Virus record (IMG/VR): IMGVR_UViG_3300032284_001177
Coordinates: 1 to 37,382 of that record
DNA: 37,382 nt
Source of the DNA: a virus
Reading direction: 5' to 3' (one strand)
This document shows positions 1-37,382 of this stretch, in pieces. Made by a program: the position numbers and the translations under genes. The notes beneath the pieces were generated by a model. The model made no database searches. It worked only from the letters and a program-made list of their open reading frames with translations, and was not told the origin of the DNA. Numbering within the stretch: the stretch's first letter is position 1; every line of letters starts with the position of its first letter.

Positions 1-123
1 GCGTCGCCAATGCCTCGGTGACGATTAGCGTTTACGGTACTGTGGTACAGTTCTGATGTCGAATGTTTGGGTTCTGAATACGACTGACGAGCTTCTGCGC
101 GACGGTTATGATGGCAAATTCTA
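1..123. repeat. Direct terminal repeat, left copy
   Basis: These 123 bases are identical to 37260-37382. The repeat runs through the end of one gene (stop at 54-56) and into the start of the next (ATG at 56) with no break, as expected of a circular or circularly permuted genome cut at an arbitrary point by assembly. A genuine short packaged terminal repeat is possible, but its position inside coding sequence gives no support for it. Confidence 0.95.
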
Positions 124-394
124 TGATTTTGCTCCTGGCCGCTGGGTAGAAGTTCCAGATTTTGTGGCGACACATGTATTCGGAGACCAGCAGACGAACA
201 AGGAACCGTATCTTATTCGATTGGGCTGGACAAAGACTTCTAACGATCTGCCAGAGGCTTACGAGCGTTTGAGCAAGTTCGTCATTAGCTCCCAGCCTCC
301 CCAGACCACCACTAATCCGTCCCCTGTGGTGGGCCGAATCCCCCCTTCTTCTGAAAAGAGGGAGGGGGGAAAGGGGATTCATAAAGCTGCCTAA
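56..394 (+). CDS. Hypothetical virion-region protein, 112 aa
   Basis: Not recognised by family. It starts at an ATG overlapping the stop of the preceding gene (TGATG), whose main body is at 36857-37315 on the circle. It lies between decoration-like proteins and the head-tail adaptor, so a small head or connector role is plausible. Residues 1-80 look globular and mixed, with several Trp and Tyr. The last 30 or so are Pro/Ser/Thr-rich then Lys/Gly-rich, and are encoded over a strong G/C hairpin (336-380), so this tail may be a recent addition. Confidence 0.8.
   Translation: MSNVWVLNTTDELLRDGYDGKFYDFAPGRWVEVPDFVATHVFGDQQTNKEPYLIRLGWTKTSNDLPEAYERLSKFVISSQPPQTTTNPSPVVGRIPPSSEKREGGKGIHKAA
336..380 (+). 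other. Long G/C hairpin inside the 3' end of a gene
   Basis: GAATCCCC at 336-343 pairs perfectly with GGGGATTC at 373-380. The interior continues as a C/T-rich against A/G-rich imperfect stem closed by a short A-rich loop. It is not followed by a T tract, so it does not look like an intrinsic terminator. It could slow 3' decay of mRNA or be a small inserted palindrome. Confidence 0.6.
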
Positions 395-406
395 TGTGGA
401 GTTCGG

Positions 407-1045
407 ATGGCTACGACACTTTCGACCTACATTACGCAAGTCAGACGTTTGCTGCATGATGCAAACGCCAATTTCTGGTCCAATCCTGAACTGACCGATT
501 ATATCAACGAAGCCAGAAACAGGCTTGTGCGTGATACCGGCTGCTTGCGTCGTTTGCAAAGCAGCACACTGGTCATTGGTCAGGAAGTTTATGACTTTTC
601 CACCTTGCCGCTGGGCGACAAGACAATGGACGTCATCAACATCAATGCCTATTGGGGCAACAGCCGTATTCCGTTGCGCTATTTGCCATGGACTCAGTTC
701 AATGCTGAATTGCGGTACTGGCAGAATTACATTGGCCAGCCGGTCGTGTACTCCATGTATGGGCCAACTCAGTATTACATTGCTCCGGTTCCTCAGTCGG
801 CGTACCCGATGGAGCTTGATACGGTCATCATGCCGGATGATTTGGTCAATACGACTGACGTAGATCAAATCCCAAACCCGTGGACCGGACCTGTTCAGTT
901 TTATGCGGCTTATATGGCCAAATACAAGGAACAGAGCTACGGCGAGGCTGAACTGTTCAAGAACGAATACATCAAGCATGTGCAATCGGTGCTGACGAGT
1001 ACCTATACCCGTCGTATGCCTGATCCTTACAGCCAGGCGTACTGA
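407..1045 (+). CDS. Head-tail adaptor (connector) protein, 212 aa
   Basis: Resembles the adaptor proteins that sit under the portal in podoviruses and siphoviruses. The N-terminus reads as a helical segment with a LTDYINEARNRLVRDTG-type motif at about residues 29-45, typical of the phage adaptor fold. This is followed by a Tyr/Pro-rich beta region and a C-terminal helix with YAAYMAKYKEQSYGEAELF. The length is usual for the family. The ATG has GGAG 5 nt upstream. Its position just before the nozzle-like gene fits. The family call rests on motif memory and context; no search was run. Confidence 0.75.
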   Translation: MATTLSTYITQVRRLLHDANANFWSNPELTDYINEARNRLVRDTGCLRRLQSSTLVIGQEVYDFSTLPLGDKTMDVININAYWGNSRIPLRYLPWTQFNAELRYWQNYIGQPVVYSMYGPTQYYIAPVPQSAYPMELDTVIMPDDLVNTTDVDQIPNPWTGPVQFYAAYMAKYKEQSYGEAELFKNEYIKHVQSVLTSTYTRRMPDPYSQAY

Positions 1046-3270
1046 TGGCCCCAAAATCTCCAGAGCAGAAGAAATCTTATCACGTCACCAAGGCGTTCAA
1101 AGGGATGAACACTCGTCCTAACCGGACGGCCCTTGATAACGATGAATTTGCCTGGCTGGAAAACATTCAACCCATTGGCTTTGGTAATCTGAAAGTTGTA
1201 CCCACGTCGTCAAATGTGACCGTTACGGGCGGTTCCAATGTCGCATGGGGAAACACGGTCACGGCTTTGACAAGCTGCAACCTGAACAACACCGATTATA
1301 TCATTGCTTTTGAAGCTGATGGTCGGGCTGAATATTACAACATTGCAACCTCGACAAAGGGAAATGTCGCTGTTTCTGGCACGTTTACCGGCGCTGGAGT
1401 GCGGTTGAAGCAATGGAAAAATGAACGCGCTTTGATCGTAGACCCTCAGAAGGGCTATTACACCTGGGATACAACAAATCTCGTGTCTGTTGGTTCTATC
1501 GGATCTATTGGAATTACCAATCCGGGTTCAGGCTACACTGATCCGCCAGTTGTGAGTGTGACTGCGCCAAATGAAACGGGCGGCGTACAGGCTACAATTA
1601 TCGCCAGCATTTCCAATGCCGCAGGCACGATCACAAACATCAACATCACGTCGGGCGGGTCTGGATATACGACTTTCCCCAGCATAACCATTGCTCCTCC
1701 GCTTCAGCCAAATGGGGTGCAGGCGACTGCGGTTGTCTCGACAATTACAGGTGGAGCTATCAGTTCCATTTCGATTACAAACCCAGGCTATGGTTATACA
1801 ACAGCGCCAAGCGTCACTTTCTTGTCTGGCGCGGCAACCGCAACTGCTGTGGTCGGGTCAGGGCTTGTCAATTCCCTGACTGTTACTAATGCGGGTTCCG
1901 GGTACACGTCGGCCCCTACAATCAGTTTTAGCGGCGGTGGTGGATCTGGGGCGGTTGCTGTCGCCGGTCCCCTGACTTTCCGCGTTGGGTCCATAGGCAT
2001 TACGGTCACAAGCGGCGGAATTGGCTATTCCAGCACGCCAAGCGTTGTTATCGATGCGCCTCCCGGTGGCGGCACCCAGGCGACCGCAACGGCAATTGTG
2101 TTTGGCGGCGCTGTCGAGGGAGTTATCGTTACAAACCCCGGTAAGGGATACACGTCTATTCCTAACGTGTCCTTTAGCGGCGGCAGTCCGACAACGGCTG
2201 CAACTGCCAATGCCGTTTTGACCGATCAGCCAATTTCTGACGTGGCCAGCTTTCAGGGCCGCGTTTGGATTTCACAAGGCAGAAATGTATTTTACAGCGC
2301 AGCCGGGGCATATCAAGATTTTGTGAGCGTGTCGGCAGGAAACGTCACCATTCAGGATGACACGCTGCATAGCAGCATCACCGGCCTGATCTCTGCGAAT
2401 AACTTTCTGTACGTCTTTGGCGACGACTCAATCAACGTGTTTTCTGATGTTCGGGTGGCTTCTACCGGCTACACGAGCTTTACCAACACCAATGTTTCGG
2501 CGTCTACGGGATCTACCTATATCGACGGTATTTTCCCCTATTTCCGATCTTTGTTGTTCATCAACCAATACGGCGTTTTTGCCCTTGTTGGCGCAACGGT
2601 TACAAAAATTTCGGACGCTTTGGACGGGATTCTCCCGCTTATTGACTTTACCCAGCCGGTGACCGGCGGTCAGGTTTTGGTCAATAATATCCTTTGCGCG
2701 GCATTCAACGTCTATTATCAAGATCCTGCGGCTGGCACGCGGCCTGTGCAATTAATTTTCTTTGATAAAAAATGGTTTGTAACGAGCCAGGGCTCTATCA
2801 AAAGAACAACTCCGGTTCCTACAGCCAACAAACTATGGCTTTACGGCACGGCAGGCACAAACCTGATTCGATGCTATAATGACCAGACCAGCGCCATCAA
2901 TACGACGGTAATTAGCGCGCTTTGGCCGATGGAAGATACAATCCGAGACAAGCAAGCCCTGAAATTTGCTATTGAAGCAACTTTATCATATGGCGGAAGC
3001 TTGAATGTAACTGTAGACAGCGAATACGGACCAAGTCCTGTCTACGTTATGTCAAATTTGGCGACATGGGTGAATGTTCAAGGCGCAATTATCCCATGGA
3101 TCAACAATTCAGGGAACCTGATTTCTTGGATTGGAGGTTATGGATACACTTTGTACAAGTCTGATGCCCAACAATATGGTAAATATTTGGGACTTAGCAT
3201 AACATCATCCGTTCCAGCGTTCACGTTGAACACTCTTGAGATGGAACACGAACTTAGAGCGAGGTTCTAA
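1045..3270 (+). CDS. Tail nozzle/hub-like protein with a repeat insertion, 741 aa
   Basis: The start ATG overlaps the adaptor stop. The N-terminus (KGMNTRPN, then a segment on genes and values along a beta-rich chain) and the later part from about residue 395 (VASFQGRVWISQGRNVFYS, DDSINVFSD) resemble nozzle or packaged-DNA stabilisation proteins of podoviruses, which form the tail tube below the adaptor. Residues of about 150-392 hold six imperfect units of about 40 residues, each with a T-N/S-P/G-G-x-GY-T/S core. These look like an inserted beta-repeat domain exposed on the tail. The C-terminus ends EHELRARF. Confident as a tail protein, moderately so as nozzle. Confidence 0.7.
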   Translation: MAPKSPEQKKSYHVTKAFKGMNTRPNRTALDNDEFAWLENIQPIGFGNLKVVPTSSNVTVTGGSNVAWGNTVTALTSCNLNNTDYIIAFEADGRAEYYNIATSTKGNVAVSGTFTGAGVRLKQWKNERALIVDPQKGYYTWDTTNLVSVGSIGSIGITNPGSGYTDPPVVSVTAPNETGGVQATIIASISNAAGTITNINITSGGSGYTTFPSITIAPPLQPNGVQATAVVSTITGGAISSISITNPGYGYTTAPSVTFLSGAATATAVVGSGLVNSLTVTNAGSGYTSAPTISFSGGGGSGAVAVAGPLTFRVGSIGITVTSGGIGYSSTPSVVIDAPPGGGTQATATAIVFGGAVEGVIVTNPGKGYTSIPNVSFSGGSPTTAATANAVLTDQPISDVASFQGRVWISQGRNVFYSAAGAYQDFVSVSAGNVTIQDDTLHSSITGLISANNFLYVFGDDSINVFSDVRVASTGYTSFTNTNVSASTGSTYIDGIFPYFRSLLFINQYGVFALVGATVTKISDALDGILPLIDFTQPVTGGQVLVNNILCAAFNVYYQDPAAGTRPVQLIFFDKKWFVTSQGSIKRTTPVPTANKLWLYGTAGTNLIRCYNDQTSAINTTVISALWPMEDTIRDKQALKFAIEATLSYGGSLNVTVDSEYGPSPVYVMSNLATWVNVQGAIIPWINNSGNLISWIGGYGYTLYKSDAQQYGKYLGLSITSSVPAFTLNTLEMEHELRARF

Positions 3271-3605
3271 TGGGCATCCAGGCTTTCAACCCGCAAGGCA
3301 ATAACACCTTCTCGTTTGCGGCTGATGTGGCGGCACCGACGCCCGTACAGGTCATTCCCGGCGGTCTTGGCTCTATCCAGTACCGTCTGCACAACACAGG
3401 CACCGTGGTGGCGTACATTGGCTACGGGGTAAGCGCCTCTGCGGCGACGACCAATGCGACGACCACGATTGACGGCACAAAGCCAACCCTTACAATGGTT
3501 CCGGGGTCTATAGAAGTGTTCACTTTGCCAGCGGGTTGCTATTTTACTGGCGTGGCCACGGGCGGGCCTGCTACTATCATCGTGACCGCTGGCGATGGGG
3601 TTTGA
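3270..3605 (+). CDS. Small beta-rich structural protein, 111 aa (paralogue of 13538-13885)
   Basis: Unrecognised. It is Ala/Thr/Gly/Val-rich with no Lys cluster or membrane segment, and is predicted to be beta. The second half (VPGSIEVFTLP... ending TAGDGV) resembles the end of the 115-aa protein at 13538-13885 (VPGTIKTYSVP... ending LGEGF), suggesting paralogous virion decoration or fibre-accessory proteins. The ATG directly follows the nozzle stop (TAATG), so the two genes are translationally coupled. Confidence 0.75.
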   Translation: MGIQAFNPQGNNTFSFAADVAAPTPVQVIPGGLGSIQYRLHNTGTVVAYIGYGVSASAATTNATTTIDGTKPTLTMVPGSIEVFTLPAGCYFTGVATGGPATIIVTAGDGV

Positions 3606-3608
3606 TCC

Positions 3609-5186
3609 ATGGTTTTCCGTGTAGCATCTGGCTCTGGCGGCGGCGGCGGCATCACGACGCTGACCGCTAATAGCACACCGACTTCCGGCTTTACGGCTGG
3701 CCAATTATTGATGTCGGACGGCACAAAGTTGCAGGCGGCTGGCAACTCGATCATCACAGGCGTTGCGGGCGGTTCCGCCCTGACCCTGACCGGCGCGACG
3801 CAGACGAGCAGCTTCCCGGTTCTGTCGGCCACGCAGACGTGGAACAATGCGGCGGTTTCGTTCACGGCAAACAAGATCAATGTCACCGACACGGCCAGCA
3901 ACGCGCTGTCGTTGTTGCAAGATTGGCAGGTCGGCGGAACGTCGAAAGCGGGCATCATCAAAAACGGTGAGGTCTACGCTCCGGGCGGCTTTTCTGCGAG
4001 TGCAACGAAATCTGGTCAAAATGCCGCGCAAACCGGAATACAATTCGCTTCCAACATATCGGCGACATTAGTTGCGGATGGTTTGGCCTATATTAATTGG
4101 ACGAACTTTTCCAACGCTGGTCGCTTGATAACGATCCAGCAGAACGCCGCTATAGGGTTTTCAATCAACTCTAGCGTTCTTTCCGGTTCAGACACTTCGC
4201 TATCGCGCATTTCTTCCGGCATCATCGGCGTTGGAACAACCGGCGTACAGGGCTCGATTGCTGGCGGTATGCAGATGGCGACCCTCGCCCTTGGCGGGGC
4301 GACGATTGGCAGCAATGCGCTGGCGGTGACGGGGACGGCGAATATTAGCGGAAATACTACATTCGGCGGTCGAGTTATTACGACAAACATCAACAATGCC
4401 GCTGATAATGCTGAAATTGCGTTTTTGCCGTCTCAGATAGCATATTTCGCGGATAAACATACGTTTACGACCAGCGCGGGTGGCATTACGACTACACTGT
4501 CAATCCCTGCCAATAACACCCTCCAAATCGGTCTTGCCGACGCCTCCTCCGCAGTCGCGCAGACCCTACAGTTCCAATCCTCCACTGGCGCAGCCACCAC
4601 CGGCCCGACTTCGACGATTGTGCTTGCGGGCGGCGTGAGTGCGTCAGGTGGGCTGCAAATACAAAAGAAGGTCAACGGTACGCCGACGACTATTCTGGAT
4701 TGGGGCGTGACGAATGGCGGCTGGTCGTTTCCTGCTGGATCATCTTCTGTTCCCGGCGTCGCTCTTGGCGCGAATGGCTCGACGGGTATCTATTCCCGCA
4801 GCGGCGCGTTTTTTAATATCACTGCTGGCGGAACAATTGTTCTCGATGCGACCTCTGGCGCTTTTGGCATCCCAAATGTTCTTCAATTCGCGGTGGGTTC
4901 CTCAGCTACCGGCGTGACAGCGAACACGCTTACAGCGGCGGCAGGCCATCTTGATCTATCCAATGGCGCGACACAGCAAGAGTTCCGCGTTTACCAGACA
5001 ACGACTGGCTCGAAATACAAGGCACTTGCTGGTGACGGAAACCTTGTCAACGTCAGCGGCTATGCGTTCACCGATGGAGCCGCCGCTGCGCTCGGAACGC
5101 TGACAAATGCCCCTGCGGCCGGTAATCCGACAAAGTGGATACCAATTAACGACAACGGTACTACTCGTTATATCCCGGCTTGGTAA
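3609..5186 (+). CDS. Tail fibre-like protein, 525 aa
   Basis: A long protein rich in Gly, Ala, Ser and Thr, with a Gly-rich N-terminus (residues 8-15) followed by a FTAGQLLMSDGTKLQ-type segment. Many short beta-prone repeats with N-T-A-x-x-I and G-A-G-x-T patterns follow. This composition is typical of trimeric phage fibres or appendages. No intramolecular chaperone or collagen repeat is visible. It sits between the nozzle and the internal virion genes. It could be the adsorption fibre, or a shaft carrying the tailspike at 14546-16105. Confidence 0.65.
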   Translation: MVFRVASGSGGGGGITTLTANSTPTSGFTAGQLLMSDGTKLQAAGNSIITGVAGGSALTLTGATQTSSFPVLSATQTWNNAAVSFTANKINVTDTASNALSLLQDWQVGGTSKAGIIKNGEVYAPGGFSASATKSGQNAAQTGIQFASNISATLVADGLAYINWTNFSNAGRLITIQQNAAIGFSINSSVLSGSDTSLSRISSGIIGVGTTGVQGSIAGGMQMATLALGGATIGSNALAVTGTANISGNTTFGGRVITTNINNAADNAEIAFLPSQIAYFADKHTFTTSAGGITTTLSIPANNTLQIGLADASSAVAQTLQFQSSTGAATTGPTSTIVLAGGVSASGGLQIQKKVNGTPTTILDWGVTNGGWSFPAGSSSVPGVALGANGSTGIYSRSGAFFNITAGGTIVLDATSGAFGIPNVLQFAVGSSATGVTANTLTAAAGHLDLSNGATQQEFRVYQTTTGSKYKALAGDGNLVNVSGYAFTDGAAAALGTLTNAPAAGNPTKWIPINDNGTTRYIPAW

Positions 5187-5197
5187 GGACAGAGACA

Positions 5198-5560
5198 ATG
5201 GCATTCATTCGCTTTACTATCTCCACCGACGCAACCGGCGAACAGTTCAAAGAGTTCGCCACCAGCGAAGAAAACATGCAGCGCCACTTTGCGCGGATGC
5301 TGGCGACCGCTGCACAGTACACGGACACGCGCGAGGTCCAGCAGACCGTGCCAAACCCGACCGAGGCTGACCCGGCGCAGACCAAGGTTATCACGGTCAC
5401 AGAAACCTTCCAGCGCCCGCGCAAGCTCGGTGAATGCCTTTCCGACATGCTCAACGAGATCGTCCGCAAGGTCGAGGCTGACACCCTCGCGTGGGAACAG
5501 GCGCAGGCCCTTGCCAAGGCGCAGGAAGCCATCAAGCCGATTGGGTTTGAACCAAAGTAG
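5198..5560 (+). CDS. Hypothetical protein, 120 aa
   Basis: Unrecognised. The start chosen is the ATG at 5198, with AAGGAC 8 nt upstream; an in-frame TTG at 5180 lies inside the preceding gene. The sequence is acidic and helical (EQFKEFATSEENMQRHFARML), with a conserved-looking middle and a C-terminal helix (WEQAQALAKAQEAI). It is encoded with the tail genes, so a fibre-assembly or virion accessory role is possible. Confidence 0.75.
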   Translation: MAFIRFTISTDATGEQFKEFATSEENMQRHFARMLATAAQYTDTREVQQTVPNPTEADPAQTKVITVTETFQRPRKLGECLSDMLNEIVRKVEADTLAWEQAQALAKAQEAIKPIGFEPK

Positions 5561-5580
5561 CAACTTAGAAGGGGACTAAA

Positions 5581-5766
5581 ATGAAGAATTTGACTGTTGA
5601 ACTGACTGAAGAAGAAGCTCGTGTAGCTCTGACCATGCTTGAAATTGCCCTGAAAGCGACGGGCGATCAGGCTGTAGACGCCTATATTGTTCTCAGGAAC
5701 AAAATCAGGTCGGCTCCAGAAACGGTTGTTCCAGAAGTCACAGAAGTTCAGGACCAAAATCCGTGA
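5581..5766 (+). CDS. Small acidic protein, 61 aa
   Basis: Unrecognised. Residues 1-41 form an amphipathic helical region (LTEEEARVALTMLEIALKATG). The C-terminal 20 residues are Glu/Val/Pro-rich and probably disordered. It has an AGGGGA ribosome-binding site 6 nt before the ATG, one of many in this genome. Confidence 0.75.
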   Translation: MKNLTVELTEEEARVALTMLEIALKATGDQAVDAYIVLRNKIRSAPETVVPEVTEVQDQNP

Positions 5767-6101
5767 ACATGGATGTGCTGGCAAGCGTCAAGTTTGGAGA
5801 ACAGGAGTCTCTTAACGAGTTCCTGTTTGAAAACGGCTTGCAGCATCAGCTTTTCAGGGACTATCTGGCTCAACAGAACGTCCTTGGACCGGCTTATCCA
5901 CTGATCGACGTTGATGTGGATCAATTTGACGATTGGTTACAGGCCCATCAGGTTGAGCATGAGTTCTTCGCCGCTCAGTTGGGCCTGTCTAATCCATTCA
6001 ACATGCTGGATGCCGACTTTCGCAAGGAAGAAGATTTCTACGATTGGCTTTCAGAGCATTATCTGACTCATATTCAGATAGCTGGAGCATTAGGAATCTG
6101 A
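5763..6101 (+). CDS. Acidic helical repeat protein, 112 aa
   Basis: It contains three related helical segments (about residues 14-37, 52-75 and 86-112) with an F-x-x-W/F-L-x-x-x-x-x-x-H pattern, such as FDDWLQAHQVEHEFF and FYDWLSEHYLTHIQI, so a three-unit repeat built by duplication is likely. The GTG at 5763 overlaps the upstream stop (GTGA) and has AGGA 9 nt upstream. The alternative ATG at 5769 has a poorer spacing. Function unknown; the surroundings are virion genes. Confidence 0.75.
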   Translation: MNMDVLASVKFGEQESLNEFLFENGLQHQLFRDYLAQQNVLGPAYPLIDVDVDQFDDWLQAHQVEHEFFAAQLGLSNPFNMLDADFRKEEDFYDWLSEHYLTHIQIAGALGI

Positions 6102-6102
6102 C

Positions 6103-6585
6103 ATGGCTGAACCATTAATCTCAGATCCCAAAAAGCTTCCCATGCCCCAAAAGTTTTCGGGAATGGCCAAGCCTAAGCCTTCCATGATGGGGCCGGTTGA
6201 AATCATCCGTCAATCTGCTGGCAAGGAAATGCCACCGGGTTCCGACGTTGAGAAGGTCATTCAGCAAGTCGCGGCTTTGGTGAAGAAGAAGGCCATTCAG
6301 CTTCTACAGATCGGTCAAACGGTCTTTTTGCTAAAGCCTTTGCCAGATGGCGCGGTTGAGTTCCACACGTTTACCGTCGAGCCGCCGCAAGAGTTGGTCC
6401 AAAGGTACAAGGCGGGGTCCAATAGCCTGAAGCAGATGGGCTTCAAAAAGGCTATATCCTATGCGGATAGCCCGGCCTTTGCCAAGATTGCACAAGGCAC
6501 GGGTTTGCCTGTAAAAACGTCTCAGGTGGCTCGGATGGTCAATGGGCAGATGAAGCCCTCGTATAAGTTTGAACTGGACTTATGA
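6103..6585 (+). CDS. Hypothetical virion-region protein, 160 aa
   Basis: Unrecognised. It has a Pro/Met/Lys-rich, probably disordered N-terminus (residues 1-35). A folded region follows with VEKVIQQVAALVKKKAIQLLQIG and a beta strand-rich segment ending in PSYKFELDL. The start follows the previous stop by one base with AGGA upstream. It lies directly before the Gly/Ala-rich injection-type proteins. Confidence 0.75.
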   Translation: MAEPLISDPKKLPMPQKFSGMAKPKPSMMGPVEIIRQSAGKEMPPGSDVEKVIQQVAALVKKKAIQLLQIGQTVFLLKPLPDGAVEFHTFTVEPPQELVQRYKAGSNSLKQMGFKKAISYADSPAFAKIAQGTGLPVKTSQVARMVNGQMKPSYKFELDL

Positions 6586-6586
6586 C

Positions 6587-7357
6587 ATGCCTGCGGTCGC
6601 CGTTATCCCTCTTATCCTCGCAGACGTTGGCATAACAGCGGGTAGCATTGGCGCGACTGTTCTTGGCTCTGCCCTGGCGACTGAAACCATTATAGCTGGC
6701 GTAACAGTTGGGGAGGTTACGGGTGGCGCTATTCTGGGTTCCGGTCTTGGCGCTTTGAACGCGGCGGCTACGGGCGGTAATATCGCAAGAGGCGCTGAAC
6801 TGGGCGCTATCTCGGGTGGCGTTGGCGCGGCTATTACGCCCGGAGCGACCAATTTGGCCAGTGATTTGCTTGGCGCTGGTGTTGGCCAGACCGCATTGGC
6901 TGAAGGGTTAGGGCGAACAATCGGCTCTGAAGCAAGCGGCACGGCGGCTGGATTGGCTGGCGGGAAGAACATCACACAAGCGTCTAAAGGCGCTTTGCCG
7001 GGTTCTCTCGCGGGCGGCATTTCAACTGGTCTGTTGAGCGGGATTAGCGGCCTCAGTGGTCAGGATTTGGGAACTGCGGGTAAGTTCGCTGGCTCTGCCT
7101 TGACCTCTGCCCTGACACCCGTTCTGTCCTCTGCTCTAGGTACGGGATCGAAAGCCACAACCGGGACAACCGGCACAAGCGGCGCGTCTGTTACGGCTCA
7201 ACCTAGCACGGCAGCGCAAGGCGGGGCATTGGCATCTTCACCCGGATTTGCGTATAATGCTGGCTCTCCGGTGTTCGGGTCCAGTGACAAGGACGCCAAA
7301 ACGAGCGACGTTTGGGGGAGTTCGTCGCTTAGGGGCGTTGGTGAGACGGTGACTTAA
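6587..7357 (+). CDS. Gly/Ala-rich putative internal virion or membrane-active protein, 256 aa
   Basis: The protein is dominated by Gly, Ala, Ser and Thr, with long hydrophobic stretches (residues of about 1-60, 80-150). It contains the GAxxGGxxGA-type patterns seen in phage ejection and membrane-penetrating proteins. The C-terminal 60 residues are Ser/Thr-rich. The ATG at 6587 follows the upstream stop by one base; an upstream in-frame TTG at 6569 is inside the previous gene. A role in DNA ejection is inferred from composition and position only. Confidence 0.65.
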   Translation: MPAVAVIPLILADVGITAGSIGATVLGSALATETIIAGVTVGEVTGGAILGSGLGALNAAATGGNIARGAELGAISGGVGAAITPGATNLASDLLGAGVGQTALAEGLGRTIGSEASGTAAGLAGGKNITQASKGALPGSLAGGISTGLLSGISGLSGQDLGTAGKFAGSALTSALTPVLSSALGTGSKATTGTTGTSGASVTAQPSTAAQGGALASSPGFAYNAGSPVFGSSDKDAKTSDVWGSSSLRGVGETVT

Positions 7358-8499
7358 TGGCGAACCTGGCTTCTATTCTTAAATCGTCTGACATGCCCGC
7401 CCTGGCTGAATTGCTGCGAAAACATGGGCGCGGCAAAGACACGGTTTTGGCTCACATTACCCCGAAAGAAGCCGCTTTGCTCAAAGCTCGCGGTGGCCGT
7501 GGCAGCCGCAACCCCAAGACCGGTCTTTTGGAATTTGATGACGGGGTTGATTATTTTGCTCCCCGGACTGATGTTGGATCGTTTCAGACGCCTGCCGCTG
7601 ATGGCACCATTCAACTACCGTCCGGGTATGGTTCTACAGACGCTCAGATCAGGAACCAGTTGTCATCGGATTACACTGCTCAAATTGACAGTGGAAACGC
7701 CCAAGATGGCCAAACCATTTATAGTGGCTATCTCCCTACTTCCACTCAAACAGATATTTGGGGCATTCCAAACACAAGCCAGACAAACCAGGTGGTTATT
7801 GACGCGACTCGGTATGATAAAACCCCGGCTGCGTCTACGGCTGCTGATGTTGCTTCAATTCAGGGCGCTGGCAATAGGGAAATAGCGCCGGGTGGAGATC
7901 CGCAAGCGCAGGCTGCTGATGTGGCCGCGAAGCCTGTAGAAACTGCAACGCCTGCCGCCGCTAAACCGGCTGCAACCGATTGGTTGTCAAAACTGACTGA
8001 AAATCCTTTGAAACTGGCTCTTGGGCTTGGCGGTGCTGGTCTGGGCTTGTACAACCAGATGCAGGCTCGCAAGCAGGCTCAGGGCGTCGCCAATCAAGTT
8101 TCTGACCTTGCGGCGCAACAGAAGCAGATGGCGCAGCCTTACCTGACGGAAGGCGCTACCCAGTATGGGCAGGCTGTTCAGGGCCGGATGACGCCGGTTC
8201 AGCAACAGGCATTTGATGCGGCTCGTGCACAGATCGCCCAACAGGCATCCAGAACGGGTGCGGTCGGGGCGAACCAGGCGGTTGCCGTCGAGGAACGTAT
8301 GCGGCAGCAAGCTTTGAACGGTCAGCTTACGGCTGGCTTACAGCTTATTAACACTGGCGACACGATTATGAACCAGGCGTTCGATAATCAGATCAAGGCG
8401 TTGAACCAGAATGTCGCTTTGAACCAGCAGGCCAATCAGGCTTCAGCAAGCTTCTTTGGCGCGTTAGGTCAGTGGTTCGGAGGATCGAAGAATGCCTAA
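7357..8499 (+). CDS. Putative internal virion protein, 380 aa
   Basis: Begins at an ATG overlapping the previous stop (TAATG). Residues of about 1-60 contain AELLRKHGRGKDTVLAHITPKEAALLKARGGRG and a DDGVDYF end, a segment I associate with phage proteins of the injection cluster. The middle is Ala/Pro-rich. A short hydrophobic Gly-rich stretch near residues 218-230 is followed by Gln/Ala-rich helices with strong coiled-coil character (ARKQAQGVANQVSDLAAQQKQM). An ejection or internal core protein is the best guess; no catalytic motif is seen. Confidence 0.65.
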   Translation: MANLASILKSSDMPALAELLRKHGRGKDTVLAHITPKEAALLKARGGRGSRNPKTGLLEFDDGVDYFAPRTDVGSFQTPAADGTIQLPSGYGSTDAQIRNQLSSDYTAQIDSGNAQDGQTIYSGYLPTSTQTDIWGIPNTSQTNQVVIDATRYDKTPAASTAADVASIQGAGNREIAPGGDPQAQAADVAAKPVETATPAAAKPAATDWLSKLTENPLKLALGLGGAGLGLYNQMQARKQAQGVANQVSDLAAQQKQMAQPYLTEGATQYGQAVQGRMTPVQQQAFDAARAQIAQQASRTGAVGANQAVAVEERMRQQALNGQLTAGLQLINTGDTIMNQAFDNQIKALNQNVALNQQANQASASFFGALGQWFGGSKNA

Positions 8500-10183
8500 T
8501 GTCAATCTCGGTGACTCTGCCAGCACCCTTAATGTCAATCTCGGTGACTCTGCCAGCACCCTTTTTGCAAAACATCCGTTATCTAAGGATGCGTTCACGG
8601 CTGCTCCTAATTTTCAGGACATGAACACGACCAGCTTCGCCAAGTTGCAGAAATTGGCTGACGAGGCGACGACTTCTCAGGCCGGTCTGGCTGACGCCCA
8701 GACACAGGCGGCTGTACAGCAGAATGCGGCTCAAGGCCAGTACGCGCAGAAAGAAGCTGACTACATGCTGGCTGGCGCTCGCAAGGCTGAAGCCGCGCAA
8801 GAGCCTGTGCCGGATAAGTTCGCCCCGACGCAAGAGAACCACAGTGACATGGTGGCGCTGTTCTCCATGATCGGTGCTATTGGTGCCATGGGAGGCGGCA
8901 AGTCCTATGGCAGCGCCTTGGGGGCCATGCAGGCCATGGGCGGTATGCTACAGGGCTACACCAAGGGCAGGCAGGATCTATTCGAGCGGGAGAAGGTCGA
9001 GTTCGACAAGAACTTGCAGGCCGTGAAGGCTCATAACGACCAGATCAACGCTGCTTTTGACCGCTACATGAAGATGGCCCCAGCCAATCTGACTGCGGCC
9101 AAGAACGAATTGAACACAAAGCTGGTATCCATTGGGGCTAATTTACAGGCAAAACAAGTAGAAATGTCTGGCGCTCAACAAGCCTTTGAGAACCAGTTGA
9201 AGGTCACTCAAGAGCTTGCAAAGGTTACGACTGCTGCAAATAAATTGACGGGTACGGGCGGGTCTGGCACGGTCAATATTATAGGCCCAGATGGGAAGCC
9301 TATTGTTATAACGAAAAAGCAAGCAGTCGAAGCTGCTCAAGAAGGCAAGCCGTACACCCCTGCGAATAAATTGACCGAAGGCTCTGCCGCTATTGATGAC
9401 GCTACAGCTAAATTGTTAGCTGAACAGTTCATTTCAGGAAGAACACAGGCGCTTGCTGGCCTTGGGTCTGGGGCGTCTGGGGCGGCGAACAGATCCAAAG
9501 TATTAAATATGATTAGCCAAATTGCTCAAGAAAAAGGTTACAGCGGCGCTGATTTAGCTGCTAAGGCTCAAGAATATATGGGACTTGGGGCTGAAATGCG
9601 TGCTGCTGGCACGGCAAGCGCCAAGGTCGGCATGGCCGCTACTGAAACGAACAGGCTTTTCCAACCGGCTATCGAGACTTCCAAGAAAGTCAGTCGATTC
9701 AATTTTGTGCCTGCTAACAAGCTTCTTCAAATGGCTGAAGAAAATATTTCAGATCCAGATCTGGCAAAGTTCAAAACAGCTACGAAAGCTGTTATTAACA
9801 CTTATATCAAAGTTATGTCGCCGTTTGGCGTCCCGTCTGATTTTGTTAGAAAACATGCTTATGATTTGCTTGAAACGGCTGATAGCCAGGAGAAGTATGA
9901 AGCCGTTATTGATCAGATGAAGCTTGAAATTAATGCGGCAGTTGCCGCTCCTGAAGATTTTATAAGGAGCAGACTAAACCAATGGAAAGGTCTTAAAGAA
10001 CCGCCTGCGTCGTTCCCAAGAGGTGACGATCCGGGCGAAGCGGTTGCGCCAAAGCCTTCTGCTGCTTCTGGCGGCGGGAAACCTACGTTGCAACAATTCC
10101 TTGAAAAGGCAAAAGCGTCAAATCCAGGCTCTTCAGACCAAGAATTAACGGATTATTATAATAAGAAATACGGGAGTCAATAA
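8492..10183 (+). CDS. Putative internal virion protein, 563 aa
   Basis: Long, helical, Ala/Gln/Lys-rich protein overlapping the preceding gene by 8 bp. Residues 3-13 and 14-24 are an exact repeat encoded by a tandem 33-bp duplication. A Gly/Met-rich hydrophobic segment (ALFSMIGAIGAMGGG, about residues 126-140) precedes extended helices. The C-terminal part has an EQYYNKKYG-like ending after a Pro/Ser-rich linker. Adjacent to the 914-aa protein, it probably forms part of an ejectosome-like complex. Confident as a gene, moderate on role. Confidence 0.7.
   Translation: MPNVNLGDSASTLNVNLGDSASTLFAKHPLSKDAFTAAPNFQDMNTTSFAKLQKLADEATTSQAGLADAQTQAAVQQNAAQGQYAQKEADYMLAGARKAEAAQEPVPDKFAPTQENHSDMVALFSMIGAIGAMGGGKSYGSALGAMQAMGGMLQGYTKGRQDLFEREKVEFDKNLQAVKAHNDQINAAFDRYMKMAPANLTAAKNELNTKLVSIGANLQAKQVEMSGAQQAFENQLKVTQELAKVTTAANKLTGTGGSGTVNIIGPDGKPIVITKKQAVEAAQEGKPYTPANKLTEGSAAIDDATAKLLAEQFISGRTQALAGLGSGASGAANRSKVLNMISQIAQEKGYSGADLAAKAQEYMGLGAEMRAAGTASAKVGMAATETNRLFQPAIETSKKVSRFNFVPANKLLQMAEENISDPDLAKFKTATKAVINTYIKVMSPFGVPSDFVRKHAYDLLETADSQEKYEAVIDQMKLEINAAVAAPEDFIRSRLNQWKGLKEPPASFPRGDDPGEAVAPKPSAASGGGKPTLQQFLEKAKASNPGSSDQELTDYYNKKYGSQ
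8498..8563 (+). repeat. Perfect tandem 33-bp duplication
   Basis: Positions 8498-8530 are repeated exactly at 8531-8563, in frame, so that the N-terminus of the 563-aa protein carries the 11-residue sequence NVNLGDSASTL twice. The lack of any difference between copies points to a recent slippage event. Confidence 0.95.
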
Positions 10184-12927
10184 TGCCTATTATTGATCCG
10201 TTTGATACAAGCTCGAATGAGATTGTTGATCCATTTGATGCCCCTAAATCCGCGCCTAAAGAGGCTGAAATGGGCGGGCTTAAGCGCGTTCCTGTCCCTG
10301 AAATTACACCATCTTCCGGTTTCCGCCAGCAAGTTGCTGCGTCTATTGGACAAGGGCCGATTGAGCAAGAAGCAAAAGTCCCGCGTGATTTGGGAAGCCA
10401 ATATGGTCAACTGGCTAAAGGCATTCCAATCGGTATGGCTTCTTTCATCGGATCAGGAGCAGGCATCCCGGCTTTCGGTGAGGGTCTTGTTCGTTCTGGA
10501 TTGAGAGCGGCTGGCGCTGATGTAAGCCCTGAAACAGTTGCGCCTACTTCAGAGCGTGTCGGGACGTATTGGTTTGGCGAACCATCTAGTGAATATGAAG
10601 CCGCTGCCAGAACACTAGGGGAATATGCTGTCCCCGGAATACCTTTGGGCAAATTAAAAGCCGGGTTATCGCCTGCAACCAAAGCCATCAAGCCTGAAAC
10701 TGTCCTTAATCGCGTCTTAAAGACCGGCGAGGGCATTAGTTCTGTTGCCAGAAAGATGGCTGAAGAAAAGTATGGAGTTAACACTCAAAAGGCTAAAGAA
10801 GCCTATGAGCAAGCTATCAAGGGCGTTCAAGAGCGTATTGAAGCGGAAGGCGGCGTTTATGCACAACGTCTATCCCAAGCGGCTAAAAAGGCTCGTGAAG
10901 TTGTCGCGCCTGAAACTGTCCTTAATCGCGTCTTAAAGACCGGCGAGGATATTAGTTCTGTCGTTAGGAAGATAACTGAAGAAAAGTATGGAGTTGGCAC
11001 TCAAAAGGCTACAAAAGCCTATGAGCAGGCTATCAAGGGCGTTCAAGAGCGTACTGAGGCGGAAGGCGGCGTTTATGCACAACGTCTATCTCAAGCAGCT
11101 AAAAAGGCTCGTGAAGTTGTCGCGCCTGAAGACGAGGCTATTCGGTCAACTGCCAGAAAGGCTACGGGTCTTTCAGAGCCAATCATGATTTCTGATGAAT
11201 TAGAAACATTGGCGGCTGCAAAATACAAAGAGGCTGAAGCCAAAATCAAAAGCGGTAGTCAGGCTTATGATACGTTCGCTGATGCCGCCACGGCTCGCGA
11301 AAGCATTGTTCCGTTTGAAAACACCCCGCAAGGCCAAGCCTTGCACGCGCAACTGTCAGAAATATCTAGTGGCGGTAGCGGGGCTTTGACTGAATATACA
11401 GAACCAGAACTTAAAATAGCGACAGATATTATAAGTGAACTGTTCCCTAAGAAAGCTGCCGTGGTCACAGAGCAGCAAGTAGCTGAACTCGCTGCTAAAA
11501 ATCCTAACAAGTCCATGTCTCAGTCTGCCAAAATGTTTCAAGCCCGAAAAGAGCTTGAAGCTGCTGTTTCTGAAAAGGCTGCGGCAACAAGGCCTGTTAA
11601 CTATAGAGTTGTCAAACAGAAGGCTCAAGAGCTTCGCAATCTTCAGGAAACGCGCGGCGGTCCTGCCGGGTTTAAGCGCGAAATTGGTTCTCGTTATCAG
11701 GAACCGGCAAAAATGGTAGAAAACGCTTTGAAAGAATGGGTTGGCGAAGAAAACTGGCCGCATTCGATCTATCGTGAAAGCGCAAAGGAAAAGAACAGCT
11801 TTGAAGTTTCTCTCGGGAAGATCCTGAAAGAGAGGGAAGAAATCCCCTATAGCGACAAACCGGGTCCGTATAAAACGCCTAGAAAAGACGTTGAAAACGC
11901 TGTTTTTCGCAGCAAGGACGATACTCGTTACGCCAAGGAATTGCTTGGTGATGACGAGGTAAATCGTCTTGGCGCGGCTTACGCGGCGAACGAAACAAAG
12001 GGGTTTGATGCCAAGAACTTCCGCGCCTGGATGGAAATGAATGATTTTTACAAAGAGATCCCCGGCCTTGAGGATAAGTTGAAAGCTTACGGCCAAGCCC
12101 TTTCTAAGGGCGAGAAAGAAGCCAATGTGATGAAGACGCTGCGCTCCCAAAAAGAAAAGGAAGCCGAGGCGATTGCGGAAGAATTTAAGACCGTCAAACA
12201 GGACATCGCATCTCAGATTGAAACTGAAAAGAAATCTTTTGACAAAAAGATAAAAGAATTTGCCGACCAAAAAGACACGGCTTTCAAGACAATTGAGGAA
12301 TTTGAAAAAACATTCTCTTTTGACCCTCAAGTCGCTTTTAATAAAAAGGGGTTTGATGCCAAGAAATTCCGCGCTTGGATGGAACGGAATGATTTTTACA
12401 AAGAGATTCCCGGTCTTGAGGATAAGCTAAAAGCCTACGGCCAGGCGCTTTCCAAGGGCGAGCAAGAAGCCAATGTGATGAAGACGCTGCGTTCCCAGAA
12501 AGAAAAAGAAGCTGGCGCGATTGTGGAAGAATTTAAGAAAGTTAAGAAGGACATCGCATCTCAGATTGAAACTGAGAAAAAGTCTTTTGACAAAAAGATA
12601 AAAGAATTTGCCAACCAAAAAGACGCGGCTTTTAAAACAATCGAGAAGTTTGAAAAAACATTCTCTTTTGACCCTCAAGCCGCTGTTAATAATTGGGTTG
12701 AGTTAAGAAGCGAACTGGAAAAAACAGGGGTGTTCGATTCGGCTGCTCTTAATGAGTTTGAATCTGTGTTGAATAAGGCGGCAAAAGAACAAAAGTCCAA
12801 GGAATTTACGGATGAGGTTAAAAAATTGCTTACAGATGGGGTTAAAAAATTGCTTGGTAAGTTACTGAGCAAGAAGGGTTTAGGGGTTGTTGGCGCTGGG
12901 GCCGCGTATGAGCTTTTCAAGAAGTGA
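10183..12927 (+). CDS. Large putative internal virion (ejection) protein with two internal duplications, 914 aa
   Basis: The largest protein encoded. The N-terminus (IDPFDTSSNEIVDPFDAP) carries a short repeated DPFD motif, followed by a Gly/Ala-rich hydrophobic stretch at about residues 75-110. Two 72-residue units (about 171-314) and two 116-residue units (about 606-837) follow, both highly charged and coiled-coil-like. The C-terminal 40 residues are Lys/Leu/Gly-rich, with a possible amphipathic membrane segment (LLGKLLSKKGLGVVGAGAA). Length, helicity and position match the biggest inner-core proteins of podoviruses. No lysozyme or protease motif is visible. Confidence 0.7.
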   Translation: MPIIDPFDTSSNEIVDPFDAPKSAPKEAEMGGLKRVPVPEITPSSGFRQQVAASIGQGPIEQEAKVPRDLGSQYGQLAKGIPIGMASFIGSGAGIPAFGEGLVRSGLRAAGADVSPETVAPTSERVGTYWFGEPSSEYEAAARTLGEYAVPGIPLGKLKAGLSPATKAIKPETVLNRVLKTGEGISSVARKMAEEKYGVNTQKAKEAYEQAIKGVQERIEAEGGVYAQRLSQAAKKAREVVAPETVLNRVLKTGEDISSVVRKITEEKYGVGTQKATKAYEQAIKGVQERTEAEGGVYAQRLSQAAKKAREVVAPEDEAIRSTARKATGLSEPIMISDELETLAAAKYKEAEAKIKSGSQAYDTFADAATARESIVPFENTPQGQALHAQLSEISSGGSGALTEYTEPELKIATDIISELFPKKAAVVTEQQVAELAAKNPNKSMSQSAKMFQARKELEAAVSEKAAATRPVNYRVVKQKAQELRNLQETRGGPAGFKREIGSRYQEPAKMVENALKEWVGEENWPHSIYRESAKEKNSFEVSLGKILKEREEIPYSDKPGPYKTPRKDVENAVFRSKDDTRYAKELLGDDEVNRLGAAYAANETKGFDAKNFRAWMEMNDFYKEIPGLEDKLKAYGQALSKGEKEANVMKTLRSQKEKEAEAIAEEFKTVKQDIASQIETEKKSFDKKIKEFADQKDTAFKTIEEFEKTFSFDPQVAFNKKGFDAKKFRAWMERNDFYKEIPGLEDKLKAYGQALSKGEQEANVMKTLRSQKEKEAGAIVEEFKKVKKDIASQIETEKKSFDKKIKEFANQKDAAFKTIEKFEKTFSFDPQAAVNNWVELRSELEKTGVFDSAALNEFESVLNKAAKEQKSKEFTDEVKKLLTDGVKKLLGKLLSKKGLGVVGAGAAYELFKK
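10693..11124 (+). repeat. Two tandem 216-bp units
   Basis: 10693-10908 and 10909-11124 are highly similar in-frame copies encoding 72 residues each, beginning with PETVLNRVLKTGE and ending with KKAREVVA. The start of a third unit at 11125 diverges at once. The many silent and a few replacement differences between the copies suggest an older event than the 33-bp duplication. Confidence 0.9.
11998..12693 (+). repeat. Two tandem 348-bp units
   Basis: 11998-12345 and 12346-12693 encode two copies of a 116-residue charged helical unit starting KGFDAKNFRAWME or KGFDAKKFRAWME and ending with FSFDPQ. Differences are scattered third-position changes with few replacements, consistent with purifying selection on both copies. 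Confidence 0.9.
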
Positions 12928-12977
12928 ACCCGCCCCAAAAAAAATCTGAATGGTTAAGCTAAAGCTAGGGGACGAAA

Positions 12978-13178
12978 ATGAGCAAGAAAGCACCCGGTTT
13001 GAACCCGGATCTGGAGAAGGCCATCAGCGAAATGCTGAAACGGGCCATGTCTGACGCGGGAATGGAGCCTGATCTGAAGCTAAAGATCATTGACAGGGCG
13101 ATCAACCTTGAAAAGATCAAGCAAAAGATACAGGATGATTCCTACGGAACAGGTTTTTTCGGTGGCGAAGATGCCTAG
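12978..13178 (+). CDS. Small helical protein, 66 aa
   Basis: Unrecognised. It is a single charged helical protein (LNPDLEKAISEMLKRAMSDAG, then KLKIIDRAINLEKIKQKIQ) with a Gly/Asp-rich tail. The start is fixed by AGGGGA 6 nt upstream. It lies between the internal virion and lysis genes; a similar helical small protein often precedes lysis genes in phages, but no specific function can be assigned. Confidence 0.75.
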   Translation: MSKKAPGLNPDLEKAISEMLKRAMSDAGMEPDLKLKIIDRAINLEKIKQKIQDDSYGTGFFGGEDA

Positions 13179-13201
13179 ATCCGTATCCAAGGGGACGAAC
13201 T

Positions 13202-13441
13202 ATGGATGCGACTGTCATAGCGATTGTGCGTATAGGCTTGGCCACGCTGGCCGACCGGGTGTTGACCATTTCGACGTTATGGATGACATTCGGACTAGTG
13301 TGTTGGGCCATGTACATGCCCAGCATCGAAAGACTTCAACTCGCCGGGGGTTTTGCCGTCTTGGTCTACATCCCGGCTTTAATCAAGGAAAGGCCGCGTC
13401 GTGACAAAAGCCATCAAGCCGCCCCCGCCGACCGTGACTAA
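13202..13441 (+). CDS. Small membrane protein with two predicted TM segments, 79 aa
   Basis: Hydrophobic stretches at about residues 3-33 and 39-61 are separated by a short linker and followed by a basic, hydrophilic C-terminus (KERPRRDKSHQ). This topology and the position upstream of the endolysin allow a holin or antiholin role. It has AGGGGAC 5-6 nt before the ATG. The end overlaps the next small gene by 41 bp in another frame. The 55-aa protein at 14376-14543 is the competing holin candidate. Confidence 0.7.
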   Translation: MDATVIAIVRIGLATLADRVLTISTLWMTFGLVCWAMYMPSIERLQLAGGFAVLVYIPALIKERPRRDKSHQAAPADRD

Positions 13442-13538
13442 CCCGAAGCCTGTGACGCCTGCTCACGGCGGTTGCAAGGTTATCATTGGCGACAAGTCCG
13501 CCAAAGGCACTGGAAAGCCGGAAAAAGGTAAGGTCTGA
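13401..13538 (+). CDS. Short Pro/Lys/Gly-rich protein, 45 aa
   Basis: Begins with GTG, with AAGGAAAGG about 8 nt upstream, and ends with a stop overlapping the next ATG (TGATG). It starts inside the preceding membrane-protein gene. The N-terminal half is Pro/Thr-rich (KPPPPTVTNPKPVTPA) and the rest is Gly/Lys-rich; it is probably disordered. Tight packing on both sides supports translation. Confidence 0.6.
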   Translation: MTKAIKPPPPTVTNPKPVTPAHGGCKVIIGDKSAKGTGKPEKGKV

Positions 13539-13885
13539 TGGCTAATAATATAGCCTTTCAGGCCATGGGGAAGACCTACAAGGCCAACGCAACTACGTCT
13601 ACCCAGACTATCACGCTGAATGCTGATAGCCCGGCGAACCAGATTTGCGTTGCCAACCACCAGAATCCCCAAAATGGACAGCCGGTCTATTTTCAGGTCA
13701 GCACGTTGTCAAATGTGACTGTCACCGTGCCTGTAGCTGGCACCCCGTCTTATTGCATTGTGTCGGTGCCGGGGACAATCAAAACCTATTCTGTCCCGCA
13801 ATGCAGCCCCACACAACCGCTTTATGTGGCTTTCATTGGTGAAGGCTCATCCGAGTGTTATTTCACGCTTGGCGAGGGTTTCTGA
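13538..13885 (+). CDS. Small beta-rich structural protein, 115 aa (paralogue of 3270-3605)
   Basis: Unrecognised. Thr/Val/Pro-rich and predicted to be beta, it ends VPGTIKTYSVP... LGEGF, matching the end of the 111-aa protein beside the nozzle gene. It probably decorates the virion or modifies a fibre. Its placement just before the endolysin and two genes ahead of the tailspike suggests an accessory of the host-interaction proteins. It is coupled on both sides by overlapping stop and start codons. Confidence 0.75.
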   Translation: MANNIAFQAMGKTYKANATTSTQTITLNADSPANQICVANHQNPQNGQPVYFQVSTLSNVTVTVPVAGTPSYCIVSVPGTIKTYSVPQCSPTQPLYVAFIGEGSSECYFTLGEGF

Positions 13886-14376
13886 TGTGGCCGCATGAAG
13901 ACGTTGACTCACTGAACGCTTTTTACGGGAATCCCAGAGGCGGCGAAACGGCCAACCCAAGATGGGAAGCGGCCAATATCGTTCTTTGGGAGCCCCCCTA
14001 TCCCATGTTCTACAGCGACGGACATCGGACGCCTTTGCCCCATATCCGGGTGCATACGAAGGTTCTCAAGACCTTTAATGAAGCGTTCTCTGATGTGCTT
14101 CAGACCATGGGGCATGACAAGATCAAGGCTTTGCGTCTGGACGTTACGGGCGGCGCTTTCTGCTATCGCGTAGAGCGTGGCGGATCTCGATTGTCTGTCC
14201 ATTCATGGGCTTGCGCCATTGATATGGACCCTGGCCATAACCCGTTCCCGGCGCATTGGAAGCCGGGGATGATTGACCAGACCTTTGCAAGCATCCTTCA
14301 AAAGCATGGCTTCACATGGCGTGGGGTTGAAGGGGACATCGATCCCATGCACTTCCAACTTGCTAGGAGATCATAA
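13885..14376 (+). CDS. M15-type L,D/D-Ala-D-Ala peptidase endolysin, 163 aa
   Basis: Zinc peptidase expected to cut peptide cross-links of peptidoglycan at lysis. The M15 motifs are visible: SVHSWACAIDMD with H106 and D113 as metal ligands, and MHF with H156 as the third ligand. Length is typical of single-domain phage M15 endolysins. No signal peptide is present, so release would need a holin, and a candidate follows immediately (TAATG overlap). The start is the ATG at 13885, which overlaps the preceding stop. Confidence 0.9.
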   Translation: MWPHEDVDSLNAFYGNPRGGETANPRWEAANIVLWEPPYPMFYSDGHRTPLPHIRVHTKVLKTFNEAFSDVLQTMGHDKIKALRLDVTGGAFCYRVERGGSRLSVHSWACAIDMDPGHNPFPAHWKPGMIDQTFASILQKHGFTWRGVEGDIDPMHFQLARRS

Positions 14377-14543
14377 TGAAGGGCTATCGTACCTATATCG
14401 CATCTGCGATTACAGCCGCTGCTGGCGTTCTGGCAGTTGCTACCATGCCTGATACAAAGGCGGGTTGGACGGCTCTTGGGATATCAATCCTTATGGCCAT
14501 TTTGCGTTCAATTACTAATACCCCCCCGACTCAGGGAGCCTAA
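14376..14543 (+). CDS. Putative holin, 55 aa
   Basis: Very small protein with two hydrophobic segments (about residues 6-24 and 31-48) separated by a short polar turn with D and K, a short charged N-terminus and a Pro/Thr-rich C-tail. The start codon overlaps the endolysin stop, giving the classic endolysin-holin pairing. The assignment rests on size, topology and position; no holin family signature is recognised. Confidence 0.7.
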   Translation: MKGYRTYIASAITAAAGVLAVATMPDTKAGWTALGISILMAILRSITNTPPTQGA

Positions 14544-14545
14544 CA

Positions 14546-16105
14546 GTGTCTTTGCCTGTCACAGTCCCGTACACGTTTGGAACTCAAACCACTTCTATCC
14601 CACTGGCGGAACTGGATAGCAATTTCACGACTGTTACATCTGCAATTAACGGCATCGGCAACGGCAGCAATCCTTTGTCTAACGCTACCGTTACGTCTAC
14701 GGGCAGCACAACGGCAAGGTCTTTGGCTACCAGATTTGCTGATGTTGTAAATGTTCTTGATTGGGGTGCAAGCCCATCTGCTGGGGCAGCGACAAACACA
14801 ACTGCTATTACCAATGCAATCAATTCGGTTGCATCTACAGGCGGGTGTGTGTTTTTCCCAGCGGGTTCTTATAATTGCAATCCTATTGCGATTAATAATG
14901 CGTCCAATGTCACCCTTATGGGTTCGGATCGGCAGGCCAGCACTTTGCTGTTGACGGTTACAGGCGTTCTGATGACGTTTGTAAATGCTCAAAATTGTCT
15001 TTTGTCTCAAATGACATTCCAGATTGCCGGGGCTGCTCAAAGCATCGCTACTTCTTATGGCGTCACGTTCAATACGGGGTCGAGCAATAATGAGGTAAAT
15101 TCGTGCTGGTTTGTTGGATTTGGTTTGGATGCTCTTGATTTTACAGGAACGGCTCTAAATCCTCTTACGGGCAATCAGGTCATTAATTGTATTTTTGTTG
15201 GAAATGGCGGAAACCAACTTAATTATCTTTACAGCAATGATTTTCATATTCTTAATAATCAATTTGGATCTTTGGTTGGCGTCACTGCGGCTGGGATTGG
15301 ATGCTGTTTAACTAATTCAAACGCCGGTTTGTATCAAGGTAATTACCATTGGTCTAATACAACTGGTTTTGCCGCTGTTTCGTGCAGCTACAACACATAT
15401 TCCGTAAACAGGTTTGAAATTAACCTTAATCAAGGGGCTTATTTCAACGGCGGTCTTCAAAACCAGTTTATTAACAATAAATTGTACAGCAATTCTCAGT
15501 CTGGGAATGGCTCTTATGACAATGCTTATTTTATAAATTGGGGGCAAGGAATTGTTAACGCAAATCATGTTTTCACTTGGGATTCTACAAATTCAAAATG
15601 GGGAATATATTTTGACTCTGGCTGTACCGACGTACAGCTAAAGAACAATAAGGTTGAGCCAGGTTCTTTCGATTCTGGACATGGACCGTATTGTGTCGTT
15701 TCTGCAAACGGCAGCAATGTTTATGGTGATTTTGAAACCGCTGCTTGTACAACATCGACAATTGCAGCGGGCGTCAGCACATATCTTGGGCCGGTTGGCC
15801 AGAACTTCAATCAGGGTGGCGCGTCTTTCCAAATTGGGAAAAGATGCGAGATCTTACGTTTGTGTATTGCGGTTGATACTGCGCCTGGCGCGGGGCAAAC
15901 TTTTACTTACACGGTTTATGTAAATGGCAGCCCAACCGCCATGACAGGCTCGATATCGGGCGCAGGATCGTTTGGAACGACGATTTACAATACTACGCCT
16001 GCTATTTTGGTGCCTCTCAATTCTAATATCTCTGTTTTGCTGGTCAATAGCGCGGGTGGGGCTGCTGCTTACCATCGGTACTATCTGGAATATCTGGAAT
16101 ATTAA
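14546..16105 (+). CDS. Tailspike with pectate-lyase-like beta-helix, 519 aa
   Basis: Starts at GTG with AGGGAGCC upstream. The N-terminal 60 residues resemble a short virion-attachment region. Residues of about 65-100 read DVVNVLDWGASPSAGAATNTTAITNAINSV, the signature that opens the pectate lyase 3 beta-helix fold in phage depolymerases. Residues 110-390 have beta-helix spacing rich in N-x-x-I/V and G-N. The C-terminal 110 residues form a separate beta domain. Likely binds or cuts a surface polysaccharide; catalytic residues cannot be placed by eye. Confidence 0.85.
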   Translation: MSLPVTVPYTFGTQTTSIPLAELDSNFTTVTSAINGIGNGSNPLSNATVTSTGSTTARSLATRFADVVNVLDWGASPSAGAATNTTAITNAINSVASTGGCVFFPAGSYNCNPIAINNASNVTLMGSDRQASTLLLTVTGVLMTFVNAQNCLLSQMTFQIAGAAQSIATSYGVTFNTGSSNNEVNSCWFVGFGLDALDFTGTALNPLTGNQVINCIFVGNGGNQLNYLYSNDFHILNNQFGSLVGVTAAGIGCCLTNSNAGLYQGNYHWSNTTGFAAVSCSYNTYSVNRFEINLNQGAYFNGGLQNQFINNKLYSNSQSGNGSYDNAYFINWGQGIVNANHVFTWDSTNSKWGIYFDSGCTDVQLKNNKVEPGSFDSGHGPYCVVSANGSNVYGDFETAACTTSTIAAGVSTYLGPVGQNFNQGGASFQIGKRCEILRLCIAVDTAPGAGQTFTYTVYVNGSPTAMTGSISGAGSFGTTIYNTTPAILVPLNSNISVLLVNSAGGAAAYHRYYLEYLEY

Positions 16106-16126
16106 CCCTCAAAACGGGAGACAAAA

Positions 16127-16375
16127 ATGCACATTAGAGTGTTCTTGATAGTAGGCTTTGTGCTTTCTCTTGCTGGATGCACTCAGACACAAATTGACAT
16201 GGCTGCAAATAGCGCGTGCGCCATTGCCAGTATGGAGGCTAATCAATATGCCGGATCAGACAACCCAAAAATCCATGTCGCAGTTGTGGCGACAAATGCA
16301 GTTTGTGCTGACCCTACTGCTACAGTGGCTCAGGTTAACGCGGCTCGCGTCGCGCTTAAAAACGCCATTAAGTAA
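16127..16375 (+). CDS. Small lipoprotein, 82 aa
   Basis: A signal peptide with lipobox LSLAGC (cleavage before Cys18) is followed by a Thr/Gln/Ala-rich mature chain of about 65 residues with two further cysteines. It could be an outer-membrane spanin subunit or a superinfection-exclusion lipoprotein; no partner inner-membrane spanin with an N-terminal anchor is obvious nearby. It has GGGAGA before the ATG. Confidence 0.75.
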   Translation: MHIRVFLIVGFVLSLAGCTQTQIDMAANSACAIASMEANQYAGSDNPKIHVAVVATNAVCADPTATVAQVNAARVALKNAIK

Positions 16376-16389
16376 CGTAAAGCCCATAG

Positions 16390-16415
16390 ATCAGGCCGGT
16401 TTCGACCGGCTTGAT
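16390..16415 (+). terminator. Stable UUCG hairpin between genes
   Basis: An 11-bp stem (ATCAGGCCGGT against ACCGGCTTGAT, one G-T pair) is closed by a TTCG tetraloop. There is no T tract after it, so it is more likely a 3'-end stabiliser or weak terminator for the operon than an intrinsic terminator. It lies between the lipoprotein and the XhlA-like gene. Confidence 0.6.
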
Positions 16416-16454
16416 GCTGAACGCGGTTCACAAGAATAAGGGTATTGATTTCCT

Positions 16455-16742
16455 ATGAATGACGAAGCTATTGCAGGCGAACATCGCCGCAGGATTAACG
16501 AAACTTTAGACAAGCACAGCGACGTTCTGGCGCGTCTTGACACCAATTTGACAAATCTTGTCAGTCGGCAAGAGGAATATAATTATTTGCGGCAATTAGA
16601 CAGCATAAGAATTGATAACCTTGATAAGTTCAAGACTCGGATAGAAACCCAAGTCAATACATTGCAATGGGTTGGCGGCATGTTGGCGGCTGGGTTCGCC
16701 ATTCTTGGCGCTAATATTTCAGGTTTGATTGGAAAGCACTAA
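16455..16742 (+). CDS. XhlA-like coiled-coil membrane protein, 95 aa
   Basis: Residues 1-70 are a charged coiled coil (HRRRINETLDKHSDVLARLDTNL) and residues 73-92 are a single hydrophobic segment (VGGMLAAGFAILGANISGLI). That arrangement is typical of haemolysin XhlA-type proteins in phage lysis cassettes, and also of some spanin-like proteins. It is the last gene of the long + operon. Its stop overlaps the convergent glycosyltransferase gene by 4 bp, and no intrinsic terminator separates them. Confidence 0.75.
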   Translation: MNDEAIAGEHRRRINETLDKHSDVLARLDTNLTNLVSRQEEYNYLRQLDSIRIDNLDKFKTRIETQVNTLQWVGGMLAAGFAILGANISGLIGKH

Positions 16743-17479
16743 TTGCCTTTGAGCAGCGTGCCTTCAAACAGATATGTACCCATGTGGCCCAGATCCATCC
16801 ATGGCGCTGCATAGACCTTGCCGCCGTTCTCTCGCCATGTACGGCAGAAGTGGTAATCTTCAGACAGCAAACGCCGGGTTCCCGGTTCAATGCTGGTGGC
16901 AAAGAACTCGTAGATTTCTTCTTGCTCTTTAAGCCCGCCTGACAGATCCACAACGTCATTGACGTAACTTGGCACCCAGGTTTTCATCTTCTCAAGCACT
17001 TCACGCTTGATCAGCATCATGCCTGTGCCGCCTGCCCAGATCTCCAAAGGCTCGCCAGCCGGGACAGTGACCTCGCCCGAATAGCCAACCAGATTGATAA
17101 CCCAAGATCCTGTGTGGTTCTTAAGTTCATGGACCGGAACCCCGGCTTCAACGGCGTTCTTGACCGATTGCCAGTTGATTTCCTTCTTTGGGTATATGCC
17201 GCAAATCACATCCTTGTCCGCGTCGATCATCTGGATGACATCAATGGCGTTCCATTTAATGTCGGCATCAATAAACAGCAAATGAGTGCAATCGCTCTGG
17301 AGAAAGCCATGAGCCATTGCGTTTCTGGCTCTAGTGATCAGACTTTCGTTAAACATTGCCGAGAACGACGCTTTAATGCCTCTGTCCTGAAAGAAATTGT
17401 ACAGCATCAAAAGCGACTGAGTGTAATACCCAGTCGTCATCCCGCCGTACATAGGCGTGGCTATAAAAACCTTCGTCAT
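16739..17479 (-). CDS. Glycosyltransferase (GT-A-like), 246 aa
   Basis: Transfers a sugar, probably from a nucleotide donor. The N-terminus MTKVFIATPMYGG and the DAD motif at residues 71-73 (LLFIDADIKW) are the features of a GT-A fold metal-dependent transferase. Later GGTGMMLIKREVLEKM and DYHFCRTW segments are usual in phage-encoded members. The ATG has AGGGGA 6 nt upstream. It follows the lytic transglycosylase on the same strand. Possible substrates are host surface glycan, DNA or virion protein; nothing here decides. Confidence 0.85.
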   Translation of the reverse strand: MTKVFIATPMYGGMTTGYYTQSLLMLYNFFQDRGIKASFSAMFNESLITRARNAMAHGFLQSDCTHLLFIDADIKWNAIDVIQMIDADKDVICGIYPKKEINWQSVKNAVEAGVPVHELKNHTGSWVINLVGYSGEVTVPAGEPLEIWAGGTGMMLIKREVLEKMKTWVPSYVNDVVDLSGGLKEQEEIYEFFATSIEPGTRRLLSEDYHFCRTWRENGGKVYAAPWMDLGHMGTYLFEGTLLKGN

Positions 17480-17489
17480 TCTTGTCCCC

Positions 17490-18077
17490 TTACCAGTGAT
17501 GAAGCGTTCCAATCCAAGCCGGGATTTGAGCATTCGCGGCCATGTGAATGTATTTCTGTCTGTAGCGTTCTGCCTTCCTAACTAACTTGCCCTTAAACGG
17601 GTTCCCGCTGACATGGCAAGAAGCCATTTGGGCTTCAGTATGCGCGCCCAATTTGATACATCTTTCCATATGGCGCAAGCCAGCTTCGATCTGGGCTGAA
17701 CACGATGAATTAAGCTCCCACGCGCTGATGCCCAGGCTTTCGGCGCTTGGCACAAGAACTTGCATCGGCCCTACAGCGCGCCCGTGGCGAGTTTTCGGTC
17801 CTTTTATGTTGCATGTGTACCCAGACTCAATCTTGCCAATCTTGAGCGCGCTGGAAACCCATTCTGGGCCAAGTTTGGACCGCGCTCCATCTGCAATCTG
17901 TTGGGCTACCGCTGATTTGTTTGATGTCAAAGTGCCGTAAGCAATAGAATAGACGGATGGCGCATTGCGTTTTTCCCGGTTCCAATAACTTGTATTGCCT
18001 TCGTCCTCAAAAGCTATGCCAGATAAGGATGACGCGATAATAGCCGAAATTGTAGATGCGATGATTGCGCGCTTCAT
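17490..18077 (-). CDS. Exported lytic transglycosylase (SLT fold), 195 aa
   Basis: Cleaves the glycan strand of peptidoglycan. A hydrophobic N-terminal signal or anchor (residues 1-22) is followed by the SLT motifs: catalytic E84 in GKIESG, AVGPMQV at about 101-107, and a helical C-terminus with ERYRQKYI. It starts at an ATG with AGGAG 5 nt upstream. Being exported and encoded apart from the M15 endolysin, it may act early on the wall, aid entry, or work as a second lysis enzyme. Confidence 0.85.
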   Translation of the reverse strand: MKRAIIASTISAIIASSLSGIAFEDEGNTSYWNREKRNAPSVYSIAYGTLTSNKSAVAQQIADGARSKLGPEWVSSALKIGKIESGYTCNIKGPKTRHGRAVGPMQVLVPSAESLGISAWELNSSCSAQIEAGLRHMERCIKLGAHTEAQMASCHVSGNPFKGKLVRKAERYRQKYIHMAANAQIPAWIGTLHHW

Positions 18078-18140
18078 GTTTGCTCCTGTGGTCGGCTTGC
18101 TAGGCCGATATAACTCTCCAAATGGTCAAGATGGCGCAGG

Positions 18141-18169
18141 ATATTAGCCGTGCCTGTCTAATCAGGCAA
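18141..18169 (-). promoter_or_regulatory. Sigma70-like promoter for the transglycosylase-glycosyltransferase pair
   Basis: On the minus strand TTGCCT (18164-18169), a 17-bp spacer and TAATAT (18141-18146) lie about 60 bp before the transglycosylase start. An inverted repeat, TGCCTG/CAGGCA (18151-18168), overlaps the spacer and -35 and could be an operator. Confidence 0.5.
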
Positions 18170-18199
18170 ATGGGCCTCTGATCTGTCTGGCGGCAAGGC

Positions 18200-18218
18200 G
18201 CGGGGTCTTTCACCCCGC
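18200..18218. other. G/C hairpin in the divergent intergenic region
   Basis: GCGGGGT and ACCCCGC pair over a 5-nt loop. The hairpin lies in the 235-bp gap (18078-18312) between divergent genes. Apart from this hairpin and the two promoter-like elements I see no gene in that gap. Confidence 0.5.
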
Positions 18219-18277
18219 TCGCTCATAGCCTCATCCTGCTGTCGGATTTCGTTTTCCAGCAATCACAAAATGGCACA

Positions 18278-18306
18278 TTGACGCCCTACCTGTCAACTGC
18301 TATCAT
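18278..18306 (+). promoter_or_regulatory. Sigma70-like promoter giving a leaderless mRNA
   Basis: TTGACG (18278-18283), a 17-bp spacer and TATCAT (18301-18306). Transcription would begin around 18312-18314, at the ATGATG start of the next gene, which has no Shine-Dalgarno sequence. Confidence 0.55.
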
Positions 18307-18312
18307 CACACA

Positions 18313-18507
18313 ATGATGACAAAAGCACCTGACTGGCGCGATGCGCTGACGCATGACGAAGCTAATTGTCTTTTGCTGATCGATGAGCAAATTAGCGTTT
18401 GGTTAAAACAGGTCGATCACTTTCGCGCCACGCGCCGCCGCTACCAGAACCGTGCGGCCAGAAGGCTTGCGCGCGCCAAAGCGAAACGATCTGAAACCGA
18501 ATTGTGA
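18313..18507 (+). CDS. Small basic protein, 64 aa
   Basis: Unrecognised. The N-terminal half is acidic-amphipathic (WRDALTHDEANCLLLIDEQISVWLKQ) and the C-terminal half is very basic (RATRRRYQNRAARRLARAKAKR), suggesting nucleic-acid binding or a coiled coil. It begins at ATGATG with no ribosome-binding site, at the predicted transcription start. It is followed after 10 bp by the methyltransferase gene, so the two are probably one operon. Confidence 0.65.
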   Translation: MMTKAPDWRDALTHDEANCLLLIDEQISVWLKQVDHFRATRRRYQNRAARRLARAKAKRSETEL

Positions 18508-18517
18508 AGGAGCCACC

Positions 18518-19183
18518 GTGCGCGTTCTCGACTTATTCAGCGGAATAGGCGGTTTCTCGCTAGGTCTTGAGCGAGCGGGTATGCGAACGGTCGCGTTCTG
18601 TGAAAATCATCCGTTTGCGCGGCGCGTCCTATTGAAGCATTGGCCGGAGATTCCAATTTATGATGATGTCCGAAACCTCTCGCCAGATGGAATTGCCGTT
18701 GATGTTATTTGCGGAGGCTTCCCCTGCCAGCCATTCAGTAATGCGTCACACGGACGCCGCGTTGCCGTCGATCTCTGGCCCGACATGCTCCGAGTCATCA
18801 AAGAATTTGAGCCACGAATCGTCATCGCTGAAAACGTGCAGGAAGCGGCAATCGCCAACGCGGCTCGCGACCTCAAGGGACTTGGCTACAAAACGGATCA
18901 TCGCTGTATATCGGGGGCTAATGCGGGGGCAGACCATCAAAGAAACCGTTGGTGGCTCGTTGCACACCCCTACGACGAAAGCAAATTTCGTAGCGCCCTC
19001 GATGCAGAAGTGGCCGAGTTGCAGGCGCTATGTCGAAGCGTTTGGGGGTCTGCCAATTACGCCAGAGCAATTCGAGTTTCTGATGGGGTTCCCAATCGGA
19101 TGGACCGACTTGGGCGGCTCGGGAACGCCGTCATTCCGATGATCCCGAACGCAATCGGCCGCGCCATCATGGCATTGGCCTGA
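18518..19183 (+). CDS. DNA cytosine-C5 methyltransferase, 221 aa, with anomalous C-terminus
   Basis: Transfers methyl from S-adenosylmethionine to cytosine in DNA, probably protecting phage DNA from restriction. Visible motifs: I (VLDLFSGIGGFSLGLE, residues 3-18), IV with catalytic C70 (GGFPCQPF), VI (ENV, 105-107), VIII (QRNRWW, 141-146) and X (LGNAV, 201-205). The start is GTG with AAGGAG 5 nt upstream. A normal recognition domain and motif IX are missing from this frame. They appear instead in the +1 frame (18972-19142), as ITPEQFEFLMGFPIGWTDL. A frameshift, mutational or programmed, is therefore possible; a CCC-T sits at 18968-18971. Confidence 0.85.
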   Translation: MRVLDLFSGIGGFSLGLERAGMRTVAFCENHPFARRVLLKHWPEIPIYDDVRNLSPDGIAVDVICGGFPCQPFSNASHGRRVAVDLWPDMLRVIKEFEPRIVIAENVQEAAIANAARDLKGLGYKTDHRCISGANAGADHQRNRWWLVAHPYDESKFRSALDAEVAELQALCRSVWGSANYARAIRVSDGVPNRMDRLGRLGNAVIPMIPNAIGRAIMALA

Positions 19184-19201
19184 GTCAAAAATGGAGCCGT
19201 C

Positions 19202-19369
19202 ATGCCAAAGCACCCCATCCCAATCCACGACTACCGCCGCGTTATACAAACGCAACTGGCGGACGCCGAATGGGTGGGTGATTACGATAAAGAGGCTGCG
19301 CTACGGCTTGAACTAGACCGCGTTGACAGAGCGATCAAAGCTGGCGATTTGTGGGAAGTGCCGTTCTAA
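19202..19369 (+). CDS. Short acidic protein ending WEVPF, 55 aa
   Basis: Starts at an ATG with GGAG 5 nt upstream, 18 bp after the methyltransferase. It is mostly helical (QTQLADAEWVGDYDKEAALRLELDRVDRAIKAGD). The last residues, DLWEVPF, resemble the acidic-hydrophobic tip of single-stranded DNA-binding proteins, including the phage's own DDEVPF tip. The 3' end overlaps the convergent gene at 19335-19559 by 35 bp. Function unknown. Confidence 0.65.
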   Translation: MPKHPIPIHDYRRVIQTQLADAEWVGDYDKEAALRLELDRVDRAIKAGDLWEVPF

Positions 19370-19559
19370 GAGCGGCGCGGGCAATGTCACCATTGTCGAA
19401 ATGGGCTGCGTAATCAGTATCGCCATTTTTAATATGTTCTGCATAGAACAGCAACGCCGATCTTAAGAGTTCATTTTCAGCGACAATCTCTTTCAAATCA
19501 TCTTTCTTGACCGGGAACGTCGTCCAAGGATCATTGTCCAGTGCTTTGATGTCAATCAT
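19335..19559 (-). CDS. Small hypothetical protein, 74 aa
   Basis: Unrecognised. It begins MIDIKALDNDPW and contains an acidic helix (DDLKEIVAENELLRSALLFYAEHI) then a basic C-terminus. The start overlaps the upstream stop (ATGA). It is the last gene of the minus-strand recombination operon and overlaps the convergent + gene at its 3' end; no terminator is visible between them. Confidence 0.7.
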   Translation of the reverse strand: MIDIKALDNDPWTTFPVKKDDLKEIVAENELLRSALLFYAEHIKNGDTDYAAHFDNGDIARAALRTALPTNRQL

Positions 19560-19903
19560 AGTCCTTCTCCTTCTACAAATTCTATAGTGATTGGGACACA
19601 AGCAAATCTATCTGCCTGTTTTTTGAAAATATCTGCTGAAGCTCTAGTTGGATGAGCACTAAACATAGTATGTGGATAAATATTGATCCACAAATTTTGT
19701 ATATAACGCTGTTTTAGTTCAATAAGATCCATATTATTTTTTTTGCTTGAGTAAAATTTCCCGTTTTTTTTCCATGAGTATGGTACCCATCCGTACTCGT
19801 CTAAAACAGCACCATGAATAGGGCTATCTTTATCCCCATCCATCGCATAAATGCGGACGCTGCGACCATCCCGTGTTGTATAAAGTTTGTCTCTATCAAT
19901 CAT
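19556..19903 (-). CDS. Conserved phage hypothetical protein, 115 aa
   Basis: Begins MIDRDKLYTTRDGRSVRIYAMDG and continues with a YPIHGAV-like segment (SPIHGAVLDEYGWVPYSWKKNG). I associate this pattern with short phage proteins of unknown function that start with a GR-V-RI-x-A-TDG motif. The second half is unrelated to those I know. The start codon overlaps the preceding stop. The 5' part of the gene, on the minus strand, is notably A/T-rich compared with neighbours. Confidence 0.75.
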   Translation of the reverse strand: MIDRDKLYTTRDGRSVRIYAMDGDKDSPIHGAVLDEYGWVPYSWKKNGKFYSSKKNNMDLIELKQRYIQNLWINIYPHTMFSAHPTRASADIFKKQADRFACVPITIEFVEGEGL

Positions 19904-20250
19904 TTCTCGACCTCCACAACAGATCCAGCAGGAGCCCATTTCTTGGCGAATGATGCGATGTCATCAGCAGCAGCTACAGCGACGGAATTGACGCCCTGGG
20001 CGAACTGCGCTCCAAACGCCAGATAGTTTACCCCGTCGATGTAATTGTCTGTCTTGGTGCGAGCTTCCTGAAGGCGTCCAAGCTTCACACAATGCAGGAT
20101 CATGGCGACATCGTATTCGCTCACATCCTTGTTCAGGACGATGCTGGCGAGTTTGCTGATGCGATTGAAGCAGGCGACATCATCGCCATATTCTTTCGCC
20201 CTGTCATTCAGGATCGACGCTGCTGATTTCAGAATGTCTTTATGGTTCAT
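19900..20250 (-). CDS. DUF6378-like helical protein, 116 aa
   Basis: The central segment (ILNDRAKEYGDDVACFNRISKLASIVL, then DVAMILHCVKLGRLQEARTKTDNYIDGVNYLAFGAQ) matches my memory of DUF6378, a small all-helical domain common in phages and of unknown biochemical role. The Ala/Val-rich C-terminal 35 residues are extra. The start is the ATG at 20250 with AGGGGAC 6 nt upstream; a longer in-frame start lies inside the upstream gene. Confidence 0.8.
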   Translation of the reverse strand: MNHKDILKSAASILNDRAKEYGDDVACFNRISKLASIVLNKDVSEYDVAMILHCVKLGRLQEARTKTDNYIDGVNYLAFGAQFAQGVNSVAVAAADDIASFAKKWAPAGSVVEVEK

Positions 20251-20441
20251 GGTGCGTCCCCTATTCTTGAGATTGAATTGCGAAGCTGCACATGCGTAAT
20301 CGCCTGAATGCGCTTGTCGATGTGCTTCACTTGCTTGTGGCATTGTCTGGCAATGCGCCTCTGCTCTTGCAGATAACGAATCTCACTCGGCGGCTTTGGC
20401 CCTGTCAGCTTCCACCACAATTTCCTGAGCTTTCGGATCAT
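20247..20441 (-). CDS. Small basic protein, 64 aa
   Basis: Unrecognised. It is basic and helical (RKLRKLWWKLTG, then SEIRYLQEQRRIARQCHKQVKHIDKRIQ), compatible with a coiled coil or nucleic-acid binding. It overlaps the end of the nuclease gene by 59 bp in another frame and ends 4 bp into the DUF6378-like gene. GGAG lies upstream of the ATG. The extensive overlap lowers certainty. Confidence 0.55.
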   Translation of the reverse strand: MIRKLRKLWWKLTGPKPPSEIRYLQEQRRIARQCHKQVKHIDKRIQAITHVQLRNSISRIGDAP

Positions 20442-20736
20442 CCATCCACTCCAAAAAATCTGATAGCCTCATGATGGCTATGGGTTCTTTCCGGTCTGCC
20501 TTGGCAATAACGACAGGGGTTTTAGTCCCTGCCGCCTTGATTGCCTGATCCAGCCAGCCGTAGACGGCGATTTTTGCATAGCGTTTACATTCAAACAGCC
20601 AGTTGCCGATGTGAATGTCGCCGCCGCCGTCCCTTGTCTGGTCCAGATTGCGAGACGCTGGCCAGCCGCGTTCCTTCAGCATGTTTACGACTTCGCGTTC
20701 CCAATTATGGCCTTTGTCTCGCTGGGACTTTGACAT
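20383..20736 (-). CDS. PD-(D/E)XK nuclease, Holliday-junction-resolvase-like, 117 aa
   Basis: The N-terminal helix with conserved Glu (GHNWEREVVNMLKERGW), D40 in GGGDIHIG and the E49-x-K51 pair in LFECKRY form the active site of small PD-(D/E)XK enzymes such as archaeal-type junction resolvases. It probably resolves branched or concatemeric phage DNA. It sits between the SSB-like gene and small genes, and is translationally coupled to the SSB-like gene (overlapping ATG and stop). Confidence 0.8.
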   Translation of the reverse strand: MSKSQRDKGHNWEREVVNMLKERGWPASRNLDQTRDGGGDIHIGNWLFECKRYAKIAVYGWLDQAIKAAGTKTPVVIAKADRKEPIAIMRLSDFLEWMDDPKAQEIVVEADRAKAAE

Positions 20737-20999
20737 CAGAACGGCACCTCATCATCTATGCCACGCCCGTAGGCGGGCTTGGGATAAACCTGATCCTTGT
20801 CTGCCTTGTAGGTGTTGATCGAGACAGAGATCAAATGACCTTTAGGCGTGTTCTTCTTCCAGGCTGACAGCTTGATGGTCGTGCCTTTGCCGTAGTCCTG
20901 GTCGAGCAGCAGATCGCCCGAATAGTCAGGCTGTTTATCATGCTGCTTCTTGTCATTCACGAACAGCACGCCCGTGCCGAGCTTCTTTTCATACGCCAT
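20736..20999 (-). CDS. Single-stranded DNA-binding protein-like, 87 aa
   Basis: A short beta-rich protein whose body could form a minimal OB-type fold (TGVLFVNDKKQHDKQPDYSGDLLL, KLSAWKKNTPKGHLISVSI). It ends GIDDEVPF, closely resembling the acidic DDDIPF tip through which SSBs recruit partners. It lies directly after RecT (11-bp overlap) and before the resolvase-like nuclease. It is shorter than bacterial SSB (about 170 aa), so the call depends on the tip and the context. Confidence 0.75.
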   Translation of the reverse strand: MAYEKKLGTGVLFVNDKKQHDKQPDYSGDLLLDQDYGKGTTIKLSAWKKNTPKGHLISVSINTYKADKDQVYPKPAYGRGIDDEVPF

Positions 21000-21756
21000 C
21001 TTCGTCTCCTTTGGTGGTCAGTTTGGTGTGCATTTCCATATTCACGGCCTTCAAGGCAAATCGTTTCTTTTCCTTCTCCTCCTCGGAAAGTTTTTTAGAA
21101 TTGTTGACCGAATCCATCAGGTTTAGATAAGAACCAAACCATTCATCGGCATCCTGAGCCATTTTGTAGATGGTCGGATCGCCGCCTTCCATGTTTGGAA
21201 CATAGAGCGGCAAGGTGCCTTCCGGCGTGACCTCATCGGACTCCAATTCGAGGATTTCAGGTTGTTGCTTCCTGCCGCGTACAGGCTCGAAGTCCTGCAC
21301 TTCCTCGACAAGGTAGCTGCCGAGCATACAGCCGGGAAACACCGCCCTGACGCCTTCCGCAACGCATCTGGCGCGCAACATGGCCTTTGGGTACTTCTGC
21401 CAGCTATCCTTGCCGCCAAGCCCGATGCGCCGCGCCTGATCCAGCGTCCATGTGACTTCCAGTTCGCCGCCAGCCGGGTGACTGAACACCCCGGTGGCCT
21501 GCTGATCGGTATTGACTGTCCATCGCACGGTGCCGCCAGAACGCTGGAAACGAGCCAGAGCGGCCTGAGACTTGAGCGCCGGTCGCCCCTGAATGACATC
21601 GTATTCCTGCGCGATGGTCGCCGGGTGCCGCCCTTCAGCCTGCGCGATGAACATCAGCGCCATGGCCTGCTCTTGTGTCTTGAAGCCATAGAAGCCTGAC
21701 TTGACGATAGCCGTAGCCATCGTTTGCATGTCTGAAACCGGAATAAGATCGTTCAT
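20989..21756 (-). CDS. recT: RecT-family single-strand annealing protein, 255 aa
   Basis: Anneals complementary single strands during phage recombination, working with the exonuclease encoded just upstream. The N-terminus (MATAIVKSGFYGFKTQEQAMALMFIAQAEGRHP) and the central YDVIQGRPALKSQAALARFQRSGGTVRW plus WQKYPKAMLRARCVAEGVRAVFPG are characteristic RecT segments. The length is usual. The ATG at 21756 overlaps the exonuclease stop (ATGA). A longer in-frame start would lie within that gene. Confidence 0.9.
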   Translation of the reverse strand: MNDLIPVSDMQTMATAIVKSGFYGFKTQEQAMALMFIAQAEGRHPATIAQEYDVIQGRPALKSQAALARFQRSGGTVRWTVNTDQQATGVFSHPAGGELEVTWTLDQARRIGLGGKDSWQKYPKAMLRARCVAEGVRAVFPGCMLGSYLVEEVQDFEPVRGRKQQPEILELESDEVTPEGTLPLYVPNMEGGDPTIYKMAQDADEWFGSYLNLMDSVNNSKKLSEEEKEKKRFALKAVNMEMHTKLTTKGDEDGV

Positions 21757-22652
21757 TTTACCAAAAACCTCCGTGAGCCGGGCTGCTCGACCACAAACTG
21801 CTCGTACAGGTCGGGCTGGGATGATTTGAACAGGCTGGCGGAAAATTTCATGCTGGGCTTTGCTGCCTTCCATGAAACCAAGCTTTGGCCTGAAACAGTG
21901 CGTATCTCGCTATGATCCTGCATGTACTTTTGAAGGATCAGGGTGGCTTGCGCTTCCTTTTCCTCCAGCATCTTGATCTGTGTCTTAATCGACTTCAGAG
22001 CGATGGCGACATGTTCGATATGCTCTGTGGCGACGATGGATGTGCCGTCATCCTTCTGCCAGACGTAGCGCGCCTGATCGACGGTTTCAGGGTCAAGGTC
22101 AACGCCATTCTGCGCCTGCGCCCACCATTTGGCCGCGCGCTTGATGAAGTCTTCCTTCATTTCCTCCGTGACTGTGATCTTCCAGTAGCGGAACCTTTGT
22201 CCTCCGAATAGAACGGCGAACCAGACATGCGGCTTATTGAAAACGCATGACTCGTGAATGCACTGCACAATGTCGGGTTCAGGAAGGCTGAGTCCATCGG
22301 AGTCCATGTCTGGATACTTGTTGAGCGAAGCAGCATGGAAGTTCTTGACTTCAAGGAGTCCGCCGTCCGAGGTTTCAAAGTCGCCATGTGCGCGCATCCA
22401 TGTGTGAACCGGGTGAGTGCCTGCAATGTCCAGATCCCGCACCCGGATGCCGGTCTGTTGCTCAAATAGCTTGCCGATCACTGGCTGCATGGTAAGGCCC
22501 ATCTGCACGGCCTCGATGTGCGACAGGTCTTCGCGCTCGACTTCGCCGCGCTTTTCGCGGATGACATCGACAAGCTGGCCCGAAACTGATCGGCGTGAGT
22601 CTGTCGCCCACCACGCGGCTTTGCGTTCTTCCGTGCTGAATCCGTCTTCCAT
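21753..22652 (-). CDS. YqaJ-type (lambda-exonuclease-like) recombinase exonuclease, 299 aa
   Basis: A PD-(D/E)XK exonuclease that resects double-stranded ends for RecT. Residues 20-40 hold the RRxSxSG-like start, D91 lies in AHGDFE, and E101 and K103 in LLEVKNF form the active-site triad. The C-terminal 80 residues add a helical region (ALKSIKTQIKMLEEKEAQATLILQKYM). The start has AGGGGAC 7 nt upstream. It is the first large gene of the recombination operon. Confidence 0.88.
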   Translation of the reverse strand: MEDGFSTEERKAAWWATDSRRSVSGQLVDVIREKRGEVEREDLSHIEAVQMGLTMQPVIGKLFEQQTGIRVRDLDIAGTHPVHTWMRAHGDFETSDGGLLEVKNFHAASLNKYPDMDSDGLSLPEPDIVQCIHESCVFNKPHVWFAVLFGGQRFRYWKITVTEEMKEDFIKRAAKWWAQAQNGVDLDPETVDQARYVWQKDDGTSIVATEHIEHVAIALKSIKTQIKMLEEKEAQATLILQKYMQDHSEIRTVSGQSLVSWKAAKPSMKFSASLFKSSQPDLYEQFVVEQPGSRRFLVK

Positions 22653-22673
22653 CTGTTGTCCCCTGTATGTATT

Positions 22674-22952
22674 CTAAATAGTTCGACGAAAACGGTTTGG
22701 CGAAACAGTTCCGTAGCCGTAGCCGTCGCCGTCGCCGTTGCCGTAGCCGACGCCGTATCTGTTGCCGTAGCCGTAGCCGACGCCTTCGCCGTTGCCGTAG
22801 CCGTAGCCGTCGCCGTAGCCGTCGCCGTTGCCGTAGTCGACGTGGTCGCCGTTGCCGTAGCCGACGCCGTAGATGTTGCCGTAGCCGTAGCCGTCGCCGT
22901 CGCCGTTGCCGTAGCCGTGGCCGTCGCCGACCGGCATTATCTTATCAATCAT
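22674..22952 (-). CDS. Gly-X dipeptide repeat protein from GGC-NAC hexamers, 92 aa
   Basis: After an 8-residue start, about 73 residues are almost purely alternating Gly and Tyr, Asp, Asn or His, closing with SPNRFRRTI. At DNA level the minus strand is an array of GGC NAC hexamers. In most units only the base N varies. Higher-order units (YGYGN-I/R-YGVGYGNGD) recur about 40 residues apart. The ATG overlaps the preceding stop and GGGGG precedes it, so it is a real cistron. Low-complexity, probably phase-separating or adhesive; function unknown. Confidence 0.8.
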   Translation of the reverse strand: MIDKIMPVGDGHGYGNGDGDGYGYGNIYGVGYGNGDHVDYGNGDGYGDGYGYGNGEGVGYGYGNRYGVGYGNGDGDGYGYGTVSPNRFRRTI

Positions 22953-23251
22953 TTCAACCCCCACCCATCAGGAACAGGGACGGCAAAAATTTCGGCCCCC
23001 AATGGGATGTCAACGTCAGAAACGGGACGCAAATCTGCTTTTGCTTTTTTAGGATCTGCAATCATCCCCGCGAATCCGATGTTTTCCCATTTGAAAACAT
23101 GCAAAGCGTTTGTCAGCTTAATACGCCCGTTAGAGCGCTCAACATCGCCTGCAAAAACCCATCCTCGGTCAACAACAATGACCGCGCGAGCGCCAGCAGT
23201 TTTCTTTACAGGCGCATATTCAACGCCGTTAATTGTTACAATGTCAGACAT
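22949..23251 (-). CDS. DUF6948-like protein, 100 aa
   Basis: Begins MSDIVTINGVEYAPVKKTAGARAVIVVDRGWVFAGDVERS, then a LTNALHVFKW segment: the pattern I know from DUF6948, small phage proteins of unknown function. The start at 23251 has AGGGGAT upstream and follows the strong promoter at 23282-23310. It is the first gene of the minus-strand recombination operon. Confidence 0.8.
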   Translation of the reverse strand: MSDIVTINGVEYAPVKKTAGARAVIVVDRGWVFAGDVERSNGRIKLTNALHVFKWENIGFAGMIADPKKAKADLRPVSDVDIPLGAEIFAVPVPDGWGLK

Positions 23252-23281
23252 GATGATAATCCCCTGTGGTTGACCGGACCA

Positions 23282-23310
23282 TATATAATTAGATGGGATT
23301 GCACTGTCAA
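23282..23310 (-). promoter_or_regulatory. Strong sigma70-like promoter of the recombination operon
   Basis: On the minus strand a perfect -35, TTGACA (23305-23310), a 17-bp spacer and -10 TATATA (23282-23287). The expected start is near 23275, leaving a leader of about 25 nt with an AGGGGAT ribosome-binding site. It lies in the 99-bp gap between divergent operons. A weaker plus-strand element, TTGCAC (23299-23304) and TATAGA (23320-23325) with a short 15-bp spacer, may serve the replication genes. Confidence 0.65.
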
Positions 23311-23350
23311 CATAAATCGTATAGAAAGATTCATCAGGAGATGGAAAACG

Positions 23351-23650
23351 ATGAAGACGAAAACGATCTGGATAGCCGACGATATGTATCAAAAGATCCG
23401 GGCTTTTCGGTTCAAGGCCGAAATCCCTAGCGAAATGGAAGCAATGCGCGTTATCATCCGAGCCGGTTTGGCGTATCTCAACGGAGAGGAAACGAGTTAT
23501 GGCGACGTACCTGGAACAGCTAAATTCCGCCCATTTGGCCAGACAATCCCGGCTATGGGGCAAGAAAGCCGGGCCACAGCCGGTGAAGGTTCCGCCCCGT
23601 CCAGTGCTGATGTTAGTACCGCCGACGCCGAAAACGGAGCCCATATCTGA
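23351..23650 (+). CDS. Ribbon-helix-helix-like DNA-binding protein, 99 aa
   Basis: The first 45 residues (KTKTIWIADDMYQKIRAFRFKAEIPSEMEAMRVIIRAGL) have the strand-helix-helix arrangement of RHH regulators. The rest is low in structure, ending TADAENGAHI. The start has AGGAG about 10 nt upstream. It overlaps the next gene by 152 bp in a different frame, which may explain the low-complexity tail. Placed next to a divergent promoter, it could regulate one or both early operons. Confidence 0.7.
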   Translation: MKTKTIWIADDMYQKIRAFRFKAEIPSEMEAMRVIIRAGLAYLNGEETSYGDVPGTAKFRPFGQTIPAMGQESRATAGEGSAPSSADVSTADAENGAHI

Positions 23651-24050
23651 GACTCCTGTGGAAAATTATCCACAGCCTATCCCACAGAAAAAGCCAGATA
23701 AAACAAAACTTATCCACAGCATTGAAATACTTGAGTGCGACATAATGCCGCAGGCTCCTAAAGTGCCGTTTGTGGATGTCGTGGATTTTGTTCTGTGGAA
23801 GCACAACCTCGATGGGAAGCCGATCCCGAAGCCGTTGCTGTTCAGTCATCGGCGGTTAGTTGCGCTCTGCCGGGCGCGGCAGATCATCTGGGCGATGGCG
23901 CACGAGCTTTGCGTGCATCTGAGCTACCCGGCGCTGGGCGCGAAGTCTGGGGGCAGGGACCACACCACGGTACTGTATGGCGTCAAACAGGGCCGAAAAG
24001 ATCCGCGTTTTGAGTCTTGGCTGGCCGAGTTCAGGGGAACCATGCTATGA
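23499..24050 (+). CDS. DnaA domain IV-like replication initiation protein, 183 aa
   Basis: The C-terminal 75 residues match the DNA-binding domain of bacterial DnaA: CRARQIIWAMAHELC followed by LSYPALGAKSGGRDHTTVLYGV, with the DnaA signature GGRDHTTV at residues 151-158. No Walker motifs are present, so the AAA+ domain is absent. Residues 20-90 are a Pro/Lys-rich linker encoded by DNA holding DnaA-box sequences. It probably binds DnaA boxes and marks the origin or alters host DnaA action. An ATG with AGAGG upstream. Confidence 0.8.
   Translation: MATYLEQLNSAHLARQSRLWGKKAGPQPVKVPPRPVLMLVPPTPKTEPISETPVENYPQPIPQKKPDKTKLIHSIEILECDIMPQAPKVPFVDVVDFVLWKHNLDGKPIPKPLLFSHRRLVALCRARQIIWAMAHELCVHLSYPALGAKSGGRDHTTVLYGVKQGRKDPRFESWLAEFRGTML
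23657..23718. other. Probable replication origin: DnaA boxes
   Basis: Perfect DnaA boxes TTATCCACA lie at 23666-23674 and 23710-23718 on the + strand. TTTTCCACA, which fits the TTWTNCACA consensus, lies on the minus strand at 23657-23665, forming an inverted pair directly abutting the first box. All are within the DnaA-like gene, between the two early promoters. This resembles the placement of origin sites inside replication genes in lambda-type phages. Confidence 0.65.
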
Positions 24051-24166
24051 AAAGAGGAAGCCCCGCTGGCGCGAACCGGCGAGGCTTCTGGAACAACCCG
24101 CGTCTGCACCGCGCGTTGAAACTGCCCGCTCTTTATAAAGCGGATAGGATCATCGTGCAACCTTGA
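24047..24166 (+). CDS. Short basic protein, 39 aa
   Basis: Starts at an ATG overlapping the DnaA-like gene stop (ATGA) with AGGGGA 8 nt upstream. Rich in Arg, Lys, Leu and Pro (KRGSPAGANRRGFWNNPRLHRALKLPALYK). No family recognised. The tight coupling and the typical ribosome-binding site argue that it is translated. Confidence 0.55.
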   Translation: MKRGSPAGANRRGFWNNPRLHRALKLPALYKADRIIVQP

Positions 24167-24177
24167 GAAAGCACACG

Positions 24178-24873
24178 ATGAACTGGTTTCGATTTTACCA
24201 CGAGGCTTTGGACGATCCCAAAGTCCAGAAGCTCGACCCTCCCGACTTCAAGATCTGGGTCAATCTTCTCTGTCTGGCCTGCCGCCATGACGGCAAGCTG
24301 CCGCCCCTCGAAGACATCGCTTTTGCCCTCAGACTAGACCTGATCGCTTGCCGATCGATCCTCGATCGCTTGTCGATCGCTACCCTCATCGATACCCCCA
24401 AAGGGGGGGCCATCGGTTGGCGCTACGCTATCCATGGTTGGGACAAAAGACAATACAAATCAGATACTTCGACTGAACGGGTGAAACGTTTCAGGGAACG
24501 TTCCGAAACCGTTTCTGAAACGCCCCCAGATACAGATACAGAGACAGAGACAGAGACAGAACAGAAACAGATACTAGAAAGAAAACAAATACGCGCGCGA
24601 GGCACGCGCTTGCCGTCCGATTGGCAACCGACCGATTTCCAGGGTGAAGCATCGGAGCTTGAGAAATTCAGGGATTGGGCGGCGTCAGCGCCCGGCCAGA
24701 AGGGCGTCAAGGCGGATTGGGACGCCACATGGCGGAACTGGATGCGTCGGGTCAGAGAAAGCAAGGGGCCATCCGGGGGGACGAAGCCTCTGACGGCGGT
24801 ACAGCGATACATCAAGGAAGCTCAGGAACTCTCGGAAAGGGAAACCAGCAATGTCCTCACTCTCACACGTTAA
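24178..24873 (+). CDS. Replication protein O-like winged-helix protein, 231 aa
   Basis: N-terminal residues 1-95 (WFRFYHEALDDPKVQKLDPPDFKIWVNLLCLA, LEDIAFALRLD, GWDKRQYKSD) resemble the winged-helix origin-binding domain of phage replication initiators. A Glu/Thr-rich linker (about 110-140) precedes a C-terminal LPSDW... KADWDATWRNWMRR segment seen in phage replisome-organiser proteins. The start is the ATG at 24178; an in-frame TTG at 24163 is upstream. It probably opens the origin or recruits host helicase together with the following gene. Confidence 0.8.
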   Translation: MNWFRFYHEALDDPKVQKLDPPDFKIWVNLLCLACRHDGKLPPLEDIAFALRLDLIACRSILDRLSIATLIDTPKGGAIGWRYAIHGWDKRQYKSDTSTERVKRFRERSETVSETPPDTDTETETETEQKQILERKQIRARGTRLPSDWQPTDFQGEASELEKFRDWAASAPGQKGVKADWDATWRNWMRRVRESKGPSGGTKPLTAVQRYIKEAQELSERETSNVLTLTR

Positions 24874-25333
24874 GCGCTCACTGTCCGTTATCGTCGCTGG
24901 CTATCCGGGGATGGAAGGCAAGGACAGCATGGGGCCGTTTCTGGCTCTGGCCGAAAAGGCTTTGTCAAAATACCCGGAGCATGTCCTTGACCGGCTGGCC
25001 GATCCGAGATCGGGGATTGTGACGCGGAACAGCTTTATCCCTTCGATCGCCGATATGTGCGCCTTTTGCGAGAAGGAAACGACCGACGAATGGCGCAAGG
25101 CGGTGACGCGGGATCAGTTGCAGGCGCAATTATCAGCGCCCAGACAGTTTGAAAGCGAGATCCGGCGCGAGAGAATGAAGGCTAAATTTGCCGATCTTCT
25201 GGCAGAGCTTGCCAATGCGCCAGACAAGTGGGCGAATGAAGGCGCACTCAGGCGCAAAGGGGACGAATGGATTGCACGGGAAAAAAAGAGAAAGGCTGCC
25301 GAGTGGAGGGATAGCCACCCGATAGCCTCTTAA
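24851..25333 (+). CDS. Possible helicase loader or replication accessory protein, 160 aa
   Basis: Overlaps the O-like gene by 23 bp. It is helical and charged. Residues of about 1-70 hold VIVAGYPGMEGKDSMGPFLALAEKALSKYPEHVLDRLADP and a RNSFIPSIADMCAFCE segment. These resemble small phage proteins found directly after O-like genes. The position equivalent to lambda P suggests a loader role, but no nucleotide-binding motif is visible. Confidence 0.7.
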   Translation: MSSLSHVKRSLSVIVAGYPGMEGKDSMGPFLALAEKALSKYPEHVLDRLADPRSGIVTRNSFIPSIADMCAFCEKETTDEWRKAVTRDQLQAQLSAPRQFESEIRRERMKAKFADLLAELANAPDKWANEGALRRKGDEWIAREKKRKAAEWRDSHPIAS

Positions 25334-25360
25334 ATCAATTCTAAGGGGTCGCCAACGGCT

Positions 25361-25603
25361 TTAGGCAGGGTCGTTGGGCATCACGCCCCAGCCGAGTCGC
25401 TGAAAGGCCTCCAAAGGCCTCATTTCGGCTTCGTCCAGAGCTTGGACGACATCGGCTTCGGTCCAGTTGGTTGAGGCAGGCCATATCGGGCGGTTTCTGG
25501 TATGGCAGAAAAAGGCCCAGAGGTATGGATTGACTTGGAAACAGGGGTCGGTTCGTGGGATGTCTGGCGAGTCCGGGCGGATCATTCTAGTTGAGTTCAT
25601 CAT
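25361..25603 (-). CDS. Small hypothetical protein, 80 aa
   Basis: Unrecognised. Residues 15-45 are Pro/Trp/Cys-rich (TDPCFQVNPYLWAFFCHTRNRPIWP), followed by a helical acidic segment (TEADVVQALDEAEMRPLEAFQRLGW). It starts at ATGATG with AAGGAGAA upstream and is the last gene of its minus-strand operon. It converges on the replication operon with only 27 bp between the stops and no visible terminator. Confidence 0.65.
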   Translation of the reverse strand: MMNSTRMIRPDSPDIPRTDPCFQVNPYLWAFFCHTRNRPIWPASTNWTEADVVQALDEAEMRPLEAFQRLGWGVMPNDPA

Positions 25604-25709
25604 CGTTCTCCTTGATTGGAAACATGGCGTTAAGGATGATGCACCAAACGCCGGCGGCGCATATGACAAGGATGATCCAAGCCATGATGATCTTAAACAG
25701 AAGCCACAT
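25587..25709 (-). CDS. Single-TM micro-membrane protein, 40 aa
   Basis: Starts with ATG, then a hydrophobic stretch of about 25 residues (WLLFKIIMAWIILVICAAGVWCIIL) and a short acidic tail (PIKENDDELN). It overlaps the flanking genes by 17 bp on each side, typical of compact phage operons. It could alter host membrane processes; no family recognised. Confidence 0.65.
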   Translation of the reverse strand: MWLLFKIIMAWIILVICAAGVWCIILNAMFPIKENDDELN

Positions 25710-25911
25710 CGTCCCTGATCTCCCTTAGAAGCTCACCCGCATTTTCGAGCGCGAGCGTTCTGGCAGTCTCGAAAGATTTGTTGGTCATTGTCAAGTGCAG
25801 CCAGCCAAGGGCGCGGGCGAGGCGGTCAATGGTTTGGTTGCAGTCGTCAAGCTCTGCCTTGAGATAGGCAATGTCCTGTTGCACTAGATGCAAGTCACTG
25901 TGTGCGCTCAT
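25693..25911 (-). CDS. Small helical protein, 72 aa
   Basis: Coiled-coil-like (LVQQDIAYLKAELDDCNQTIDRLARALGWLH) followed by a second helix (ARTLALENAGELLREIRDDV). The start at 25911 overlaps the preceding stop (ATGA) and has GGGGA upstream; a start at 25923 would also be in frame. Function unknown. Confidence 0.7.
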   Translation of the reverse strand: MSAHSDLHLVQQDIAYLKAELDDCNQTIDRLARALGWLHLTMTNKSFETARTLALENAGELLREIRDDVASV

Positions 25912-26462
25912 GTTTTTCCCCATTGGTCGGCCATTGCGTCGGCTATCCCCTGTAAGGTTCTGGATCTTTCTTTCCAGCGATCCGGGCCGGGCGACATGTG
26001 ATGCACGCGAGGGGTCCGGCCTTCTACGATGTTTGTGGGCTTGAGCTTTGGCAAGCCTTTAAGCCATAAGCATGTTGCCTTGGTTTCCCCGTGTCCGAAT
26101 TGCCACGGCTGAATGATCTGATCGGGCTTGCGGATGCGGCTCGATATGATGCTGATCGGGTTTTCCAGTGCAATGCGCGGGATCGGCGCAGCCAGCAACA
26201 GCCGCACAAAATCTAGCGCCTCGACTTGTTCGGCCTGCTTGTCTTTGAACCATCGCGCGCCGCTGACTGCCAGATGTGTGCAAGGCGGGTGCGCTATCAT
26301 CAAATCCCAGCCATCGTTCAGGATGGCGAAAACATCGCCTTGAATGTGTTTTGTGCTTGGCTTTTCGGTCGGTAACAAATCACAGGACCAAGCGTCATGG
26401 CCTCGCTCTTTGAAGGCATCTCGTACGATGCCGGAATATTCGCAGGCGACAAGCACTCGCAT
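25908..26462 (-). CDS. DNA (cytosine-5) methyltransferase-like protein, short type, 184 aa
   Basis: Contains a Rossmann-type start (MRVLVACEYSGIVRDAFKERGHDAWSCDLLP), a motif IV-like HPPC (residues 58-61, Cys61 the candidate nucleophile) and an ENP at 100-102 corresponding to motif VI. It lacks obvious motif VIII-X and a recognition domain. Short proteins of this form are common in phages and often annotated as methyltransferases, but activity is uncertain. This would be the second methyltransferase of the genome. Its start has AAGGA upstream. Confidence 0.7.
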   Translation of the reverse strand: MRVLVACEYSGIVRDAFKERGHDAWSCDLLPTEKPSTKHIQGDVFAILNDGWDLMIAHPPCTHLAVSGARWFKDKQAEQVEALDFVRLLLAAPIPRIALENPISIISSRIRKPDQIIQPWQFGHGETKATCLWLKGLPKLKPTNIVEGRTPRVHHMSPGPDRWKERSRTLQGIADAMADQWGKT

Positions 26463-26466
26463 GTTG

Positions 26467-26637
26467 TTATTCCTTCATTTCAGCGTGCAAGGCTTCAACT
26501 TCCGCAAGTGTCGCGCGTACGTCATTTTCATTGCGCGACGGGTCATCAACAAAAGGGTCGTAACCAATGACCAATTCATATCGTTTGGCCAGATCGGCGC
26601 GGTTTAGTGTGGCGATTTCTGCTGTAAAGTTGGCCAT
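26467..26637 (-). CDS. Small acidic protein, 56 aa
   Basis: Helical and acidic (ANFTAEIATLNRADLAKRYELVIGYDPFVDDPSRNENDVRATLAEVEAL). It begins at an ATG with GGGGGA 4 nt upstream, and that sequence also encodes the end of the preceding membrane protein. It resembles the short SAP-like helical pattern of some phage proteins; no family assigned. Confidence 0.65.
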   Translation of the reverse strand: MANFTAEIATLNRADLAKRYELVIGYDPFVDDPSRNENDVRATLAEVEALHAEMKE

Positions 26638-26638
26638 A

Positions 26639-26731
26639 TCATCCCCCTATGGCGATTGAGACGAGAGCGATAGCCGCGACAAACGTAGTCAGGGCGAATA
26701 GTTCTGCGAGTGTTTTCAGTATGATAAGCAT
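26639..26731 (-). CDS. Single-TM micro-membrane protein, 30 aa
   Basis: Almost entirely hydrophobic (LIILKTLAELFALTTFVAAIALVSIAIGG). The ATG has GAGGA 6 nt upstream, and the end carries the Shine-Dalgarno sequence of the next gene. Together with the 40-aa protein at 25587-25709 it gives the operon two tiny membrane proteins. Confidence 0.6.
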   Translation of the reverse strand: MLIILKTLAELFALTTFVAAIALVSIAIGG

Positions 26732-26785
26732 GTTCAGTCCTCTTGATTGACGTGGCCATGATAGGCTTGACGGGTTAAGGATTGG

Positions 26786-27055
26786 TTAAGCGTCTTCGTT
26801 TTCTTCGGCATAGTCCGAAATCATGTTCTGTGCGATCTCATTCCAGTTAACGTCGGAGATGAACGCCAGAGCGTAGTCGAGAACAAGGCCCTTGCCTTCT
26901 TGTTCAAGAAGCTCGTGAGCCTGATCCTTGAGAGCTTGTGCAAGGTCATAAGCATCATCTGGTTTGCGACCAATAATGTCGTATGGCAATTGGCCATCAA
27001 ACATTTCAAGATTGATGCGCCACGTAGCGTAGTTCGTCCAACCATTATATGACAT
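26786..27055 (-). CDS. DUF7249-like small acidic protein, 89 aa
   Basis: Begins MSYNGWTNYATWRINLEMFDGQ, the NGWTNYETW-type start I associate with a family of small phage and plasmid proteins (DUF7249-like) of unknown function. The remainder is acidic (AQALKDQAHELLEQEG, SDYAEENEDA). The ATG at 27055 has AGGGGAC 6 nt upstream. The family call is from memory of the N-terminal motif. Confidence 0.75.
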   Translation of the reverse strand: MSYNGWTNYATWRINLEMFDGQLPYDIIGRKPDDAYDLAQALKDQAHELLEQEGKGLVLDYALAFISDVNWNEIAQNMISDYAEENEDA

Positions 27056-27092
27056 GATATGTCCCCTAGGCTCATCAGTGACGGATTGACCG

Positions 27093-27371
27093 TCAGACAA
27101 TGCAATAGCTGACATATCCCCGCCAGCCACCGCCTTGATAACAGGCCGCCTTGTAGGCCGCATCAGGACGATCCCATCCAAGCGCGACCAAGGCCTCCTC
27201 GATCAATGATTCACTTCGCAAACGTAACGCCCTTGCGTAGGGCATCGGCTGGCTTTGCCGCCACGCGCGACAGCGATTATCCCAAGTCTGTATCATCCAA
27301 TTATCGCCAAACGGCATTAAATCGCTGACAAGGTTTGTGGCTTTTTTGTAAGACTGTTTTAGCGTTGTCAT
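27093..27371 (-). CDS. Hypothetical protein, 92 aa
   Basis: Unrecognised. Rich in Trp, Tyr and Arg, with NWMIQTWDNRCRAWRQSQPMPYARALRLRSE in the middle. The start at 27371 is chosen because ATAGGGGATACAC lies directly upstream, nearly identical to the leader of the next gene to the right. Confidence 0.7.
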   Translation of the reverse strand: MTTLKQSYKKATNLVSDLMPFGDNWMIQTWDNRCRAWRQSQPMPYARALRLRSESLIEEALVALGWDRPDAAYKAACYQGGGWRGYVSYCIV

Positions 27372-27432
27372 AGTGTATCCCCTATCAGAGCTTGGCGCTC
27401 TATGATGCGGCCCGTGAGCCGCATTTAGAACG

Positions 27433-27582
27433 TCAGGCAAACGCGCGAGCCTTTTGAATCCATTGGGCGTCTTCAATCGTTGCCATGCATTCCGCCATCA
27501 TGTGTTTGTTGAGATAACGGACCAAAGCCTTGGCGGTTTTTTCGTTCTGGGCGGCTTTGAAAGCATCGATCAACTTTGACAT
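27433..27582 (-). CDS. Small helical protein, 49 aa
   Basis: Starts MSKLIDAFKAAQNEKTAKALVRYLNKHMMAECMATIED, the pattern of short proteins I recall from alphaproteobacterial phages and genomes (unknown function, repeated helices with N-x-x-K-L). First gene of its minus-strand operon, with ATAGGGGATACAC before the ATG. Its upstream region is A/T-rich with a CTATATATATAG palindrome. Confidence 0.7.
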   Translation of the reverse strand: MSKLIDAFKAAQNEKTAKALVRYLNKHMMAECMATIEDAQWIQKARAFA

Positions 27583-27718
27583 TGTGTATCCCCTATATGT
27601 CTATATGATAGAAGCTCTGTTGCTTCCATGACTATATATATAGACCATATAGTTGATACCTAATAATGCTAATATCTCATACCTGCTATGATCTCTGTGC
27701 ATAGCTATCCTCTAGCTC

Positions 27719-27747
27719 TTTACAAATCACTGAAAATATGATATACA
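27719..27747 (+). promoter_or_regulatory. Sigma70-like promoter of the leader/virion region
   Basis: TTTACA (27719-27724), a 17-bp spacer and TATACA (27742-27747). Transcription would begin near 27754, four bases before the inverted repeat at 27758, and would run towards the virion operon. Confidence 0.55.
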
Positions 27748-27757
27748 GGTATTATTA

Positions 27758-27776
27758 GTACATTAGATCAATGTAC
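27758..27776. promoter_or_regulatory. Operator-like inverted repeat
   Basis: Perfect 7-bp arms GTACATT and AATGTAC flank a 5-bp centre, AGATC. A related half-site, AATGTAA, lies at 27785-27791. The site is just downstream of the predicted start of transcription, as expected for a repressor site. The RHH-like protein (23351-23650) and the HTH-like protein (31215-31610) are candidate binders. Confidence 0.6.
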
Positions 27777-27937
27777 GACTATCCAATGTAATATGAAACG
27801 CTTGATCGCCTGGTGAGTAGGTTGGGTGGTTATCTCCACACCTCTCATGTAATTTATCTTAAACCCCATATGGGCAACGTGTAAAGAGGCATCAGACCTT
27901 TCACATATTGCATCTGTAGTATCACATCAGACATGCA

Positions 27938-27978
27938 CGGATGCTGGCATGCGATGATGGCGGATGCTGACGGATGCT
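27938..27978. repeat. Three direct repeats CGGATGCT
   Basis: CGGATGCT occurs at 27938-27945, 27961-27968 and 27971-27978, with extra GATG steps between them. It may be a protein-binding or iteron-like site, or form part of the leader RNA structure. Confidence 0.6.
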
Positions 27979-28004
27979 CGATGCGCCTGCCCATCGCTGG
28001 GCCA

Positions 28005-28056
28005 GGGGGGTGTCTGATAGCGTGAGCCCCACTTCGTTCAACCCCCCATTTTTTTT
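28005..28056 (+). terminator. Intrinsic terminator with T8 tract ahead of the virion operon
   Basis: GGGGGGT (28005-28011) pairs with ACCCCCC (28041-28047), followed at once by T8 (28049-28056). Just upstream a second hairpin forms (CCTG-CCCA, loop TCGC, TGGG-C-CAGG, ending near 28005). It overlaps the terminator's G tract, so alternative pairing is possible. It would end a leader RNA of about 300 nt started near 27754. Confidence 0.6.
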
Positions 28057-28091
28057 ATGGACTTTCTTTTAAGAATGTGTTTTGTTTAAGC

Positions 28092-28559
28092 ATGTTCAAA
28101 TGCTCATCAAAAACATGTCGTGAGCCGATAGAGACGCCGGGATACTGCCCGGAGTGTAAGAAGGCTTATCGTCTTAAATGGTCTGCTGCTCACCCTGGTT
28201 ATTTCACCCAGAAGAAGAAAGAATGGGATGAGCGCCACCCGGAGAAGGTTGCCGAGGCCAACAAGCGTCGGCTAGAGCGGTATCACGCCAGCAGGCCGCC
28301 CAAGGTTGACCGGGTTCCCCTGACGATGGCTGAACGCCAGCGCCGTTATTACGAGAAATACCCAATCAAGTTCGAATCAAGGAAGATCTATAAAGCTGCC
28401 CTTAAAACGGGGCGGATTGTTAAAGAGCCGTGCCGGGTGTGTGGGGCGCTTGAGGTTGATGGCCATCATGAGGATTATTTTAAGCCCTTGGAGGTGGTGT
28501 GGCTGTGCCGACCGCACCATGCTGAGGTTCACAAGAAAAATAGACAGAAGGCTACATAG
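28092..28559 (+). CDS. HNH-like zinc-binding protein, 155 aa
   Basis: Contains an N-terminal C-x4-C ... C-x2-C pair (KCSSKTCREP, GYCPECKK) and a C-terminal CRVCGALEVDGHHEDYFKPLEVVWLCRPHHAEVH, the treble-clef HNH segment of a common phage protein family placed at the start of packaging or structural operons. The ATG at 28092 is used; an in-frame GTG at 28077 is possible, and neither has a strong Shine-Dalgarno. A nicking role at packaging is plausible. Confidence 0.8.
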   Translation: MFKCSSKTCREPIETPGYCPECKKAYRLKWSAAHPGYFTQKKKEWDERHPEKVAEANKRRLERYHASRPPKVDRVPLTMAERQRRYYEKYPIKFESRKIYKAALKTGRIVKEPCRVCGALEVDGHHEDYFKPLEVVWLCRPHHAEVHKKNRQKAT

Positions 28560-28568
28560 GGGATAAAA

Positions 28569-28793
28569 ATGACTGAAATAGAAACAGTTTGGGATGATAT
28601 AAAGCGTTATCATTCTGGCGAGCCAAGAACTGTTCATATGCCTAGAATGTATGTGCCTGCTGACAGGTTCAGGCTATTTGAGGCTGAGTTCAAGAGGCGT
28701 GGTTATCCGGTCTTTCGTGATAAAAAGTTGACGAGGAACGGCACCAAGAATCTTTTGTTCATGTGTGTCTGGGTTTGTTCCCAAAGGGGATAA
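28569..28793 (+). CDS. Small protein, 74 aa
   Basis: Unrecognised. Begins MTEIETVWDDIKRYHSGE; residues 20-60 are basic-aromatic (HMPRMYVPADRFRLFEAEFKRRGYPVFRDKK). AGGGGATAA lies just before the ATG. Ends CSQRG, with the last codons forming an AGGGGA ribosome-binding site for the next short ORF. Confidence 0.7.
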   Translation: MTEIETVWDDIKRYHSGEPRTVHMPRMYVPADRFRLFEAEFKRRGYPVFRDKKLTRNGTKNLLFMCVWVCSQRG

Positions 28794-28802
28794 TGATCTG
28801 GA

Positions 28803-28889
28803 ATGCAGACTGGGATACCAGATGAGTATCAACCAATGAAATTTGACCTGAAGAACTTTCAGGGCGCACCAGCACAGGAGGCAGTATGA
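28803..28889 (+). CDS. Possible short ORF, 28 aa
   Basis: Starts at an ATG 12 nt after AGGGGA and ends with a stop overlapping the next ATG (ATGA at 28886-28889). Sequence contains PDEYQPMKFDLKNFQGAP. Supported only by spacing and coupling. Confidence 0.4.
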   Translation: MQTGIPDEYQPMKFDLKNFQGAPAQEAV

Positions 28890-29458
28890 CTGACGTTGAC
28901 AACCAGGATTTCATAGGCGCAATGGACAAAGACCACGCTATGAAAACGTGGCAACAAACGGTTGATGCCTATCCGTTTATGAAAGACGTTCAGTTTTTCT
29001 ACAATCCTCCCGGCGTTCAACGCCCTGGCGACGCTGGATTAGAAACTTATCCCGTTGGAGAAGAATATCGACCTACCGGACTGCCTATGGACAAGGTTGG
29101 GATTGGCGCTTGGTCCTCACAAGGTCTTTCTCCAGAAGGGTTCGTCGGCGATTACTTGACTCATCACATGATTTACAACGATCCCAAAATGTCTGAAATG
29201 TACAAGCAGTTCCAGACCGCGACGGGGGCTTATCCTGCTGGTCAAGATTTTTTAAAAGAGCTATATCGGGAAGCCACGCAAGATCGAGCTTTGAAAGAAA
29301 CCCGCCCGTATGAACAATGGTTGGAGCAATCCGGCTGGCCGCAATACCTCAGAGGCTACGTGTCAAAACAATTTAACCCTTCAGATTACGCAAAAGTTTA
29401 TTCTCCTGATCAAATCAAAATCATGGATCAAATGAGACAAGCATTGGGGCTTAAGTGA
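28886..29458 (+). CDS. Unrecognised protein directly before terminase, 190 aa
   Basis: Has segments PGVQRPGDAGLETYPVGEEYRPTGLPMD, PEGFVGDYLTHHMIY, DPKMSEMYKQFQ and PYEQWLEQSGWPQYLRGYVSKQF. I recall a similar domain inside large phage virion polyproteins, often as one module of many. The ATG has AGGAGG 6 nt upstream. The position immediately before terminase would suit a small terminase, but no DNA-binding helix-turn-helix is apparent. Confidence 0.65.
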   Translation: MTDVDNQDFIGAMDKDHAMKTWQQTVDAYPFMKDVQFFYNPPGVQRPGDAGLETYPVGEEYRPTGLPMDKVGIGAWSSQGLSPEGFVGDYLTHHMIYNDPKMSEMYKQFQTATGAYPAGQDFLKELYREATQDRALKETRPYEQWLEQSGWPQYLRGYVSKQFNPSDYAKVYSPDQIKIMDQMRQALGLK

Positions 29459-31218
29459 CGTTCAATCTAAAACAATTCTACCACTTCTGTCACCAGTTGA
29501 GGATTGAGACAAAAGAAAAGGGGCTGATTCGTATGGATCAGCTTCTTGGCACTCAGACTTATGTGATGGATGAGGTTGCCAAGGGGCTGGAGAATGATGT
29601 TCATTTCTTTGTTGTTCTGAAGGGTAGGCAGCTAGGCATTACGACGATCAGCCTGGCTCTGGATCTGTACTGGCATTTTATCAATCCTGGCCTTCAGGGC
29701 ACGTTGGTGACTGATACAGAGGAAAACCGGGACATGTTTCGCGGTACGCTGGCGATGTACATCGACGGCCTGCCGAACGAGTTCAAGATCCCGATGATCG
29801 CCCATAACCGGAACGCCCTGAGCCTCAGAAACAGGTCGAGGTTGTTTTACCAGGTGGCTGGATTAAGGGCCAAAGGTAGCCTTGGGCGCGGTAAGGGCAT
29901 AACCTTCCTGCATGGTACGGAAACAAGTTCCTGGGGCGACGAGGAAGGTCTGGCTTCGCTGCTGGCGTCCTTGGCCGAAAGCAACCCTTTGCGCTACTAC
30001 ATGTTTGAAAGCACTGCTCGTGGCTTCAACATGTTTCACGATATGTATATGACCGCCAAAAAGGCCAGAACTCAAAAAGCGATCTTCTGTGGCTGGTGGC
30101 GCAATCAGTATTACTCGGCTGACCCGGCAAGCGAAATCTACAAGGTCTACTGGGACGGCAAGCTGACCGGCGAGGAAAAGGAATGGACCCGCGACATCAG
30201 GAAAATGTACGGGATTGAAATCAATTCCCGGCAGATCGCCTGGTGGCGGTGGAAGTCGGCTGAAGGCATCAAGGATGATTCTTTGATGTATCAGGAGTTC
30301 CCGCCGACCGAAGACTATGCTTTCGTCATGACCGGGAGTAGCTTCTTCTCAAGCTCGCGATGCACCGACGCCATGAAGGTGGCGCGGAATTGCCAGTTTG
30401 ACGCCTATCGATACGTCATGGGAGCCAACTTTGAAGATACCCAAGTCCTCAAAAGCCGGGAAGCAGTCGCAACCCTCAAAGTCTGGGAAGAACCCATCGA
30501 CACCGCCTATTACGTTATCGGTGCTGATCCTGCTTATGGATCCTCAGACTGGGCTGACCGCTTCTGTATTAGCGTCTTCCGATGTTACGCAGACGGAATG
30601 GAACAGGTTGCTGAGTTCACCACATCAGAGCTTAACACCTATCAGTTTGCCTGGGCTATTGCCCATCTGGCCGGAGCATACAAGAACTCTACACTGAACC
30701 TTGAGGTCAATGGACCCGGACAGGCTGTCATCAATGAACTCAAGAATCTTAAGCGTTTGGCCGTGGCTATGGGCGGCAAGCGTGGTAATAGCCTTATGGA
30801 TGTCCTCGCACACATGACCAATTACATCTGGCGCAAGAACGATTCCATGAACGGAATCTCTGGCAGCATCGGATGGCTGACGACGACGCAATCCAAAGAA
30901 CGTATGCTCTCGTACTACAAGGATTATTTCGAGCGCGGCATGTGCGTGGTCAAATCGCCAGATCTGCTGGAGGAAATGAAAACCATTGTCAGGGACGGCG
31001 GCACAATCTCAGCGCCAGGCCGGGGTAAGGATGATCGGGTGATCGCAGCCGCTCTGGCCGCAGCAGCCTATGCCGAACAGCTTCAGCCCAGACTGATCGC
31101 CATGCGGATCACCAAGGCCATCAGCCACGCTCAGGAAGCCCATACGCCCGAAGAAATCTCGGTCGGCAAGAACGTCTCGAACTACCTCAAGAACATTGGC
31201 CTGTATGGTTCCCAATGA
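29455..31218 (+). CDS. Terminase large subunit, 587 aa
   Basis: The packaging motor and headful or site nuclease. The ATPase region has a Walker A-like LKGRQLGITT (about residues 55-64) and Walker B-like FLHGTE (151-156). The nuclease domain begins around YYVIGADPAYGSSDWAD (first acidic residue about 357), with later LEVNGPGQAVINEL. Starts at GTG overlapping the previous stop. Length is usual for the family. The ATPase-nuclease order is normal. Confidence 0.92.
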   Translation: MTFNLKQFYHFCHQLRIETKEKGLIRMDQLLGTQTYVMDEVAKGLENDVHFFVVLKGRQLGITTISLALDLYWHFINPGLQGTLVTDTEENRDMFRGTLAMYIDGLPNEFKIPMIAHNRNALSLRNRSRLFYQVAGLRAKGSLGRGKGITFLHGTETSSWGDEEGLASLLASLAESNPLRYYMFESTARGFNMFHDMYMTAKKARTQKAIFCGWWRNQYYSADPASEIYKVYWDGKLTGEEKEWTRDIRKMYGIEINSRQIAWWRWKSAEGIKDDSLMYQEFPPTEDYAFVMTGSSFFSSSRCTDAMKVARNCQFDAYRYVMGANFEDTQVLKSREAVATLKVWEEPIDTAYYVIGADPAYGSSDWADRFCISVFRCYADGMEQVAEFTTSELNTYQFAWAIAHLAGAYKNSTLNLEVNGPGQAVINELKNLKRLAVAMGGKRGNSLMDVLAHMTNYIWRKNDSMNGISGSIGWLTTTQSKERMLSYYKDYFERGMCVVKSPDLLEEMKTIVRDGGTISAPGRGKDDRVIAAALAAAAYAEQLQPRLIAMRITKAISHAQEAHTPEEISVGKNVSNYLKNIGLYGSQ

Positions 31219-31610
31219 GAAAAGTCCTAACCAAAGCAGATATATATAACCGGGTGGCCCGCCTGAGAGCCGATCCTAACCGGCTGATTTCCGCCGTCAT
31301 GCTGTCAGAATTGGCTGGCATATCCATCGATACGTTCAAGAATGTCTTTGTTTCCCGTGAAACGCCCATGTCGGAAACAACCCAGATCAGAATGTCCCGC
31401 GCCCTGGAACGGTTTGAGGCCGGTGAGGTCGAGGTCATGTTTGGCCGGGACAAGAAACACTTTATTCAGATCCACCAGAAACCCAAGCCAAAGCTCAAAA
31501 GAGGGTATGGCTTGACGGTGGAAGGCGGAGAGATCAAATTGAAGATCGGTATTCGGAACCGGGCGGATTACTCGGAACCTACCTTCAAAGAACTTATGAA
31601 CGGGGACTGA
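31215..31610 (+). CDS. Helix-turn-helix-like protein after terminase, 131 aa
   Basis: Residues 20-60 (DPNRLISAVMLSELAGISIDTFKNVFVSRETPMSETTQIRMSRALERF) read as an HTH domain of the Cro/repressor type: a conserved ISxxTFKN helix is followed by a loop. The C-terminal half is basic (KPKPKLKRGYGLTVEGGEIKLKI). Its ATG overlaps the terminase stop. It could be a DNA-site binding partner for terminase or a regulator; the small terminase is otherwise not found. Confidence 0.7.
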   Translation: MRKVLTKADIYNRVARLRADPNRLISAVMLSELAGISIDTFKNVFVSRETPMSETTQIRMSRALERFEAGEVEVMFGRDKKHFIQIHQKPKPKLKRGYGLTVEGGEIKLKIGIRNRADYSEPTFKELMNGD

Positions 31611-31611
31611 C

Positions 31612-32073
31612 ATGGCTATTCTGCGATCCTACAAGTGCCTTGAACACGGATACTTTGACGCCTGGGAGGCCATGTGTCCCCACGGCTGTCTCGACGTGGG
31701 ACAGGTTATTATCAAAGCGCCGTCCATGCGCGACTCGACCAAGGCCGCTAAGACCAAATCGGCTGACAATACGCTGAAAGGTTTGGCCAAAGACTTCAAC
31801 ATGACGGACATCAAGTCGGTCAAGGAAGGCGAAGCCCAGAACGGCTATCTGACCCGAAACAATGCCAAGCCGCCAGAACCCAGAGCCGGTGATGCGGTTA
31901 TGTGGGGCCAGGGCGGGCGGTTCAACATGGCTTCCGTTTTGGGCGGTGGTGCGGTAAGGTCTGTGGCGGGTGAGCCGGTGGGGATACGGCCACAAGACAT
32001 CAACCTGACTCAGGGGCCTCGGCCAGATCCGAACGCCACGATGCGGGACCATGAAGGCTTGAAGATTAAATGA
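31612..32073 (+). CDS. Zinc-ribbon-like conserved phage protein, 153 aa
   Basis: N-terminal YKCLEHGYFDAWEAMCPHGCLDVGQV has Cys9, His12, Cys22 and Cys26, a possible zinc site. The remainder is low-complexity with KAAKTKSADNTLKGLAKDF and RAGDAVMWGQGGRFN. It lies between the HTH-like gene and the portal gene; I associate this pattern with small conserved phage genes beside portal genes. GGGGAC precedes the ATG. Confidence 0.75.
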   Translation: MAILRSYKCLEHGYFDAWEAMCPHGCLDVGQVIIKAPSMRDSTKAAKTKSADNTLKGLAKDFNMTDIKSVKEGEAQNGYLTRNNAKPPEPRAGDAVMWGQGGRFNMASVLGGGAVRSVAGEPVGIRPQDINLTQGPRPDPNATMRDHEGLKIK

Positions 32074-33689
32074 GAATCCCTTCCAAGGCCGAAGACCGCG
32101 AGTTTTTCTATCTGGATCTCATGCAAAAGTGCATGGTGTCGCGGGACGCCCGCAGATCCGATTATGCGTCTCTTCGATCCTGGTTTCTGTTTGGCGCTGG
32201 GCCAGAAGACAGCCCGGCGCATTACAACAAGATCTACAGCCACATCGACCAGCTTACGAGTTTCCTGTACTCGGCGGAAACAACGCGCTTCAGCATCAAC
32301 CTTGGAGCATCGGCGCGTCCGTACCTTACAAGGTACATACCCGCCCTAACCCAGAAGCTTCACGATGAATGGAACAATTCGAACGCCGATCAGGTGTTTG
32401 ACTCTGCCCTGTCCTGGGGCCTGGTGTTCAACTCGGCCTTCATCAAGCTTGTGGTCAATCGCGGTTCGATCCATCCTTATTTTTGCGATCCCGGCAATAT
32501 CGGCGTCTTAAGGGAAGACATCCCCTATACGGATCGGCAAGAGGCGCTTTGCCATACCTATTACATTACAAAATCAGAGCTTTACGCCCGGCTTTACGCG
32601 CATCCAAAGCGCGATAGCATTATTTCCCGCGTCGGCGCGCAGCAGCATCAGCCAACCCATATTCCCAATGGCGTTGACAGAATTGTGATGTCCCAAGTCA
32701 ATTCGACCATCGCGGGCAATCTCAACATGGATCTTTACGGCTTCAATCGCATGAAAGCGGAAGTCGCTGAAGACACTGTTGAAATGATGGATCTTTATGT
32801 CTGGGATGACGAGGAAAACGATTACCAGATCGTCACCCGCGCCGAACCCGATGTGATCATTTATGACCGGCCCAACGGCGAAATGTTCCTGAAAGGCGAA
32901 TTGCCCTTCGTTCAGGTCTGCCCGTCGCCTCAGTATGACTATTACTGGGGTCAATCAGAAGTTCAGAAGCTCGTTTATCTTCAGCAAATGCGTAATAAGC
33001 GTATGCAGGAAATTCTCGATCTTTTGTCCAAACAGGTGAACCCGCCGACCAGCCTCATGGGCTTCACGGGTATTCTGGACGAAAAAAACTTTGCCCTCAA
33101 TCGGGCTGGCGGTTTGCTGTCAACCGATATGCCAAACGCCAAGGTTGAGCGTATGGCTCCAACCATTCCGCAGGATCTTTACGCGCAATTGAAAGAAATC
33201 GACGCCATGTTCGAGGAAGCCTCGGGCATCAGCAACGTGTTGTCTGGGCGCGGCGAGCAGGGCGTGCGCTCGGCTGGCCATGCCTCACAGCTTGCCCGAC
33301 TTGGATCGTCCCGCGCCAAAAAACGCGCGCTCGTGGTCGAGGATAGTCTTGAGAAACTGGCGACGCTCTATCTGAAGCTGATCCAGGTCTATGAGCCTGA
33401 AGCCTTGCTGGATACAGAAGGCAACAAGTTCATTCCTGAGCAATTCACCAAAGATTATGTCGTCAAGGTAGACGCGCATTCCAACAGCCCAATCTTCATG
33501 GAAGACGCGCGCTCGCTGGCGTTCAACCTGTTCAAGGCCCAGGCCATCGACAAGGAAAGCCTGCTTGAGCTTCTTGATCCGCCGATGAAGCAAATGCTGA
33601 AAGAGAAATTGAAGGTTATGGAAGCCAAGGCGGCGTCGCAGCCGCAGAACGTCACGCCCATGAAGAAATCAGGAGGCCAGAATGGCTAA
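32070..33689 (+). CDS. Portal protein, 539 aa
   Basis: Forms the dodecameric portal through which DNA enters and leaves the head. It follows terminase and precedes the scaffold and coat genes. Recognisable parts include YNKIYSHIDQLTSFLYSAETTRFSI, LSWGLVFNSAFIKLVV and PFVQVCPSPQYDYYWGQSEVQKLVYLQQMRNKRMQEILDLLS. A C-terminal helical region follows with VRSAGHASQLARLGSSRAKKRALVVEDSLEKLATLYLK. The start overlaps the previous stop (ATGA). Length is typical. Confidence 0.88.
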   Translation: MRIPSKAEDREFFYLDLMQKCMVSRDARRSDYASLRSWFLFGAGPEDSPAHYNKIYSHIDQLTSFLYSAETTRFSINLGASARPYLTRYIPALTQKLHDEWNNSNADQVFDSALSWGLVFNSAFIKLVVNRGSIHPYFCDPGNIGVLREDIPYTDRQEALCHTYYITKSELYARLYAHPKRDSIISRVGAQQHQPTHIPNGVDRIVMSQVNSTIAGNLNMDLYGFNRMKAEVAEDTVEMMDLYVWDDEENDYQIVTRAEPDVIIYDRPNGEMFLKGELPFVQVCPSPQYDYYWGQSEVQKLVYLQQMRNKRMQEILDLLSKQVNPPTSLMGFTGILDEKNFALNRAGGLLSTDMPNAKVERMAPTIPQDLYAQLKEIDAMFEEASGISNVLSGRGEQGVRSAGHASQLARLGSSRAKKRALVVEDSLEKLATLYLKLIQVYEPEALLDTEGNKFIPEQFTKDYVVKVDAHSNSPIFMEDARSLAFNLFKAQAIDKESLLELLDPPMKQMLKEKLKVMEAKAASQPQNVTPMKKSGGQNG

Positions 33690-33825
33690 AGCTCCGACAC
33701 GCTCTGGAGATCAACCAAAGGCCAGCGCAAAGACAATTGACAAGGCCATGAAACCAGCTAATCTACAGTTCAAGACTGTGAATATAAAACCGTTGGCCAA
33801 GCCAGTGGTGAAGCGGGGCAAGTGA
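33682..33825 (+). CDS. Short basic protein, 47 aa
   Basis: Begins MAKAPTRSGDQPKASAKTIDKAM and ends KPLAKPVVKRGK; strongly basic, probably disordered. It overlaps the portal gene by 8 bp with AGGAGG 5 nt before the ATG. It is the first of four consecutive basic ORFs and its stop overlaps the next ATG. Confidence 0.7.
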   Translation: MAKAPTRSGDQPKASAKTIDKAMKPANLQFKTVNIKPLAKPVVKRGK

Positions 33826-33869
33826 TGTACAAGTCAGTCAAGCGCAGCCGTCGAGGCAAGCGAAAGTAA
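33825..33869 (+). CDS. Basic micro-ORF 1, MYKSVKRSRRGKRK, 14 aa
   Basis: ATG overlaps the stop of the 47-aa gene (TGATG). Eight of 14 residues are Lys or Arg. Part of a series of three micropeptides sharing an RRxGKR/RRKGRK-like core. Likely nucleic-acid binding, if translated. Confidence 0.55.
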   Translation: MYKSVKRSRRGKRK

Positions 33870-33911
33870 TCTACAGTTGGGGGACGGTTTTCTAACCACG
33901 GAGGCCATCAC

Positions 33912-33947
33912 ATGGCACGTCGTAAGGGTCGCAAGAGCCGCAAGTGA
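33912..33947 (+). CDS. Basic micro-ORF 2, MARRKGRKSRK, 11 aa
   Basis: ATG with GGAGG 8 nt upstream in otherwise non-coding sequence. Shares the core RRKGRK-S/A-R with micro-ORF 3. Seven of 11 residues are basic. A strong ribosome-binding site before so short an ORF suggests that it is expressed. Confidence 0.6.
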   Translation: MARRKGRKSRK

Positions 33948-34004
33948 ACTCTGGCTTAGGCTGAAGTTTATTTACTTTCCATTCCTCTAAAGCGGGAGCG
34001 CAAC

Positions 34005-34037
34005 ATGCGTCGCAAGGGTCGTAAGGCTCGTCGGTAA
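34005..34037 (+). CDS. Basic micro-ORF 3, MRRKGRKARR, 10 aa
   Basis: ATG preceded by GGGAG at 7 nt spacing. Seven of 10 residues are Arg or Lys. Nearly the same peptide as micro-ORF 2 despite different flanking DNA. It ends 5 bp before a hairpin terminator, so the micro-ORFs close this transcription unit. Confidence 0.6.
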   Translation: MRRKGRKARR

Positions 34038-34042
34038 CTAAT

Positions 34043-34061
34043 AAACGGGTTAGACCCGTTT
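34043..34061 (+). terminator. Hairpin terminator after the micro-ORFs
   Basis: AAACGGGT and ACCCGTTT form an 8-bp stem with a 3-nt loop, followed by TGTTATC, only weakly T-rich. With the second hairpin at 34071-34090 it probably attenuates read-through into the capsid genes. Confidence 0.6.
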
Positions 34062-34070
34062 GTTATCGAG

Positions 34071-34090
34071 TTTCCCTTGGGGGAGGGAAA
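34071..34090. other. Second intergenic hairpin
   Basis: TTTCCCT and AGGGAAA form a 7-bp stem around a G-rich 6-nt loop. It lies between the first hairpin and the promoter at 34110. Confidence 0.5.
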
Positions 34091-34109
34091 TCCAAAAAAT
34101 ATCCCCCAC

Positions 34110-34138
34110 TTGACATTTCACAGATTATACCTGTTAAA
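34110..34138 (+). promoter_or_regulatory. Sigma70-like promoter of the capsid genes
   Basis: A perfect -35 TTGACA (34110-34115), a 17-bp spacer and a weaker -10, GTTAAA (34133-34138). The start of transcription is expected at about 34145-34147, at most three bases before the ATG at 34148, which lacks a Shine-Dalgarno sequence. Confidence 0.55.
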
Positions 34139-34147
34139 CTGGCTCAC

Positions 34148-34630
34148 ATGGCAGACGATCAAATCATGAGCCTGTTGGCTCGACAACAGAATCAACCCAC
34201 TGGTGGCGTCTCTATGATGCCTGGGGCTGACGATGCTACTGCGTCGCCGCCGATGTCTTCGCCCATGTCCACGCCGGAACCCAAGAATGGGCAGCGTGAA
34301 TCGGCATTGGTGAACGTCAGTATGGCTCTGGACCTTCTTGAGCAGTCCCTTCCGGCGATTGGAAGCGAGACGCCCGAAGGCCAGAAGCTTGTTTCCGCTT
34401 TGAGCGCCCTGACTTCCGTTCTTGGCCCCAAGAAACAGAAGGCTGGCGAAATGCAGTCGGCGGAAATCCTCCAATTGCTTCAGAGCCTCCCGCAAGCTGG
34501 CGGTGGTCAGCCCGGTCCCAAGACGATTGCCGCAGCCGGTCCCCAGATTGGTCAGGCTCCTCCGCCCCCTATGGGTGGACCCCCCGGAATGCCCCCTGGA
34601 ATGCCTCCGGGTGGCGGAATGCCCATGTAG
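34148..34630 (+). CDS. Pro/Gly/Met-rich protein before the scaffold, 160 aa
   Basis: Unrecognised. The N-terminus MADDQIMSLLARQQNQP and the central helix-rich part (SALVNVSMALDLLEQSLPAIG, QSAEILQLLQSLPQAG) are followed by a C-terminal Pro/Gly/Met tail (about residues 137-160, PPGMPPG repeats). It may aid scaffold or head assembly. No ribosome-binding site; the ATG sits at the predicted transcription start, so translation may be leaderless. Confidence 0.75.
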   Translation: MADDQIMSLLARQQNQPTGGVSMMPGADDATASPPMSSPMSTPEPKNGQRESALVNVSMALDLLEQSLPAIGSETPEGQKLVSALSALTSVLGPKKQKAGEMQSAEILQLLQSLPQAGGGQPGPKTIAAAGPQIGQAPPPPMGGPPGMPPGMPPGGGMPM

Positions 34631-34639
34631 GAGAAGACA

Positions 34640-34825
34640 ATGGATCTCTTTAAGCCCCGTGGAGCCGCCCAGCCGCGTCGCCCGACCTCTGACGTTCAGC
34701 AGAACGGCCAGATCACCAATACTCCGCGTTTTTCCCAGTTGGGTGGCCTGTCGAACGGTGCCAAGACTGGCCCGAAGTCCAAGTACGCCATTCGCCCGCC
34801 GGGTGATGGCAAAAAAGTCATCTAA
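34640..34825 (+). CDS. Small basic protein, 61 aa
   Basis: Unrecognised. Arg/Pro/Gly/Asn-rich and probably disordered (FKPRGAAQPRRP... TGPKSKYAIRPPGDGKK). AGGAGA is 5 nt upstream of the ATG. Located between the Pro-rich protein and the scaffold-like gene. Confidence 0.7.
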   Translation: MDLFKPRGAAQPRRPTSDVQQNGQITNTPRFSQLGGLSNGAKTGPKSKYAIRPPGDGKKVI

Positions 34826-34845
34826 AGAAAGATTAGGGGACACAT

Positions 34846-35391
34846 ATGCCTTCTCTTGAAGATCTTACGCCCGACGCCCGCGACGAACTCGCCTTGCTGG
34901 CTCGCGAGCTTGCGGAAAACCCGCAGACTCGTGAGCAGTTCTTGCGCCTGACCAAATCGGCGCGTCCAAATGTTTCCATTGATTCGATTGACCTCAAGGA
35001 TGAGGTTTCGCGCGTTGTGGAAGAAGCCAATTCCCGCGTTTCGCAGATGGAAAACAAGCTGCGCGAGCGTGATGCGCTGGACGATTTGAAAGAAAGGCGT
35101 CGTAATCTGCTTCAGTCTGGAAAGGCGAAGTCGAGGGACGACATTGAGAAGATCGAAAAGCTGATGCTCGAAAAGGGCATCCAGAACCACGAAACAGCAG
35201 CCGATTATTTCGACTGGATGAATAAAGCGGCGACGCCGACTCCTTCCAAGCAGTTCAATCAAAATGTGCTGGATGAGAGTGCGCGGGGCATTCTTTCAAA
35301 GTTTTGGAAGAACCCGCAAGGCGCTGCCCGTGACGAAGCTTCAAAGGCCCTGATGGAAATGCGGAAGAACCCGCGCCCGATTGGCATTTGA
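34846..35391 (+). CDS. Putative scaffolding protein, 181 aa
   Basis: Highly charged and helical throughout, with a coiled-coil middle (VSRVVEEANSRVSQMENKLRERDALDDLKERRRNLL) and a basic C-terminus (EMRKNPRPIG), placed directly before the coat gene: the usual character and position of head scaffolds. AGGGGACACAT precedes the ATG. The name rests on context and composition. Confidence 0.7.
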   Translation: MPSLEDLTPDARDELALLARELAENPQTREQFLRLTKSARPNVSIDSIDLKDEVSRVVEEANSRVSQMENKLRERDALDDLKERRRNLLQSGKAKSRDDIEKIEKLMLEKGIQNHETAADYFDWMNKAATPTPSKQFNQNVLDESARGILSKFWKNPQGAARDEASKALMEMRKNPRPIGI

Positions 35392-35430
35392 TAGGGGACA
35401 TGCTCAACCGTTTAACAATGGAGTGTTAAC

Positions 35431-36453
35431 ATGGCCATCGGTGGGGGCATCGTCCCAGCATCAGGCAGTACACAGTATAACGAACTAACGTACGTCACCA
35501 GGCGTGCGTTTATCCCCAAGATGGTCGTGCAGATCTACAACAGCACGCCCCTCATGGCGGCGCTGATTGCAAACTCGCAGACTGCCACGGGCGGTGTTTC
35601 GTCCGTCACGGTTCCTGTGCAGGGCGCTCAGTTCGTTAACGCTCAGTGGTCAGATTATTCTGGCTCGTTCAACCAGCCTGCCGTCCAGCAGGGTGCGTTC
35701 AATGCCGAGTTCAATCTCAAACTTATGATTGCTCCGGTTCCGTTCCTTGGAATGGAAGGCGCTGTCCAGCAGGATCACGCGATCATCCCGCTTATTGAAG
35801 CGCGTATGAACGACGCGACCAACGTGATGCTCGACGCGATGGCGTATTCGCTGTACAACAACACGTCGAACGCCCAGCAGTTCATCGGCCTCCCGGCTGC
35901 TGTTGACGATGGCACGACTTCTGGTGCGGCCACTTATGGCAACATCACCCGTTCCTCGACCGTCAATCCGTGGTGGCGTTCCAAGCTGTACGCTGCTGGA
36001 TCGGTCAACCCGACTCGTCAGAACATCCTTCAGTACATCTCTGGTACTGTCAAGAATGGCGCTGAAGTCCCGACCTTCGGCGTTTGCGGCTTCGGCACCT
36101 GGACGCTTCTGGCTCAGGATTATGTTGGTCAGGAACAGTATGTCATTACCCCAGGTCACGGGTTTGATGACAACTCGACCGGCCCGCAGGCTGCGTTCCG
36201 CGCCCTTATGGTCGCTGGCGTGCCGGTCTACCCGGACCCGTACTGCCCCGAAGGCACGGTGTACTTCCTGAACTCCAACTATCTCTCGCTCTATATCCAC
36301 GAGCAGGGCCAGTTTGTGTTCACCGGCTTTGAGTCCACCCTTCCGAACTGGCAGATTGGCTATGTCGGCGCGGTTCTGACGATTGCCGAACTCGTCAACG
36401 TGAAGCCCAAGGCCATGACGAAGGTTACGGGCTACAACAGTATCAGCCTGTAA
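35431..36453 (+). CDS. Major capsid (coat) protein, 340 aa
   Basis: Probable HK97-fold coat. It follows a scaffold-like gene, has the expected length, and has the strong codon regularity of an abundant protein. Segments FIPKMVVQIYNSTPLMAALI, MIAPVPFLGMEGAVQQDHAII and MNDATNVMLDAMAYSLYNN resemble coat proteins of other phages. The C-terminal half contains TPGHGFDDNSTGPQAAFRALMVAGVPVYPDPYCPEGTVYFLN, similar to the P-domain and E-loop-type parts of these folds. The start has GGAG 7 nt upstream. Confidence 0.85.
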   Translation: MAIGGGIVPASGSTQYNELTYVTRRAFIPKMVVQIYNSTPLMAALIANSQTATGGVSSVTVPVQGAQFVNAQWSDYSGSFNQPAVQQGAFNAEFNLKLMIAPVPFLGMEGAVQQDHAIIPLIEARMNDATNVMLDAMAYSLYNNTSNAQQFIGLPAAVDDGTTSGAATYGNITRSSTVNPWWRSKLYAAGSVNPTRQNILQYISGTVKNGAEVPTFGVCGFGTWTLLAQDYVGQEQYVITPGHGFDDNSTGPQAAFRALMVAGVPVYPDPYCPEGTVYFLNSNYLSLYIHEQGQFVFTGFESTLPNWQIGYVGAVLTIAELVNVKPKAMTKVTGYNSISL

Positions 36454-36465
36454 GGAGCCACACAC

Positions 36466-36846
36466 ATGTCAGGTCTTAACAAGATCATTGTCGCAAACAC
36501 CGCGACGAATACCCCGGCTGCTTATCTTCAGACCGTTACCATTACCAGCGTTGGTATTGGTAACGCGACGGCGATGAACGCGGGCGTTAGCTCGGCCCAG
36601 TATGTGCCGGAAGGTTCCTATGTGTACCCTCCGACCGCGAACGTGACGATTGAAGTGAATAACTACAACGCTTCAACCAACGCGAACTCTTGGACCTCTC
36701 TGGTTGCGGCCAACGTGGGTTCGGCGTTCCTTGTCTCGGATGGGTTCAACATTCGCGCCAATGCTACGACGGGTTCGCAGACGGTCACTCTGTTCTCGAT
36801 CAACGGCGGTCAGGCGGCTACTCAGTCCTCCTTCGCTACTTCGTGA
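36466..36846 (+). CDS. Small virion protein, possibly decoration, 126 aa
   Basis: Thr/Ala/Asn/Val-rich and predicted to be beta, with almost no charged residues. The AAGGAG ribosome-binding site and placement just after coat suggest an abundant head-decoration or vertex protein. No family recognised. Confidence 0.7.
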   Translation: MSGLNKIIVANTATNTPAAYLQTVTITSVGIGNATAMNAGVSSAQYVPEGSYVYPPTANVTIEVNNYNASTNANSWTSLVAANVGSAFLVSDGFNIRANATTGSQTVTLFSINGGQAATQSSFATS

Positions 36847-36856
36847 GGAGGCTTGA

Positions 36857-37315
36857 ATGTCTAATGCTGACTCAGTAGGTCAGAATACTCAGGATTTCTT
36901 CAATAGCTATCGTTTGTCGGTAGCTACTGGAGTCCCCCTGACGGCGACCGGCAATGCGGTTGTGACGCTGCCAATTCTGAGCGGTGGACTTACCCCGACG
37001 ACGGGTTCGTTCATCCTTCGGAACATCACGGTGTCCAACCCGGCAAATATTGCTGGCGGCGCTGTGCCGAACATGGCGGCGGCTAACGTGACGATCCTGA
37101 CCAGCAATGACGGTAACACGTCAAACGCTGTCACGACGGCTGTTGGCCAGACTCTTACCAATGTCACGGCTGTCAACACTTGGCAGGATCTCACGCTTGC
37201 TGCCGGTATGGCGACCTCAACGGTAACGTCGAGTGCGTTGTTCCTCAAGGTGAACGCAAGCGTCGCCAATGCCTCGGTGACGATTAGCGTTTACGGTACT
37301 GTGGTACAGTTCTGA
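36857..37315 (+). CDS. Small virion protein, possibly decoration, 152 aa
   Basis: Similar in character to the preceding protein: Thr/Val/Ala/Asn-rich, beta-prone, very few charges (VTLPILSGGLTPTTGSFILRNITVSNPANIAGG). GAGGAGG precedes the ATG. Its last codons lie in the terminal repeat, and the stop overlaps the ATG of the gene listed at 56-394. Confidence 0.7.
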   Translation: MSNADSVGQNTQDFFNSYRLSVATGVPLTATGNAVVTLPILSGGLTPTTGSFILRNITVSNPANIAGGAVPNMAAANVTILTSNDGNTSNAVTTAVGQTLTNVTAVNTWQDLTLAAGMATSTVTSSALFLKVNASVANASVTISVYGTVVQF

Positions 37316-37382
37316 TGTCGAATGTTTGGGTTCTGAATACGACTGACGAGCTTCTGCGCGACGGTTATGATGGCAAATTCTA
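37260..37382. repeat. Direct terminal repeat, right copy
   Basis: Exact copy of 1-123; the two ends overlap and join into a circle of about 37,259 bp. Confidence 0.95.
37315..37382 (+). CDS. Partial copy of the gene at 56-394
   Basis: The first 68 bases of the same gene, present because of the terminal overlap. It is cut by the end of the window and is not a second gene. Confidence 0.9.
   Translation, partial: MSNVWVLNTTDELLRDGYDGKF

Follow-up and report, generated by a model that had tools for sequence, protein, structure and literature searches.

Comparative evidence for lysine- and arginine-rich micro-genes of 10 to 14 codons beside the portal gene in a group of tailed phages

The J peptides of microviruses are about 25–40 amino acids long, with a capsid-binding C-terminus, and belong to an ssDNA capsid. 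These and the J-like peptides of gokushoviruses are the closest counterparts of the peptides described here, being very small, Lys/Arg-rich, encoded beside capsid genes and proposed to bind packaged DNA; but the peptides described here would have 10–16 residues and the basic core only, and are encoded by a tailed dsDNA phage in two or three gene copies. The hydrophobic or aromatic C-terminus of the J type is absent from the peptides we tabulated, which end in RKARK, RKARR or similar. Protamines and viral core peptides such as adenovirus mu have the same Arg/Lys-dense, DNA-neutralising composition, but they are longer and belong to eukaryotic or animal-virus systems, and homology is not claimable at 10 residues; of protamine-like properties, high Arg/Lys content is present here, and abundance is suggested by codon bias and ribosome-binding sites (RBSs; see below). 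In BIV Tat an arginine-rich motif lies within a larger protein and has one defined RNA target. The arginine-rich motifs of the lambda and P22 N proteins likewise lie within larger proteins that have a single defined RNA target (PMC11480772). Common to these and to the present peptides is a short Arg/Lys-rich segment, which in theirs is sufficient to bind nucleic acid, whereas here the peptide is on its own, next to RNA that varies or is missing. We found no description of this micro-ORF family in the open-access papers searched; it may have been listed before in Fremin 2022, which is said to be the main paper on phage small genes, of the kind missed by standard annotation. The GMSC catalogue, also concerned with small genes that standard annotation misses, accepts ORFs from 30 nt; it notes that very short peptides defeat homology search, and its taxonomy database omits phages (PMC11364881).

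The window, by which we mean the whole stretch of DNA analysed, comes from IMG/VR, where it is a virus record 37,382 bases long. The features that concern us are these:

29455-31218: terminase gene
32070..33689, plus strand: portal protein gene (Pfam SU10_portal, phrog_1216)
33682..33825, plus strand: gene of a 47-aa basic protein, the “DQPR” gene (motifs DQP and NLQ; basic C-terminus)
33825..33869, plus strand: micro-ORF 1, family A, MYKSVKRSRRGKRK
33877..33897, plus strand: conserved spacer motif TTGGGGACG...CTAAC
33900..33904, plus strand: RBS of micro-ORF 2, GGAGG
33912..33947, plus strand: micro-ORF 2, family B, MARRKGRKSRK
33994..33998, plus strand: RBS of micro-ORF 3, GGGAG
34005..34037, plus strand: micro-ORF 3, the last copy of family B, MRRKGRKARR
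34043..34061, plus strand: covarying hairpin AAACGGG-TTAGA-CCCGTTT, 5 nt past the last stop codon, with no T-run
34070..34108, plus strand: H-type RNA pseudoknot (GTTTCCCT/AGGGAAAT; loop GGGGG with CCCCC; A-rich linker)
34110..34115, plus strand: conserved TTGACA, likely the -35 promoter element for the transcript that follows
34148..34630, plus strand: 160-aa Pro/Met-rich head-module protein
34846..35391, plus strand: 181-aa Glu/Lys-rich protein (no family match in PHROGs or Pfam), probably the scaffold
35431..36453, plus strand: major capsid protein, MCP (phrog_9953)

The 47-aa gene, which matched no known protein family in PHROGs or Pfam, is found in most relatives, and the 160-aa Pro/Met-rich gene comes next in nearly all relatives whose sequence reaches that far; several independent tests support the placement of the micro-ORFs in the head-gene module. 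Micro-ORF 1 and the 47-aa gene overlap at TGATG, the former starting inside the stop codon of the latter, which suggests coupled translation of the two.

Three Lys/Arg-rich micro-ORFs of 14, 11 and 10 aa had been reported in 33825-34037, and their coordinates and peptides were correct. When every ORF of 8–40 aa starting with ATG, GTG or TTG was ranked by Lys/Arg fraction on both strands of the whole window (789 + 900 starts), the three took the first three ranks (0.70, 0.64 and 0.57), and the next independent short ORF had 0.46. Micro-ORFs 2 and 3 indeed have good RBSs (GGAGG and GGGAG), and the likeness of their cores also stands; but that these cores are written in unlike DNA was an overstatement, since the 27-nt stretches are identical at 19 of 27 positions and differ within the shared RRKGRK part by two synonymous wobble bases only. 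The real evidence for selection on the peptide is found in the relatives, not in the DNA of ORF 2 compared with that of ORF 3.

A portal similarity search gave 80 loci, and nearly all of those with enough downstream sequence have two or three micro-ORFs (near +160, +250 and +330, counted from the portal stop); 80 further loci came from the L083 portal as query. By a pattern scan independent of portals (an RBS followed by MAR...KGRKAR[RK] and a stop), at least 78 new loci were found among the matches listed: all 78 that were read have a family B micro-ORF here, and 71 adjoin a portal, while seven lie on short contigs that hold downstream genes only. Copy number varies: among 209 unique sites, 208 have at least one micro-ORF, 188 at least two and 57 three, in a set that takes in the pattern-scan loci and is thus biased to presence (the portal-based set of 316 sites, below, is fairer). 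The one exception, L042, has micro-ORFs after all, about 1 kb further downstream, beyond an insertion. As judged from these genomes, the micro-genes are kept as peptides, beside the portal gene, in hundreds of related, mostly uncultured phages.

The peptides fall into two families. Family A has the consensus (M)YK-x-x-KRGRKTRR and kin; family B, to which micro-ORFs 2 and 3 of the window belong, has MARKARKGRKARK and kin, with a small-Arg-Lys triplet repeat. Counted back from the stop at 197 sites, the last copy has R (185 sites), K (190), G (184), R (194), K (195), A/S/G (191), R (176) and K (140). In family B as a whole there is almost no variation at Arg and Lys positions.

Parsimony on the portal tree placed 98, 94 and 246 changes at codon positions 1, 2 and 3 of nine codons of the last micro-ORF (chi-square p ~5e-23), and about 47 changes per site in the downstream flank vs about 10 at the first two codon positions. 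Single-base changes in this ORF were synonymous in 186 cases and nonsynonymous in 18 (91% synonymous, with 26% expected), an omega-like ratio of 0.03. The basic-residue filter raises the proportion of synonymous changes at Lys/Arg codons; it does not touch the Gly and Ala/Ser/Gly columns, and these have 42 synonymous vs 6 nonsynonymous changes. The check that the first-pass annotation had suggested in relatives (conserved start and RBS, synonymous change at Lys/Arg codons) was thus run, and revealed a synonymous excess in frame together with conservation of start, stop and RBS. With several independent tests in agreement on the peptide-level selection proposed there, the micro-ORFs are almost certainly real, peptide-selected genes, and genes of 10 codons are recognisable by comparative evidence alone.

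It had also been suspected that automatic gene callers had missed a family here, and no micro-ORF is annotated in the deposited relatives. Among 50,697 phage records, the portal matched only MW202825 and MW202753, both of environmental source (Manatee Spring) with no host given; their micro-ORFs are unannotated and overlain by antisense hypothetical genes. Such genes (L082 6779-7039; L083 4740-4877 and 4874-5038) are probably spurious. Current annotation both misses genes of this size and sets antisense genes over them.

Arginine codons are CGT or CGC in 97% of cases in the distinct last copies, vs 81% in the MCP, 65% in the portal and 56% in the terminase genes; the codon bias of the micro-ORFs is at least as strong as that of the capsid gene, and the stop is TAA in 112 of 113 distinct last copies. 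In 182 of 197 micro-ORFs the AAGGAGG core is present over 4 nt or more, at a suitable distance. Such codons and RBSs, together with gene dosage, suggest an abundant product, and disfavour attenuation by rare codons.

The distribution has limits, which we followed in scans with the portals of L280, L276, L279 and L452 as queries. Two subclades have the same head genes without the basic form of the micro-ORFs, and 73 sites are scored absent in the tree of 316 (L414, L415 and L417 among them by an effect of the filter, since at least L414 and L417 carry MYARKMMRGRKTRR). Related genomes lacking the ORFs, named in the first-pass annotation as evidence against them, thus do exist; but parsimony gives presence as the root state, with at least 7 changes afterwards, so these lineage losses limit how essential the micro-genes are (not strictly, given the two subclades) and do not refute them as genes. 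In part of one subclade a longer Lys/Met/Pro peptide is found there instead (MYGKMPKPMKKPPMRDGKRS, MAYKMPMKPMKRPPMRDGKRS), as if charge, and not exact sequence, mattered. This Lys/Met/Pro-rich replacement lineage comprises L276, L354, L356, L357, L360, L363 and L364, and a T-tailed terminator follows the peptide in L276, L361 and L364. MTNRLRKWRK was rejected as a relocated copy in the L280 clade, as it is out of frame within a scaffold-like gene. In L337, ~230-275 nt past the portal stop, a family B copy has ATA in place of its ATG start and is otherwise intact; this may be a sequencing error, an alternative start or recent decay.

The peptides persist in L452, L454, L116 and L273, whose portals are 43–47% identical to that of the window: for example, L452 (45%) encodes MARKHKRAKRK and MARHMRRSRRK, and L454 (43%) MARKSRRHKRK and MARRMRRHKRK. 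No convincing micro-ORFs were found in phiEco32 or in the distant-capsid isolates Mx9, BUCT555, Mwe-JY13, ppBjS10J-1, the TM7 phage and MW202803.

The first-pass annotation had offered a protamine-like condenser, a scaffold or portal cofactor, and an effector of host ribosomes or RNA, and sequence cannot separate these. The reading that we tentatively prefer is that the products are abundant nucleic-acid-binding peptides of the head module. They would be free peptides of 10–14 residues (up to ~22 in relatives) with roughly seven to ten positive charges, their basic residues arrayed as a regular small-Arg-Lys repeat, encoded at the end of the terminase-portal transcript next to the capsid genes. 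Strong RBSs, common codons and a gene number of two or three point to a product made in bulk late in infection. They may bind the phosphate backbone of phage DNA in the manner of protamines or the microvirus J peptide, and so might help packaging or neutralise DNA inside the head. Their translation, abundance, nucleic-acid binding and presence in the virion we infer. The near-fixed Arg/Lys order counts against a DNA-binding role, as it exceeds what bulk neutralisation needs, with the caveat that an Arg-Lys exchange through CGN codons takes two changes; at ~400 copies (the capsid-protein number, an assumption), the peptides would neutralise only ~5% of a 36-kb genome. Nor is the basic form indispensable for packaging, as two subclades do without it and keep the same head genes. 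It is possible, if doubtful, that these are among the shortest conserved stand-alone genes known (10–14 codons) and make up, in a widespread clade of tailed phages, a virion or assembly peptide system, protamine-like or polyamine-replacing, previously undescribed in dsDNA tailed phages. Should the peptides prove to be virion components, tailed phages would possess a peptide system for neutralising DNA, comparable with protamines and microvirus J. In any case the peptide family is well enough defined for virion peptidomics, with ARKARKGRKARK, RRKGRKARR and family A as the sequences to look for, and for DNA- and RNA-binding tests.

Of the other readings, the one that fares best, unlikely as we consider it, is an assembly cofactor, which would bind to scaffold, portal or capsid through their acidic surfaces and aid procapsid assembly with no condensing of DNA; the fixed site between the portal and the scaffold and capsid genes, the near-fixed residue order and the MCP-like codon bias are all consistent with it, but the head genes of two subclades are kept without basic micro-ORFs.

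The flanking RNA bears on the next reading. The post-stop hairpin is real: its mean 32-nt MFE is -9.9, vs -4.9 in shuffled sequences and -2.2 to -3.5 at other gene ends, and with its compensatory changes 93% is paired, a value reached in 0 of 500 shuffles. Its earlier description as a terminator holds for the hairpin and not for a canonical intrinsic terminator, a candidate we rejected since there is no T-run and the terminator scan of the window was empty there. The pseudoknot at 34070-34108 scores highest of all plus-strand candidates in the window. MAFFT aligned the region poorly, and each sequence was tested individually: the strict form occurs in 82 of 164 regions vs 13 of 820 shuffles, with covarying stems. 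No known RNA family was found, and for the pseudoknot none in Rfam; it may be a novel element of these phages, regulatory or at the transcript end. The T4 gene 32 leader also has an H-type pseudoknot in phage mRNA upstream of a gene (PMC3014915), but the one found here has no known binding protein, and where it lies points to the 3′ end of the upstream transcript, since at its place a T-tailed terminator or a T-run, then TTGAC, is found in sister clades that lack family B; we read the hairpin and the pseudoknot together in this way. In relatives a conserved TTGAC likewise comes after the pseudoknot; a sigma-70 promoter scan gave no scored promoter at the TTGACA of the window. In L452 and L454 the next gene comes immediately after the micro-ORFs, and neither a hairpin nor a pseudoknot was seen, so the peptides need not act through those structures. 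Separately, a second conserved spacer element, GGGT.TGGCTG(C/A)(C)TTCCC...GTGGCC, divides family A from family B in a sister clade (L083 4818-4864; L082 6869-6915; L273 ~7937-7975), at the place that the motif at 33877..33897 has in the window, and a candidate pseudoknot of the A-B spacer with TGGCTG(CC)TT is weakly above shuffles (61/100 vs 89/300).

Peptides that resemble arginine-rich motifs, flanked by a covarying hairpin and pseudoknot, could act as lambda N or BIV Tat do, on nearby RNA, and control the capsid operon. We consider this distinctly unlikely: the hairpin sequence varies widely while the peptide is constant, with no conserved cognate RNA element, L452 and L454 dispense with such structures, and the sister clades just mentioned have ordinary terminators or T-runs at the pseudoknot's place.

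It is also distinctly unlikely that the peptides are directed at the host, binding ribosomes, rRNA, RNA polymerase or the nucleoid and slowing the host late in infection. They are short, soluble and, by inference, abundant, and are like the basic tails of ribosomal proteins (general knowledge), but the site is the late head module, not among early host-takeover genes, and they are conserved among phages of probably diverse hosts. The portal relatives fall in bins of unrelated bacteria.

Very unlikely, in our judgement, is a leader-peptide role, in which the act of translation and not the product matters and ribosome stalling controls the hairpin downstream. The last stop codon does lie 5 nt before the conserved hairpin; but the codons are common, not rare regulatory ones (Arg 97% CGT/CGC), the exact residue order is kept, Gly and Ala included, only one of up to three copies adjoins a strong hairpin, L452 and L454 have no hairpin, and no terminator was found downstream in the window for an attenuator to use. 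Chance, or a by-product of conserved non-coding DNA, has a negligible probability in spite of some nucleotide conservation of the core and flanks, being contradicted by the wobble-only variation, the omega-like ratio and the far faster change of the flanks.

Elsewhere in the window, which has no tRNA, a six-base tandem array of CCGTAG (~36 copies, 22711-22929) makes a spurious plus-strand Arg/Ser-rich ORF. A 914-aa gene (10183-12927) contains direct duplications of 216 and 348 bp (10692-11130, 11997-12692), with 92% and 89% matching.
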